46,116 bases of DNA from Melioribacteraceae bacterium (GTDB taxonomy: Bacteria; Bacteroidota; Ignavibacteria; Ignavibacteriales; Melioribacteraceae). The position numbers and the translations under genes were made by a program. Below are positions 1 through 46,116 of this stretch, piece after piece. The notes beneath the pieces were generated by a model. That model was given only the letters and a program-made list of their open reading frames with translations. It did not search any database and was not told the origin of the DNA. Where the stretch lies: contig JAIOZI010000042.1 of NCBI GenBank assembly GCA_021740785.1, positions 1 to 46,116 on the forward strand, given 5' to 3'. The first letter of the stretch is position 1; the number at the start of each line of letters is the position of its first letter.

Positions 1-481
1 GGGGTTGAACATGTTCTTTCATATTCAACCACTCCGTGGTTGATGTTTCCCTTTTCAATATAGGCTATTCACATTGAACCCCTTCCGGGGTTCAAAAACA
101 TTTTAACCCAGCCTCTCTATGCCTTTGCTCTCTGCCCTCGGCGCTATGCTCTCTGCCTTTCACACTTCTTCTTAAAAAATAGATTGTTTCGTAACAGACC
201 GCAGATAGAAATTCAATGAGCAATAATTTCACTAAGTTGACAGCATTGGTTTATATAACTATTTTTCTTGAAACACATGAAGCTATTTCTTTTACTGCGG
301 TTATCTTTTTTGTTTTTTTGATTATCTTCTCACCGGTATAACGAGATAATTTAGAGGAGTGGAATCTTTCAGAAAACTATTGGGAATTATCTGCCCCGTT
401 GATAGCCGGACCTGATCCCACTGTTTCTTATCGGGACTTTATACTAATTAAAAAGGTTTTATCACCTTGCAAGGAACAAAC
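1..481. other. Noncoding edge region with short hairpins
   Basis: I see no convincing gene here. There are two perfect hairpins: 25-43 (8-bp stem, loop TCC) and 74-95 (9-bp stem TTGAACCCC/GGGGTTCAA, loop TTCC). A 19-nt sequence at 233-251 (TAAGTTGACAGCATTGGTT) recurs exactly, inverted, at 45975-45993 and in near-identical form around 24177 and 24348. The words around 115-165 (reversed forms of 'agagcaaagg' and 'catagcgcagag') recur near 8400 and 9375, so this edge carries several dispersed repeat families. Confidence 0.6.
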
Positions 482-811
482 TCACCTAACACTCGCAATT
501 AATCTAATAGCTTCAACTTTATCGTTTCCCAACCCATTAAGATCTTCTAATGATATGAGTCCCCCGCGAACAAGTATCCCGAATACTCTAATTAATTGAG
601 AATAGCGGTAATCAAACTTAAAATCGATATCCTTCCTTTTTTGAACAAGAAAATGTTCTAAGTTCCAGACTTCCTCGTTGCTCATATCTTTCGATACTCT
701 GTTCACCAACTCAGCTTTCAAATTTGCCATTTCATTGTTAAACGCTTTATCAAAGATGCTGCGTGCGAGCTTCTTCTCAGTTGGTGACCATTTAAATTCC
801 CGGCTATTCAT
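482..811 (-). CDS. FRP-like (fluorescence recovery protein-like) small helical protein
   Basis: A 109-aa protein resembling the cyanobacterial fluorescence recovery protein along its full length. It starts with a WSPTEKKLAR segment (cf. WS-x-E-x-x-x-A), has a central VWNLEHFLVQKRKDIDFKFD that aligns with the FRP signature LWKLHDFL-x-KRHEID-x-KYD, and ends with LISLEDLNGLGNDKV, like the FRP C-terminus. The tryptophan and the KR...ID pair are kept; the FRP His-Asp after WKL are Glu-His here. FRP accelerates recovery of the orange carotenoid protein, but no OCP or carotenoid gene is present, so the role is unknown, as for other FRP-like proteins outside cyanobacteria. No signal peptide. It lies at the low-coordinate end of the cassette-like array, with an attC-like element 70 bp upstream of its start. 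Confidence 0.75.
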   Translation of the reverse strand: MNSREFKWSPTEKKLARSIFDKAFNNEMANLKAELVNRVSKDMSNEEVWNLEHFLVQKRKDIDFKFDYRYSQLIRVFGILVRGGLISLEDLNGLGNDKVEAIRLIASVR

Positions 812-877
812 AATTATTCACCTAATATTTATTAATAAATAAAACCGTACAACCCATAAGTTTTTTACCTTGTTGGT

Positions 878-1002
878 TTTTAACTGGCTGCCGCTCGCCG
901 GTAATCAGACTCCGGCTATGTTATTCAATTCTCTCAAAATAAGAAATCTTCTTTTAAACACACATTCGGTTTTTTCAATAGTGGACATCGGCAGCGTTTG
1001 GA
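878..1002 (-). repeat. attC-like / array repeat, copy 1 (diverged)
   Basis: An imperfect palindrome: CTGGCTGCCGC near 884 pairs with GACATCGGCAGCG near 985. The interior (TATGTTATTCAATTCTC, TCAAAAT, CAGTTTTTTCAATAGTGG-like) is shared with the elements at 2330-2473 and 3550-3691. On the minus strand it ends in a GTTAAAA site. It sits between the FRP-like gene and the next gene, as expected of a cassette boundary. Confidence 0.45.
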
Positions 1003-1014
1003 TATATTGCATAT

Positions 1015-1488
1015 TTATTTAATTACATAAATTGTGCTTTCGTCAAAAACTAAATTTGTATTTATCCCATTTTCATTTTTTGAAAAATCTCCGATTTCAA
1101 GTTTATACCAACCGGTTTCATTTAATATTATTTCCAAATAATAATCATAAAATTCATCTTGCCTTAATAGTTTTATATTCTTTTCAAGTCGATAAATCTT
1201 TGCAATCTCCTTAGAGGGAGTTAATTTAATATCCAGCGGGACTTCAATATTCTCATTTATTTTTACAGATAATTTTAATGAATAATAATCAGCTTTATGA
1301 TATGTAATTACCGGTTGAATATATTTACTACCGGGAATATGCCGAGAATAAGATTTTGTGACTTCTGTTCTGAGAAAAACTATATCAGTAGAAATTATTG
1401 AAATCGCAGAAATTGATTGCGCACTTATTTTTTGCGAAATAACAATTGCAGAAATGAATAAGATTATTTGAAAAACTTTAATTCTCAT
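1015..1488 (-). CDS. Small exported protein, unknown function
   Basis: A 157-aa protein with a clear N-terminal export signal (MRIKVFQIILFISAIVIS, likely cleaved after KISAQ). The mature part alternates short hydrophobic and polar stretches, consistent with a beta-sandwich: YYSLKLSVKINENIEVPLDIKL, then YYLEIILNETGWYKLEIGDF, a pattern seen in extracytoplasmic Ig-like or carbohydrate-binding folds. I recognise no family. It is a single gene between array repeats on both sides, with its stop about 13 bp from the repeat at 878-1002, so it behaves as one cassette. Being exported and isolated, it could be a surface or periplasmic accessory protein; no more can be said from sequence. Confidence 0.6.
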   Translation of the reverse strand: MRIKVFQIILFISAIVISQKISAQSISAISIISTDIVFLRTEVTKSYSRHIPGSKYIQPVITYHKADYYSLKLSVKINENIEVPLDIKLTPSKEIAKIYRLEKNIKLLRQDEFYDYYLEIILNETGWYKLEIGDFSKNENGINTNLVFDESTIYVIK

Positions 1489-2016
1489 ATCTTACCTCAT
1501 TTTAACAATGTAACGATTTCCATCTTTCACCTTAAAAAAATTGTGTTTACACACCATATTTCGGGTGCGCCCTTTTACCGGGAAATAAGTCTTTAGTTGC
1601 CACGTTCCACAAATTTAATCACCGCTGCTCTTTTAGAAGATTTATCCCAAAAAATTCATTGGCGATGAATTTTTGCCGCTGACCGCTTATAAAATGTTTT
1701 ATTAAAACATTTTATGTTGCGGGATTAACCCCGACAATTTGTAAAAAAAATATTTTACTCAAATAAAGAATTTCAAAATTTCTATATGGCTAAGTATTTG
1801 ATATTTATCAACTTACAAATTGTCGGCCCGAAGGGCAGATTTTCAAATGGAAAATCTGGGTTTATTTCTATCTACTTTCTGTTGACCATAATCGGAACAA
1901 CTGGTTATCGGATTATGCCTCGGCAAGTTTACCAATCGAAACAGTCATTTGCATAGGTTGGCTTCGGCATTAATCCTTTATTACATTATATGCTAATAAT
2001 CTTTGAAAGATATAGT
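1489..2016. other. Intergenic region holding the 224-bp repeat and a second palindrome
   Basis: Besides the 224-bp repeat, 1911-1978 forms an imperfect palindrome (GGATTATGCC near 1911 against GGCATTAATCC near 1966) that may be the remnant of a cassette boundary downstream of the small membrane-protein gene. No gene is supported. Confidence 0.5.
1641..1864. repeat. 224-bp dispersed structured repeat, copy 1
   Basis: This copy is similar along its whole length and in the same orientation to 41155-41380. It has a chain of inverted repeats: AAAATTCATT...GATGAATTTTT, ATAAAATGTTTTATT...AAAACATTTTAT, a long-range pair CCGACAATTTGTAA/TTACAAATTGTCGG (1730-1743 and 1813-1826), and CAGATTTTC/GAAAATCTG (1836-1858). 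No ORF crosses it. Differences between copies are scattered substitutions that largely keep the pairings. Confidence 0.8.
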
Positions 2017-2247
2017 TTATTTATTATTACTGTCTTCAGACTTATTTTCTTTTATTTTATTAAATATCATTGCTAGGGGTCCCCATATTAATACTATGTG
2101 TGTCAAAACACCACCAACAAGAATATTTTGTATCTTATCATAGCATTCAGTTCCTTTTAATGCGAAAGAACAACCTAAAATCACCGCACCCCAAATAATG
2201 GCGCTAGCAATAGTGAAAGAGCCTATTGAAATTATTTTCTTATCCAT
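2017..2247 (-). CDS. Small two-helix membrane protein, unknown function
   Basis: A 76-aa protein with two hydrophobic segments, roughly residues 8-28 (IGSFTIASAIIWGAVILGC) and 42-62 (ILVGGVLTHIVLIWGPLAMIF), joined by a short polar loop with a cysteine (GTECYDK). The C-terminal tail is charged (KIKENKSEDSNNK) and probably cytoplasmic. No known family is recognised. It lies alone between an attC-like element at 2330-2473 and a palindromic region below 1980, as a single-gene cassette would. Small hydrophobic proteins of this kind are common cargo in such arrays and may be toxins, immunity proteins or anchors; none of these roles can be assigned here. Confidence 0.5.
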   Translation of the reverse strand: MDKKIISIGSFTIASAIIWGAVILGCSFALKGTECYDKIQNILVGGVLTHIVLIWGPLAMIFNKIKENKSEDSNNK

Positions 2248-2329
2248 TTTGACATCCCATTAATTGTTTAATACAAAGTGTAAATTTAAGTAGAGTTAAC
2301 ATTTATAACTATTTTTAATTTCCATGGGG

Positions 2330-2473
2330 TATAACGTTGTGCATAAGCCGAAGCTCGCTAGTCGTCAGACCACGGTTATGTTATTCAATTCTCTCAAATT
2401 TTAGGGATCTCCTTTTTAACCCAAATTCAGCTTTTTTCGATAGTGGTCATTGGCATGAGCTTGTCGGCATAAT
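2330..2473 (-). repeat. attC-like array repeat, copy 2
   Basis: The ends pair imperfectly: TATAACGTTGTGCATAAGCCGAAGCTC at the low end (2330-2356) against GAGCTTGTCGGCATAA at the high end. The interior matches the copies at 878 and 3550 (ACCACGGTTATGTTATTC; ATTCAG...TTTTTTCGATAGTGG). Read on the minus strand it ends CGGCTTATGCAC-AACGTTATAC, like attC L'/R' boxes. A second right-end-like GTTATGC is at 2664-2670. Confidence 0.5.
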
Positions 2474-2735
2474 CAAAAAATAAAAGAGCTGCTTTAATTG
2501 CCATAGCTGGGAAGCTGCTTCTTCTTATTTATACCTTATGAAAAAAAGATTCAATTTATATCCCAAATTATGGTGCTCAGCAAACCAATCAAAACATACG
2601 TTTTGTTTTGATACTCTTTGAAAATTTTCTGTGATTTATAATTGATTTTTAACACAGAACCTGGTTATGCACGTTTTAATTATCATTTATATTTCACTCT
2701 ACTTTTACTATATTGTTAATAAAGAAAGTGAATTT
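2474..2735. promoter_or_regulatory. Upstream region of the Fic module with palindrome
   Basis: AT-rich noncoding DNA ahead of the Fic antitoxin. ATCAAAAC at 2588-2595 and GTTTTGAT at 2605-2612 form an 8-bp inverted repeat about 125 bp before the antitoxin start, a possible operator. The role is inferred from position only. Confidence 0.3.
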
Positions 2736-2873
2736 ATGACCATGAAAAAACCAAAATTCTCCTTAGAAAAAGCTCGAAATGCAGTTGAAATATCTTCGAA
2801 AATTGAAGGACACAAAATTAAAAGCAGAAAACCAGGTCAACGAAAACGAGCTAAATCTAAATCGAAAAACTAA
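2736..2873 (+). CDS. Fic-inhibitor antitoxin (VbhA/YhfG-like)
   Basis: A 45-aa basic protein. I chose the ATG at 2736 over upstream starts because AGAAAG lies just before it and the upstream residues are not antitoxin-like. It carries SSKIEG, an exact match to the class I Fic inhibitory motif (S/T)xxxE(G/N), whose glutamate contacts the second arginine of the Fic motif and blocks productive ATP binding. The rest is Lys/Arg-rich (RKPGQRKRAKSKSKN). Its stop overlaps the next ATG (TAATG), the usual antitoxin-toxin coupling, and the following frame encodes a Fic domain, so the pair supports itself. Unlike its array neighbours it is on the plus strand. Confidence 0.8.
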   Translation: MTMKKPKFSLEKARNAVEISSKIEGHKIKSRKPGQRKRAKSKSKN

Positions 2874-3499
2874 TGTCTTAGTATAGCCAAGACAAGAATT
2901 ACATTTACTTCGAAAACACAGATATTCCAATTAACAAACTCAATATTCGCAATCTGCAAACACTTGAAGAAGTAGAAAGAAAACTTTTACTAAAAGGTTA
3001 CGAATACTTTCATAAAAATTTATCTGAAGATACAATTTTTGATGAACAATATTTACAAGAATTGCACGGTAAAACTTTCAGCAAACTTTACGATTTTGCC
3101 GGAAAATACAGGAATGTAAATATTTCAAAAGGATACTCTACATTTTGCCAAGTCAGATTTCTTGAACAAACATCCAATGGAATTTTTGATAAGCTAAGAA
3201 ACGATGAATACCTAAAAAATTATTTTGAAAAATCGAAAGAAGAATTTGCTGAAAAATTAGCTTACTATATGTGTGAATTAATTGCTCTCCACCCATTCTT
3301 AGAATTAAATGGTAGAATCCTTCGATTGTTCTTTGATATGATTGCCACTTACAACGGTTATGAATATATAGATTATAAAGATTCTTTGATAATCGAAGAT
3401 GGAGATAATAAATATATAAAAGCATCAATCGATTGTATGACCGGTAAAGATAATAAAATGTACCAGATAATTCTGAATGGATTGAAAAAAGCGAAATAA
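2873..3499 (+). pseudogene. Fic-domain AMPylase toxin, interrupted by TAG at codon 3
   Basis: The Fic core is intact: HPFLELNGR at 3290-3316 matches HPFx(D/E)GNGR with Leu for the first Gly, and the YDFAGKYRNVNISKG flap is present. Fic enzymes transfer AMP to target proteins and, as toxins, arrest growth. The natural start is the ATG at 2873, overlapping the antitoxin stop, but the frame reads ATG-TCT-TAG, so an amber codon (2879-2881) follows two residues. Past it the frame is open for 205 codons and begins YSQDKNYIYFENTDIPINKL, a typical Fic N-terminus, so the TAG lies inside the gene. The next usable start is a TTG at 3062, which would lose about 60 residues. Either this is a recent inactivation, or low-level readthrough or reinitiation limits the toxin. 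Confidence 0.75.
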
Positions 3500-3549
3500 C
3501 TTTTTTCCCTCTCTTATATTTCATTAAAACAAAGAACAATTTGACATGT

Positions 3550-3691
3550 GCATAACAGCGCTGCCCATAAGCCGAAGCTCGCCAGTAGTCAGACCACGGT
3601 TATGTTATTCAATTCTTTCAAAATTAGAAATCCTCTATTAAACACATATTCAGTTTTTTCAATAGTGGGCATTGGCATGAGCTTGTTATAA
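3550..3691 (-). repeat. attC-like array repeat, copy 3
   Basis: GCATAAC at 3550-3556 and GTTATAA at 3685-3691 are the outer boxes. The inner boxes are CCCATAAGCCGAAGCTC against GGCATGAGCTTG. Read on the minus strand it ends CGGCTTATGGGCAGCGCTGTTATGC, resembling attC L'/R'. The body is about 80% identical by eye to the repeat at 2330-2473. It lies 7 bp beyond the stop of the HEPN gene at 3698. Confidence 0.6.
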
Positions 3692-3697
3692 AGCGCT

Positions 3698-4972
3698 CTA
3701 TACCTTCAAATAATTTATTTCCTTAAATAATACTCTAGAGCAAAAATATCTTAACCTTGTTAAAAGTCTGCGTTCATTATTGTTTAATTTAGATTTGCCT
3801 CGATGAACAATTTGGGAACGGATTTCATAGATTTCATTAAAATCCTTTAATATATTTTGTCTTTCTTCATCGTTTTCACTTATTAAATAAGCGCATCTAT
3901 TTCTTAACAATTCACCAATACCGATAATGTCAGATTTTGATTTATCTCCAAGTAAGATTTCTAAAACAACTGTATTTTGAATAAAAGAAAGTAATTCGTT
4001 ATTCCCAGACATACCTTCGAAAAACCATTTGCTTGCTTCTAATATCTTCTGTGTTTTAGGTAGACCAGACAATAACTTTCCAATTAACTGAACGTTATAT
4101 GTAAGAAAATCTTTATTTATATTTTCATTAGGACCAATAGGATTATTTACAAATTCAATGTCATAAATACATTCTTTTAGATCATCAGGAAGATTATGGT
4201 AACTATCATAAATCCAATTACCATCAATTTTCGAGAATGTTTTTATGCCATCGGATTTATTGGAGCTATAATTACTATTGTATCTAAATAATGAACGAGC
4301 TAGACCTAAACCATATAGATATTTTATAGTATTAATAGAATCGGATAATGTTTCAGTAAAGTAGTAATCGCAGTTATAACCTTTAGTAGTAATTTCTAAA
4401 TAGAGTTTGTCCTTTTCTAAATAGTTATGGTCTTCTTGCAAATCAGCAAATCTAAACTTAAAAATACCTTCAGTTATAACCTTGCTAGTAGTATCCAACT
4501 TGGTATTAATTATAAAATCATCAGTAAGCTCAATAATTCTTAGGTTATCGTTAAAAATTATTTCTTTATCATAATACTTTAACAAGGTATGGAAGCAATC
4601 AGGTATTTTTATAAATAATTTATAATCACGTGGTAATTTTTCAAAGTCGTCTATGAGTTTATTCGATAACGTTTCCAGATTAGGTTCAGGTAGCAATTCG
4701 AAATATTTTTTATCTTTTTCATCTAGCTTGTATTCATAATTCTTTAATGGACGCTGCATTTCCTCAATTAAGAAAGTATAAAACGGTGTTTCATCAATCA
4801 TATTCTGATATTCTTTTATTACCTCACCTTTCACTGGTAATATTCTATCAATGTCATCTAAATTGTAGGTTGATTTATAATTAACATATTTGTTGTTAGA
4901 TACAGTTATTTCAGGTAAATATTCAGTTAATTCTTCGAGCAATCTTTTTTTACATTCTTTGTGTAATTTCAT
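3698..4972 (-). CDS. ApeA-like HEPN-domain protein (putative defence RNase)
   Basis: A 424-aa soluble protein. The first 280 residues are not recognisable; they contain alternating beta-type stretches (YKLFIKIPDCF, FKFRFADL, LYLEITTKGYNCDYYF). The C-terminal 130 residues are helical and resemble ApeA-type HEPN domains: ASKWFFEG, then FIQNTVVLEILLGD, GIGELLRNRCAYL and finally IYEIRSQIVHRGKSK. RSQIVH fits the HEPN RX4-6H ribonuclease motif. Proteins of this architecture include anti-phage abortive systems, where HEPN cleaves RNA on infection; that role here is inferred. Attc-like elements flank it on both sides, so it is one cassette of the array, next to the TIR and Fic genes. Confidence 0.65.
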   Translation of the reverse strand: MKLHKECKKRLLEELTEYLPEITVSNNKYVNYKSTYNLDDIDRILPVKGEVIKEYQNMIDETPFYTFLIEEMQRPLKNYEYKLDEKDKKYFELLPEPNLETLSNKLIDDFEKLPRDYKLFIKIPDCFHTLLKYYDKEIIFNDNLRIIELTDDFIINTKLDTTSKVITEGIFKFRFADLQEDHNYLEKDKLYLEITTKGYNCDYYFTETLSDSINTIKYLYGLGLARSLFRYNSNYSSNKSDGIKTFSKIDGNWIYDSYHNLPDDLKECIYDIEFVNNPIGPNENINKDFLTYNVQLIGKLLSGLPKTQKILEASKWFFEGMSGNNELLSFIQNTVVLEILLGDKSKSDIIGIGELLRNRCAYLISENDEERQNILKDFNEIYEIRSQIVHRGKSKLNNNERRLLTRLRYFCSRVLFKEINYLKV

Positions 4973-4985
4973 AATTCCTTAGCTT

Positions 4986-5228
4986 TATAACGGCGTTGCA
5001 AATAACCCGCTTGTCTCGACGATTTTTGTCGGGCCGCCCAACATTACTATATTTTTTTATTATTAAAAAATGTTTAGAACTGTAGCCTTGTTTAACTTTC
5101 GTAATAAACAAGGCGGAACTAACTTTTATACATATACTAATTTAAAGAGCACCTTACTTTTATCTCTTCACTTCAGAAAATCAATCCGGCCGCTTTTTCT
5201 CGCGGTCGGGTTGATTTGCTTGTTATAC
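4986..5228 (-). repeat. attC-like array repeat, copy 4
   Basis: The outer boxes are TATAAC (4986-4991) and GTTATA (5222-5227). The inner boxes are GCGTTGCAAATAACCCG and CGGGTTGATTTGCTTG, complementary with unpaired bases as in attC. The TAA stop of the TIR gene lies inside the first box. Internal hairpins: GTCTCGACGATTTTTGTCGGG and GCCTTGTTTA...TAAACAAGGC (near 5090-5112). Confidence 0.6.
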
Positions 5229-6347
5229 AGTTTTTAAAAGTCTATTAATAGTCCCTTTCTCTTTTGCAATATTTTTAAAGTAAGTCAAAGGTATAGCAAC
5301 AAATTTATGTCCCTCAGCAAAACAACCGACTTGATATACATCAAATAATATTTTTAAAGTATTCTCAGTGATAACAAATTTGGTAAAATTCTCTCTTACT
5401 GGTGCCGCACCTCTTTTAATCCATTCAATTGTTGCATCATTTTGTTCGGCGTGACCAATTAACGTTTTACATAATTCTTTAATACAATAATTTGAAATTA
5501 TATCTAAATAATTAGAAGCTTCATCAAATAAATCTTCTAACTGAATAAAAAGAGTAGGTTTTATTTCAAAATTATATGTTCTCTGATAACCGTTACCATG
5601 AGCAGCACCAATTGATTGAAACCAAAGATTAAATGAAATGCTTATCAATTTATTTGATAGATAGACAATGTCATAACCAATATTCATTTCTTCCTGCATT
5701 GCAGTTTCGCCGTATGAATCTTTCAATTCTTTATCAGTAATAATTTCTAATGCTGATTTTCTAAATGACTGAATATTTTCAAATATAAAACCAGAAATAA
5801 TCTGGTTTACTTCTTCGAAGTTTTGATCCCCTTTTAATTCTGGATATTCACAATGAATTTCATAAGAGAAATATTGTGTTTTTTGTTCATCAAATTTTTT
5901 AGTAATAATCTCATACTTATTTGCTTTGTTAGGAATATCTATATTTAGCTTTTTAGAAGTATACTCAAGTGATTCAAGCAACTTATCCCAACCATTAGAT
6001 TCATATAAGTTTGTATATTGGAACGAAGAGAGCTTTTCTGGGACTTCACATTCATTTATTCTGACAGGAATTAAAAAAATATCATCTTCTAACTTTTCTT
6101 CCCAAATTCGGAGTGCTTCCCTTATTTCTCTTTGAACAAATCCTCTTTTTCTTGATGAATTAGTACTTAAAAAAACTATTATTACATCTGATTGTTTTAT
6201 TGCAGACCAAATAAAGTTTGCCCATTTCATACCAGGAATGATATCTTTTTTATCCATCCAAGGTTTATAGCCGAGATTCTTTAATTTGTTGTAATATGGT
6301 TCTACTAAAGAATAATCCTCATTAGCATAACTTAAAAATATTCTCAT
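5223..6347 (-). CDS. TIR-domain protein with C-terminal DUF3298-like domain
   Basis: Residues 1-130 are a TIR domain: MRIFLSYANEDYSLV (box 1), LGYKPWMDKKDIIPGMKW (loop plus BB-like region), SDVIIVFLSTNSSRKRGFVQREIREAL with a conserved Glu after the Ser-rich segment, then IFLIPVRINECEVP. Bacterial TIRs often hydrolyse NAD+ or make cyclic ADP-ribose signals in anti-phage defence. Residues 165-374 look like the periplasmic-type DUF3298 fold (TYNFEIKPTLFIQLEDLF, FVITENTLKILFDVYQVGCFAEG), here without any signal peptide or membrane segment between the domains, so both would be cytoplasmic. That pairing is unusual. It is a single-gene cassette between two attC-like elements, next to the HEPN and Fic genes. 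Confidence 0.8.
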   Translation of the reverse strand: MRIFLSYANEDYSLVEPYYNKLKNLGYKPWMDKKDIIPGMKWANFIWSAIKQSDVIIVFLSTNSSRKRGFVQREIREALRIWEEKLEDDIFLIPVRINECEVPEKLSSFQYTNLYESNGWDKLLESLEYTSKKLNIDIPNKANKYEIITKKFDEQKTQYFSYEIHCEYPELKGDQNFEEVNQIISGFIFENIQSFRKSALEIITDKELKDSYGETAMQEEMNIGYDIVYLSNKLISISFNLWFQSIGAAHGNGYQRTYNFEIKPTLFIQLEDLFDEASNYLDIISNYCIKELCKTLIGHAEQNDATIEWIKRGAAPVRENFTKFVITENTLKILFDVYQVGCFAEGHKFVAIPLTYFKNIAKEKGTINRLLKTV

Positions 6348-6372
6348 ATTTTCTCGTAATTTATAAAAACTG

Positions 6373-6620
6373 TATAACTGCGTTGCCCATAAGCCGTCCG
6401 CCCCGAACTGCGGACTTGCATAAAACGCAATGCCAAAAATTTGCAGCCGTGCTTAAATTAATCAACAAGCACGGCGGAACTTTGTTTAATTAAAAGAACA
6501 ACTTTACACTGCAATGTTTACTACTGCACTTCCCTCACAGCAAATCGAGTCGGCCAGAGTCGAAGACGGCGGTCGGGCTTGTCCCGATGTTTTTTATCGG
6601 GGTTGATTTGCTGGTTAGGC
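6373..6620 (-). repeat. attC-like array repeat, copy 5
   Basis: TATAAC at 6373-6378 and GTTAGGC at 6614-6620; the latter, read on the minus strand, is GCCTAAC, an exact RYYYAAC core site. The inner boxes are TGCGTTGCCCATAAGCCG and GGGGTTGATTTGCTG. Internal hairpins include GCCGTGCTTA...CAAGCACGGC (6444-6474) and a GTCGGGCTTGTCCCGAT...ATCGGGG region. It lies 5 bp beyond the stop of the gene at 6626. Confidence 0.65.
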
Positions 6621-6625
6621 AACCA

Positions 6626-7162
6626 TTACCGATAAACATTAAAAACATATCTAAGACCAAGTCCCAGCTTTCTAACAGAATTAAAACTGAGGAATAACAT
6701 AAACTGCTTATTTATTTTATAACTACCGCCAATACCAATACCCGTAATTGTTTCTTCTTTATCAATTAAATGATAACCACCTTCATCAAATCTGTTATCA
6801 ATATAGTTTGTGTAATATTTCTTTTGCCCGATAGACAGTTCAATAAAGACTACTAAAGTATCAATGATTTCATAACCATAACCAATATCAATTGTATAAA
6901 ACTTATCTCCACTTCCATCTGTGGTTAATCCATAATTTGATTTTCTTTCGGATTTTTCCTCACCTTTTGCGTCTGTAATTTGATATGTACCACCAAAATG
7001 GAAATAGTGATCACCTTTATTATAGAAAAAGTCTCCAAATACAGTGGATTCAATTGATGCTCCAAGACTCATTCCCCAATTTTGTGAAAATGTATTTATA
7101 GATAGAATGAAGAAAAAAGGGATTGCTACTAAAAAACTAAAATGCTTACTTTTTGTTCTCAT
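6626..7162 (-). CDS. Exported beta-barrel-type outer-membrane protein
   Basis: A 178-aa protein with a signal peptide (FSFLVAIPFFFILSINTFSQ, cleavage after SQ). The mature part reads as amphipathic strands ending in aromatic residues (YFHFGGTYQITDA, FYTIDIGYGYEIIDTLVVFIELSIGQKKYYTNYID, GIGIGGSYKINKQFMLFLSFNSVRKLGLGLRYVF), the pattern of a small 8-strand outer-membrane barrel such as OmpW/OmpA-like porin folds. The final FxxxYR resembles a barrel-assembly C-terminal signature. Function beyond that is unknown. It is one cassette, with RYYYAAC-type boxes within a few bases of both ends of the gene interval. Confidence 0.65.
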   Translation of the reverse strand: MRTKSKHFSFLVAIPFFFILSINTFSQNWGMSLGASIESTVFGDFFYNKGDHYFHFGGTYQITDAKGEEKSERKSNYGLTTDGSGDKFYTIDIGYGYEIIDTLVVFIELSIGQKKYYTNYIDNRFDEGGYHLIDKEETITGIGIGGSYKINKQFMLFLSFNSVRKLGLGLRYVFNVYR

Positions 7163-7181
7163 ATTTGCACCAAATTTAGTT

Positions 7182-7404
7182 GCCTAACGGTGTTGCAATT
7201 AGCCGGCGCCCCAACACTGGAATGCCGCTTAAAAGTACACCGCTAATAATTTAGCAACCGGTTTGTAAATTTCGCGATACAAGCCGGTTGCAACCATTTT
7301 TTTTATTAGTGCACTGCCAAAAGCAATGCTGTTTAGTTCACTATGCTTAAGAACTACTCATATGCCACATTGAAAACGGCGCGCGGCTGAGTTGCTGGTT
7401 ATGT
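7182..7404 (-). repeat. attC-like array repeat, copy 6
   Basis: GCCTAAC at 7182-7188 (GTTAGGC on the minus strand) and GTTATGT at 7398-7404 are the outer boxes. The inner boxes are GGTGTTGCAATTAGCCGGCGCC and GGCGCGCGGCTGAGTTGCTG. The body is homologous to 22719-22946 (GGAATGCCGC, TTAGCAACCGGTTTGTAA, GGTTGCAA, TTAGTGCACTGCCAAAA, AAAGAACTAC-CATATGCC). Confidence 0.65.
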
Positions 7405-7421
7405 GTTTCACATTCTGCTAA

Positions 7422-7817
7422 TTAATCTCTAATGTATTTCCCATCAGTGATTGCACCTAGATAGCCTTCTTCAAATGCATCCGGATGCTTTTCTGAAAAA
7501 GAACTTGAAAAGTTTGCCTTGACAGCTTCTTCATTTATATAGAATGAAGCTTCGTCAAAACCTTCTTTTTTAATAATCTCGAAGGCTATTAATGAAAGAG
7601 AATCTACTTTTATTTTTGTATTGAAACTCGGAATAATTATATCAGCATATTTTTTACCATTAATTTGATTTACAACATCGTGTATTTTGTATTCTGGAAG
7701 AACAACTACTTTTTCGGGTGTTTTCTCCACTTTTAGTTGCTCACTATTCCTTTTTTTGACTTCACTATCACAACCTATTAAAACACTCATCATAATTGAA
7801 ACGAGAAACCATTTCAT
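7422..7817 (-). CDS. Small lipoprotein, unknown function
   Basis: A 131-aa protein with a lipoprotein signal: MKWFLVSIMMSVLIGC, lipobox VLIGC at residues 12-16, followed by a charged linker (DSEVKKRNSEQLKVEKTPEK). The mature domain has KIHDVVNQINGKKYADIIIPSF and ends YINEEAVKANFSSSFSEKHPDAFEEGYLGAITDGKYI, likely one small alpha/beta domain. No family recognised. The Asp after the lipidated Cys would be an inner-membrane retention signal in Enterobacteria, but that rule does not carry over to Bacteroidota. It is the last gene of the first array; beyond its start comes noncoding repeat DNA. Confidence 0.6.
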   Translation of the reverse strand: MKWFLVSIMMSVLIGCDSEVKKRNSEQLKVEKTPEKVVVLPEYKIHDVVNQINGKKYADIIIPSFNTKIKVDSLSLIAFEIIKKEGFDEASFYINEEAVKANFSSSFSEKHPDAFEEGYLGAITDGKYIRD

Positions 7818-8130
7818 TCGTCCACCTTTATATAGTTTTAAAACAAATTCAACCTAATAGCAGGATAAAACAAAAGACATATAAATCTATAGTATTTTAC
7901 CCGCCACAAATACGGCGGATAAATCTGTAAATGATCAAAAAAAATAAAGAGTTGACAAAATTTAAAGTTTCATTTGCAGAAAAAATACAGTTGCCCCAAA
8001 GGGATAAATGCGAAACCATCCCGCCTTGTATTATGGGGATTTAATCGCTTTTTATTTTTTTTAATAAAACATTATTTGTCATGTTCGTAATTTATCCTGG
8101 TTCGATAACTATCCGTCTAACAGCTTTCCA
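7818..8130. other. Noncoding upstream region of array 1
   Basis: I see no gene. GACAAAAT and several AT tracts could hold the promoter of the lipoprotein gene but no convincing -35/-10 pair stands out. CCGCC...GGCGG near 7901-7919 is a small hairpin. Confidence 0.4.
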
Positions 8131-8376
8131 ATTTGCCCCAATATTTGCAGTAGTGTATAATTAATATTCACTCCTCAAAACTAAACGCTGGCTGCCCGGC
8201 AAAGTTTGTTATCCACTTAATTGCTGTATGTAAAAGATTATTATCTATAAGATTAGTTCGGTTAATTTCGAAATGTAAATCAAGAAGAAAAGTAAATGGA
8301 TTCAAGTTCCAACTCCCCTTGTGTTGAGAATTCAGTACAACATAAAAGAAATCTTAATTAATTTCAATTCTTTTTT
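8131..8376. repeat. About 247-bp dispersed repeat, copy 1
   Basis: Similar along its length and in the same orientation to 23889-24136: shared runs include CAATATTTGC-GTAGTGTATAAT, CTAAACGC, GGCAAAGTTTG, TAATTGCTGT, ATCAAGAAGAAAAGTAAATGG and TTGAGAATT. In both places it lies upstream (5' on the minus strand) of the first gene of an accessory array, 300 bp and 180 bp from the gene start. No coding potential. Confidence 0.75.
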
Positions 8377-8399
8377 GTCTGTAATCAAAATTGGTTTTA

Positions 8400-9400
8400 C
8401 GCATAGCGCAGAGAGCAAAGGGGGGAAAAGCTAAGACGTAAGAAGTAAGACTTAAGAAACAAGTAGCAAGTAGCAAGAAACAAGTATCAAGTATCAAGTA
8501 TCAAGAAACAAGAAACCGGCAACCAGAGACCAGAAACCAGAAACAAGTATCAAGTATCAAGTATCAAGAAACAAAAAGCAAATGACAAATAAATCGCAAA
8601 AAACAAGTATCAAGTAGCAAGTATCAAGTATCAAGAAATAAAAGAAAAAAAACAAATAAATCTCAAAAACCAAAAAGCATAAAACCAGGAACCAGCAACA
8701 AGAAACAAGAAACAAGGAACAAGGAACTCCACCTACGCTAAAACCCAGCTTCCACCTACGCTAAAAGTCAGCTCCGGTGGGCAAGTCGGTGGGCAGGCCC
8801 GTCTCTACCTATCGGTAGACAGGTTCGTCAAAAACCGACTTCGCCGTGGCAGGCAGAAACCAGAAGCCAGAGACCAGAAACCAGAAACAAGTAGCAAGTA
8901 GCAAGAAATAAAAAGCAAATGACAAATAAATCGCAAAAAACAAGTATCGAGTATCAAGTATCAAGAAACAAGAAACAAGAAACCGGCAACCAAAAACCCA
9001 ACCTACGCTAAAACCCAGCTTCCACCTACGCTAAAAGTCAGCTTCGGTGGACAAGTCGGTGGACAAGCAGAAACCAGAAACAAGTAGCAAGTATCAAGTA
9101 TCAAGAAACAAGAAACCGGCAACCAAAAACCCAACCTACGCTAAAACCCAGCTTCCACCTACGCTAAAAGTCAGCTCCGGTGGGCAAGTCGGTTGGCAGG
9201 CCCACCTACGCTATAAGGCAGCTTCCACCTACGCTTAAGAACCAGCTCCCACCTACGCAACAATAGCTTCGGTGGACAAGTCGGTGGACTAGCAGAAACC
9301 AGAAACAAGTAGCAAGTATCAAGTATCAAGAGACAAAAAAATAGAAGGTACAGGGTAAAAGGTACAAGGCAAAGGGCATAGCGCAGAGCACAAAGGGTGA
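8400..9400. repeat. Composite satellite region (7-nt repeats plus dispersed blocks)
   Basis: The DNA is dominated by a 7-nt period: tandem AAGTATC, AAGTAGC, AAGAAAC and AGAAACC/AGAGACC units in runs at about 8455-8600, 8885-8990, 9068-9125 and 9290-9340. Between them, four blocks share CCACCTACGCTAAAA...AGCTTCCACC and a CAGCTCCGGTGG closing arm that pairs with CCACC. The short ORFs that can be read here simply translate the repeats and are not genes. No regular repeat-spacer structure, so it is not CRISPR. Confidence 0.85.
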
Positions 9401-9769
9401 AAAGCAATGCGGTTTATCTTTCAATAATTGTCAATAGTCATTCATCAATCGTCAATCATAATTCATCAATCGTCATTCATCAATCATCAATCATCATTCG
9501 TCAATTTTAATCACCGTAGCTTTAGCGTAGGTGATAGTCAATAGAAAATTGTCAATTATCAGTTTCCAGTCCCTTAATAACTTAATAACTCAATAACTCA
9601 GTAACTCAGTAACTCAGTAACTTAATAACTGAATAGCTTAATACTTTCTCCGTGTTTTTCCGCGTTGTCCGTGTCGTTCGTGTTCTATCAAGTGCTTCGA
9701 TTTCACACAGAGACAATGGATTTGAATAGATAATGTATTTCGCAAACTTTATGGTGAATTTTTCTTTGC
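9401..9769. repeat. Second set of microsatellites, noncoding
   Basis: 9430-9510 is built of TCATCAATC/GTCAATC-type units. 9505-9535 carries TCACCGTAGCTTTAGCGTAGGTGA, an imperfect hairpin related to the CCTACGCTAAA blocks upstream. 9575-9640 is an 8-nt repeat (TAACTCAG/TAACTCAA). No gene is supported up to the nitrilase stop at 9770. Confidence 0.75.
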
Positions 9770-10594
9770 TCAGCTATTTGTCAGCCAACCTTTGTATAAC
9801 TCCTGCCGCCTATCCGGTAAGAATAATCTCCTTGCATTGGATTTATTAATTAATTCCAAATCAATTTCACAAATCAGAATTTCATCTTTTCCGGCAGCCG
9901 CTCGTGAGATTACTTTACCTTCCGGGTCGCATACGAATGATTCACCCGAAAATGTGAGGCATTCTTCTTCCCCAACTCTATTACACAATGCCGTAAAATA
10001 CCCGTTCTGAAATGCAGCAACTCTCATCTCCGCTTCATATAAACCTTCGGGCCATTCACCAACGGCTCCGGCTTGGGGGACGAACACAATCTCAGCGCCG
10101 TTAAGAGCTAATGCCCGCATATATTCCGGGTAGTGCCTATCATAACAAATTGCAACTCCGATTTTCCCGAATTCCGTTTCATAAACTGGCACGTTGGTAT
10201 CACCGGGATCGTAATAACCTTTTTCATGGAAACATGCATAATCGGTAATGTGAATCATTCTTGTAATTCCGATGATCTCTCCGTCCGTGTTAATAACCGG
10301 GGATGAGTCGAAGGTTTTATCGCCGTCTTTTTCGTATAGATTCAAAATTATTACAACGCCGTATTCTCGTGCAGCTTCTGCAAATCGGTTTGTTAAACTG
10401 CCCGGGATAGGTTCAGCCAGTTCAAAATTATTTCCGGCGGATTTCTTCTGAGGATAAAACGGTGTGAAAGCAAGTTCGGCAAAACTGATTATTTTTGCCC
10501 CTGCTTCAGCCGCTTTTCTTACCGAGTTTAATCCTTTCAAAATATTTGCTTCAACGTCTGATGAAGCTCTCTGCTGAATTAATGCAATTTTCAT
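9770..10594 (-). CDS. Carbon-nitrogen hydrolase (nitrilase superfamily), catalytic Lys absent
   Basis: A 274-aa nitrilase-superfamily amidase of normal length. The Glu of the Glu-Lys-Cys triad is E40 (FAELAF) and the nucleophile C150 (VAICYDRHYPE), the latter in a context close to N-carbamoylputrescine amidase. The lysine expected in the YRKxHI motif is methionine here (TRMIHI, M113), although the flanking CFHEKGYYDPGD region aligns well. It would hydrolyse a C-N bond in an amide or carbamoyl compound, but the substrate and even activity are open. It is the last gene of the operon, 17 bp after the epimerase. The GNAT-nitrilase at the other end of the operon keeps its lysine. Confidence 0.85.
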   Translation of the reverse strand: MKIALIQQRASSDVEANILKGLNSVRKAAEAGAKIISFAELAFTPFYPQKKSAGNNFELAEPIPGSLTNRFAEAAREYGVVIILNLYEKDGDKTFDSSPVINTDGEIIGITRMIHITDYACFHEKGYYDPGDTNVPVYETEFGKIGVAICYDRHYPEYMRALALNGAEIVFVPQAGAVGEWPEGLYEAEMRVAAFQNGYFTALCNRVGEEECLTFSGESFVCDPEGKVISRAAAGKDEILICEIDLELINKSNARRLFLPDRRQELYKGWLTNS

Positions 10595-10611
10595 ATTATT
10601 CCTAAAAAGGT

Positions 10612-11679
10612 TTATAAGTTTGGATCAAAACCAAGACCGGGATTATTCGTTGGGTAAAGCGTTCCGTCTTTCAAAATTACGGCTCCATTCGCGGGATCAC
10701 CGATCAAATCCAAATGACCGTCAAGATCTGCATATTCAACGTTTGGGCGTGCCAGTGCATAATGCAGTCCTGCTGATATTGCGAGTGCTGATTCATCCAT
10801 ACACCCGACCATTACTTCAAGTCCCGCCGATTTCGCAACGGCATTAATTTGTAAAGCTTCGTTTATTCCACCGACTTTCATCAACTTCACATTAACAGTA
10901 TCAACAAGTTCTTTTCTTGCCAGCCGGAATGCATCGCGCAGATTCATAAGACTTTCATCTGCCATAACCGGGATGTGAACGCTGCCGGTAACCCTTCCCA
11001 ATAAATCTGGTTCACCCTTAGGAGTGGGTTGTTCAAGTATTTCGATTTTTACATTTCTTGTTTTTTCCACAAACTTAATCGACTGCTCTACCGTATAACC
11101 TTGATTTGCATCGAAACGAAGGAGAATTTGTTTCCCGATTTTCTCCCGTAATTTAATCATCCTCTCGATGTCATGGTCGACATTAAGTCCACCTTTTATT
11201 TTCAATATCTTAAAACCGTCTGCGATGAATTCATCGGCTCTTGCTAAGGTTTCCTCGACCGGTAAGATTCCGATCGTAACACTTGTTTTCATTCTGTCAC
11301 GAAATCCACCGAGTATTTTATACAAGGGAATCTGTGCTTTCTTACCGAGTATATCAAACATCGCCATATCAAGCATTGCAACTGCAGAGGAATTTCCGGC
11401 GATAAAGTTTCTTATCTTTTCATGATGCAGCATAAACCTTAATGGATCGACTCCAATAATCATCGGTTCAATAACTGACTTGGTAAATTCAATTACCGTT
11501 TCGGGAGTTTCGTTGGTAACGGGAAAATCCGGCGCCGCACATCCGAAGCCTGTTATCTTTTCGTTAGTACTGAGTTTTATAAAAATATTATGCGCTTTCC
11601 CGACCGTCTCATAAGCAATTGTATAGGGCTCTTTCAAATTCATTTCAACAGGTATTATCTCAACCGACGTAATTTTCAT
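10612..11679 (-). CDS. Enolase-superfamily dipeptide epimerase / N-acyl-glutamate racemase (DgcA-like)
   Basis: A 355-aa enolase-superfamily racemase of the muconate-lactonizing subgroup. The two catalytic lysines are in KIK (K162) and VNVKLMK (K265); metal ligands are D190 (RFDANQ), E216 (LEQP) and D241 (ADES); the substrate-gating MDES is at 294-297. TSVTIGI (132-138) is typical of L-Ala-D/L-Glu epimerases. These enzymes epimerise L-Ala-L/D-Glu or related dipeptides. In DgcN-DgcA systems a close relative racemises N-acetyl-D-glutamate. Because a DUF1611 (DgcN-type) gene lies two genes upstream in the same operon, the DgcA role is plausible. It is 12 bp downstream of the fusion gene. Confidence 0.85.
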   Translation of the reverse strand: MKITSVEIIPVEMNLKEPYTIAYETVGKAHNIFIKLSTNEKITGFGCAAPDFPVTNETPETVIEFTKSVIEPMIIGVDPLRFMLHHEKIRNFIAGNSSAVAMLDMAMFDILGKKAQIPLYKILGGFRDRMKTSVTIGILPVEETLARADEFIADGFKILKIKGGLNVDHDIERMIKLREKIGKQILLRFDANQGYTVEQSIKFVEKTRNVKIEILEQPTPKGEPDLLGRVTGSVHIPVMADESLMNLRDAFRLARKELVDTVNVKLMKVGGINEALQINAVAKSAGLEVMVGCMDESALAISAGLHYALARPNVEYADLDGHLDLIGDPANGAVILKDGTLYPTNNPGLGFDPNL

Positions 11680-11691
11680 TTAGTGATTCCA

Positions 11692-14043
11692 TTAATATTT
11701 TTTCTGATGAATCTCATCAAGTGACATTGCTTTTAAGTCCTCTACAAAAGATACAAGATGAGCGATCATCACTCCCCAGATTTTATTTCCTTTTTCAACC
11801 GATGCTTTTTTCGGGTCACCCATTACTCCGCTCTCCGATATTTTTTTCGTCTGAGCATACCACGGTACGCCGCGCAATGATGAAAAATTCAAATATCGGC
11901 TGGAAAAATTTAATATCGAGCTGCCCGATTTTTCTATATGAACAAGATGAGGACGTACGGCAAGAGTCGTGCTTGTTTCAATTTCACCTGCATGCACATC
12001 GTTTGGAGTTTCTGATATGTCGTCAATATCAACATCGCTGGTTTCCCCGGTATCAACTGCAATAAAGATTCCGGCATCACGGTTAATCATTTGTGCGGCA
12101 TAGCTTAGGGTCGGAGCATTATCTCCGTGTCCGTTTATTATCAGTATTTTTTTTATTCCGTTGCGGGCGGCAGCCATACCAATGTCATAAATAAAATTTG
12201 ATAGTGAATTATTTGTAACGCTGATAGTGCCTTTAAAATCATCATGATGGTAAGCTACACCATAAGGAACCAAGGGTAAAACCAGCGGCTTCGGATCACT
12301 GCATGCTTCTGCAACTCGTTTCGCCAAATAGTCCGCATCAAATGCATCAACATCAACGGGCAAATGAGGACCGTGTTGTTCGATAGAGCCAACCGGTAAA
12401 ATTGCAATGTCGGTCTCTTTTAGTCTCTCTTCTAATTCGGGCCAGGACTGTTCCGCCCAAAGGTGAGTTTTTTGAGAGATTCTAATCTCACGTCTAATCT
12501 TTGTATCAGTTTTCATTCCCGCCAGTTCAAACGGATACTTCTCTTCGATTGCCGGATCCTTTAACGGATTAACGGACTGCCATTTTCGACCTACTTTTCT
12601 TAAGGCGCCCAGTGCATATTCCATGTAAATTTTATATAAACTTTTTCTCAGGTTTTGAGGTATTGCGATCATCGGCGAACGTTCGGTATCAAAACGCAAA
12701 TGTAAAATTTCCGTTTTTTCTTTTACCTTTTTCTTTTTTTTATCATCGAGAGTTATTTTCCCCATCTCGCTCAGCGTATGCAGTAAATGATCGGCGCTCA
12801 CCGTTTCTTGATGAATCCATTTCGTTTCAAGTAATTTTAAAGCTTTATTTATTTGCTCATCATTATACCCGCAATGTTTCGGGTCTTCGTTAATCGCCGT
12901 GAGCATCCCTACAATTCTCCGGCACTTTTCACATTTACCGCAGGGATAAATTCTATCTCCTTCTTTATGAGCAGCATGACATGATACTTGATGAGCCTGC
13001 AGCCTGGGATATCGTTTAGTTAAAATTGTTTCAATCATCATTTCGGAAAGCGGTCGTAAAATTGAAAATTGGGAAATCGACCAACCCTTCCGCATATAAT
13101 ACCTGCTCATTGCTTCATCAAAAAATTTACTTTGATCATAGAGCCCGTCATAATGAGTGATGCCTTTATAATTCTTGCGCATCGTGGTATCATATTCATC
13201 CCCGATAATCATTCTCCCGATCCCTCTTTTCTTCATCAGCGGCAAAATACCAAAAAGGAAAACGGCAACTGTCCATAACCTGATTGGATATTCATCGGCG
13301 CGAATATCTTGAAAGTCTTTTCTAATAAACGGCATATGTCTCAACATCCACGGAAAAACTCTATCGGAATTAACCCAAACCCTGCCGGTGTTGGGAATGT
13401 TTTCTTTGAAATATCTATAAGCATTAAGAGCGGTGAACCAATGCCTTCCGGATTCATTCACAAAAAGCGGATGAGTTTCGTAACCGAGTTCATTTATCAA
13501 TCCATAGCTTAATAGACTATCTTTCCCTCCGCTCGATAGTATGCAGTGACTGTCTTTACCGGTTGACCAATATTCCCATTTGGTTTTTACAGGTTCGGGA
13601 TCAATATCTGGAAACTCCAGAATTGCCCTGGAATAATTTTTTTGTTTTACAACAGGAAGCTTCGCTGCCTCGCCAGTAAGAAACGGGTTGTGCTCAATAA
13701 TTTTTTTTACATATATTTCACGCGCAGTATTTTCAACTGCATCCGAAAGAAATCTTTGATCGGTATGATCATAAATACCTTTAAAAATGATTTTCTTACA
13801 AAACAATCCGTAGTTTACAGCAACTTGAGATGCAATCATTGAAGCAAGATTGATTGAAGAATTATCCGCCGGATCAAATACATTTTCTTCATAACTATAG
13901 ATTAGCTCTGTTGTGTCTTCTTTGCCGTTATTAATGATTTTATAGGGCGCCGAAATTCTATCCTTTGATAATTTTACCGGTCCGACTTCCAAAACATCGA
14001 ACACTTCTAATATTGAAAGCGGATCATTCTTTTCGTTTATCAT
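11692..14043 (-). CDS. PP-loop ATP pyrophosphatase - creatininase fusion
   Basis: A 783-aa protein with two enzymes in one chain. Residues 160-380 are an N-type ATP pyrophosphatase: the PP-loop SGGKDS at 171-176, then a domain closing with C355 and CGKCEKC at 368-374, which suggests a bound Zn or Fe-S as in QueC-like proteins. Such enzymes adenylate a carboxylate or carbonyl. Residues 545-783 are a creatininase-family amidohydrolase with GSIEQHGPH (552-560), INGHGDN (638-644) and HAGEIETS (685-692), carrying the metal-binding Glu, His, Asp and Glu. The linker (430-540) is Lys-rich. The order, ATP-dependent activation then amide or ring hydrolysis, hints at one substrate passing between them. 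The N-terminal part may relate to the ATP-dependent glutamate epimerase MurL; that is only a guess. Confidence 0.85.
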   Translation of the reverse strand: MINEKNDPLSILEVFDVLEVGPVKLSKDRISAPYKIINNGKEDTTELIYSYEENVFDPADNSSINLASMIASQVAVNYGLFCKKIIFKGIYDHTDQRFLSDAVENTAREIYVKKIIEHNPFLTGEAAKLPVVKQKNYSRAILEFPDIDPEPVKTKWEYWSTGKDSHCILSSGGKDSLLSYGLINELGYETHPLFVNESGRHWFTALNAYRYFKENIPNTGRVWVNSDRVFPWMLRHMPFIRKDFQDIRADEYPIRLWTVAVFLFGILPLMKKRGIGRMIIGDEYDTTMRKNYKGITHYDGLYDQSKFFDEAMSRYYMRKGWSISQFSILRPLSEMMIETILTKRYPRLQAHQVSCHAAHKEGDRIYPCGKCEKCRRIVGMLTAINEDPKHCGYNDEQINKALKLLETKWIHQETVSADHLLHTLSEMGKITLDDKKKKKVKEKTEILHLRFDTERSPMIAIPQNLRKSLYKIYMEYALGALRKVGRKWQSVNPLKDPAIEEKYPFELAGMKTDTKIRREIRISQKTHLWAEQSWPELEERLKETDIAILPVGSIEQHGPHLPVDVDAFDADYLAKRVAEACSDPKPLVLPLVPYGVAYHHDDFKGTISVTNNSLSNFIYDIGMAAARNGIKKILIINGHGDNAPTLSYAAQMINRDAGIFIAVDTGETSDVDIDDISETPNDVHAGEIETSTTLAVRPHLVHIEKSGSSILNFSSRYLNFSSLRGVPWYAQTKKISESGVMGDPKKASVEKGNKIWGVMIAHLVSFVEDLKAMSLDEIHQKKY

Positions 14044-14157
14044 TTCTTTTCCGTTTCGGATTTATTTCAAAAAAATCATATAACTTCTAATTTCATTAAT
14101 CACTTTTAGATTCCCCTCATGCTGTCTTACTCCAAAAGATAATAGACTTTAAATAAG

Positions 14158-15237
14158 TCAGCGGATATTTAAGTGATTCTTTATAACACCCAATAATTTT
14201 TCCGCACCTTGAACGAGCACATCCACAGCAGGCAGACCGGTTTCCTTTTCGATTTGTTCGCAGACAGACGGGATTTTTTCATAGGGAATATTTTCATGAT
14301 TAACGGTCACAGCAGCGACAGGTTTACCGGAGAGCATTTCGATTATCTTTATCTGTTTCTCCAACGATTGAATAAAGTAACCGGGGAAACCGTCATATTC
14401 TTTTCTTGCCGGTGCGTGCTGTAAAATAATGATATCTGGTCTGCCGGCAGCAAGAATTTCAAATCCACCCGGGTAAGCGGGATTCATCAAACTACCTTGT
14501 CCCTCGATAACAATTACATCCGGATTTGATTCTTCCCATGCTGAAAAAACGGCATTCTCAATTTCACCGGAAACAAAATCATTTATCAATGAATCCATAA
14601 TGATACTATACTTTGCACCCTGCAGCCATGCGGTTTGACCGGTTCCGATCATTTCGGTTTTAAATCCGGCGTTACGCAGCGCATGAACAACTACCCATGC
14701 CGTAGTCCTTTTGCCAACAGCCGAATCCGTTCCCAGTACTGCAATTTTCAAACAATTCACACGTTCAATTTTCCCGGTAAAAAAGTGAAGTTCATCGCGG
14801 GAAACCGGTTTCCGGACATCGCGGATTTTTACGCCGGCTTGAAAAGCGAGATCAACAATTTCAGGGTCATCGGAGAGAAAATCATGCAGACCCGAATCGA
14901 GGTGAAGCCCGAATCCAATTGCTTTCAACACATCGACTCGTGCATCAGGATCAAGACGGCCGCCGTCGGGTGCTAGTCCGATCACAAAATGAGTTGCCGG
15001 TTCTCCTTTATCCTGTGAGAATTTAATTGCATCTTCAATAGATGCAAAGATAGGAATTCCATTTTCTTTTTTATCAAGAACCTTGCCTGCATCCTGCCCT
15101 TCATATTTTGAATCAATAACCGAGTGAACATTGTAACGTTCGGTAAAGCGTACAAGTCCATGTGCTGTTTTGCCGTTAGTTGTGTTGAATGCCCCTTCAG
15201 AGTAAATAATTGCATTTCCGTTCGGCAGTATATTCAT
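14158..15237 (-). CDS. DUF1611 P-loop protein, DgcN-like (D-glutamate N-acetyltransferase family)
   Basis: A 359-aa protein with the DUF1611 layout: an N-terminal Rossmann-like part (residues 1-150, VIGLAPDGGRLD), then a P-loop half with GTDSAVGKRT at 169-178, VIVIEGQGSLMNPAYPG and IILQHAPARKEYDGFP. One member, DgcN, acetylates D-glutamate so that the partner racemase DgcA can convert N-acetyl-D-Glu to the L form. A DgcA-like racemase is encoded two genes downstream, so the same chemistry is a reasonable inference. Its ATG (15237) overlaps the stop of the PLP enzyme by 4 bp, showing translational coupling. Then comes a 114-bp gap before the fusion gene. Confidence 0.85.
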   Translation of the reverse strand: MNILPNGNAIIYSEGAFNTTNGKTAHGLVRFTERYNVHSVIDSKYEGQDAGKVLDKKENGIPIFASIEDAIKFSQDKGEPATHFVIGLAPDGGRLDPDARVDVLKAIGFGLHLDSGLHDFLSDDPEIVDLAFQAGVKIRDVRKPVSRDELHFFTGKIERVNCLKIAVLGTDSAVGKRTTAWVVVHALRNAGFKTEMIGTGQTAWLQGAKYSIIMDSLINDFVSGEIENAVFSAWEESNPDVIVIEGQGSLMNPAYPGGFEILAAGRPDIIILQHAPARKEYDGFPGYFIQSLEKQIKIIEMLSGKPVAAVTVNHENIPYEKIPSVCEQIEKETGLPAVDVLVQGAEKLLGVIKNHLNIR

Positions 15238-16352
15238 GATTTCCTCCCTGTTAATAAAACCACATATCTATCACTTGGTAAAACATCCTTTTTATGTTTT
15301 TCTATTAATGCATGTAATCCGGCGGTTGAAGCCGGCAGAACAAACAGTCCTTCTTTTTCACGTATTAATTTGGATAAAGCAGTCATTTCCTTATCAGTAG
15401 CGGAACCTGCCCAGCCTTTGGTATTCCTTATTGCTTCCAGGGCATAATCTCCGTCGAAAGAATGCCAATTTACAAGCGGCTCATTTACTTTAGTTTCTTT
15501 TATTTTCTCCGGTCTAAGATCTTCGCACTTTTCTTTATTCAGAAGAAAAGCTTCAACGATAGGATTTTTTTTGATGGATGATCCCGCAATAATTTTAGGC
15601 ATCCGAGATGTTTTGCCTCTACGATAAAGACTCAGAAAACCCCTGTAAACTCCGGCTAATGTAGTTCCATTTGAAACGGGAATTGAAATTGCACTCGGGG
15701 CATCACGAAGATCGTCGTAGATTTCATAAGCAATTTCACCGTAAGCTTTCAATTGTAAAATTGTATTGTCGCCGCCCGGATTTGCATCGTACTGTTCATT
15801 TTTCAAAGCGAATTCCTGAGAAATAAAAACTGCATTTTCATAATCACCGGGCTCGCGAATAATTTCAGCCCCTAGATCGGCCATCTCTTTGATTCGTTTT
15901 GTATGATAATTTTCCGGAATATGAATTATACATTTAAGTCCGGCAAAATTAGCCGCCAATGCAATAGCGACGCCGTAATTGCCGCAGGTAGCAAAAGTGA
16001 TTGTATCATATCCGCGGCGGAGAGCGTCGTTACACTGTGCAAAAGCTATTCTATCCTTTTGTGTACCGCTTGGATTTCCGCCTTCATATTTCAGGTAAAT
16101 TTGCCGAATGCCGAACTCTCTTTCAATATTCCGGGCGCGCACCAGGTTCGTATCACCAACTTCAGAATCGATAATGTCTTCATAAGCTGCGATTCTTTCA
16201 TCCAATGTCAATGATTTATCAACTGCTACTTCGCGTTGTTTTGTTAGTTCGCGATAAAAATCAAAGACTTCAGCCGTTGCCCCGTCAATTAAATCGTATG
16301 GCTGCTCGGTGTATTCGATACGATTAATATTTTCGTCATGCTTTTCATTCAT
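15234..16352 (-). CDS. PLP-dependent lyase/synthase, threonine synthase-like (fold type II)
   Basis: About 372 residues. I start at the ATG at 16352, preceded by AAGGAAAAT, rather than the in-frame TTG at 16373 that overlaps the upstream stop. GNPSGTQKDR has the PLP lysine (K106 counted from the longer start), TFATCGNYGVAIA is the Asn-loop and PVSNGTTLAGVYRG the phosphate-binding Gly loop, all fold-type II features. Family members are threonine synthases, cysteine synthases, threonine dehydratases and diaminopropionate lyases. The size and GGNPSGTQKD fit threonine synthase-like proteins, but no threonine genes are nearby. In this operon it may act on an amino-acid intermediate. Its last codon overlaps the DUF1611 start. 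Confidence 0.8.
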   Translation of the reverse strand: MNEKHDENINRIEYTEQPYDLIDGATAEVFDFYRELTKQREVAVDKSLTLDERIAAYEDIIDSEVGDTNLVRARNIEREFGIRQIYLKYEGGNPSGTQKDRIAFAQCNDALRRGYDTITFATCGNYGVAIALAANFAGLKCIIHIPENYHTKRIKEMADLGAEIIREPGDYENAVFISQEFALKNEQYDANPGGDNTILQLKAYGEIAYEIYDDLRDAPSAISIPVSNGTTLAGVYRGFLSLYRRGKTSRMPKIIAGSSIKKNPIVEAFLLNKEKCEDLRPEKIKETKVNEPLVNWHSFDGDYALEAIRNTKGWAGSATDKEMTALSKLIREKEGLFVLPASTAGLHALIEKHKKDVLPSDRYVVLLTGRKS

Positions 16353-16363
16353 AATTATTTTCC

Positions 16364-16717
16364 TTATTCCCAAATAGCTTGCGGAATATTTTCATCATCC
16401 AAATAAAGAAGCAGCTTTTTGATTTCACAAATTGGAATATCTTCCCAAATAAATTCATTGCCCAATTCATCAAGAATCATGAGATCCCATTTACACTCAT
16501 CAGCTAAATCAATTGTAATGTCAATCGTGTCTTTATAAGATAATATTAATGAATCAAGAATATCCTCCCCCCAAACTTCATCTTCTGCCGGAGAGATGTA
16601 AATTTCATAAACATCAAATTCAGTTTGATTAAGCAGTTGAAATTTGTGCTCTTGTGCCGATATTATTCCACCAAATATCATGCTGCAGACAACAAACAGT
16701 ATCAATTTATTCTTCAT
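16364..16717 (-). CDS. Small exported protein with WGEDIL motif, unknown function
   Basis: A 117-aa protein with a signal peptide (KLILFVVCSMIFGGIISAQ, cleavage after SAQ) and a mature domain of about 95 residues: FQLLNQTEFDVYEIYISPA, then DEVWGEDILDS, DTIDITIDLADECKWDLMILDELG. This arrangement (NxT...IYEIYISP...WGEDIL) recurs in small secreted proteins of many bacteria, usually unannotated or misannotated. It looks like one beta-sandwich. Cys appears twice in the mature part (ECKWDL, IPICEIK), possibly a disulfide. It lies inside the operon, 37 bp after the GNAT-nitrilase stop and just ahead of the PLP gene, so it may be co-transcribed though its job there is not clear. Confidence 0.6.
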   Translation of the reverse strand: MKNKLILFVVCSMIFGGIISAQEHKFQLLNQTEFDVYEIYISPAEDEVWGEDILDSLILSYKDTIDITIDLADECKWDLMILDELGNEFIWEDIPICEIKKLLLYLDDENIPQAIWE

Positions 16718-16754
16718 TTTATCCTCAAAAAGAAAATTAAAAATTGAGTAAACT

Positions 16755-18314
16755 CTAAATCTTTCCTTTCGATTTGCCGCCGTTTAGAACTCTTATCTCG
16801 TAAAGGTCTGTCCGCCTGTCATTCCAATTAAGAGTAGTGCCGGTAATTCTGTGCCTGTTAAGCAATTCGAGATCAACATCATGAATTACAACCGTTTCAA
16901 CATTGGGTGTACATTCGGCAGCAACACCATCCCGGGAAAAAGCAAAATCAGACGGTGTAAAAATTCCCGATTGCGCATATTGAATATCCATATTTTCAAC
17001 CTGCGGTAGATTCCCGATATTTCCTGCAATTGCAACGTATATCTGATTTTCAATACATCTAGCCTGTGAACAATAACGAACACGGAGATAACCTTTCCGT
17101 TCGTCAGTACAAAAAGGAACAAAAATTATCTGGGCGCCTTTTTCAACTGCAATTCTTGAAAGCTCGGGAAATTCAATATCATAACAAATTTGAATTGCAA
17201 CCTTTCCTACATCTGTGTCAAAAACTGAGACTGCATCACCCGGCTGAACTCCCCACCACTTTCTTTCATTTGGAGTTATGTGCAGTTTATACTGCTTATC
17301 GATTTTCCCATTCCGCTGAAAAAGAAACGATACATTGTAAAGTATATCGTCTTCCTCAATAAAATGCGAACCGCCTACAATATTGATATTATACCTGACA
17401 GCCAAATTTGAAAACATTTCCAAATATTGGGATGTGAATCCCGCAAGCTCACGGGCGGCAATTCCGGGACGTTTATTTTCAATAAATGATAATAGCTGCG
17501 TGGTAATAATTTCAGGGAAAAGAATAAAATCGCTTTTATAACCGCTTGCCACATCAACGAAATATTCACATTGATTTGCAAACTCATCAAAGTTTTTTAC
17601 TTTTCTCATTCCGTATTGAACACAGCAGATTCTCACCGGTCGGGATGCGTGATAACGAGTATGCGGATGCGGTTCGTAGTGTGCGTTCGTCCACTCCATC
17701 AATACTGCATAGCCGGATGATTCTTTATCGACAACTAAATAATCAGGCAGAATCCTTTTTACGATAAATCCATTTGCAAGCTGTGAGGTGAGCACCGGAT
17801 CATAGACTGATTTATTCTCAACTTTTTCAATGTATTGTTCAGCCGTAAGTTTGTCTTTATATTTCCGGAACCCGGGAATTCTACCGCCGACTATTATATT
17901 CTTAAGATTCATCTCGCGGGCTAATTTTTTACGGGCATCGTATAACCGCCGGGCTAATTTCATCCCGCGGTAGTTCGGGTGAACCATTATTTCGATACCG
18001 TAAAGAGTATCGCCGTTTGGATTGTGAGTGCTTAAATATCCTCTGCCTGTGATTTCAGCAAAATTGTGAATGTCATCATACATCTCAAAATCAAGAATTA
18101 AACTGGAAGAGGATGCAATTATTTTTCCCCGGTAAACAATACAAAACTGTCCTTCGGGAAAAATTTTAATATGACTTTTAATTTGCTGTTCGTCCCACGG
18201 CAGCATACCCGGAAAACATTTCAGCTGCAGACTTTTTATCTGTTCGTAATCTTCCGGCTGAATATTTCTCAATGTAATTTTCTTCTGAAACTGATCTAAA
18301 TTTTTAATACCCAT
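16755..18314 (-). CDS. GNAT acetyltransferase - carbon-nitrogen hydrolase fusion
   Basis: A 519-aa two-domain protein, a known fusion architecture. Residues 12-215 are a GNAT N-acetyltransferase: VHPNYRGMKLARRL (111-124) is the acetyl-CoA pyrophosphate-binding motif A. Residues 225-510 are a nitrilase-superfamily amidase with a complete triad: E268 (LFPEII), K343 (YKLHI) and C377 (QICYD). One half can acylate an amine and the other hydrolyse an amide, so the protein could shuttle an acyl group on an amino acid or polyamine. It is the first gene of the operon and is preceded by about 270 bp of noncoding DNA. Confidence 0.85.
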   Translation of the reverse strand: MGIKNLDQFQKKITLRNIQPEDYEQIKSLQLKCFPGMLPWDEQQIKSHIKIFPEGQFCIVYRGKIIASSSSLILDFEMYDDIHNFAEITGRGYLSTHNPNGDTLYGIEIMVHPNYRGMKLARRLYDARKKLAREMNLKNIIVGGRIPGFRKYKDKLTAEQYIEKVENKSVYDPVLTSQLANGFIVKRILPDYLVVDKESSGYAVLMEWTNAHYEPHPHTRYHASRPVRICCVQYGMRKVKNFDEFANQCEYFVDVASGYKSDFILFPEIITTQLLSFIENKRPGIAARELAGFTSQYLEMFSNLAVRYNINIVGGSHFIEEDDILYNVSFLFQRNGKIDKQYKLHITPNERKWWGVQPGDAVSVFDTDVGKVAIQICYDIEFPELSRIAVEKGAQIIFVPFCTDERKGYLRVRYCSQARCIENQIYVAIAGNIGNLPQVENMDIQYAQSGIFTPSDFAFSRDGVAAECTPNVETVVIHDVDLELLNRHRITGTTLNWNDRRTDLYEIRVLNGGKSKGKI

Positions 18315-18582
18315 ATTGCCCTTAATGTTTTTAAAATTAGCTAGTGATAATTATACTTTTTCCAAACCTTAGTAAAGTAAAATTTGTCGGGTTAACACTT
18401 CGGCACAAAATTCATTTCCAATTAATTTGTTTGGATAAAACAAAGAGACTATCTCTAAGGTCGATAATTGTCATGCTGAACATATCTGTCGAGTGTGTGT
18501 GTTGAAAAATCGAAATTTGTCATTCTGAGTTCCTACGATTTTAGTAGGAACGAAGAATCTTAGTTCGAAAAAGAAAAAATAT
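18315..18582. repeat. Intergenic region with TCATTCTGAG-type repeat hairpin
   Basis: GTTCCTAC (18529-18536) and GTAGGAAC (18544-18551) form a perfect 8-bp hairpin within the widespread intergenic sequence GTCATTCTGAG...GAACGAAGAATCT. A second fragment, GTCATGCTGAAC, is at 18470. It lies between the operon's first gene and the PFK stop. As the PFK gene is transcribed into it, the hairpin might act on its 3' end, though no T-run follows. Confidence 0.6.
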
Positions 18583-19683
18583 TTATTCCCCGAAACAAAT
18601 CCCGAGTTCACGGGCAGTCATAACTGTATCGCTATCGACCGGCACACATTTCATTCTATTCGTAGCTTGTTCTAAGGGAACATAATTAACAGTCGGCGGA
18701 GCGAGCGCAACCATTATACCGTTTTCCCCGGCAGCTAAAGCCCTTACAGCAGCAGCGCCGAATCTCAATGAAAGCAATCTATCGAAAGTGGTGGGGGAAC
18801 CGCCTCTTAAGAGGTGACCCAAAATAACAGACCGGGTTTCAATACCTGTTAGATACTGAATATCACTTGTGACCTTTTCACCGACTCCGCCCAGCCGTTC
18901 GGCTCTTCCAGCCTGTTTTTCAACAACAAAAACATTTCCATCCTTAGGTTTTGCTCCTTCTGCAACAACTACAATAGCATACCCTTTCTCGGATCTTATT
19001 TTCTTTAAACATGCGGAAACTTTTTCGATATCGTAGGGTATTTCTGGAATTAAAATCGCATCTGCCGAAGCCGATATTCCGGAATTAAGTGCAATCCAAC
19101 CGGCATAACGCCCCATTACTTCAACAACCATTATTCTTCCGTGAGCCTGCGCAGTAGAATGTAATCTATCTATAGATTCAGTTGCAAAAGATACGGCTGT
19201 ATCGAAACCAAAAGTTATTACCGTTTTATCTAAATCGTTATCGATTGTTTTGGGAACGCCGACAACCCTCATTCCTTTTTTACAAATTTTATTAGCCATA
19301 GAGAGTGAGCCGTCTCCGCCGATTGCAATAAGTGCATCGATATTATTTTCCCTGAAGCCTTCCATTATTTCATCAGATCTATCGATCTCAACAATTTCCC
19401 CTTTTTCATTTTTCATTGGGTATGCAAATGGATTTCCTCTGTTGGTCGTACCGAGAATAGTACCGCCTAACGGTGTAATATCGGCAACTCTTTCCCTTGT
19501 TAAATTCATTAATCCTCCTTGTGGATAATTCTCCTCCAAAAAGATTCCATTATATCCATCCCGTATACCGACAACTTCCCAGCCGTTGTTAAGCGCTGAG
19601 ATTGTTGCTCCTTTAATTACAGCATTTAAGCCCGGGGCATCGCCGCCGCCTGTGTTTATTGCAATCTTTTTGATCTCTTTCAC
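18583..19683 (-). CDS. pfkA: 6-phosphofructokinase
   Basis: A 366-aa PfkA-family enzyme catalysing fructose 6-phosphate to fructose 1,6-bisphosphate in glycolysis. GGGDAPGLNA (12-21) and GGDGS (122-126) bind the phosphoryl donor, PKTIDND (144-150) carries the catalytic Asp and GRYAGWIAL the sugar-phosphate site. The donor-specificity positions are Gly in GGDGS (ATP-type; PPi enzymes have Asp) and Lys in PKTIDND (where E. coli has Gly), the G/K combination of ATP-dependent members of the long clade. It is monocistronic by spacing (33 bp gap to the upstream outer-membrane gene, 268 bp to the downstream operon). Confidence 0.93.
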   Translation of the reverse strand: MKEIKKIAINTGGGDAPGLNAVIKGATISALNNGWEVVGIRDGYNGIFLEENYPQGGLMNLTRERVADITPLGGTILGTTNRGNPFAYPMKNEKGEIVEIDRSDEIMEGFRENNIDALIAIGGDGSLSMANKICKKGMRVVGVPKTIDNDLDKTVITFGFDTAVSFATESIDRLHSTAQAHGRIMVVEVMGRYAGWIALNSGISASADAILIPEIPYDIEKVSACLKKIRSEKGYAIVVVAEGAKPKDGNVFVVEKQAGRAERLGGVGEKVTSDIQYLTGIETRSVILGHLLRGGSPTTFDRLLSLRFGAAAVRALAAGENGIMVALAPPTVNYVPLEQATNRMKCVPVDSDTVMTARELGICFGE

Positions 19684-19716
19684 TGTAATGTGTCCCTTAT
19701 AATTTGATGTGTAAAA

Positions 19717-20364
19717 CTATCTTCCCGTGAAATAATATTTGAACCCGATTGTATAATTCATTCCGCTGAAAGCATTACGGAAATAAACAACATCCTTCTT
19801 AGCATGATTGTATTGTGCTTCCCCGAAGATTGAGAATTCGGATTCCTCAAAATTCTTTTCTCCCATGACTCCGGCAAAATAACCAAGAACGCCTTCATTA
19901 TCCAATCTCTGAATCAAAACGCCGCTTGAGCTGTAAGCTTCATGATTGACGAAGGCATAAGTCATGCCTCCATTCAACCCGAGTAAATAACCGTTATAAT
20001 TGAATAAATTATACATCAATCCGGCATTCATAATTAATTGACTAAAATTTGCGTTCGCACTTTGAAGTTCATTTACAATTTGAAAATCTGAGCCGGTATT
20101 CATCGCGGCGGGATCATATACATCATAATTTGATTTGGAGAAATATGATATCTTTCCGTAAAAAAATATCTTTTGATACAGCGGAATCCCTGTTCCGATG
20201 CTGAATGCAATCGTAGTGCTGTTTCTTTCGCTTAAACTCTTACCAAAGTTTGAGTTGTAACTTCCAATCCCGCCGAATATAAACGGTTCTCTTTCTATTA
20301 ACTGTGCATTTACAGTTAAGCTGAAAAATGCCAGCAGAAAAATCGATGTCTTAATTAAATTCAT
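19717..20364 (-). CDS. Outer-membrane beta-barrel protein
   Basis: A 215-aa exported protein: the signal is MNLIKTSIFLLAFFSLTVNAQ with cleavage after NAQ. The mature chain alternates short hydrophobic strands with polar loops (GIPLYQKIFFYGKISYFS, LIMNAGLMYNLFNYNGYLLGLNGGMTYAFV, VLGYFAGVMGEKNFEESEFSIFGEAQYNHA) and ends YTIGFKYYFTGR, with a C-terminal aromatic strand, as in small outer-membrane barrels. Ligand and role are unknown. It precedes pfkA on the same strand; 245 bp of DNA upstream hold no gene. Confidence 0.7.
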   Translation of the reverse strand: MNLIKTSIFLLAFFSLTVNAQLIEREPFIFGGIGSYNSNFGKSLSERNSTTIAFSIGTGIPLYQKIFFYGKISYFSKSNYDVYDPAAMNTGSDFQIVNELQSANANFSQLIMNAGLMYNLFNYNGYLLGLNGGMTYAFVNHEAYSSSGVLIQRLDNEGVLGYFAGVMGEKNFEESEFSIFGEAQYNHAKKDVVYFRNAFSGMNYTIGFKYYFTGR

Positions 20365-20583
20365 TGTCTTCCCTCAAACTTAATAGGACAACAATTTTCT
20401 AATAATTTTAGTAAAAATCAAATGTGATTAACCCTGCGGCAAAATATATTTACGATGAATGTTTTTTGGTTTGGCTTTCGGGTTACGTTCAACTGTTGTA
20501 TGATTATTTATTGTGAGTAAATTTATGTCAACTTTCTTTACATCTTTTTAGAAATTTGTTGCTATTATATTCTGGGTGATTTT

Positions 20584-20603
20584 AAGCGGAATAACTTGTT
20601 AGA
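20584..20603 (-). repeat. Array-2 gene-end signature, copy 1
   Basis: On the minus strand this reads TTCTAACAAGTTATTCCGCTT, starting 6 bp after the stop of the gene at 20609. It is the first of five copies of NNNTRACAAGTTATYCC, each just downstream of an array-2 gene. Confidence 0.55.
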
Positions 20604-20608
20604 ATGCG

Positions 20609-20935
20609 TCATGGGATAAATTTTGTTAATTGTTTTATCATATTTCCCAAATCATCAGTATTAAAAACAGCACTCATCGGAATAGTTGGACAACCTTCAC
20701 TATTGTACCACATAAGCCAATAAATATCGTCATTCCCATCTTTATCAATAACATACTCAAGCCACAAAGTGTGATCATTAGAATCTATCAAAGGTTCTTC
20801 AAACACGCTCCCTCTTGAATTAGAATATAAGCTATGGTTTAATCCCTTATTAATATTGGTTGAAAACCTTTTGTTGCTACAGGTATAAGGTAATGGTTCA
20901 CTACTCGAATTAATCATTATATTCTTGCAACTCAT
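20609..20935 (-). CDS. Hypothetical protein, small soluble
   Basis: A 108-aa protein with no signal peptide or membrane segment. It contains LWLEYVIDKDGNDDIYWLMWYNSEGCPTIPMSAVFNTDDLGNMIKQLTKFI: alternating aromatic strands then a C-terminal helix. The N-terminal 40 residues are Ser/Asn-rich with several Cys (MSCKNIM, YTCSNKR). No family recognised. It is 8 bp downstream of the lipoprotein gene on the same strand, so it is probably part of the same short transcript, and it is followed by the array signature. Confidence 0.5.
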   Translation of the reverse strand: MSCKNIMINSSSEPLPYTCSNKRFSTNINKGLNHSLYSNSRGSVFEEPLIDSNDHTLWLEYVIDKDGNDDIYWLMWYNSEGCPTIPMSAVFNTDDLGNMIKQLTKFIP

Positions 20936-20943
20936 AAATACGC

Positions 20944-21393
20944 CTAGTTAATTGTGATTGAAAGACTATCAGACAACTCTTCATTGGTAGAATTATTTTT
21001 TAAAGTAAATCCCAGAAAAGTTACATATGGCTTAGGTATCGTTTTCGATAATTTAAATCGATATGGGAAATTACTTTTGTTTGTCTCTCCTGAATTTAAG
21101 ACATAGTATTTATCATTAAAATCAGTTAGAAAGATGTTTGAGTCAGAAGTGGAAATTTTACCATATAATTGAACTTGTTCTCTACCAAAATATTTAACGA
21201 AAATATTTAAATTATATTCTACCGCTGTACCGTGATCAAAATATTGAGATACGGTATAATAATCTATCTGATAGGTTAGTATGCCGCCATCGCTTTTATA
21301 TTCTGGATCGAATGGATTTGAGTGTTCAAATTCACTGCAAGAAATAAATAATATCATAAATATGAAAGAAAAGGTTAGTAATATATTTCTCAT
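20944..21393 (-). CDS. NPFDP-type lipoprotein
   Basis: A 149-aa lipoprotein: the signal is ILLTFSFIFMILFISC with the lipobox Cys in LFISC, followed by SEFEHSNPFDPEYKSDGG. The NPFDP element right after the lipid anchor is frequent in Bacteroidota/Ignavibacteria surface lipoproteins. The rest looks like an Ig-type beta-sandwich (VEYNLNIFVKYFG, VQLYGKISTSDSNIFL, FPYRFKLSKTIPKPYVTFLGF). Role unknown. It lies 9 bp after the TPR gene (stop 21403) and 8 bp before the next gene, so the three are likely one operon inside the array. Confidence 0.65.
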   Translation of the reverse strand: MRNILLTFSFIFMILFISCSEFEHSNPFDPEYKSDGGILTYQIDYYTVSQYFDHGTAVEYNLNIFVKYFGREQVQLYGKISTSDSNIFLTDFNDKYYVLNSGETNKSNFPYRFKLSKTIPKPYVTFLGFTLKNNSTNEELSDSLSITIN

Positions 21394-21402
21394 ATTGGTA
21401 CC

Positions 21403-22701
21403 TCAAAAATCAAGCTTAATATTTAGCAGAGTATAATCTCTATAATTGAGATTGTTTTTTGAATCCATTCCAGTTAACTCAAATAAATTATTGAATGATA
21501 GTACATCTGTATAATTATCAATAATACTATAAATAATCACTGCCATTGAGACTCCAAAATAAATATCGCTCTGTTTAAGTTTATCATCAGCATCCTTATA
21601 AAGTGTCTCTGCCATATATGCATTAGTTGCTAATTTATAATCATCATATATTTCGTTGGCTTTAGCTCTGGTTGAAATGCCCAAGTATGAAATTAATGAG
21701 AACGTTCCTAAATGAATTATCCCCTTTGTTGTTTTACCATTGATAATCTGGCCCAACCCAGGTATTATTGAATAAAAACTAGTTAGCGGAGATTTTTTAA
21801 AAATAGAAGTTCTATTATAAATGATTTTTTCTAAGCTATTATCATAATTATATGCGGTACGAAAGTTTTGGGAAGCCTCATCATATTTTTCTCTATTCAA
21901 GTTATCTTCTGCAATCCTTAGATAACAGTCTGCTTTTAAGGGTGTAATAGACATTATTAATCCTTTATTGTATTCAACAGCCTTATCAAAATTTTCAATT
22001 GCCAGAGAATATTTGCCCGTTGATTCTAATTTAGTTGCAACTTGATAATATGCTTCCGCAACTTTATGGGAATGTTTTATTTTACTATCTGGGTCAACAA
22101 AAAAGAGATAAGTATATTTTGCAATACTTTTTTTATAATCTGATTGATCAAACAATCGTTCAGCTTCCTCTAATAATTTTTTATTTTTCTCAGCAATTTC
22201 TTTTCTCTTTTCTTCAACACCAGGAAGGTCAGCAATCTGCTTAACTTCCCCGAGAATTTTCGTATGAATATCAAAAGCTCCTTTAGGAAGGTTAGTATAT
22301 AAAATATTCCATTCTTGCCCACTATCCGCACCAGTTGAGGGAAGTTCGTATTGTGGAGAATCCATTGGTATATAATTATCAAATATAGTCTTAATAGTAA
22401 TACTTGCAGGAAAAATTTTCGGAGTCAATGCACCAGAATTTGGATTTTTATAGATAATGTAAAAATCAGAAATCTCTTCGTAATATGAAGTGCTAACGCC
22501 TCGAAACCTCCATTCTTCTACAAGACCTTGAAGTAGTGAATTAATTTGTGTCTTTGAGCCCAGATTCCATACAAATATGTTGAGATTAACAGAAAAATAA
22601 TTGTTGCCTTCATAAATCCGTCTAATATCTTTAACTTTAAAGCGAATCTGGGCTGATAGAGTTGCGCACATAAAAAAGATGATAAGAAATTTTGTTTTCA
22701 T
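21403..22701 (-). CDS. Exported TPR protein with C-terminal membrane domain
   Basis: A 432-aa protein with a signal peptide (MKTKFLIIFFMCATLSAQ). Residues 175-295 form tetratricopeptide-like helices: AERLFDQSDYKKSIAKYTYLF, VAEAYYQVATKLESTGKYSLAIENFDKAVEYNKGL and YLRIAEDNLNREKYDEASQNFRTAY. After them SPLTSFYSIIPGLGQIINGKTTKGIIHLGTFSLISYLGI resembles small DUF5683/PGLGQ-type membrane domains with two hydrophobic helices, and a third at about 385-400. It could be a periplasm-facing scaffold anchored in the membrane. It is the first gene of a three-gene group and follows an attC-like element directly. Confidence 0.65.
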   Translation of the reverse strand: MKTKFLIIFFMCATLSAQIRFKVKDIRRIYEGNNYFSVNLNIFVWNLGSKTQINSLLQGLVEEWRFRGVSTSYYEEISDFYIIYKNPNSGALTPKIFPASITIKTIFDNYIPMDSPQYELPSTGADSGQEWNILYTNLPKGAFDIHTKILGEVKQIADLPGVEEKRKEIAEKNKKLLEEAERLFDQSDYKKSIAKYTYLFFVDPDSKIKHSHKVAEAYYQVATKLESTGKYSLAIENFDKAVEYNKGLIMSITPLKADCYLRIAEDNLNREKYDEASQNFRTAYNYDNSLEKIIYNRTSIFKKSPLTSFYSIIPGLGQIINGKTTKGIIHLGTFSLISYLGISTRAKANEIYDDYKLATNAYMAETLYKDADDKLKQSDIYFGVSMAVIIYSIIDNYTDVLSFNNLFELTGMDSKNNLNYRDYTLLNIKLDF

Positions 22702-22718
22702 TTTTCTACCTATTTTTG

Positions 22719-22946
22719 AGCAAGTAGGCGTTACAAATAACCGGCGCCCCAGAACAGGAATGCCGCATTTACAAATTATGCCAATAAATTAGCAACAGGT
22801 TTGTAACTTTTTCCGTACAAATCGGTTGCAATAATTTAGTTCATTAGTGCACGGCAAAACCACAATATTTTATTTACACCGACATTAAAGAACTACCCAC
22901 ATACCGCTTACATTGCGGCATCCGTGTTGATTTGCTTGTATGTTTA
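22719..22946 (-). repeat. attC-like array repeat, copy 7 (diverged)
   Basis: Homologous to 7182-7404, in the same orientation relative to the genes. GCAAGTAGGCGTTACAAATAACCGG corresponds to GCCTAACGGTGTTGCAATTAGCCGG, and TTGATTTGCTTGTATGT to the right boxes of the other copies. The outer core boxes are damaged here (GTATG rather than GTTATG). Confidence 0.55.
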
Positions 22947-22964
22947 AGCTAGCAAAAAAAACTA

Positions 22965-23085
22965 CACATATTGATAATAATTTTTTACTGTTGGGAAGAG
23001 AAGGATTATTCGCTGGGTTATTATAAACCCGTTAACAAGTTTTTTCCTTCCCATCGGGTTAAAGTCGTGGAATAACTTGTTATGC
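22965..23085 (-). repeat. Array-2 gene-end element, copy 2
   Basis: GTTATGC at 23079-23085 (GCATAAC on the minus strand) begins an element GCATAACAAGTTATTCCACG, located 3 bp after the stop of the gene at 23089. Inner inverted repeats are AACCCG near 23055 and CGGGTT near 23030, with a TTCCCATC/GGGAAGAG pair. The short ORF across this region is an artefact. Confidence 0.5.
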
Positions 23086-23088
23086 ATT

Positions 23089-23706
23089 CTATAGATTACC
23101 GCAGAAAAATCTTTTGTCATCATAATTTCTACCAGGTTCCCAATAAACAGCACCACTTATTTCTGTTGGGATTTTATAAACAAGTTTAGTAGTTTTAGTT
23201 GTCAAGGGATTGATCCGATCAAGCATAGTTCCCCATCCTTTTAGCATTATTGTTTCAGATTTATCATACTTATACTCTTTGCCATTAAAATTGATATATA
23301 CAGACCCGTCTATAAACATTCTGCTCTCATCATCTATATTTTTAAAAGTTATATCTAGAATAAGAAATTTATTACCAGGTTCTTCATCAAGATCGGCAAA
23401 CTGATTCCCAGTATTAACTTTTGTGTCAACATTTGCTTTGTTTAAGGTAATCTGGAAGTAGTCTGTAGAAAGTGATTCCCCAATTGTAGGGAATGCCTCT
23501 TCAACTTCTTCTTTTTTGTTTTCATTTGCTTCAGTTTTAACAATGTTTCCGTCATTTGAAGGTGTTTCATTTGAATTGACTGATTTTTTACCAGAGTTTG
23601 CTATAGCTATTACGACAATTACAGCAATAAGCCAAAACCACCATTTTTTATAAATTGGTTTTTTAGGTTTAGTTTGAGGCGTTGTTTCTGACATAATTTG
23701 CTCCAT
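23089..23706 (-). CDS. Membrane-anchored DUF4352-like protein
   Basis: A 205-aa protein with one N-terminal membrane segment: PKKPIYKKWWFWLIAVIVVIAIANSGKK (about residues 13-42), followed by a low-complexity linker (residues 43-80) and a beta-sandwich domain: YFQITLNKANVDT, EEPGNKFLILDITFKNIDDES, VYINFNGKEYKYDKSE and GAVYWEPGRNY. The pattern of an exposed Ig-like domain with a 'NKFLILDITFKN' strand is typical of DUF4352 (telokin-like) proteins on the cell surface. Function unknown. It lies between repeats on both sides and is the first gene of the DUF4352-TPR half of array 2. Confidence 0.7.
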   Translation of the reverse strand: MEQIMSETTPQTKPKKPIYKKWWFWLIAVIVVIAIANSGKKSVNSNETPSNDGNIVKTEANENKKEEVEEAFPTIGESLSTDYFQITLNKANVDTKVNTGNQFADLDEEPGNKFLILDITFKNIDDESRMFIDGSVYINFNGKEYKYDKSETIMLKGWGTMLDRINPLTTKTTKLVYKIPTEISGAVYWEPGRNYDDKRFFCGNL

Positions 23707-23888
23707 ATTTAAATTGATGTATGAGAAGATTTAATTATATTTTGCATTCTATAAAGAAATTAGTTTAAATGCCTAACTCTATAAATTTATATCCGGAATC
23801 GGCAAAAAAACATTAAGAGTCAGCATAAACTCAAAGCTTATTTCCCAATCAACAAACCAGTTAATTCATCCCGCAAAACGAACTCTCA
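23707..23888. other. Noncoding upstream spacer
   Basis: No gene is visible. The segment leads into the 247-bp dispersed repeat and probably holds the promoter of the gene at 23706, but no box stands out. Confidence 0.35.
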
Positions 23889-24136
23889 ATTCCCATCCCA
23901 ATATTTGCTGTAGTGTATAATTTATATTCATTCCTCAAGACTAAACGCGCACTGCCGGCAAAGTTTGAGTCCGCTTAATTGCTGTTTGTAAAGGTTTATT
24001 ATTATCTATAAGTTTAGTTAGGTTACTTTCGAAAGGTAAATCAAGAAGAAAAGTAAATGGGTGCAAGATTCAACTCCTCTTATCTTGAGAATTGGTTACA
24101 ACTTAAAAGAAATCACAACTAATCACAAATCTTTTT
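23889..24136. repeat. About 247-bp dispersed repeat, copy 2
   Basis: Partner of 8131-8376 in the same orientation, with scattered substitutions and small indels. It sits upstream of the gene at 23706, just as copy 1 sits upstream of the gene at 7817, so both arrays have the same DNA at their 5' side. Confidence 0.75.
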
Positions 24137-24174
24137 TAAACTAAATTTGTTTTCTGCCAGGCTGTCACAGTCGT

Positions 24175-24364
24175 AACCCAATGCTGTCAACTTAGATAAA
24201 AAATGTGGCTAAAGCCACTTTGGGTTTAATTTTTTAGTCCCGTTGCCTAAAGGCAACGGCTATTATAGTTTTATATAGCCGTTCGCTTTAGCGAACGGAT
24301 TTAATATCCGAAAAATCATTCGGCTTTAGCCGCATTCTTAGGTGTACTAAGTTGACAGCATCGG
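24175..24364. repeat. Palindromic MITE/REP-like element with four hairpins
   Basis: The terminal inverted repeat is CCAATGCTGTCAACTTAG (24178-24195) against CTAAGTTGACAGCATCGG (24348-24364). Inside are four perfect or near-perfect hairpins sharing a CTAAAG/CTTTAG core: 24205-24218 (GTGGCTAAAGCCAC), 24240-24259 (CCGTTGCCTAAAGGCAACGG), 24279-24298 (CCGTTCGCTTTAGCGAACGG) and 24321-24332 (CGGCTTTAGCCG). There is no ORF. The terminal sequence recurs alone at 233-251 and 45975-45993. Confidence 0.75.
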
Positions 24365-24476
24365 TCGTAACCTGACGGAGGCAGCATCATTGTTTCGGTC
24401 ATGGTGAGACAATAACCGCCAAGTGAATTTATTGCTGTCAACTTCGTGTATACTTAAAGCGGGATAACTTGTCAGG
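24365..24476 (-). repeat. Array-2 gene-end element, copy 3
   Basis: On the minus strand it starts CTGACAAGTTATCCCGCTT (end at 24475) 26 bp after the HEPN stop, then runs on through TTGACAGCAATAAATTCACTT and a CACTTGGCGG-TTATTG-TCTCACCATGACCGAAAC block that recurs near 25228-25336, 26130-26290 and 26820-26880. Confidence 0.6.
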
Positions 24477-24501
24477 TGTAATTTTTAAAAGCAGTAAATC
24501 G

Positions 24502-24921
24502 CTACGACAAAAATTTATCTATGTCTTTTTTGAAGATTTCGTAGACTTCCTTTGAATTCTTCACTAAAGGTTCCATTCTATCCGGGTATAAATCGAGCGC
24601 ATAGGCGTGACTAAAAAAATGTCTAAAAGCTAAATACTGAGCTAAACTATTTTTGCAATCTTTCGAGATAAAATCTTGTGAAAATGCTAATTCAAGTAAT
24701 TCTTTGTGCCAAGATTCACCTACAGTTATTTCTAATTTGTGCGATAATATTATTTGCTTTAAAATATTTTCAATTCCATTGTAAAAATTATGTAACAATG
24801 CCGCTACACCGGCTAATTCTAATGTTGATAAATTGGGAAGCTTTAAATATGAAGGCATCTCATTGAAGATTTCGTCGATGTTTTCTAATTCAGCTTTAAT
24901 TCTTTGAGAAAGTTCACCCAT
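24502..24921 (-). CDS. HEPN toxin (HepT-like) of a MNT-HEPN module
   Basis: A 139-aa all-helical protein of the HepT/DUF86-related type. The hallmark RX4HXY appears as RHFFSHAY, with FRHFFSHAYALDLYPDRM the full context. HEPN toxins cleave or modify RNA (HepT is a tRNA ribonuclease) and are silenced by the partner nucleotidyltransferase, often by AMPylating the HEPN Tyr. Here the Tyr of the motif is present. It overlaps the end of the MNT gene by 8 bp, the common MNT-then-HEPN order. It is followed by an array element. Toxicity is inferred from the pair. Confidence 0.88.
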   Translation of the reverse strand: MGELSQRIKAELENIDEIFNEMPSYLKLPNLSTLELAGVAALLHNFYNGIENILKQIILSHKLEITVGESWHKELLELAFSQDFISKDCKNSLAQYLAFRHFFSHAYALDLYPDRMEPLVKNSKEVYEIFKKDIDKFLS

Positions 24922-25183
24922 AAATAAGGACGCCTTCTGTTCTAATCATTTTGTTAAATAAAGTTTTCTTCCTTAAGTCAACCAAATCTACCGGTTTAGA
25001 AAGTGCAAAGATTAATTCGCCATAAAATTCAAAATATCTTGAATCCGGCACTCCATCAACGGCTAAGTCAATATCCGTTCCTATAATGTCTGAATTTAAT
25101 GTTGAACCAAAAAGATAGACTTTAGAAACATTATATTTCTTAGCAATTTCTAATACTCGATATTTATCTTCGCTTGAAATCAT
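24914..25183 (-). CDS. MNT nucleotidyltransferase antitoxin
   Basis: An 89-aa minimal nucleotidyltransferase: YLFGSTLNSDIIGTDIDLAV is the GS-x10-DxD signature, with a third acidic residue in VDLVDL. These antitoxins neutralise HEPN toxins, in several cases by transferring AMP to the toxin's tyrosine. The stop lies inside the start of the HEPN gene (8 bp overlap), so the two are co-translated. The start is an ATG at 25183 in AT-rich DNA; an array element lies beyond it. Confidence 0.9.
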   Translation of the reverse strand: MISSEDKYRVLEIAKKYNVSKVYLFGSTLNSDIIGTDIDLAVDGVPDSRYFEFYGELIFALSKPVDLVDLRKKTLFNKMIRTEGVLIYG

Positions 25184-25227
25184 AAATCAATTTAATTTTT
25201 AGATAAATTTATTGCAAACTATTTCTA

Positions 25228-25337
25228 CACGCTAAGGGGGCAGCATTATTGTTTCAGTCATGGCGCAACCATGACCGCCAATTGAATTTATTGCTGTCAA
25301 CTTCGTGTTGAATTTAAGCTGGATAACTTGTCATGTG
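25228..25337 (-). repeat. Array-2 gene-end element, copy 4
   Basis: Begins ATGACAAGTTATCC on the minus strand (25319-25334), 12 bp after the PIN stop, and contains TTGACAGCAATAAATTCAATTGGCGG and a hairpin GGTCATGGTTGCGCCATGAC. It is homologous to 24365-24476. Confidence 0.6.
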
Positions 25338-25348
25338 CGATTTTAGTA

Positions 25349-25774
25349 TTACCCATTTATTCCAAGTTGTTCTGCAAAATAGTTAATGTCTCTTACTTCG
25401 ATTTTAGGAAAATCAATAGTTTTTAAAACTTGGAAATGTTTATCGTTCGTAACTAATAGATGACAATTTGAGTTCAACGCGCAATCTACAAATTTATTAT
25501 CATCTCTATCTTCTGAAATAAGATTCCAATTATAATAGATGGATGTTTTATGGACGTTCGGTAAGATTAGAAGTGATTTTATTACATTGCGGGCAACAGT
25601 ATAATTATATTTTTTTGAAATGATTTCTTCATATTCCATTAAAATTTCATTTGTAATGAATAAATCGTATTCATCAGAAACCAATTTAGTATATATCCAA
25701 TGATATTTTGATTTCGATGATATTGATACAAGCAAAACATTTGTATCGAGAACGACTTTAAGTCTATCCTTCAT
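25349..25774 (-). CDS. PIN-domain toxin (putative ribonuclease)
   Basis: A 141-aa PIN-domain protein of the COG1569-like kind. The acidic pocket is D10 in LDTNVL, E in EILMEYEEI, D in DDNKFVDCAL and D/N in VTNDKHF. PIN toxins are Mg2+-dependent RNases held inactive by a cognate antitoxin. Its start overlaps the end of the 66-aa upstream gene by 11 bp, so the pair is an operon of antitoxin then toxin. An array element follows the stop. Confidence 0.85.
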   Translation of the reverse strand: MKDRLKVVLDTNVLLVSISSKSKYHWIYTKLVSDEYDLFITNEILMEYEEIISKKYNYTVARNVIKSLLILPNVHKTSIYYNWNLISEDRDDNKFVDCALNSNCHLLVTNDKHFQVLKTIDFPKIEVRDINYFAEQLGING

Positions 25775-25964
25775 TTAACCAAGAATCCATAGTCTCATTT
25801 GAATATTTTTTGTTATCCCAAATTTTGTCAGCTTCTTTGGTCGCTTTATGTGAAAAATATTTTCCCAACACTGTTTTTAGTTCCTTTAATTCTTCCGGGG
25901 AGAGATTTTGGGAATAAAGTTTCAGTAATTCCTCTTGAACATTACTTAATGGTTGTGACGACAT
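25764..25964 (-). CDS. Small antitoxin of the PIN pair
   Basis: A 66-aa mostly helical acidic protein (LSNVQEELLKLYSQNLSPEELKELKTVLGKYF), ending KIWDNKKYSNETMDSWLNEG. Helical N-terminus plus a Trp-containing flexible tail (DSWLNEG) is a typical layout for antitoxins that wrap a PIN toxin. No DNA-binding domain is obvious. It comes immediately before the toxin, with an 11-bp overlap. The identification rests mainly on this position. Confidence 0.65.
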   Translation of the reverse strand: MSSQPLSNVQEELLKLYSQNLSPEELKELKTVLGKYFSHKATKEADKIWDNKKYSNETMDSWLNEG

Positions 25965-25974
25965 AACTTATATT

Positions 25975-26307
25975 TCTCCGTCTTATTTTTTGCTTGTTAA
26001 ATGTAAAAACATAATAGGAAGATTTCAATAACAATATAAGCGCCTAATAGCGTAGTCTCTATAAAAAAAGTCCCAGTCAAAGTTCTGAGGGATAAAAAAG
26101 AAAAACAATTTCATTTGATCCTGTATTTGTTCCGGTAATGATGCGACCATGACCGCCAAGTGATTTTATTGCTGTCAACTTTGTGTTGAATTTGCTAGGC
26201 TGTCACGGTCATACCGTGACAGGGTCAGCATCACATTGTTTCAGTCATGATGCGACTATATCCGCCAAGTGAAATCTCTAAGTATGCGGTAAAATCTCTT
26301 TTGTTTT
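25975..26307 (-). repeat. Array-2 element block, copy 5, with extra palindromes
   Basis: Contains two tandem forms of the CCATGACCGCCAAGTGA...GCTGTCAACTTTGTG block (26140-26190 and 26240-26275). Between them a perfect hairpin GCTGTCACGGTCATACCGTGACAG spans 26199-26222. The block lies between the antitoxin above 25964 and the truncated HEPN remnant. Confidence 0.6.
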
Positions 26308-26311
26308 TCAT
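26231..26311 (-). pseudogene. Truncated HEPN toxin start, cut by array repeat
   Basis: Starting at the ATG overlapping the MNT stop (ATGA at 26308-26311) is a 26-codon frame: MKNKRDFTAYLEISLGG then residues encoded by the repeat. The first 13 residues look like the usual beginning of a DUF86/HEPN partner (MK-x-R-D-x-x-x-YLEDI), and the rest is the CACTTGGCGG...CATGACTGAAAC array repeat. The module therefore has lost its toxin, replaced at codon 14 by repeat DNA. Confidence 0.7.
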
Positions 26312-26604
26312 ATGGAAATAGATTCACTTTTGATACTCTGACTTAATCGAGGTTTTAAAGCATCTTTCATCACTAAATCGACATTTAAATGAAGTTGGTC
26401 GGAAAGATAATTTTTCAACGTAATAAATTTTATTAAGCTTGGAACTTTGTTAAAAGAAACCAATAAATCCAAATCACTTCCAAGAGTTTGCTCATTTCTG
26501 ACATAAGAACCAAAAATTTCTATTGAATTAACATCGTAATTTTGTCTTATGAATGGAAGCAACTCTCCTAATTTTGATAATATTTCATTGAGTTCGTTTT
26601 TCAT
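26308..26604 (-). CDS. MNT nucleotidyltransferase, orphan antitoxin
   Basis: A 98-aa minimal nucleotidyltransferase: IFGSYVRNEQTLGSDLDLLVSF is the GS-x-DxD signature, with the third Asp in LNVDLVM. The family normally neutralises a HEPN toxin encoded just downstream with an ATGA overlap. That overlap start exists here but the toxin is cut after about 13 codons. What is left is an antitoxin with no toxin, which may survive because it can still cross-neutralise a related toxin such as the MNT-HEPN pair 1.3 kb away; that is inference. Confidence 0.88.
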   Translation of the reverse strand: MKNELNEILSKLGELLPFIRQNYDVNSIEIFGSYVRNEQTLGSDLDLLVSFNKVPSLIKFITLKNYLSDQLHLNVDLVMKDALKPRLSQSIKSESISI

Positions 26605-26886
26605 ACTTAAAGATGATATTTTTCATCCAATTATTCAACTTATATCGCATTCATTACTAAAATGTAAAACGGCGCAGTCTGAAGAAAAGTCCCCGCAAAT
26701 AATCACCATTTCTGCTTAAGTGTCGAAGAAGGAATGAGGCATCACTACATCTTTTGTATTAAATTAATTGCTATCAACTTTGCTAGGCTGTTACGGGGGC
26801 ACAGTGTCTGTGTCAGCATCACATTGTTTTGGTCATGGTGCGACCATGACCGTCAATTGAAAGCGGGATAACTTGTCACGTGCGTT
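26605..26886 (-). repeat. Array-2 gene-end element, copy 6
   Basis: At 26861-26880 the minus strand reads CGTGACAAGTTATCCCGCTT, beginning 6 bp after the VapC stop. It continues into a GGTCATGGTCGCACCATGACC hairpin (26831-26851) and a TTGATAGCAATT stretch. The remaining part, 26605-26750, holds no gene. Confidence 0.6.
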
Positions 26887-27282
26887 TTATTTTTGAAAAA
26901 CTTCTAATTTGAGATGCTTTTCAAATGGCTCAAAATCTTTATCATTATGCAATAGTATAAAATCATTTTGGATGCAAAAGGTTGCAATCATTACATCTAT
27001 TGTCTTTCTAACGGTTATTCCTTTTTTCCGTAAGGAGCGATAATTATCTGCACTTTTTATTGCATTATCTTTTCCGCCGATATCGTAACAAGGAAATGAA
27101 AGCAGAACCGTTTTGGCTTCCTGATATTCTTTCTCTTTTTTAAATCCTTGTAATACTTCGGCTAAGACATAATCTCCGATTACAACTAATTCTTTTCCGA
27201 GGATTGAATCGAGAACTTCAACTTGCCAGGTATCACTATCATTGAAATAATCAATTAATACAGTCGAATCTAAGAATATCAT
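26887..27282 (-). CDS. vapC: VapC-type PIN-domain toxin
   Basis: A 131-aa PIN RNase: FLDSTVLIDYFN has the first Asp (D5), LAEVLQGF the Glu, TIDVMIATFC the third Asp and LLHNDKDF the fourth. VapC proteins cut tRNA or rRNA and are neutralised by VapB. Its start overlaps the upstream VapB stop by 4 bp (27279-27282), a clear operon. It is followed by an array element. The family is sure; the RNA target is not. Confidence 0.9.
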   Translation of the reverse strand: MIFLDSTVLIDYFNDSDTWQVEVLDSILGKELVVIGDYVLAEVLQGFKKEKEYQEAKTVLLSFPCYDIGGKDNAIKSADNYRSLRKKGITVRKTIDVMIATFCIQNDFILLHNDKDFEPFEKHLKLEVFQK

Positions 27283-27476
27283 TTATCCGTTCTCATTTTT
27301 TCAATATCACCTTCCCAATGCAATTTACCACGAAGTGATTTTAGCTTGCTTTGATTTTTGATTCTAATTAATGTTTTCAATCCTTCTTCAACAACTTGCT
27401 TCTTAGTTTTTAAACCGGTTGCTTTAAGAGCAAGGTTCATTAATTTATCATCAATAACTATATTTGTTCGCATCAT
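27279..27476 (-). CDS. vapB: VapB-type antitoxin
   Basis: A 65-aa antitoxin: MRTNIVIDDKLMNLALKATGLKTKKQVVEEGLKTLIRIKNQ is a ribbon-helix-helix of the VapB (DUF2191-like) kind, followed by KLHWEGDIEKMRTDK, the toxin-binding tail with the usual W-G-D motif. Two in-frame ATG codons begin it (MM); the second may be the true start. It overlaps vapC by 4 bp and is likely to repress its own promoter through the RHH domain. Confidence 0.9.
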   Translation of the reverse strand: MMRTNIVIDDKLMNLALKATGLKTKKQVVEEGLKTLIRIKNQSKLKSLRGKLHWEGDIEKMRTDK

Positions 27477-27546
27477 TGACCCCTTTTGCCATGTGTATTG
27501 TTTTCTTAAACATACACATCATTGTTGTAATTCACAATAAAAAAAA

Positions 27547-28060
27547 CGAAGACGCGATAGACTGCCGGAATATGATTATACGGAAGATAGTTGTGGTATT
27601 ATGTAATAATTTGCATAACAAACACATTCATCATTCCGGCAGAATAAATAATTGAAAAATGATTCTGATTGAATTGGGATCAATTGTAATTAATTGTTGG
27701 AATGAAATCCCAGATCATTTCCCATTTACCAGATTGGACGAATTTATTATAATGCCTAATCATGTCCATGGAATTATTATCATTGACCACAATAAAAAAA
27801 TTGATTTGAGCAACAATGTAGGGGACGAAAATTTTCGTCCCCTACAGCACAAGACCAATTTATCAAATATAATTAAGGGTTTTAAAATCGGCGTTACAAA
27901 ATGGTGCAGAGATAATCACTATGATAATTTCAAATGGCAGAGATCATTTTATGATAGAATTATCCGTACCGAAATAGAATTATTTAACATCAGAAAATTT
28001 GTCCGGGAAAATCCGCTGCGGTGGGACATAGATAATAACATTGATAATCTTGATCTGTAA
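27547..28060 (+). pseudogene. Decayed REP-associated tyrosine transposase (Y1/RAYT) with palindrome inside
   Basis: The conserved parts lie in three frames: RRRDRLPEYDYTEDS (27547, frame 1), YYVIICI (27597, frame 3) and then the main frame from 27659: NCWNEIPDHFPFTRLDEFIIMPNHVHGIIIID with the HUH motif (PNHVHG), and WQRSFYDRIIRTE with the catalytic-Tyr region. A TGA at 27653-27655 replaces an expected Gly before KMILIELGS. So there are at least two frameshifts and one stop, and the gene is dead. A perfect 28-nt palindrome (27818-27845) is part of the reading frame. Confidence 0.85.
27818..27845. repeat. Perfect 28-nt palindrome GTAGGGGACGAAAA...
   Basis: GTAGGGGACGAAAA followed directly by its reverse complement, inside the transposase frame (encoding VGDENFRPL). 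The same 14-nt arm, extended to 16 nt, recurs as a hairpin at 41605-41653, preceded by the same AACAAT. This looks like the REP unit that the transposase would recognise. Confidence 0.8.
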
Positions 28061-28232
28061 GTGTTGATATTATTCAACAAACATCACTATCCTTAAACAA
28101 AACATTCATCTAGAATAAACCAATAAACTCTTCATAATTCTTTATATTTCTTGATAATGTTTGCCGCCTGGGTTATTTTGGTTTTCCATAATCAGGCAAT
28201 ATTATTCCTAAAATTATCTATTAGAGGAAACA
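28061..28232 (+). promoter_or_regulatory. ftcD upstream region
   Basis: Intergenic DNA before ftcD. The start at 28233 is preceded by AGAGGAAAC, a good ribosome-binding site. A TTCATAATTCTTTATATTTCTTGATAATG stretch could include the promoter, but I cannot fix the boxes. Confidence 0.35.
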
Positions 28233-30065
28233 ATGAGTGATAAATTAATTGAATGCGTACCAAATTTTTCCGAAGGTAAAGACGCCGCTGTAATTAAACA
28301 GATAACCGATGAGATAGAAAAAATTGAGGGGACAAGGCTGCTCGATGTTGATCCCGGCGCTGATATGAATCGTACCGTCGTTACATTTGTCGGTAATCCC
28401 GAAGCAGTGAAAGCGGCGGCATTCAATGCGATAAAAAAAGCGAGTGAATTGATTGATATGTCGAAACATAAAGGATCACATCCCAGGATGGGTGCAACGG
28501 ATGTTTGTCCGTTCGTCCCGGTCAGCGGAGTTACAACAGAAGAGTGCATTGAATTATCGAAAGAAGTTGCAAAGCGGGTTGGAGAGGAATTAAAGATTCC
28601 CGTTTATCTTTATGAAAAGTCTGCCGCTGTTCCCGAACGTCAGAACCTTGCGATAATTCGTCAGGGTGAATATGAAGCGCTGCCCGAAAAGTTAAAGAAA
28701 ACGGAGTGGAAACCGGATTACGGTCCGGACGAATTTAACGCGAAAGCCGGGTCGACTGTAATTGGTGTCCGCGAATTTTTAATTGCATACAACATCTCAC
28801 TCAACACGAGAGAAAAACTTCATGCAACCGATATTGCCTTTGAACTGAGAGAAAAAGGAAGATCATCAAGACGCCCGGTTACCAAGCCTTACTATTTTAA
28901 AAGTGAGGGAATTGTAAAATATGCCGAAGGCAATTATCCATGCGGCAGTTGTGATTTCGACGGGAATACTATTGCTGAAACAGTAAAACACTGCAGAGAG
29001 GAACATGATTATGATTTGGTTCACCTGCTTAAGTTAAACGGTATCGACCCCGAACATCCCGAAGGAGAATCCACGAAGAAACCGGGAATATTTAAAGAGT
29101 GTAAAGCAATCGGCTGGATGGTTGAAGAATACGACCGCGCACAGATATCAATAAATCTTACTAATTACAATGTAACATCAATGCATCATGTACTCGAAAA
29201 AACACGTGAACTTGCTGCCGAACGCGGACTTGTAGTAACCGGCAGCGAAATAGTCGGGATGGTTCCATTTCCTGCATTGCTTGAAACGGGTAAGTTTTAT
29301 CTGAAACGACAGGGCAGATCGACCGGCATACCAATAAAAGATATCCTAAACACTGCGATTTATTCACTTGGATTAAAAGATGTAAGTGATTTTGTAATTG
29401 AGGAAAGAGTGCTTGGTTTACCTAAACCGGAAAAGAACGCATTAGTTGAAATGAAGTTGAATGATTTTGTTGATGAAGTATCGCGTGAATCTCCGGCTCC
29501 CGGCGGCGGATCAATTGCCGCATTGGCGGGCGCACTCGGAGCAGCATTATGTTCGATGGTTAGCAATCTAACATCAAACACGCGGGGCAGCGAGGAGGTA
29601 GATAGAATATTAAACGAAGCGGCAGTTGAATGTCAGGAAATCAAAAATGCTCTCGCCAAAGCAATTGATGACGACACAAACGCTTTTAATGCTTTTATGG
29701 ATGCAAAACGATTGCCGAATAAAACGACGGAAGAGAAGCAGTTGCGGCAGCAGGCAATGCTGGACGGATTAAAACAGGCGGTTATGGTTCCGCTTAACAC
29801 GGCAAAGTTAAGCCTAAAAGCTATTGAAATTGCGGACAAAGTTGCGCGTAACGGTAATCCGAATTCCGTTACTGATGTTGGTGTGGGTGCTACAGCCGCT
29901 TATACCGGGGTGATTGGCGGTATTTATAATGTGCTAATTAATTTGAAAACAATCAAAGACGAAGAGTTCAATAAAGAGATGCGTGAAACCTGCGCCAAGC
30001 TTAAGCATGAAGCCATCGAAAAATTAAAAGTAGTGCAGGATTATGTGGAGGGGAAATTAAATTAG
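28233..30065 (+). CDS. ftcD: Glutamate formimidoyltransferase / formimidoyl-THF cyclodeaminase fusion
   Basis: A 610-aa bifunctional enzyme in the last steps of histidine degradation: the N-terminal half (1-335) moves the formimino group from formiminoglutamate to tetrahydrofolate, and the C-terminal half (410-610) releases ammonia to give methenyl-THF. GSHPRMG (81-87) holds the catalytic His and SPAPGGGS (420-427) starts the cyclodeaminase. It is longer than the 541-aa mammalian enzyme because residues about 212-290 carry an insertion with CGSC-x12-HC-x3-H (C237, C240, H253, H258), which looks like a zinc-finger site. The start is preceded by AGAGGAAAC. hutH lies nearby, facing the opposite way. 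Confidence 0.92.
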   Translation: MSDKLIECVPNFSEGKDAAVIKQITDEIEKIEGTRLLDVDPGADMNRTVVTFVGNPEAVKAAAFNAIKKASELIDMSKHKGSHPRMGATDVCPFVPVSGVTTEECIELSKEVAKRVGEELKIPVYLYEKSAAVPERQNLAIIRQGEYEALPEKLKKTEWKPDYGPDEFNAKAGSTVIGVREFLIAYNISLNTREKLHATDIAFELREKGRSSRRPVTKPYYFKSEGIVKYAEGNYPCGSCDFDGNTIAETVKHCREEHDYDLVHLLKLNGIDPEHPEGESTKKPGIFKECKAIGWMVEEYDRAQISINLTNYNVTSMHHVLEKTRELAAERGLVVTGSEIVGMVPFPALLETGKFYLKRQGRSTGIPIKDILNTAIYSLGLKDVSDFVIEERVLGLPKPEKNALVEMKLNDFVDEVSRESPAPGGGSIAALAGALGAALCSMVSNLTSNTRGSEEVDRILNEAAVECQEIKNALAKAIDDDTNAFNAFMDAKRLPNKTTEEKQLRQQAMLDGLKQAVMVPLNTAKLSLKAIEIADKVARNGNPNSVTDVGVGATAAYTGVIGGIYNVLINLKTIKDEEFNKEMRETCAKLKHEAIEKLKVVQDYVEGKLN

Positions 30066-30136
30066 GTAGATACCGGGTTGACTTCCACGAAATCCATGTT
30101 TATATTTTAAAGTGTAAACTTTGGTAAGGGGTAAAG

Positions 30137-30373
30137 ATGGTTTCAACTGCAAAAGAATTAAGATTTCATACAAAGGAACTTTTAGAATCTATTTCACGAG
30201 GTGAAGAAGTTATTATAACCTACCATGGGAAACCTTACGCTAAATTAGTTCCATATGATAAATCTGAAAACGATAATAATAAAACCGATGAACTTTTTGG
30301 TATGTGGAAAAACCGCAAGGAAACTGAAGACGTAGATGGCTATGTACGCAAACTAAGAAGGAAAAGATATTAA
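30137..30373 (+). CDS. Phd/YefM-type antitoxin
   Basis: A 78-aa antitoxin: MVSTAKELRFHTKELLESISRGEEVIITYHGKPYAKLVPYD is the Phd/YefM DNA-binding fold (AKELR, VIITYHGKPYAKLVP), followed by a variable tail FGMWKNRKETEDVDGYVRKLRRKRY that would occupy the toxin. Its last base is the first base of the PIN start (TAATG), indicating translational coupling. Good RBS (AGGGGTAAAG) upstream. It sits between ftcD and hutH, in an otherwise ordinary region, so the pair may be a recent insertion. Confidence 0.88.
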   Translation: MVSTAKELRFHTKELLESISRGEEVIITYHGKPYAKLVPYDKSENDNNKTDELFGMWKNRKETEDVDGYVRKLRRKRY

Positions 30374-30765
30374 TGTTAATGATAGATACGGATGTAATCA
30401 TTTGGTATATGAGAGGTAACAAAAAAGCTAAAGATAAAATCGAAAAGCTAAATGGTTTTTTCGTTTCTGTTGTAACTTACATGGAATTAGTTCAGGGCAT
30501 GAAAAATAAGAGAGAACTTAATACATTAAGAAATGCCTTTCGAAAATGGAATGTAAAAATACTCTTCATAAATGAAAATATATCCGCTAAAGCCATGTTT
30601 CTAGTGGAGCAAAATTACTTAAGTAATTCTCTTCTCCTAGCAGATGCATTAATTGGATCCACAGCAAACTCCCATGGATTAAAACTATTAACAGGAAACA
30701 CTAAGCATTACAAGGTTATAAATAATCTGGAGATTGAAGAATTTAAACCGGCATCAAAAAAGTAA
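30373..30765 (+). CDS. VapC-like PIN-domain toxin
   Basis: A 130-aa PIN-domain RNase paired with the preceding Phd-type antitoxin. Acidic residues: D5 (IDTDVI), E in TYMELVQG, D in LLADALI; the fourth position is Asn/His (TGNTKHYK) where many have Asp. Such TA pairs with a Phd antitoxin and PIN toxin are common. The TAATG overlap with the antitoxin gives tight coupling. It is not in the repeat-flanked arrays. Confidence 0.88.
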   Translation: MLMIDTDVIIWYMRGNKKAKDKIEKLNGFFVSVVTYMELVQGMKNKRELNTLRNAFRKWNVKILFINENISAKAMFLVEQNYLSNSLLLADALIGSTANSHGLKLLTGNTKHYKVINNLEIEEFKPASKK

Positions 30766-30795
30766 AATTCATTAATCGCCTTTAGCAATAAAACA

Positions 30796-32343
30796 TCATG
30801 CAAGCTTAACAGATTTTTCAACTGCGTTAAGAATTGAGCCATCCACAACCATACATAAAACTTTTTGTAAGTCGTCATGAATTACTCTGTCTTTCCACAA
30901 AGGTTTTACCTGCTTTCTAATTTCGACATATGCTTGTCTAGTTCCCTTTCCGCATTTCAACGGTTTAAGGAATTCAATACCCTGAGAAGCAGTGAGTAAC
31001 TCAATTGCAATTACCGTTTCAACATTTTTCAATATTTGGTAACATTTACGCGCCGATATCGATCCCATTGAATTATGATCTTCTTGATTTGCGGATGTGG
31101 GAATTGAATCGACACTTGCAGGATGAGACAACACTTTATTTTCCGAAACAAGAGCAGCGGCTGTATATTGAGCGATCATTAACCCGGAATTAAGTCCGCC
31201 GTCTCTAGCAAGAAATCTGGGTAAATCACTGAGCGAGCCGTTGGTTAATCTTTCAATTCTGCGCTCGGCTACATTTGCAATTTCGGAGAGTGCTATCGAC
31301 ATGAAATCCATCGCCAATGCAATCGGCTGACCATGAAAGTTTCCTCCTTCGAGATGATCCCCGTCATCCGGGAATATCAACGGGTTATCATTCACGGAAT
31401 TCAATTCAATTTCAACGCGCGAACAAACATAATCAACCGCATCACGGGATGCGCCGTGTATCTGAGGCATACATCTCAAAGAATATGAATCCTGAACCCG
31501 CGAATCGCCTACCTTATGCGATTCTCGAATTTCACTGCCTTCAATTAGCTTCAGTAAGTTTTTGGCTGTATCGCTCTGACCTTTAAACGGACGCAGGTCA
31601 TGCAGCCGGTGGTCATACGCTTTATCGGTCGCGCGTAACGCTTCATGTGTTAACGCTCCGCTGATATCTGCCAGTTTTATTAATCTCTTTGCGCGGCTGC
31701 AAATCAATGCGGCGTATGCGGTCATCATCTGCGTACCGTTGATAAGTGCGAGTCCTTCTTTCGCAGCTAACCGGACAGGCTGCAATCCGAATTTCTTCAA
31801 TGCTGATCCGGCAGAAACTATTCTAGTGTTATTATCTTCAATATTTTTAATCAACTGAACCTTTCCCTTACCGAGCATGGCTAAAACCAAATGAGCCAAC
31901 GGTGCCAAATCACCGCTGGAACCCACAGAACCTTGCGACGGAATTACCGGGATAATATTTTTATTAATCATATCAATCAAAAGCTGCAAAGTTGAGAGTC
32001 TTATTCCCGAATGACCGCGCGCCAATGCATTCGCACGAAGCAGCATCATCACCTTTACAACTTTCGGCGGAAGATTTTCCCCCACACCGGCTGAATGACT
32101 AACGATTAAATTCTCTTGAAGTTTTTCAATATCCTGTTTGCTTATATGAACATTTGCAAACTCACCGAACCCGGTCGTCACTCCGTAAATTATTTTACCG
32201 GATTCCACCCATTCATCAATAAGCTTTCGTGCTTTGTTAACGCGCTTCTCAGCCTCGGCCGATAATGAAACGGAAGGAGAATTATTTATAAATTTATCAA
32301 TCTTATCAAGAGTTAAAGATTTGCCGTCGATTTTTAGTTTCAT
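30796..32343 (-). CDS. hutH: Histidine ammonia-lyase with SSG in place of ASG
   Basis: A 515-aa HutH, first step of histidine degradation (histidine to urocanate plus ammonia). The segment GSVGSSGDLAPLAHL puts S142-S143-G144 where the MIO prosthetic group normally forms from Ala142-Ser143-Gly144; the catalytic Ser143 and Gly144 are kept. The selectivity pair S82-H83 (IVSHSAGVGE) marks it as histidine-specific rather than PAL/TAL. The start is the ATG at 32343 and the stop lies 31 bp from the end of the convergent PIN toxin gene. FtcD at 28.2 kb completes the pathway to glutamate via formiminoglutamate; hutU and hutI are not in the window. Confidence 0.93.
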   Translation of the reverse strand: MKLKIDGKSLTLDKIDKFINNSPSVSLSAEAEKRVNKARKLIDEWVESGKIIYGVTTGFGEFANVHISKQDIEKLQENLIVSHSAGVGENLPPKVVKVMMLLRANALARGHSGIRLSTLQLLIDMINKNIIPVIPSQGSVGSSGDLAPLAHLVLAMLGKGKVQLIKNIEDNNTRIVSAGSALKKFGLQPVRLAAKEGLALINGTQMMTAYAALICSRAKRLIKLADISGALTHEALRATDKAYDHRLHDLRPFKGQSDTAKNLLKLIEGSEIRESHKVGDSRVQDSYSLRCMPQIHGASRDAVDYVCSRVEIELNSVNDNPLIFPDDGDHLEGGNFHGQPIALAMDFMSIALSEIANVAERRIERLTNGSLSDLPRFLARDGGLNSGLMIAQYTAAALVSENKVLSHPASVDSIPTSANQEDHNSMGSISARKCYQILKNVETVIAIELLTASQGIEFLKPLKCGKGTRQAYVEIRKQVKPLWKDRVIHDDLQKVLCMVVDGSILNAVEKSVKLA

Positions 32344-32466
32344 TGTATTTTCCAGTGTTCTAAAAATTGCATCACTAATTTATGAATAATACTTTTTAAC
32401 CTCATCATCTAATAATGGATGAATCTCTAATTTATTTGGATTATTAAAAGTGGCGGGCTGTTCAAA

Positions 32467-32838
32467 TTACATATATTCAACAACCGCGGCAATTGAAGCG
32501 GCAATCTCTTCCATTTCCGAAGCGGTTAAGCATCCTACCTTATTTTTGAATCTCTGGATATCCACACCCCTTAATTGGAGAACATCAACTGTTGAAGTCT
32601 TTGTTAAACCGTTGGTTGAGGATGGCTCAAGTTTGATATTCCATATATCATTAGTGAACTCTTCTTTCCATCCTCTAATCGGAGCTATTAATTTTATCGG
32701 CAAAACCCCAACAGCATCTGAACTTACAATAACTGAACGGCGGGTCTTTTGCATTTCCGATCCCTTAGTAGGATCAAGTTCAACGACCCAAACTTCTCCA
32801 CGCTTAGGATTGGTTTTAGTACTCAATAATATCTCCAA
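32467..32838 (-). CDS. MazF/PemK-family toxin (endoribonuclease)
   Basis: A 123-aa protein with the MazF/PemK signature: PKRGEVWVVELDPTKGSEMQKTRRSVIVSSD and VLPIKLIAPI, then DVLQLRGVDIQRFKNKVGCLTASEM. MazF-type toxins are sequence-specific mRNA interferases. It overlaps the end of the upstream XRE-ImmA gene by 23 bp, so that gene, rather than a small MazE, is its likely partner. Two other starts near the overlap are possible; RGEVW is the fixed core. Confidence 0.85.
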   Translation of the reverse strand: MEILLSTKTNPKRGEVWVVELDPTKGSEMQKTRRSVIVSSDAVGVLPIKLIAPIRGWKEEFTNDIWNIKLEPSSTNGLTKTSTVDVLQLRGVDIQRFKNKVGCLTASEMEEIAASIAAVVEYM

Positions 32839-33991
32839 AAGTAAATTCTTTCCACTCAGCGTTCTCTTTATAAAAAGCAGCTTCTTTTTCTGCTTGTTTT
32901 TCTAAAATATCGTCTCTTTTTTTCTTATCTAATTTCAAGAATTCTTGTTTTTCCCTTAATGCAAGATTATTTTCTTTGAATTCATTTGCACCTAATAATC
33001 TATTTGCCTGCGAAGCGCTGATGATTTTTTCAGAAAATGCTCTCATTACAGAACTTCTGAATAGCAGCGGTTTTTCAGGTATTAAAGCAGCCGGTTCATT
33101 TTTTTTCCAGCCTTTTTGATTTATAATTTGAAATAGCCTGCTTGTATATGATTTAGAAATCACTTCAAGATCCTGCAATCTATAGATCAAAGCTTGAATG
33201 CTGATTCCATAATATTTTTTGTAGTGAACTAATTCAGCAAATTGTAAAGAAGATCTTTTACTGCCTATTAATTCATAAATAGACTCTCTAGGCGCAAGAA
33301 AAGCAGCTCCAAATCTAAAAGCAGCTTTCTCTTCGTCAACTTTTAAAGCGACTTTTAATACAATATGACCGAGTTCATGCGCTAAATTTAACCTCTGCCT
33401 ATCTCCAGGAACACCTTTTCTTGAAACTACTGCAGCGGCAATTAATTTATCATTATTATATTTGGTTAGGGCAGAGATTCCATCAAATTTTGTAGGAGTG
33501 TCCTTTAAAATTACATGAATTTTGTTCTGCTCAAGAAGCGCTGTAAGATTTGCGATCGGATTTAATCCTAAATTCCAGAATTTCCGCATACTCTTTGCCG
33601 CATCTTCCGAATCCGCTAAATTATTAACTTGATATGTTTTGATGGGAAGGTTTAACTCTTCTAAAATTCCAATTTTTTCTTGTAACTTTATTCTTTCTTC
33701 AAGTTCGGTTTTTACAAGATTTTCAATGATACCCTTTTTTTTCTTTCCTAAACCGGATCCTTTTCTATAAGCGATAAACTCAGTTGACAAATCCGGCGGA
33801 TTAGTTAATTGTAGTGCTTTTATATTAAACGCTTGGGCTAATTTTGTTAAAACACTAATGGAAGGCTGCATCAATCCTCTTTCATACTTTGAAAGAGCAT
33901 TTTTCGACACTATACCCCCAATTTCTGCAGATAACTCATCCAATGACCAGCCCTTGGATAGTCTAAATTGTTTTAATCTTTCACTTAACAT
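32816..33991 (-). CDS. XRE-type regulator with ImmA/IrrE metallopeptidase domain
   Basis: A 391-aa protein of COG2856 type. Residues 3-60 are a XRE helix-turn-helix (LKQFRLSKGWSLDELSAEIG, NALSKYERGLMQPSI). A middle helical region is followed by the ImmA/IrrE zinc-peptidase domain with HELGH at about 205-209. These proteins act as repressors or antitoxins that are cut or cut others under stress. Downstream and overlapping by 23 bp is a MazF toxin, so this is plausibly its large antitoxin/regulator. A palindromic operator candidate lies 19-57 bp upstream of its start. Confidence 0.85.
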   Translation of the reverse strand: MLSERLKQFRLSKGWSLDELSAEIGGIVSKNALSKYERGLMQPSISVLTKLAQAFNIKALQLTNPPDLSTEFIAYRKGSGLGKKKKGIIENLVKTELEERIKLQEKIGILEELNLPIKTYQVNNLADSEDAAKSMRKFWNLGLNPIANLTALLEQNKIHVILKDTPTKFDGISALTKYNNDKLIAAAVVSRKGVPGDRQRLNLAHELGHIVLKVALKVDEEKAAFRFGAAFLAPRESIYELIGSKRSSLQFAELVHYKKYYGISIQALIYRLQDLEVISKSYTSRLFQIINQKGWKKNEPAALIPEKPLLFRSSVMRAFSEKIISASQANRLLGANEFKENNLALREKQEFLKLDKKKRDDILEKQAEKEAAFYKENAEWKEFTFGDIIEY

Positions 33992-34009
33992 GATTTAACT
34001 CTATTGTGT

Positions 34010-34048
34010 GGTTTACAAAAATAAGATAATTGTGTGTTCTTGTAAACC
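34010..34048. promoter_or_regulatory. Palindromic operator candidate of the XRE-MazF operon
   Basis: GGTTTACAA (34010-34018) and TTGTAAACC (34040-34048) are perfect inverted 9-mers with a 21-bp spacer, immediately upstream of the XRE start at 33991. That matches two half-sites of a dimeric HTH repressor and suggests autoregulation. Confidence 0.6.
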
Positions 34049-34378
34049 ATAAAATTATCATAAATGTTCCGGGATGCCCAGTTGTACACTCTTTAGGAGG
34101 TGGAATAAAATAAGTCAACCGCTTATATTTCAAATCCCGCATACCCCTTCGGTTTATTTTTGTGCTTTGACCGTGTGTTATATTTTTACTGTTTGGAATA
34201 TTCACAACTTATTTTGTCATAAATATTATTTTAAGTTTGAGTTGTTAAGCAAAACCTTACAACTGAATTTTGGTCTAACTCCATTTTTAACAATATGTTG
34301 AAGAATTAGAGAACAATTATTTATTTGAGGTGTAAAAATAGCATTAAATTAAAACAACCGATATACACATTATTTTTC
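34049..34378. other. Noncoding stretch, no gene seen
   Basis: AT-rich DNA between the XRE operator and the RNA promoter. Short frames cross it but lack family likeness or a ribosome-binding site. GGAGGTGGAATAAAATAAG near 34098 is purine-rich and could be a chance RBS-like match. Confidence 0.4.
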
Positions 34379-34408
34379 TTGACTTTATTGTTAACAAAAT
34401 TCTATATT
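34379..34408 (+). promoter_or_regulatory. Promoter of the structured RNA
   Basis: TTGACT (34379-34384) and TATATT (34403-34408) with an 18-bp spacer form a good housekeeping-type -35/-10 pair on the plus strand. Transcription would start near 34415, about 17 bp before the first helix of the RNA. Confidence 0.6.
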
Positions 34409-34414
34409 ATAGAA

Positions 34415-34493
34415 CAAGTTTGAAAAAGGTTCCGCTCTGATAACAAGAACCCAGGGGGTTCTTCCGAAAGGATAGTCAGAGCGGTCGTATTTT
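34415..34493 (+). ncRNA. Compact structured RNA next to the DUF3800 gene
   Basis: Helix P1 pairs CCGCTCTGA (34432-34440) with TCAGAGCGG (34476-34484), 9 bp perfect. P2 is AAGAACCC (34445-34452) with GGGTTCTT (34456-34463), loop AGG. P3 is CC-GAAA-GG (34464-34471), a GNRA tetraloop. P2 and P3 abut, making a three-way junction with UAAC and AUAG joining strands. P1 is followed by TCGTATTTT, a plausible 3' end. It ends just before the convergent DUF3800 stop at 34498. Candidate RNA families named after DUF3800 have been reported beside such genes; whether this is one of them I cannot tell. Confidence 0.65.
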
Positions 34494-34497
34494 AAAG

Positions 34498-35160
34498 CTA
34501 ATAATATTTATTAACACCAGACCAAAAAACATCAAATTCGCTTGCGATTGCTTCTTTTATAAGATCATAGTTTTCCAATTTATTTCTTTCCCATTTGCGA
34601 AAAATTGACCAATTAAAATAATCAACAATTTGCAAATTGATATCTGATTTTGAAGAGTAATGAAAAATCTTGTATTCACGCACAGAATCTTTTATCCACC
34701 GACTTACATACGATTTAATTGCTTTTTCTACATCTTTCTTTTTTCTTTTAACAGGGATTTCATCAGTAATAATAAAAATTTTAGAAAATTTATTTTTGTA
34801 ACGGGTAAGAATGTAATTAAAGAGAATATCAAATATTTTTATGTAGAATTTTGCATGGTCCTGTAGAGAAGGGTGTGTTTTATTTTTCTCTACAATCACA
34901 CTATCAATTGTAAAATTGGTAATATTCTCTGATATCAAATTGAACACTTCATTTCGAGTTGTGTAAGTATCCTCAGTAGCATGAAAATATTCAAATTCAA
35001 TATCTTTTTCCCATAAGTCATATTTTAAATTTACAAGAGGTTCATAAATTACAAATGGTCTAACTTTCGATAGTGCTGTTAAAGTAAAAAATTTAGTCCC
35101 CTTGTTGGAAAAATCGAGATTTCCACCCTCATCAACAAATATGTAAAGAGTATCATTCAT
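34498..35160 (-). CDS. DUF3800 protein
   Basis: A 220-aa soluble protein of the DUF3800 family. YIFVDEGGNLDF (N-terminus, D10-E11) is the usual (V/I)DESG-like motif; FIITDEIPVKRKKKDVEKAI and INLQIVDYFNWSIFRKWE (the LQ-x-x-D-x-x-xW motif) follow. The fold is thought to be RNase H-like, with the acidic residues forming a metal site, but a biochemical role is not established. The gene stands alone and is convergent with the structured RNA (3' ends about 5 bp apart). This co-location with a compact RNA is the notable feature. Confidence 0.85.
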   Translation of the reverse strand: MNDTLYIFVDEGGNLDFSNKGTKFFTLTALSKVRPFVIYEPLVNLKYDLWEKDIEFEYFHATEDTYTTRNEVFNLISENITNFTIDSVIVEKNKTHPSLQDHAKFYIKIFDILFNYILTRYKNKFSKIFIITDEIPVKRKKKDVEKAIKSYVSRWIKDSVREYKIFHYSSKSDINLQIVDYFNWSIFRKWERNKLENYDLIKEAIASEFDVFWSGVNKYY

Positions 35161-35292
35161 TAACTATTTCTTTTTCCTTTAATGGCTCTTCTTTTCTTTA
35201 GCGAAGTGAATATCTCTTTCTTGTTCTTCTTATTGAGTTATTAAACATTCACACAATGTCCTCATTATGAAAAACTCGGGCAATAGAAATAG

Positions 35293-36558
35293 TTACCTTC
35301 GTTTCACAAGTCCCATTATCTTTTCGTTATTTGGTTTATCTGTCCGGTAAAGTATGTTCACATTGTTGTCTTCATATTCAATTTTGAGAACATCAGCCAA
35401 ATCATGAATTTTAGAAATTATTTTGGATTCCGAATTAGGAATTTGAATTTTATTCTCCACAAAATTCTCTTCATAAATTTGAATTAGTTTATCATTCAAT
35501 TTCCCGATGTTCATACCGCGCTCTGCCGAAATCGCCAAACTGTTGGGATATTTATTCAGTACGTATTCAATTTTTGAGCGGTCTTCGAGTGCATCAACTT
35601 TATTAAATATTTTTATTTGTGCTTTTTTATCGCTGTCAAGTTCTTTTAATGTCTCGTCTACTACATACATGTGATCTTCAAAAAACGGATGTGTTACATC
35701 AATAACATGCAGAACAACATCCGCATCGCGAACAACGTTAAGCGTACTTTTAAAGGAGGCGATTAAATTATGCGGCAGTTTTCGTATGAATCCAACCGTG
35801 TCACTTATAAGTATCTTTTTATTTTTATCCAGTTCAAACGAACGGGTGGTGGAATCAAGTGTAGCAAACAATTTGTTTTCAGTCAAAACGCCTGCATCAG
35901 TTAGCCGATTCAGCAATGTGGATTTACCCGCGTTTGTATATCCAACCAACGATGCCCGAATAAAATCTTTCCGTTTTATACTTTTTGTAATTTGCTGCGA
36001 TTCAATTTTGCGGAGCTTCTCTTTAAGCTTACTAATCCTTGTGCGGATTATTCGTCTATCCGTTTCAATTTGAGTTTCACCGGGTCCTTTCGTTCCGATA
36101 CCGCCGTACTGTTTCGAAAGGTGAGTCCACGCCCGCGTTAATCTAGGCAGCATATATTGAAGCTGTGCAAGTTCAACCTGTGTTTTCGCTTCGTTGGTAC
36201 GCGCGTGTGAAGCAAAAATATCAAGTATGAGTCCGCTCCGGTCTAAAATTTTTCTATCAATTAATTTCTCAAGGTTTCGTACTTGGGTTGGATTCAAATC
36301 TTCATCGAAGATTACAAGTTGAATATCATTCAGTTCAACAAGCTGAGCAATTTCCTCTGCTTTTCCTTTACCGATAAAAAATGCCGGATCAATTTTACTC
36401 CGGTCTTGAATAACTTTAAACAGAGTTTGCGCCCCCGCTGTATCTGCCAGCATTTCCAACTCGTCGAGATGTTCTTCAACTTTTGAAATCAGCTCCGTGC
36501 CGCGCTTTACAGTTACCAGCAGAGCCTTTTCAATACTATTTGATTGAATTTCCTCCAT
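35293..36558 (-). CDS. hflX: Ribosome-associated GTPase HflX
   Basis: A 421-aa GTPase that splits stalled ribosomes under stress. The HflX N-terminal domain (1-150) ends with GTKGPGETQIETDRR (155-169), the family's signature linker. The G domain has GYTNAGKS (206-213), DTVGFIRK (253-260) and NKVD. The length is typical. The gene is preceded closely (12 bp) by the BatA-like gene, and followed by 132 bp with no gene before DUF3800. Part of a short housekeeping operon with batA, the glycosyltransferase and SpoIID genes. Confidence 0.95.
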   Translation of the reverse strand: MEEIQSNSIEKALLVTVKRGTELISKVEEHLDELEMLADTAGAQTLFKVIQDRSKIDPAFFIGKGKAEEIAQLVELNDIQLVIFDEDLNPTQVRNLEKLIDRKILDRSGLILDIFASHARTNEAKTQVELAQLQYMLPRLTRAWTHLSKQYGGIGTKGPGETQIETDRRIIRTRISKLKEKLRKIESQQITKSIKRKDFIRASLVGYTNAGKSTLLNRLTDAGVLTENKLFATLDSTTRSFELDKNKKILISDTVGFIRKLPHNLIASFKSTLNVVRDADVVLHVIDVTHPFFEDHMYVVDETLKELDSDKKAQIKIFNKVDALEDRSKIEYVLNKYPNSLAISAERGMNIGKLNDKLIQIYEENFVENKIQIPNSESKIISKIHDLADVLKIEYEDNNVNILYRTDKPNNEKIMGLVKRR

Positions 36559-36570
36559 ATATCCTTTCTC

Positions 36571-38670
36571 TTATTTTACGATTTCCGCCAAATCCTTTTT
36601 CGCGCTTCTTGAAATAATCATTTCGATTAATGCCAGCAGCAGTGCTATAATCAACATTATTTTCCAAAGCTCGGATCCAAATCTCGCCTGCTTAATTTGT
36701 TCATTAAATTTTGATACCGGATCAAGTTCAAAATGAACTCCGTTAAAATTTATTTCAGTCAAATATTCTTCCATACTTTCTTCCGTTAAGTAACTCAGAA
36801 TAGATTCGTTATTATCAATATTTACCGCTCTAAAATCAATTAGGGTTTCGTCTGAATAGAATTTGTAAATACCGGAATTTACTGCATTCTTATAGTTAAA
36901 AAATGCCTGCCCGTTATTTTGCAAATCAATATATTCTTCTGTTGAATTCGGCATTACAATTTTCAATTTCGGCACAGACAAATTACTAATATTGATCGAA
37001 ATACTTTCACCTGCTTTAACATCATTATTTTGATTTGTATTGGATACGAGATAATAAACCAGCTTATTAATTAAAGGGGCAAAGATTCCCTTAATTGGAA
37101 AGGTACTCCACCTGAGGTCGGGCGCTGTATTGAATAAAATTACTTTCCCGTTTTCAATATTGTACTCGCCTAAAAAATCAAAATGATTTACAAGCTTAAT
37201 CACACCCTTTCCTTTACCGCCGGAGTTGATATTAAGTGAATAGTAAATTTCCGGTGAAGCAATTGAAGGTTCCTTTACACCTTCAAATAGATTTGTAAAC
37301 ACGGGATGTTCAAAATCAACCTCATCGAATGTTTGGAATGAATTACCCTGCAATTTATCGCCGGAAACGGAAACAACAGGCGGAAGCGATAACGAACTTA
37401 AAATCTCATTATAACTCTCCATTGTCGCCGCAGAACCCGGCATTAGTATCAACTTACCGCCGGCATTAATAAATGAATTCAACCGGGAATAATTCTCACT
37501 GCCGCTTCCGCAGATAATAACCAAATCATACTTCTGCAAATCAATTGATGATATTTGTCCTAGTTTAAACTTATTCAACTGTATTCTTTCCTTCTCGCCG
37601 TTTCCCAAAAGTGCCGTTTCCAAGAAGAGAATATCTTTAGGATCATTATAAAACAGTGCGGTTTGTATTTGTCCGGGAACTTCAAATGCGGCAAAATATT
37701 TATTATCATTTGCAATATCATCATCTTCAATTTCTGCGAACACTTCGATCAACCCGGCGTTGTTTAAAGTCGTTTCGAATGTGATGTTTTTTGTCTCGCC
37801 TGCATTTAGTTCAACACTTTGCTGGGCTCTTCTATTTCCGTTGATAAACAATGAGGCTACTGTAGATTGATTTACTTCGGAATAATTTCTTACAGCCGCA
37901 GTAAAACTGATGGGTTTATCAATTTCGAAAATCTGGTTGTTAATTTGCAGACCGGTTAAACCGAGATTTACAGCTTCCTTCTCCGAGAAATCAATTGTGT
38001 AAAGCTTTACATTTTCCTCGAATAAATTTTTGTTTTCCAACGATTCATCTTTATCGCCGGTCAGCGTACTTGTTTGAAAATCGGATAGAACAAATATCTC
38101 TTTGTTAAAATTATTAGACTGCTCCAGCAATCTGCCCGCTGCAAAAATAACTCCGCTTAAATTCCCTGCGGCATCAGCAGTTTCAATATTATTGACTGCA
38201 GTTTTTATTTCATCGATACTTTTTAAAAATTTTGCATCCGCATTATTTCCACCGGTAGTTATAACCGCTGCCTCATCGCCGGATTGGAATTCCTCCAACA
38301 GTAAAACGGCAGACTGCTTTGCCCGGTTGATATATGAACCATCATTAGTAATCAAATTCATACTGAAACTATTATCGATAACAAAAACCGAAGACGTTTT
38401 AGCCGATGACGAAACTCCGCCGATCGAAACACTTTCAAGAGTCGGACGCGCGAACGCAAAGACCAAAAATGTGATAATCAGAACCCGGATAAGAAGCAGC
38501 AGCCATTGCTTGAATTTCACCTTCCGGATTTTTGTTTTCTGCAGCTCCTTTAAAAATGCAAGCGTGCTGAATTCAATCCTTTTAAGCTTTCTTAAATTTA
38601 GAAAATGAATTAGTATCGGGATTGAAGTGGCGATTAAACCTAATAAAATTGCGGGATTAAGAAATACCAT
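36571..38670 (-). CDS. BatA-type membrane protein with VWA domain
   Basis: A 699-aa protein. MVFLNPAILLGLIATSIPILIHFLNLRKLKRIEFSTLAFL is the BatA N-terminal domain with one membrane helix, then a second helix at about 57-75 (LLLLIRVLIITFLVFAFARP). A von Willebrand A domain has the MIDAS motif DNSFS (99-103) and TGGNNAD region. The long periplasmic part has Ig-like domains, and a final helix (LWKIMLIIALLLALIEMIIS) returns to the membrane. Bat proteins are linked to oxidative-stress tolerance in Bacteroidota. The gene is 21 bp from the glycosyltransferase gene on one side and 12 bp from hflX on the other. Confidence 0.9.
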   Translation of the reverse strand: MVFLNPAILLGLIATSIPILIHFLNLRKLKRIEFSTLAFLKELQKTKIRKVKFKQWLLLLIRVLIITFLVFAFARPTLESVSIGGVSSSAKTSSVFVIDNSFSMNLITNDGSYINRAKQSAVLLLEEFQSGDEAAVITTGGNNADAKFLKSIDEIKTAVNNIETADAAGNLSGVIFAAGRLLEQSNNFNKEIFVLSDFQTSTLTGDKDESLENKNLFEENVKLYTIDFSEKEAVNLGLTGLQINNQIFEIDKPISFTAAVRNYSEVNQSTVASLFINGNRRAQQSVELNAGETKNITFETTLNNAGLIEVFAEIEDDDIANDNKYFAAFEVPGQIQTALFYNDPKDILFLETALLGNGEKERIQLNKFKLGQISSIDLQKYDLVIICGSGSENYSRLNSFINAGGKLILMPGSAATMESYNEILSSLSLPPVVSVSGDKLQGNSFQTFDEVDFEHPVFTNLFEGVKEPSIASPEIYYSLNINSGGKGKGVIKLVNHFDFLGEYNIENGKVILFNTAPDLRWSTFPIKGIFAPLINKLVYYLVSNTNQNNDVKAGESISINISNLSVPKLKIVMPNSTEEYIDLQNNGQAFFNYKNAVNSGIYKFYSDETLIDFRAVNIDNNESILSYLTEESMEEYLTEINFNGVHFELDPVSKFNEQIKQARFGSELWKIMLIIALLLALIEMIISRSAKKDLAEIVK

Positions 38671-38691
38671 ATATAATCAATTCTTCCTTAC

Positions 38692-39813
38692 TCAATTATT
38701 TTTTCTGTTAACTTCTTTATACAGTTCAATTACATTTGCCGTCAATACCTTTGAATCAAATAAATTTACCGCCCGGCTGCGAGCCGCTTTGCCGAATGAT
38801 TCTCTTTTATCAGCTGAAACTATTAATTGTTCCAGTTTCGCGGCTAAATCGCCAGCGTCTTGTTTCCGAAAAAGATATGAAGTTACACCGTCAACCGCAA
38901 TATCCAAAACGCCGTCTGAGTTTGAACAGACCGTTGGTAACCCGATAGACATTGCCTCAACTAATGCTATTCCAAAAGCTTCTGAATGCGACGGGAATGC
39001 AAATATATCCATCGATGAAAGAACATCCGGAGTATCGCTTCTGAATCCTGTAAAAATCACTTTGTCTCGAATACTTAAATCACCGGCAAGATTTTTAATT
39101 TTATCCGCATAATCTTCTTCGCCCCGGCTGGCTTCCCCGACAATCATAAATCTCAGCTTATCGAATTTCTCAACCAGTGTCGCCGCTGCGTGTAAAAATT
39201 CCTCATGACCTTTACCCCAACTGAATCTTGCAAGCATCCCGATCACTAATTCATCACCCGGTATTTCAAATTCCGACCGTACTTTTTTCCTTTGGGCTTT
39301 TTCGGGATCGAATATTTCGGTATCGACCCAATTATGCATCAGTTTTATTTTGTCATTTGTAAGCGGTGTAGTTTCAATCAAATTGCTTTCAATTATTTTG
39401 CTTATCGCAAGCGCGTATGTTACTCTTTTATACAGCCATTTATGAAGTAAATCTTTTTTAACAATAAATGATCCGACCTGTTTTGTAAGTATAAGCGGAA
39501 TCTCTTTTTTGATTAACTTCAAAGCGGGAACCAGCGTCCATAAATCTTTCGACGCCTGCGTATGTACAATATCAAAATTTTCTTTTCTTGTCAGATTTGC
39601 AATCTTTAATGAAATGAATGGATGAAAATAACCGCCCGCTTTAAAAGGATGAGTTACAATATTTTTCTTCTCCGCCTCAATATGAATTCTTGAATTCTCG
39701 AAACATATTAACTCTGACTCAATTTTATTTTCATGAAGTTTCAAAACGGCATTAACGGCAAACATTTCCATGCCGCCCCAGCTTTTAGACAAACATGAAT
39801 ATAAAATTTTCAT
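38692..39813 (-). CDS. GT4-family glycosyltransferase
   Basis: A 373-aa GT-B fold glycosyltransferase. The N-terminal half has LSKSWGGMEMFA (donor/acceptor Gly loop) and VHTQASKDLWTLVPALKL; the C-terminal half has VIGMLARFSWGKGHEEFLHAA and PSHSEAFGIALVEAMSIGLPTVCSNSDGVLDI with the EX7E motif (EAFGIALVE), which binds the nucleotide-sugar. It transfers a hexose to a lipid or glycan; the acceptor is not predictable. Its start overlaps the SpoIID-like gene stop by 4 bp (39810-39813), so they are co-expressed. Confidence 0.92.
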   Translation of the reverse strand: MKILYSCLSKSWGGMEMFAVNAVLKLHENKIESELICFENSRIHIEAEKKNIVTHPFKAGGYFHPFISLKIANLTRKENFDIVHTQASKDLWTLVPALKLIKKEIPLILTKQVGSFIVKKDLLHKWLYKRVTYALAISKIIESNLIETTPLTNDKIKLMHNWVDTEIFDPEKAQRKKVRSEFEIPGDELVIGMLARFSWGKGHEEFLHAAATLVEKFDKLRFMIVGEASRGEEDYADKIKNLAGDLSIRDKVIFTGFRSDTPDVLSSMDIFAFPSHSEAFGIALVEAMSIGLPTVCSNSDGVLDIAVDGVTSYLFRKQDAGDLAAKLEQLIVSADKRESFGKAARSRAVNLFDSKVLTANVIELYKEVNRKNN

Positions 39814-41153
39814 GAGTAGATTCTTTGTATTGTTGCACCTTTAAAGTAATGAAGGAGAATTTCATCGAACTGGTAACCCTGCTCACCCATAACTGCAGCG
39901 CCTATTTGACACATGCCCACGCCGTGTCCCCACCCGGCGCCGCTGATAACAAACTTACGGGGAACATTATCTCTATAATCATATTTATCAACGACAAAAG
40001 CTGAGGAATACAAATGCGACTTTGAAAGCACACGCCTTATTTCCAATTCCTTGCCGATAATCATTTCACGGATTGACCCGGTAATTTTTAATCTTATTAT
40101 TCTTCCGGAAAATCCCCTTTCGAGAGGAACTAAATCAATTATATCACCGAAATCAATTTTTGTTTTTTCACAAATTATTGATTTTAATTCATCCTGTGTG
40201 TACTCTACTTTCCACCGGTAAAAATCCGGTGTCTTCAGATCGAAATCGACCAATACCTGCGAAAGTATTTGGTTATCCGTTGTATTGCAAAATGCCTGGG
40301 GTCTTTTTTGTATCCACCGGGAAGCATCTTTATCGTTATCCAGTTGTCTCTCAAATTCATCGGGTTCGTACCTGTAATCAACAATACTTTGGAGATAGTC
40401 GTGTTTAACCGGTTCCCAAACATTTTCGAATGATTCTGTTATTCCGCCGCAGCATTTTGAATAACGCGTATCACAGATTCTATCATTTTGCTTCAGTACC
40501 AACCCGCGGGTTTGATCAATTGTTTCAAGCACTTTGTCCGTAAACGCTTTTTGTAATCCTTGGTATCTTTGACAGTGATCATCGGCGCAGACATCAAACA
40601 ATTTATGATCTTCCCTGTCATACCATTTTACAATTTCATTTTCATCTTCAATGAACATGTGTGCTGTCGATTCCTGCTTTTCCTGGTATCTCTTCCTTTC
40701 AATTTGGGATAACAGCCAGCTTCTAGCTACAACTGCCTGACTTTTTAACAACGCCATCGAACTCGTTCCACTCATCTCCGAAGAGATGACAGACATTAAG
40801 TAATCTTCAATCGATATAACATTGATTGCATTAATTTTCCCGTTGTCGATTATCAACTTAAGCGAACCGAAAAACCTGAGATCACGTTTTTGTTCCCAGT
40901 GGAAATCTATCCCGATTTTAACTCCCTTCAACAAGAAAATGTTGCTGTCATATTCCGTTGGCGTGAGATATACGATCTTCTGAGGCGGGTAATCATTTAC
41001 ACCGTCATTCATCACAATCTTATCGCTAACGATCCGAGCAGTAAATTTACCGGTCAGTTTTTCATTAATTATCCTGCAAATATAATCGCCGGTTAATTCA
41101 AGCTGAATTTCGTCATTTGTTAAAATCGATACGTGTATATCAGGTTCTGTCAT
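39810..41153 (-). CDS. SpoIID/LytB-domain protein (glycan-processing)
   Basis: A 447-aa protein of SpoIID/LytB type. In the middle is SSEMSGTSSMALLKSQAVVARSW, matching the SEMPx...EALKAQAVAARTY signature with its Glu. The C-terminus has GAGWGHGVGMCQIGAAVMGEQGYQFDEILLHYFKGATI, the typical ending. In sporulators SpoIID is a lytic transglycosylase that strips peptidoglycan. Relatives without sporulation occur across bacteria, with likely wall-remodelling roles. No signal peptide is apparent at this start (MTEPDIHVSILTNDE), so secretion is unclear. It overlaps the glycosyltransferase gene by 4 bp. Confidence 0.9.
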   Translation of the reverse strand: MTEPDIHVSILTNDEIQLELTGDYICRIINEKLTGKFTARIVSDKIVMNDGVNDYPPQKIVYLTPTEYDSNIFLLKGVKIGIDFHWEQKRDLRFFGSLKLIIDNGKINAINVISIEDYLMSVISSEMSGTSSMALLKSQAVVARSWLLSQIERKRYQEKQESTAHMFIEDENEIVKWYDREDHKLFDVCADDHCQRYQGLQKAFTDKVLETIDQTRGLVLKQNDRICDTRYSKCCGGITESFENVWEPVKHDYLQSIVDYRYEPDEFERQLDNDKDASRWIQKRPQAFCNTTDNQILSQVLVDFDLKTPDFYRWKVEYTQDELKSIICEKTKIDFGDIIDLVPLERGFSGRIIRLKITGSIREMIIGKELEIRRVLSKSHLYSSAFVVDKYDYRDNVPRKFVISGAGWGHGVGMCQIGAAVMGEQGYQFDEILLHYFKGATIQRIYS

Positions 41154-41154
41154 A

Positions 41155-41380
41155 TTAATCCCAAAAAATTCATCGGGAATGAATTTTTTACCGTTGACCG
41201 CTCATAAAATGTTTTAATAAAACATTTTATGTAGCGGGATTAACCCCGACAATTTGTAAGAAAAATATTTTACTTAAACTACGAACACCAAAATTTCTAT
41301 GTGACTAAGTATCTGATATTTCACAACTTACAAATTGTCGGCCCGAAGGGCAGATTTTCCAATGGAAAATCTGGGTTTAT
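41155..41380. repeat. 224-bp dispersed structured repeat, copy 2
   Basis: Matches 1641-1864 in orientation and almost the whole length. The CCGACAATTTGTAA...TTACAAATTGTCGG pair, the ATAAAATGTTTTA...TAAAACATTTTAT palindrome and CAGATTTTCCAATGGAAAATCTG are all kept, although loop bases differ. It begins just before the SpoIID start codon and probably includes that gene's upstream region. Confidence 0.8.
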
Positions 41381-41604
41381 AATTTTATTTTAGACCTCTA
41401 ATATAATTATTGCGGATTCAAGATTCGGTAAAATTTTGGTGAGTTGATTTGGAATATAAAACTAATCATACTTACCCGGAATAAACATACGGTAGGGACA
41501 CCACGGCAGGTAAACCTACCACGGTAGGTAAACGCGAGCAAACCCTACAACCAATCATGTTAACTGAATTATTATTATTATTACCAAAAAAAATGATCAA
41601 CAAT
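41381..41604. other. Noncoding with short repeats
   Basis: AT-rich spacer holding GGTAGGGACACC...GGTAGG-type repeats (41493-41530) and a GTTTGCTC...ACCCTAC stretch, plus TTATTATTATTATTACC that resembles the part of the transposase gene just before its palindrome. No gene. Confidence 0.5.
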
Positions 41605-41653
41605 GTAGGGGACGAAAACCTTGCCTGCCGGAAGGCTGGTTTTCGTCCCCTAC
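41605..41653. repeat. REP-like hairpin, same arm as in the transposase gene
   Basis: GTAGGGGACGAAAACC (41605-41620) and GGTTTTCGTCCCCTAC (41638-41653) are perfect 16-bp arms around a GC-rich loop with its own small hairpin (GCCTGCCGGAAGGC). The first 14 bases and the preceding AACAAT match the palindrome inside the decayed transposase at 27818. Confidence 0.75.
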
Positions 41654-41697
41654 GGCTTTTGATTTTAAGCCACAAACAGCCGCTATGAAATAATCTC

Positions 41698-41949
41698 ATG
41701 CAGCTAAGAAGAAAGATTAAACCGCTTAGAAGCGATGTAGAGCAGCTAAGTACCGTGGAAGAGCAGCTAAGTACTGAGAGAGAGTAACTAAGCACCGAGA
41801 GAGAATAACTAAGACGCGAGAATGAGCAGCTAAGTACCGAGGAAGAGCAACTAAGTACAGAGGGAGATTAACTAAGTAGCGAGGAAGAACAACTAAGTAG
41901 CGAGAATGAGTAACTAAGACGCGAGGGTGAATAATTAAGTAACGAGATC
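41698..41949 (+). repeat. 21-bp minisatellite, 12 units, heptad-coding pattern
   Basis: Ten exact-length 21-nt units start at 41740 (consensus GAGCARCTAAGTACCGAGRAA), with two degenerate units before (41698-41739). In the plus frame from ATG 41698 each unit codes for a seven-residue E-Q-L-S-T-E-E heptad, but the CAA/CAG codon is TAA in five units, so the frame is broken. It is not a gene now. It lies between repeats and the efflux terminator. Confidence 0.85.
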
Positions 41950-41958
41950 ACTTGAAAA

Positions 41959-41987
41959 ATTTGCGGAGCCGGAATTGCTCCGGCTCC
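41959..41987 (-). terminator. Intrinsic terminator of the RND operon
   Basis: GGAGCCGGA (41965-41973) and TCCGGCTCC (41979-41987) form a perfect 9-bp stem with loop ATTGC. Read on the minus strand it is followed by GCAAATTTTTC, a short T-run, and it lies 10 bp after the efflux pump stop at 41997. Confidence 0.8.
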
Positions 41988-41996
41988 GGGTTGTTT

Positions 41997-44900
41997 TTAT
42001 TCCTTCGTGAATAACTTATACAGAACCGGCACAACCAAAAGAGTAAGGAAAGTTGATATCGTTAAACCGCCGATAATCGTCCAGCCCATCGGACCCCAAA
42101 GCGAACCCCCGGAGATTGTGAGTGGAAGCAGCCCGCCGATGGTTGTTGCAGTAGTTACAATAATTGGTAAAAACCTTGTTTCAGCAGCTTTCATTAAAGC
42201 ATCTATCACCTTCATTCCGTCTTGCTTCAACTGGTTTGTATAATCTACAAGTATAATCGAATTGTTGACAACTATACCTACGAGACTGGTTAATCCTACA
42301 AACGCTAAAAATGAAAAAGAAAACCCTGTGATCAATAAAAATATTATTGATCCTATTATCGCAAGCGGGATTGCAGAAAAAACTATAAACGGTTGTCTCA
42401 ATGATTTGAATTGAAGAACCAGTACAGCCAATATTCCGAGAATTGCAATGAGAATTGCTTTCGACATATCACCAAATGAATCCTGACGTGTTTCCAATTC
42501 ACCCGCTGCATTGTAACTATATCCTTTCGGGAAATTAAAATTATCCATCTTCTTCAGTATCTTTTGTGTTGCTTCATTTACCGACTGTCCTGAAACCACA
42601 TCCGCGGTTACCAAAACATTTCTATCCAGATTATAATGGTTAATTGCAAGCGGGCTCGACTCAAATTCCACCGCAGCAATTTGTGATAAAGGCACATGTG
42701 CACCGGTCATCGATGAAACGTATATTTTGGAAAGGTCTTCAAATTTCGTTTTTTCATTAACCGGCAAACGTAATACAATATCAAACCGTTCTCCGTTTTG
42801 ATTGGAAAATTCCGAGATCGTTAATCCATTGATCGCAGCCCTTACCGTTTTATCGATTTCAAAAACCGGTACACCAAGCATGGCTGCTTTCTCCCTGTTT
42901 ATTTTAATTTTCAAATCAGTCTTAGTTGTCCGCAGAGGATTATTTACATTAATTACCCCTTCGGTATTTCTTACTAATTGTTCCACATCAAGTGATATCC
43001 TTCGAAGAACATCTATGTTTTCACCCATCACACGAATTGCAATCGGGGCATCAATCGGCGGACCCTGTTCAAATACTTTCACTTTTATATCTGCGCCGTT
43101 TATTACACTTAATTTATCCCTGACTTCATGCACTACTCTTTCCAGTATTTTCTCACCGAACCGGTTCAGCTCAACAAAGACCTGTGCATAATAGGCTGTT
43201 TCATTTTTTCGTATTGCGTTATAGTAAACTCTCGGATTTCCCTTCCCCACGTTCGATGCATACACTTTAATTTCATCAAATTGTGATAATACTTTTTCAA
43301 CCTTCCGTGTTATCCTGTCGGTTTCATCTATGTTAGTTCCGCTGGGCAATTCAATATCAACCATAAACTGAGGTCTATCTGATTTTGGAAAGAAACTAAC
43401 ACCGATCAACGGAAACAAGCCCAGGCTGATCAGGAAAACAAAAATTGCAAGCGATACAATCAATTTCGGACGCTTGAGAGAAAATTGCAGAGTCCTCCGA
43501 TATTTTGTATCAATAAATTTATCAAGTGCCCGCCTTACAAAATTCCTCTTTTTCTTCGAAGGTCTGATAAACTTACTCGAAAGATACGGTGTTAGAGTCA
43601 ACGAAAGCAGCAGCGATGAAAACAATGTATAAATAACAACCAGCGGCATGCTTCTTATAAAATCACCGGTAACATCGCCTATTAACATAACGGGTACAAA
43701 AGCCAAAACGGTTGTTACAGTTGAACTAGAGATCGCCCAGCCGATCTGTGAAGTACCTTTCGCGGCGGCTTCTTCGGGTTTATAACCTTCACTCATAAAT
43801 CTGTCGATGTTTTCCGTTACAACAATCGCATTATCAACTAAAAGCCCAAGTGCAATTACAAGTCCCGCAATTGATATCTGCTGAATGCCGTAATTGCTCA
43901 TATCAAGAAGAAATATTCCCATTAAAATTGAGATAGGAATTGCAAACATTACAATTGCAGCGGGACGAAACCCGACTGAGATAAAAACTATCACCCCAAC
44001 AAGAAATAAGCCTTGGAGAAGATTTACAAAAAATCCCGTTAACCGGTTTGTAACATTTCGAGATTGATCAACAACGATTTCCATATTCATATCCCGCGGT
44101 AAATCTTTCTCAAACCTTTGCAACTGTGATTTCAATCCATCCGTCACATCATAAATGTTCGTATTCGGTTTCTGGGTTGCAGTAATGAAGATACTCCGCT
44201 TACTGTTTGTACGAGCCGAATATTTGATATCTTGATAACCGAATTCAATATCGGCGATATCTTTTAACTGGATAGTCTTTCCACTGTAGGAACTAACAAC
44301 AGTATTCTCTATCTGCTCAAGGTTATCATAGCTCCCGCTTGTTTGAATATTGAAATGCTTTTTTCCTATATCAATGCTTCCGCCGGGAATATTCGAATTT
44401 TCACTTTGAACTGCTCGAATAACTGAAGAGAGCGTAACGTTTAGATTTTTCATTCGTTCCAAATCAATTGAAATTCTGACTTCCTGTTCGGGAAATGCCA
44501 TTACATTAACTGCTTTCACGTTTCCCACTTTTTCCCACATTGATTCCAGTCTCTCAGCTTCGTACTGCATCTCGGAGTATTCAGCATCTTCAGAAACTAA
44601 TGCAGCCTGGATTATTACAACATCGCTGCTCTCCCATTTGATAAAATCGAGCGAGTAAATTTGGTCCGGCAAATCGCTTTCAATTGCGTTTACTTTTTGA
44701 ATTACATCGGAATGTTTCTTGTCCGAATCACTCCCTACTAAAAATTCAATGCTGATCATAGCAACGCCGTCAGACATCTCCGATTTTATTTGCTTTATAT
44801 CATCAAGTTCGTTCAGTTCTTCTTCAATTTTATTAACAACAAGTTCTTCCATATCTTTTGGATTTGCGCCCGGGTAAATCACAATTATATTCGTGCCGGG

Positions 44901-45026
44901 AGGCGATACCTGCGGGTCTTCACTTCTCGGCATTGATATAAACGATGCAATTCCCAGTGCTATTAACAGTACAAAAAGAATAACTGTAAACTGATGATTA
45001 TCTATTGCTAATTTTGGTAATCTCAT
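41997..45026 (-). CDS. RND efflux pump inner-membrane transporter (AcrB-type)
   Basis: A 1009-aa proton-driven RND transporter with the usual 12-helix layout: TM1 in FTVILFVLLIALGIASF, the large periplasmic loops, TM2-6, and a second half starting around RPKLIVSLAIFVFLISLGLF. TM4 has GLLVDNAIVVTENIDRF; the AcrB proton-relay pair Asp-Asp is Asp-Asn here, a common variant. The final segment PLPLTISGGSLWGPMGWTIIGG... closes in TLLVVPVLYKLF. It exports drugs, lipids or metals with an adaptor (next gene) and an outer-membrane channel, which is not in the window. The stop is followed by an intrinsic terminator. Confidence 0.94.
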   Translation of the reverse strand: MRLPKLAIDNHQFTVILFVLLIALGIASFISMPRSEDPQVSPPGTNIIVIYPGANPKDMEELVVNKIEEELNELDDIKQIKSEMSDGVAMISIEFLVGSDSDKKHSDVIQKVNAIESDLPDQIYSLDFIKWESSDVVIIQAALVSEDAEYSEMQYEAERLESMWEKVGNVKAVNVMAFPEQEVRISIDLERMKNLNVTLSSVIRAVQSENSNIPGGSIDIGKKHFNIQTSGSYDNLEQIENTVVSSYSGKTIQLKDIADIEFGYQDIKYSARTNSKRSIFITATQKPNTNIYDVTDGLKSQLQRFEKDLPRDMNMEIVVDQSRNVTNRLTGFFVNLLQGLFLVGVIVFISVGFRPAAIVMFAIPISILMGIFLLDMSNYGIQQISIAGLVIALGLLVDNAIVVTENIDRFMSEGYKPEEAAAKGTSQIGWAISSSTVTTVLAFVPVMLIGDVTGDFIRSMPLVVIYTLFSSLLLSLTLTPYLSSKFIRPSKKKRNFVRRALDKFIDTKYRRTLQFSLKRPKLIVSLAIFVFLISLGLFPLIGVSFFPKSDRPQFMVDIELPSGTNIDETDRITRKVEKVLSQFDEIKVYASNVGKGNPRVYYNAIRKNETAYYAQVFVELNRFGEKILERVVHEVRDKLSVINGADIKVKVFEQGPPIDAPIAIRVMGENIDVLRRISLDVEQLVRNTEGVINVNNPLRTTKTDLKIKINREKAAMLGVPVFEIDKTVRAAINGLTISEFSNQNGERFDIVLRLPVNEKTKFEDLSKIYVSSMTGAHVPLSQIAAVEFESSPLAINHYNLDRNVLVTADVVSGQSVNEATQKILKKMDNFNFPKGYSYNAAGELETRQDSFGDMSKAILIAILGILAVLVLQFKSLRQPFIVFSAIPLAIIGSIIFLLITGFSFSFLAFVGLTSLVGIVVNNSIILVDYTNQLKQDGMKVIDALMKAAETRFLPIIVTTATTIGGLLPLTISGGSLWGPMGWTIIGGLTISTFLTLLVVPVLYKLFTKE

Positions 45027-45044
45027 TTAGACTTGCCCTTTAAA

Positions 45045-45998
45045 TTATTGCTTCTCAACTATTTTTATTTTTGATCCATCATGTAAATATTCTGCCCCGG
45101 ATGATATTATCATATCACCCTCTTCCATTCCTCCGGTTACTGTAACTTTATCGCCGATAATAGAACCGGTTGCTATTTTAATTTTTTTAGCCCTTTTGCC
45201 TTCCGGTATAAATACATATCCTGATTTCATTTCGGCATCAACCAACGCTTCTATTGGAATAAAGATGAACTCGTTTTTTGACTGGGGGAAAATTTTAACT
45301 TTGCAGATAAAACCGGATGCCAGATTTTTTGCCGGGTTTTTAAGTTTAAGCGTAACCTTATAAGTGCCAGTGCGTGGATCGGCAGCCTGCCCAACTTCCG
45401 TTACAACCGCGTTAAAATCTGTGTTCGGAACAGCGTCAAAATTCACTTTAGCCATGTCCCCTGCATTTAATTTCACGATTTCCACATCTGAAACCGAAGC
45501 ATTTATTTCCCAACCGCTATCTGCATTTCCGAAACGAAGTAACGGCGCTCCTGCATTAATAATCTCATTTTCCTCCATAAATTTGTGCAGTATTCTTCCG
45601 TAGGACGGCGCTTTAATTACTGCATGTTCTTGGTTGAATTTTGCTATACGATAATCGGATTCGGCAACATCCAAAGCTGTTTTACTGTTTTGCAATTGCT
45701 CAAGCGTTACAACATTTTCTTCAAAGAGATTTTTAATTCTCTCATAATCTCTTTTGGCTTTTTCCACTCCGTTTTTTGCTTTTGAAACATTCGATTCAAT
45801 TTCGGTTGGATCAAGCTGCGCTAAAATTTGATCTTTGTTTACTTTATCTCCTTCCTTCACTTGTATGGATTTTATTATCCCGGGAATTTTAAAAGAGAGA
45901 TTCGATTCCTGTGCTGAGGATAATTTCCCGCTGCTTATTACCGGCACCGATGTCATTTCCTTCGCTGCCTTTGTAACCAATGCTGTCAACTTAAGCAT
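45045..45998 (-). CDS. RND periplasmic adaptor (MFP), signal peptide missing
   Basis: A 317-aa membrane-fusion protein: biotinyl-lipoyl-like hairpin around IIKSIQVKEGDKVNKDQILAQLDP, the coiled-coil hairpin AKRDYERIKNLFEENVVTLEQLQNSKTALDVAESDYRIAKF, then beta-barrel (VNFDAVPNTDFNAVVTEVGQAADPRTGTYKV) and membrane-proximal domain. It couples the transporter to an outer-membrane channel. The start used, MLKLTALVTKAAKEMTSVPV, is not a signal sequence or lipobox, though adaptors need one. A 19-nt dispersed repeat overlaps it, and an ATG 23 bp upstream opens a frame (MNKKRAI then stop) that resembles the lost leader. The transporter gene begins 18 bp after. Confidence 0.85.
   Translation of the reverse strand: MLKLTALVTKAAKEMTSVPVISSGKLSSAQESNLSFKIPGIIKSIQVKEGDKVNKDQILAQLDPTEIESNVSKAKNGVEKAKRDYERIKNLFEENVVTLEQLQNSKTALDVAESDYRIAKFNQEHAVIKAPSYGRILHKFMEENEIINAGAPLLRFGNADSGWEINASVSDVEIVKLNAGDMAKVNFDAVPNTDFNAVVTEVGQAADPRTGTYKVTLKLKNPAKNLASGFICKVKIFPQSKNEFIFIPIEALVDAEMKSGYVFIPEGKRAKKIKIATGSIIGDKVTVTGGMEEGDMIISSGAEYLHDGSKIKIVEKQ
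45975..45993 (-). repeat. 19-nt dispersed repeat at the MFP 5' end
   Basis: AACCAATGCTGTCAACTTA, the exact inverse of 233-251, and close to the ends of the 24175-24364 element. It lies inside the first codons of the adaptor. Confidence 0.75.
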
Positions 45999-46116
45999 TA
46001 GATTGCTCTTTTTTTATTCATCGGGTATTTCAGATTTCCTTTCTTCTTCCGGGGGAATGATCTGTTTTTTATTACTGCTATTTTGTGTTTCTTTGCTTCT
46101 TTAATCAATCTATTAT
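45999..46116. other. Window edge, upstream of the efflux genes
   Basis: On the minus strand the sequence has several charged frames ending at 46016-46018 (PDE-stop) and the seven-codon MNKKRAI frame at 46021-45998 that ends on the adaptor's ATG (TAATG). It may hold the end of another gene, but too little is visible to decide. Confidence 0.3.

Follow-up and report, generated by a model that had tools for sequence, protein, structure and literature searches.

The window analyzed here, i.e., the whole stretch of 46,116 nucleotides, carries a DUF3800 gene on its reverse strand and, facing it on the forward strand, a region predicted to specify a small structured RNA (Table 1). The neighbours of these two features are hflX and an XRE-ImmA/PemK gene pair, and neither feature is in an R-M operon. 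In the pair (32467-33991), the XRE-ImmA regulator gene overlaps the PemK/MazF-type gene, and the regulator matches the PADLOC RmrA models with an E-value of 1e-48. Another gene pair, composed of a Phd/YefM antitoxin and a PIN-domain gene, is found at 30137-30765.

Table 1. Predicted features of the RNA and DUF3800 gene in the window, and two further RNA classes at related loci.
Feature	Position or loci	Strand	Remarks
-35 hexamer TTGACT	34379..34384	+	promoter scan
-10 hexamer TATATT	34403..34408	+	spacer 18; predicted start near 34415
Structured RNA, three-way junction	34425..34489	+	extent from covariance models R1/R2; 83.8 bits with R1, the window being an R1 member
Unpaired leader AAAGGTT	34425..34431	+	letters 1-6 nearly invariant, seventh free (columns 1-7, 15 sequences)
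P1 5' arm, 9 bp	34432..34440	+	partner 34476-34484; two-sided changes in 7/9 pairs
P1/P2 joint TAACA	34441..34445	+	mostly TRAYA across the RNA family
P2 hairpin, 7 pairs, 3-nt loop	34446..34462 (arms 34446-34452/34456-34462)	+	two-sided changes in 4/7 pairs
P3 hairpin TCC-GAAA-GGA	34463..34472 (arms 34463-34465/34470-34472)	+	two-sided changes in 3/3 modelled pairs
P3/P1 joint TAG	34473..34475	+	present in 15/15 sequences
P1 3' arm	34476..34484	+	next letters TCG, then TATTTT (short T run)
DUF3800 gene, 220 aa, RNase HII-like fold (model)	34498..35160	-	putative catalytic D10, E11, D133, D180
Class B RNA, CAARTAARTCCTYR...TAAATAGC...GG hairpin	L044, L045, L046, L048, L052, L058, L014 (=L077)		3' of DUF3800, convergent
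Class C RNA, CGGCTNCANGCCG hairpin	L015, L065, L070, L071, L075, L078-L085		3' of third DUF3800 clade, convergent

A sequence-only reading of the window had proposed that a -35/-10 pair with an 18-bp spacer precedes a three-helix RNA. The promoter pair (TTGACT-18-TATATT) is indeed present and agrees with the consensus at 10/12 positions; because three promoter-like sites occur in 34300-34600 on both strands, against 1.4 ± 1.2 expected by chance, it is weak evidence when taken alone. The three-helix fold holds, since the 34419-34497 segment reaches -31.4 kcal/mol compared with -16.4 ± 3.0 for shuffled sequences (z -5.0), none of the 200 shuffles being equally stable. Regarding helix sizes, the nine base pairs of P1 stand, P2 comprises seven conserved pairs with an eighth, an A-U pair, possible beyond them as had been drawn, and P3 is one pair longer than the proposed CC-GAAA-GG. 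The convergent layout was also found, with a different gap: the figure of about 5 bp relied on an unmapped RNA 3' end, and 11 nt were measured between the end of the RNA core (34486) and the DUF3800 stop codon (34498-34500).

The identity given to the gene was confirmed by PF12686 (DUF3800), the sole Pfam family found in the protein, which matches with 41.9 bits (cut-off 21) and an E-value of 2e-10. No sequence relative was found among solved structures at E≤1. An AlphaFold model based on four sequences (pLDDT 52) was set aside as poor, and an AF2 model from 15 aligned sequences reached a pLDDT of 91. RNase HII (1eke_A) ranks first both in Foldseek (E 2e-4, TM 0.50) and in VIA-align (Z 11.8 over 167 residues, rmsd 3.7, 14% identity), followed by other RNase H2/H3 and by Argonaute PIWI domains. 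The model of the DUF3800 protein has an RNase H fold of the RNase HII/PIWI type, in agreement with the RNase H fold mentioned for DUF3800 in two reports (PMC10910872, PMC12669027).

Thirteen residues are invariant in 15/15 proteins, including D10, E11, H60, K92, Q177, D180, and R188. The first strand carries DE[GAS]G, which resembles the DEAG motif of RNase HII. RNase HII has four acidic active-site residues; of the putative counterparts here, D10, E11, and D180 are found in 15/15 proteins, and the third acidic position, D133, is kept in 11/15. With D133 absent from 4/15 proteins, an active nuclease is therefore not required of every member.

A protein search of reference genomes provided four first relatives, from Nitrospirales and Candidatus Scalindua, with 46-50% identity to the window protein, and the same fold occupies the same convergent place in 4/4. 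The covariance model used for further searching was built from the window and these four sequences. With this model, the same RNA was found, convergent and at the 3' side of the gene, at 23/23 subfamily loci with a readable 3' flank: the window, L009-L012, L025-L027, L033, L036 (=L096), L038 (=L095), L040, L041, L043, L076, L094, L097, L098, L099, L101, L102, L104, and L105. The match is at E<0.01 for 22 loci and weak for L097 (E 0.28-0.49), in the right place. Three loci are gene remnants (L012, L033, and L043), and all came from the protein search except L033, which came from the RNA model. Left out of this count were L063 and L103 (contig ending at the gene), L100 (=L027), L062 (=L011), and H2 and H5/H6, whose proteins are 100% identical to counted ones.

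No intact subfamily gene was seen without the RNA among the readable loci, and protein identity within the RNA-bearing subfamily goes down to 26%. The RNA is almost certainly partnered with this DUF3800 subfamily; the proposal that it is a DUF3800 partner akin to the known DUF3800 RNA motifs is borne out by the loci of its relatives. Carriers include Nitrospirota, Planctomycetota, Roseobacteraceae plasmids, a Gordonia phage, viral contigs, and the window's phylum, with one genome from the window's own class. The RNA adjoins DUF3800 on plasmids of Phaeobacter piscinae and Ruegeria sp. TM1040, and in Gordonia phage Kenna. We infer horizontal transfer of the module. No further credible copy was found in the window's own genome; one match there (21 bits, E 0.13, L035) and a 20-bit match in the genome of L009 (E 0.11, L034) were left uncounted. 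Initial viral searches returned no relative. Among eight pattern loci, five reached just 10.6 bits and three had no score, and a remote plasmid hit (H10/L116), whose protein falls in the DUF3800-V clade, had no match to this RNA.

Covariation in relatives, set beforehand as a check of the proposed RNA, is present. Two-sided changes already occur in 8/19 pairs among five sequences (the window and the four first relatives), and two-sided compensatory changes occur in 14/19 pairs (71 cells) among 24 sequences. In the latter alignment, 98.4% of the 436 cells pair, 0/500 shuffles reach any of five measures, and sliding the partners by 1-3 columns makes pairing fall to 40-58%. This 24-sequence alignment was fitted to the covariance model and, therefore, leans towards structure; the five-sequence MAFFT alignment, unfitted and with a structure drawn by hand, agrees on 4/5 shuffle measures. 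The measure of further pair types was no better than shuffles with 5 sequences (312/500 as high) or with 15 (132/500), and exceeded them with 24. The strand is supported by 12 G-U versus 2 C-A cells.

Across the family, the RNA is a three-way junction spanning 58-72 nt. In 15 sequences, the nearly invariant unpaired letters are AAAGGT in the leader, TRAYA between P1 and P2, and TAG between P3 and P1; the remotest viral members deviate in the leader and outer P1. P3 varies in length, with a frequent GNRA loop (GCAA in several relatives), and this loop is the only variable unpaired stretch within the modelled RNA. Upstream, TTGA[CA] is located at -55 to -20 of 11/16 RNA copies, several of them close kin, versus a mean of 1.1 and a maximum of 5 in 2000 mononucleotide shuffles. 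A good site of this type is absent at L027 and L036. These upstream sites, like the T runs that come after P1 at several loci, also argue for the transcribed strand given here, although the window has no strict terminator.

The DUF3800 motifs reportedly originate from Weinberg et al. 2017, and to our knowledge no function has been assigned to them. The Rfam DUF3800 families include I, IX, and V, among others. The suggested search for Rfam DUF3800 motifs was negative: cmscan of the window with Rfam 15 gave no match at gathering, only four chance-level matches (E 4.8 to 7) appeared at the RNA at E≤10, none of them to a DUF3800 family, and scans of the relatives of this RNA gave no DUF3800-family match either. 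Membership of an Rfam DUF3800 family was, thus, rejected, and the RNA forms a separate class. Because Rfam 15 has no match and distant DUF3800 genes have DUF3800-V in the same place, the RNA is, as judged from these sequence comparisons, a further class of the DUF3800 motif series, without an Rfam family. As in that series, it is adjacent to the gene (23/23 loci) and has a covarying fold (14/19 pairs). No published description of this motif was found in the open-licence literature, and Weinberg et al. 2017 may include it, outside Rfam.

DUF3800-V (RF02964) was found convergent at the 3' side of distant DUF3800 genes in 9/17 and 8/20 sources. It is likewise a small RNA, although it is an unbranched hairpin of 96 positions, whereas the present RNA is a three-way junction of 58-72 nt without an Rfam model. 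A DUF3800 protein tree was built with 36 rows, including L050 (internal stop), without most of the broken or short rows, the later viral rows, and L079; the label "none" marks rows that neither R1 nor Rfam matched. The group with the present RNA comprises 12 rows and is supported at 90/90, with a single change in 91% of bootstrap trees; that with DUF3800-V comprises 10 rows (support 100/99). The RNA labels require two changes on this tree, the minimum possible, versus a mean of 17.2 when shuffled. Long-branch warnings concern L027, L066, and L082, the placement of L027 being unsure.

Two other DUF3800 clades come with RNAs of their own. The class B RNA is convergent in 6/6 rows of its clade, with two-sided changes in 4/22 pairs, is also found behind the broken gene L014 (a seventh relative), and has no Rfam match at E≤0.1. 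In class C, a near-invariant CGGCTNCANGCCG hairpin was found by pattern in 12/13 loci, with a variant in the thirteenth seen by eye, and nothing in Rfam matched the class C sources scanned (all but L085) at E≤0.1. Its junction rests on single folds, because RNAalifold recovered from 12 class C RNAs only the invariant hairpin and no covariation. Considering the 46 DUF3800 loci issued from three phylum searches, 44 carry an RNA of one of four classes in convergent position (class A, i.e., the present RNA, 8; DUF3800-V, 17; class B, 7, including L077 = L014; class C, 12), assigned by models for A and V, by alignment for B, and by the shared hairpin for C. No RNA was seen at the two others, L060 (a V-clade fragment outside the Rfam scan) and L063 (gene at the contig end). 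Three of the four RNA classes matched no Rfam family.

Type I R-M operons constitute the context of at least 7/23 loci by Pfam, a minimum, as the neighbours of L012, L041, L076, L099, L102, and L104 were outside the scan. The DUF3800 gene lies between hsdS and hsdR at L009, L010, L038/L095, L043/L091, and L094. It follows hsdR-hsdM-hsdS at L011, with an RT-HEAT gene between, and is downstream of hsdM at L033, where the contig ends on the RNA side. Two ThsB-TIR genes are also present at L009. In Gordonia phage Kenna (L027), DUF3800 directly follows the immunity repressor, and an HTH or S24 repressor-like gene is directly upstream of it in L101 and L105. An integrase gene is found before DUF3800 in L036 and after it in L097. 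The RT-HEAT gene of L011 (929-2836), directly upstream of DUF3800, encodes a reverse transcriptase with HEAT repeats, which brings to mind Abi-type RTs or retron type VII. The window protein itself matches the PADLOC model DUF3800_VII (E 3e-13), which we take to be the retron type VII effector; no reverse transcriptase, the feature of that retron type, is present beside the window gene, whose nearest neighbours encode HflX, XRE-ImmA, and PemK.

The RNA also occurs without an intact gene of the subfamily. Run with strict filters on 295 Nitrospirota genomes, the RNA model matched 11 times, in 10 genomes. On 296 genomes belonging to the window's phylum, it matched twice, both times adjoining the gene. 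For 5/11 Nitrospirota matches (L108-L110, L112, and L113), there is no subfamily gene within 1.5 kb, and RNA with a truncated, broken, or absent gene is found at eight places (these five, L012, L033, and L043). The fold is intact at L108 and L112, contains mismatched pairs at L109 and L110, and is poor at L113. The L112 copy is in front of hsdR, and L109 shows, by eye, an apparent antisense remnant of the last DUF3800 codons. A different DUF3800 gene is found at L108 (508-1236), the RNA copy being on its 5' side and divergent, not convergent. At L043 (1300-3282)/L091, DUF3800 is broken by what resembles, by eye, a VapC-type module, and the broken gene is followed by a tandem pair of RNAs about 30 nt apart. 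A role of the RNA in inhibition would fit this asymmetry of loss, which may also reflect target size only, because the gene is tenfold longer than the RNA.

Comparative sequence analysis establishes the RNA, its fold and strand, its constant pairing with this DUF3800 subfamily, its spread over phyla, plasmids, and phages, and its defence or phage neighbourhoods. The constant pairing, the clade-matched RNA classes, the conserved single-stranded letters, the nuclease fold, and the defence or lysogeny context argue for a protein-RNA module. It would consist of two genes, for an RNase H-fold (RNase HII/PIWI-like) nuclease and for a convergent small RNA, probably made from its own promoter and folding into the three-way junction. 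By analogy with AbiF-RCd22, we tentatively propose that the protein is a defence-type nuclease restrained by its cognate RNA. The protein would bind the conserved leader and junction letters, and the bound RNA would hold the nuclease in check as an antitoxin or inhibitor does. Infection or transcription shut-off would upset the RNA, or the protein might meet a trigger of its own, and the freed nuclease would then attack nucleic acid, resulting in an abortive-type defence.

Several known systems offer points of comparison. What the type III toxin-antitoxin ToxIN would share with this module is a structured RNA that may act as antitoxin to a nuclease. ToxI is repeated in tandem. It is also described as co-transcribed with the toxin, whereas the present RNA is mostly single-copy, with its own predicted promoter, on the opposite strand, and downstream, a tandem pair being found only at L043. 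AbiF is described as a phage-borne toxic protein neutralised through direct binding by the adjacent structured RNA RCd22 (PMC12373285). AbiF (Rfam abiF, RF03085) is an Abi_2 protein with its RNA upstream and partly co-transcribed, while the fold here is that of RNase H and the RNA is downstream and convergent; Abi_2 was not found in the window protein, for which Pfam gives DUF3800 alone. PrrC is a nuclease encoded within a type I R-M operon, EcoprrI (PMC3874165). Such R-M embedding is found at least at 7/23 loci, the window not being among these, and PrrC is restrained by the R-M protein complex, whereas the present module has an RNA and a protein unrelated to PrrC.

Inhibition was ranked above a cofactor role because of the signs of a protein-RNA module and the AbiF-RCd22 and PrrC precedents. 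Against it stand the D133 gaps, the location of the window outside any R-M operon, the downstream, convergent, and mostly single-copy RNA, and the L108 copy on the 5' side of a gene. In addition, a strain-specific DUF3800 gene of Legionella, not necessarily of the present subfamily, was scored essential by Tn-seq (PMC7811196). This score is the opposite of what is expected from a dispensable toxin and, therefore, misfits the simplest toxin reading.

The RNA could instead be a required cofactor, DUF3800 and RNA constituting an active ribonucleoprotein in which the RNA serves as scaffold, sensor, or guide. We regard this as unlikely, while acknowledging that constant co-occurrence and clade-matched RNA classes favour it, as does the RNase H/PIWI fold common to Argonaute. 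DUF3800 proteins are also known from some Cas12a2, type VI-F, and V-A2 loci (PMC10910872, PMC12669027). Nevertheless, the modelled RNA has no variable guide stretch, its unpaired bases being conserved across phyla, and eight loci have the RNA without an intact subfamily gene. A guide might still sit in an end of the transcript, since from the putative start to AAAGG the leader differs among loci, although it is short there, at about 6-20 nt.

Antisense control, in the style of type I toxin-antitoxin systems, would have the convergent transcript overlap the tail of the DUF3800 mRNA and lower expression. The modelled 3' end of the RNA falls -5 to +20 nt from the DUF3800 stop codon at 14/17 tabulated loci, so that longer transcripts would overlap. 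Such pairing, however, needs neither a conserved fold, nor junction letters, nor compensatory changes, all three of which were found, and we consider this explanation improbable. With inverse roles, the RNA would be harmful or in need of processing, and the DUF3800 nuclease would destroy or mature it. The nuclease fold and the Legionella gene scored essential (PMC7811196) are compatible with this, and the RNA at loci without an intact subfamily DUF3800 makes it very improbable. That the element is a mere bidirectional terminator between convergent genes is hardly credible and was rejected: T runs do follow P1 at several loci, but the window has no strict terminator match, and promoter-like sites upstream, conserved unpaired letters, covariation, three helices, and copies without a gene all argue otherwise.

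Restraint of the nuclease by its RNA can be extended into a broader, rather doubtful conjecture: all DUF3800 proteins would be RNA-gated RNase HII/PIWI-like nucleases, each clade with its own RNA, some of them guarding R-M operons or lysogeny in a PrrC-like manner, the RNA acting as a latch. Since the RNA accompanies its gene at every readable locus, reaches across phyla, and tracks the protein clades, and since the protein models as a nuclease and often lies among defence genes, the function of DUF3800 RNAs becomes directly testable. Ruegeria sp. TM1040, Phaeobacter piscinae, and Gordonia phage Kenna are named carriers for such testing. An RNA-controlled defence enzyme is, thus, a testable idea, for a module often located inside antiviral gene clusters.

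Other RNAs were observed in the vicinity of these genes. One Scalindua contig (L072 and L062) holds, some 8 kb away from the module described here, another DUF3800 gene that is accompanied by a DUF3800-V RNA. The Rfam int-alpA RNA lies beside DUF3800-V at L073 (1272-1339) and L074 (2229-2296). Finally, the Phaeobacter plasmid (L025) carries at 4293-4370 an istR-like RNA, below gathering, with an E-value of 0.003.
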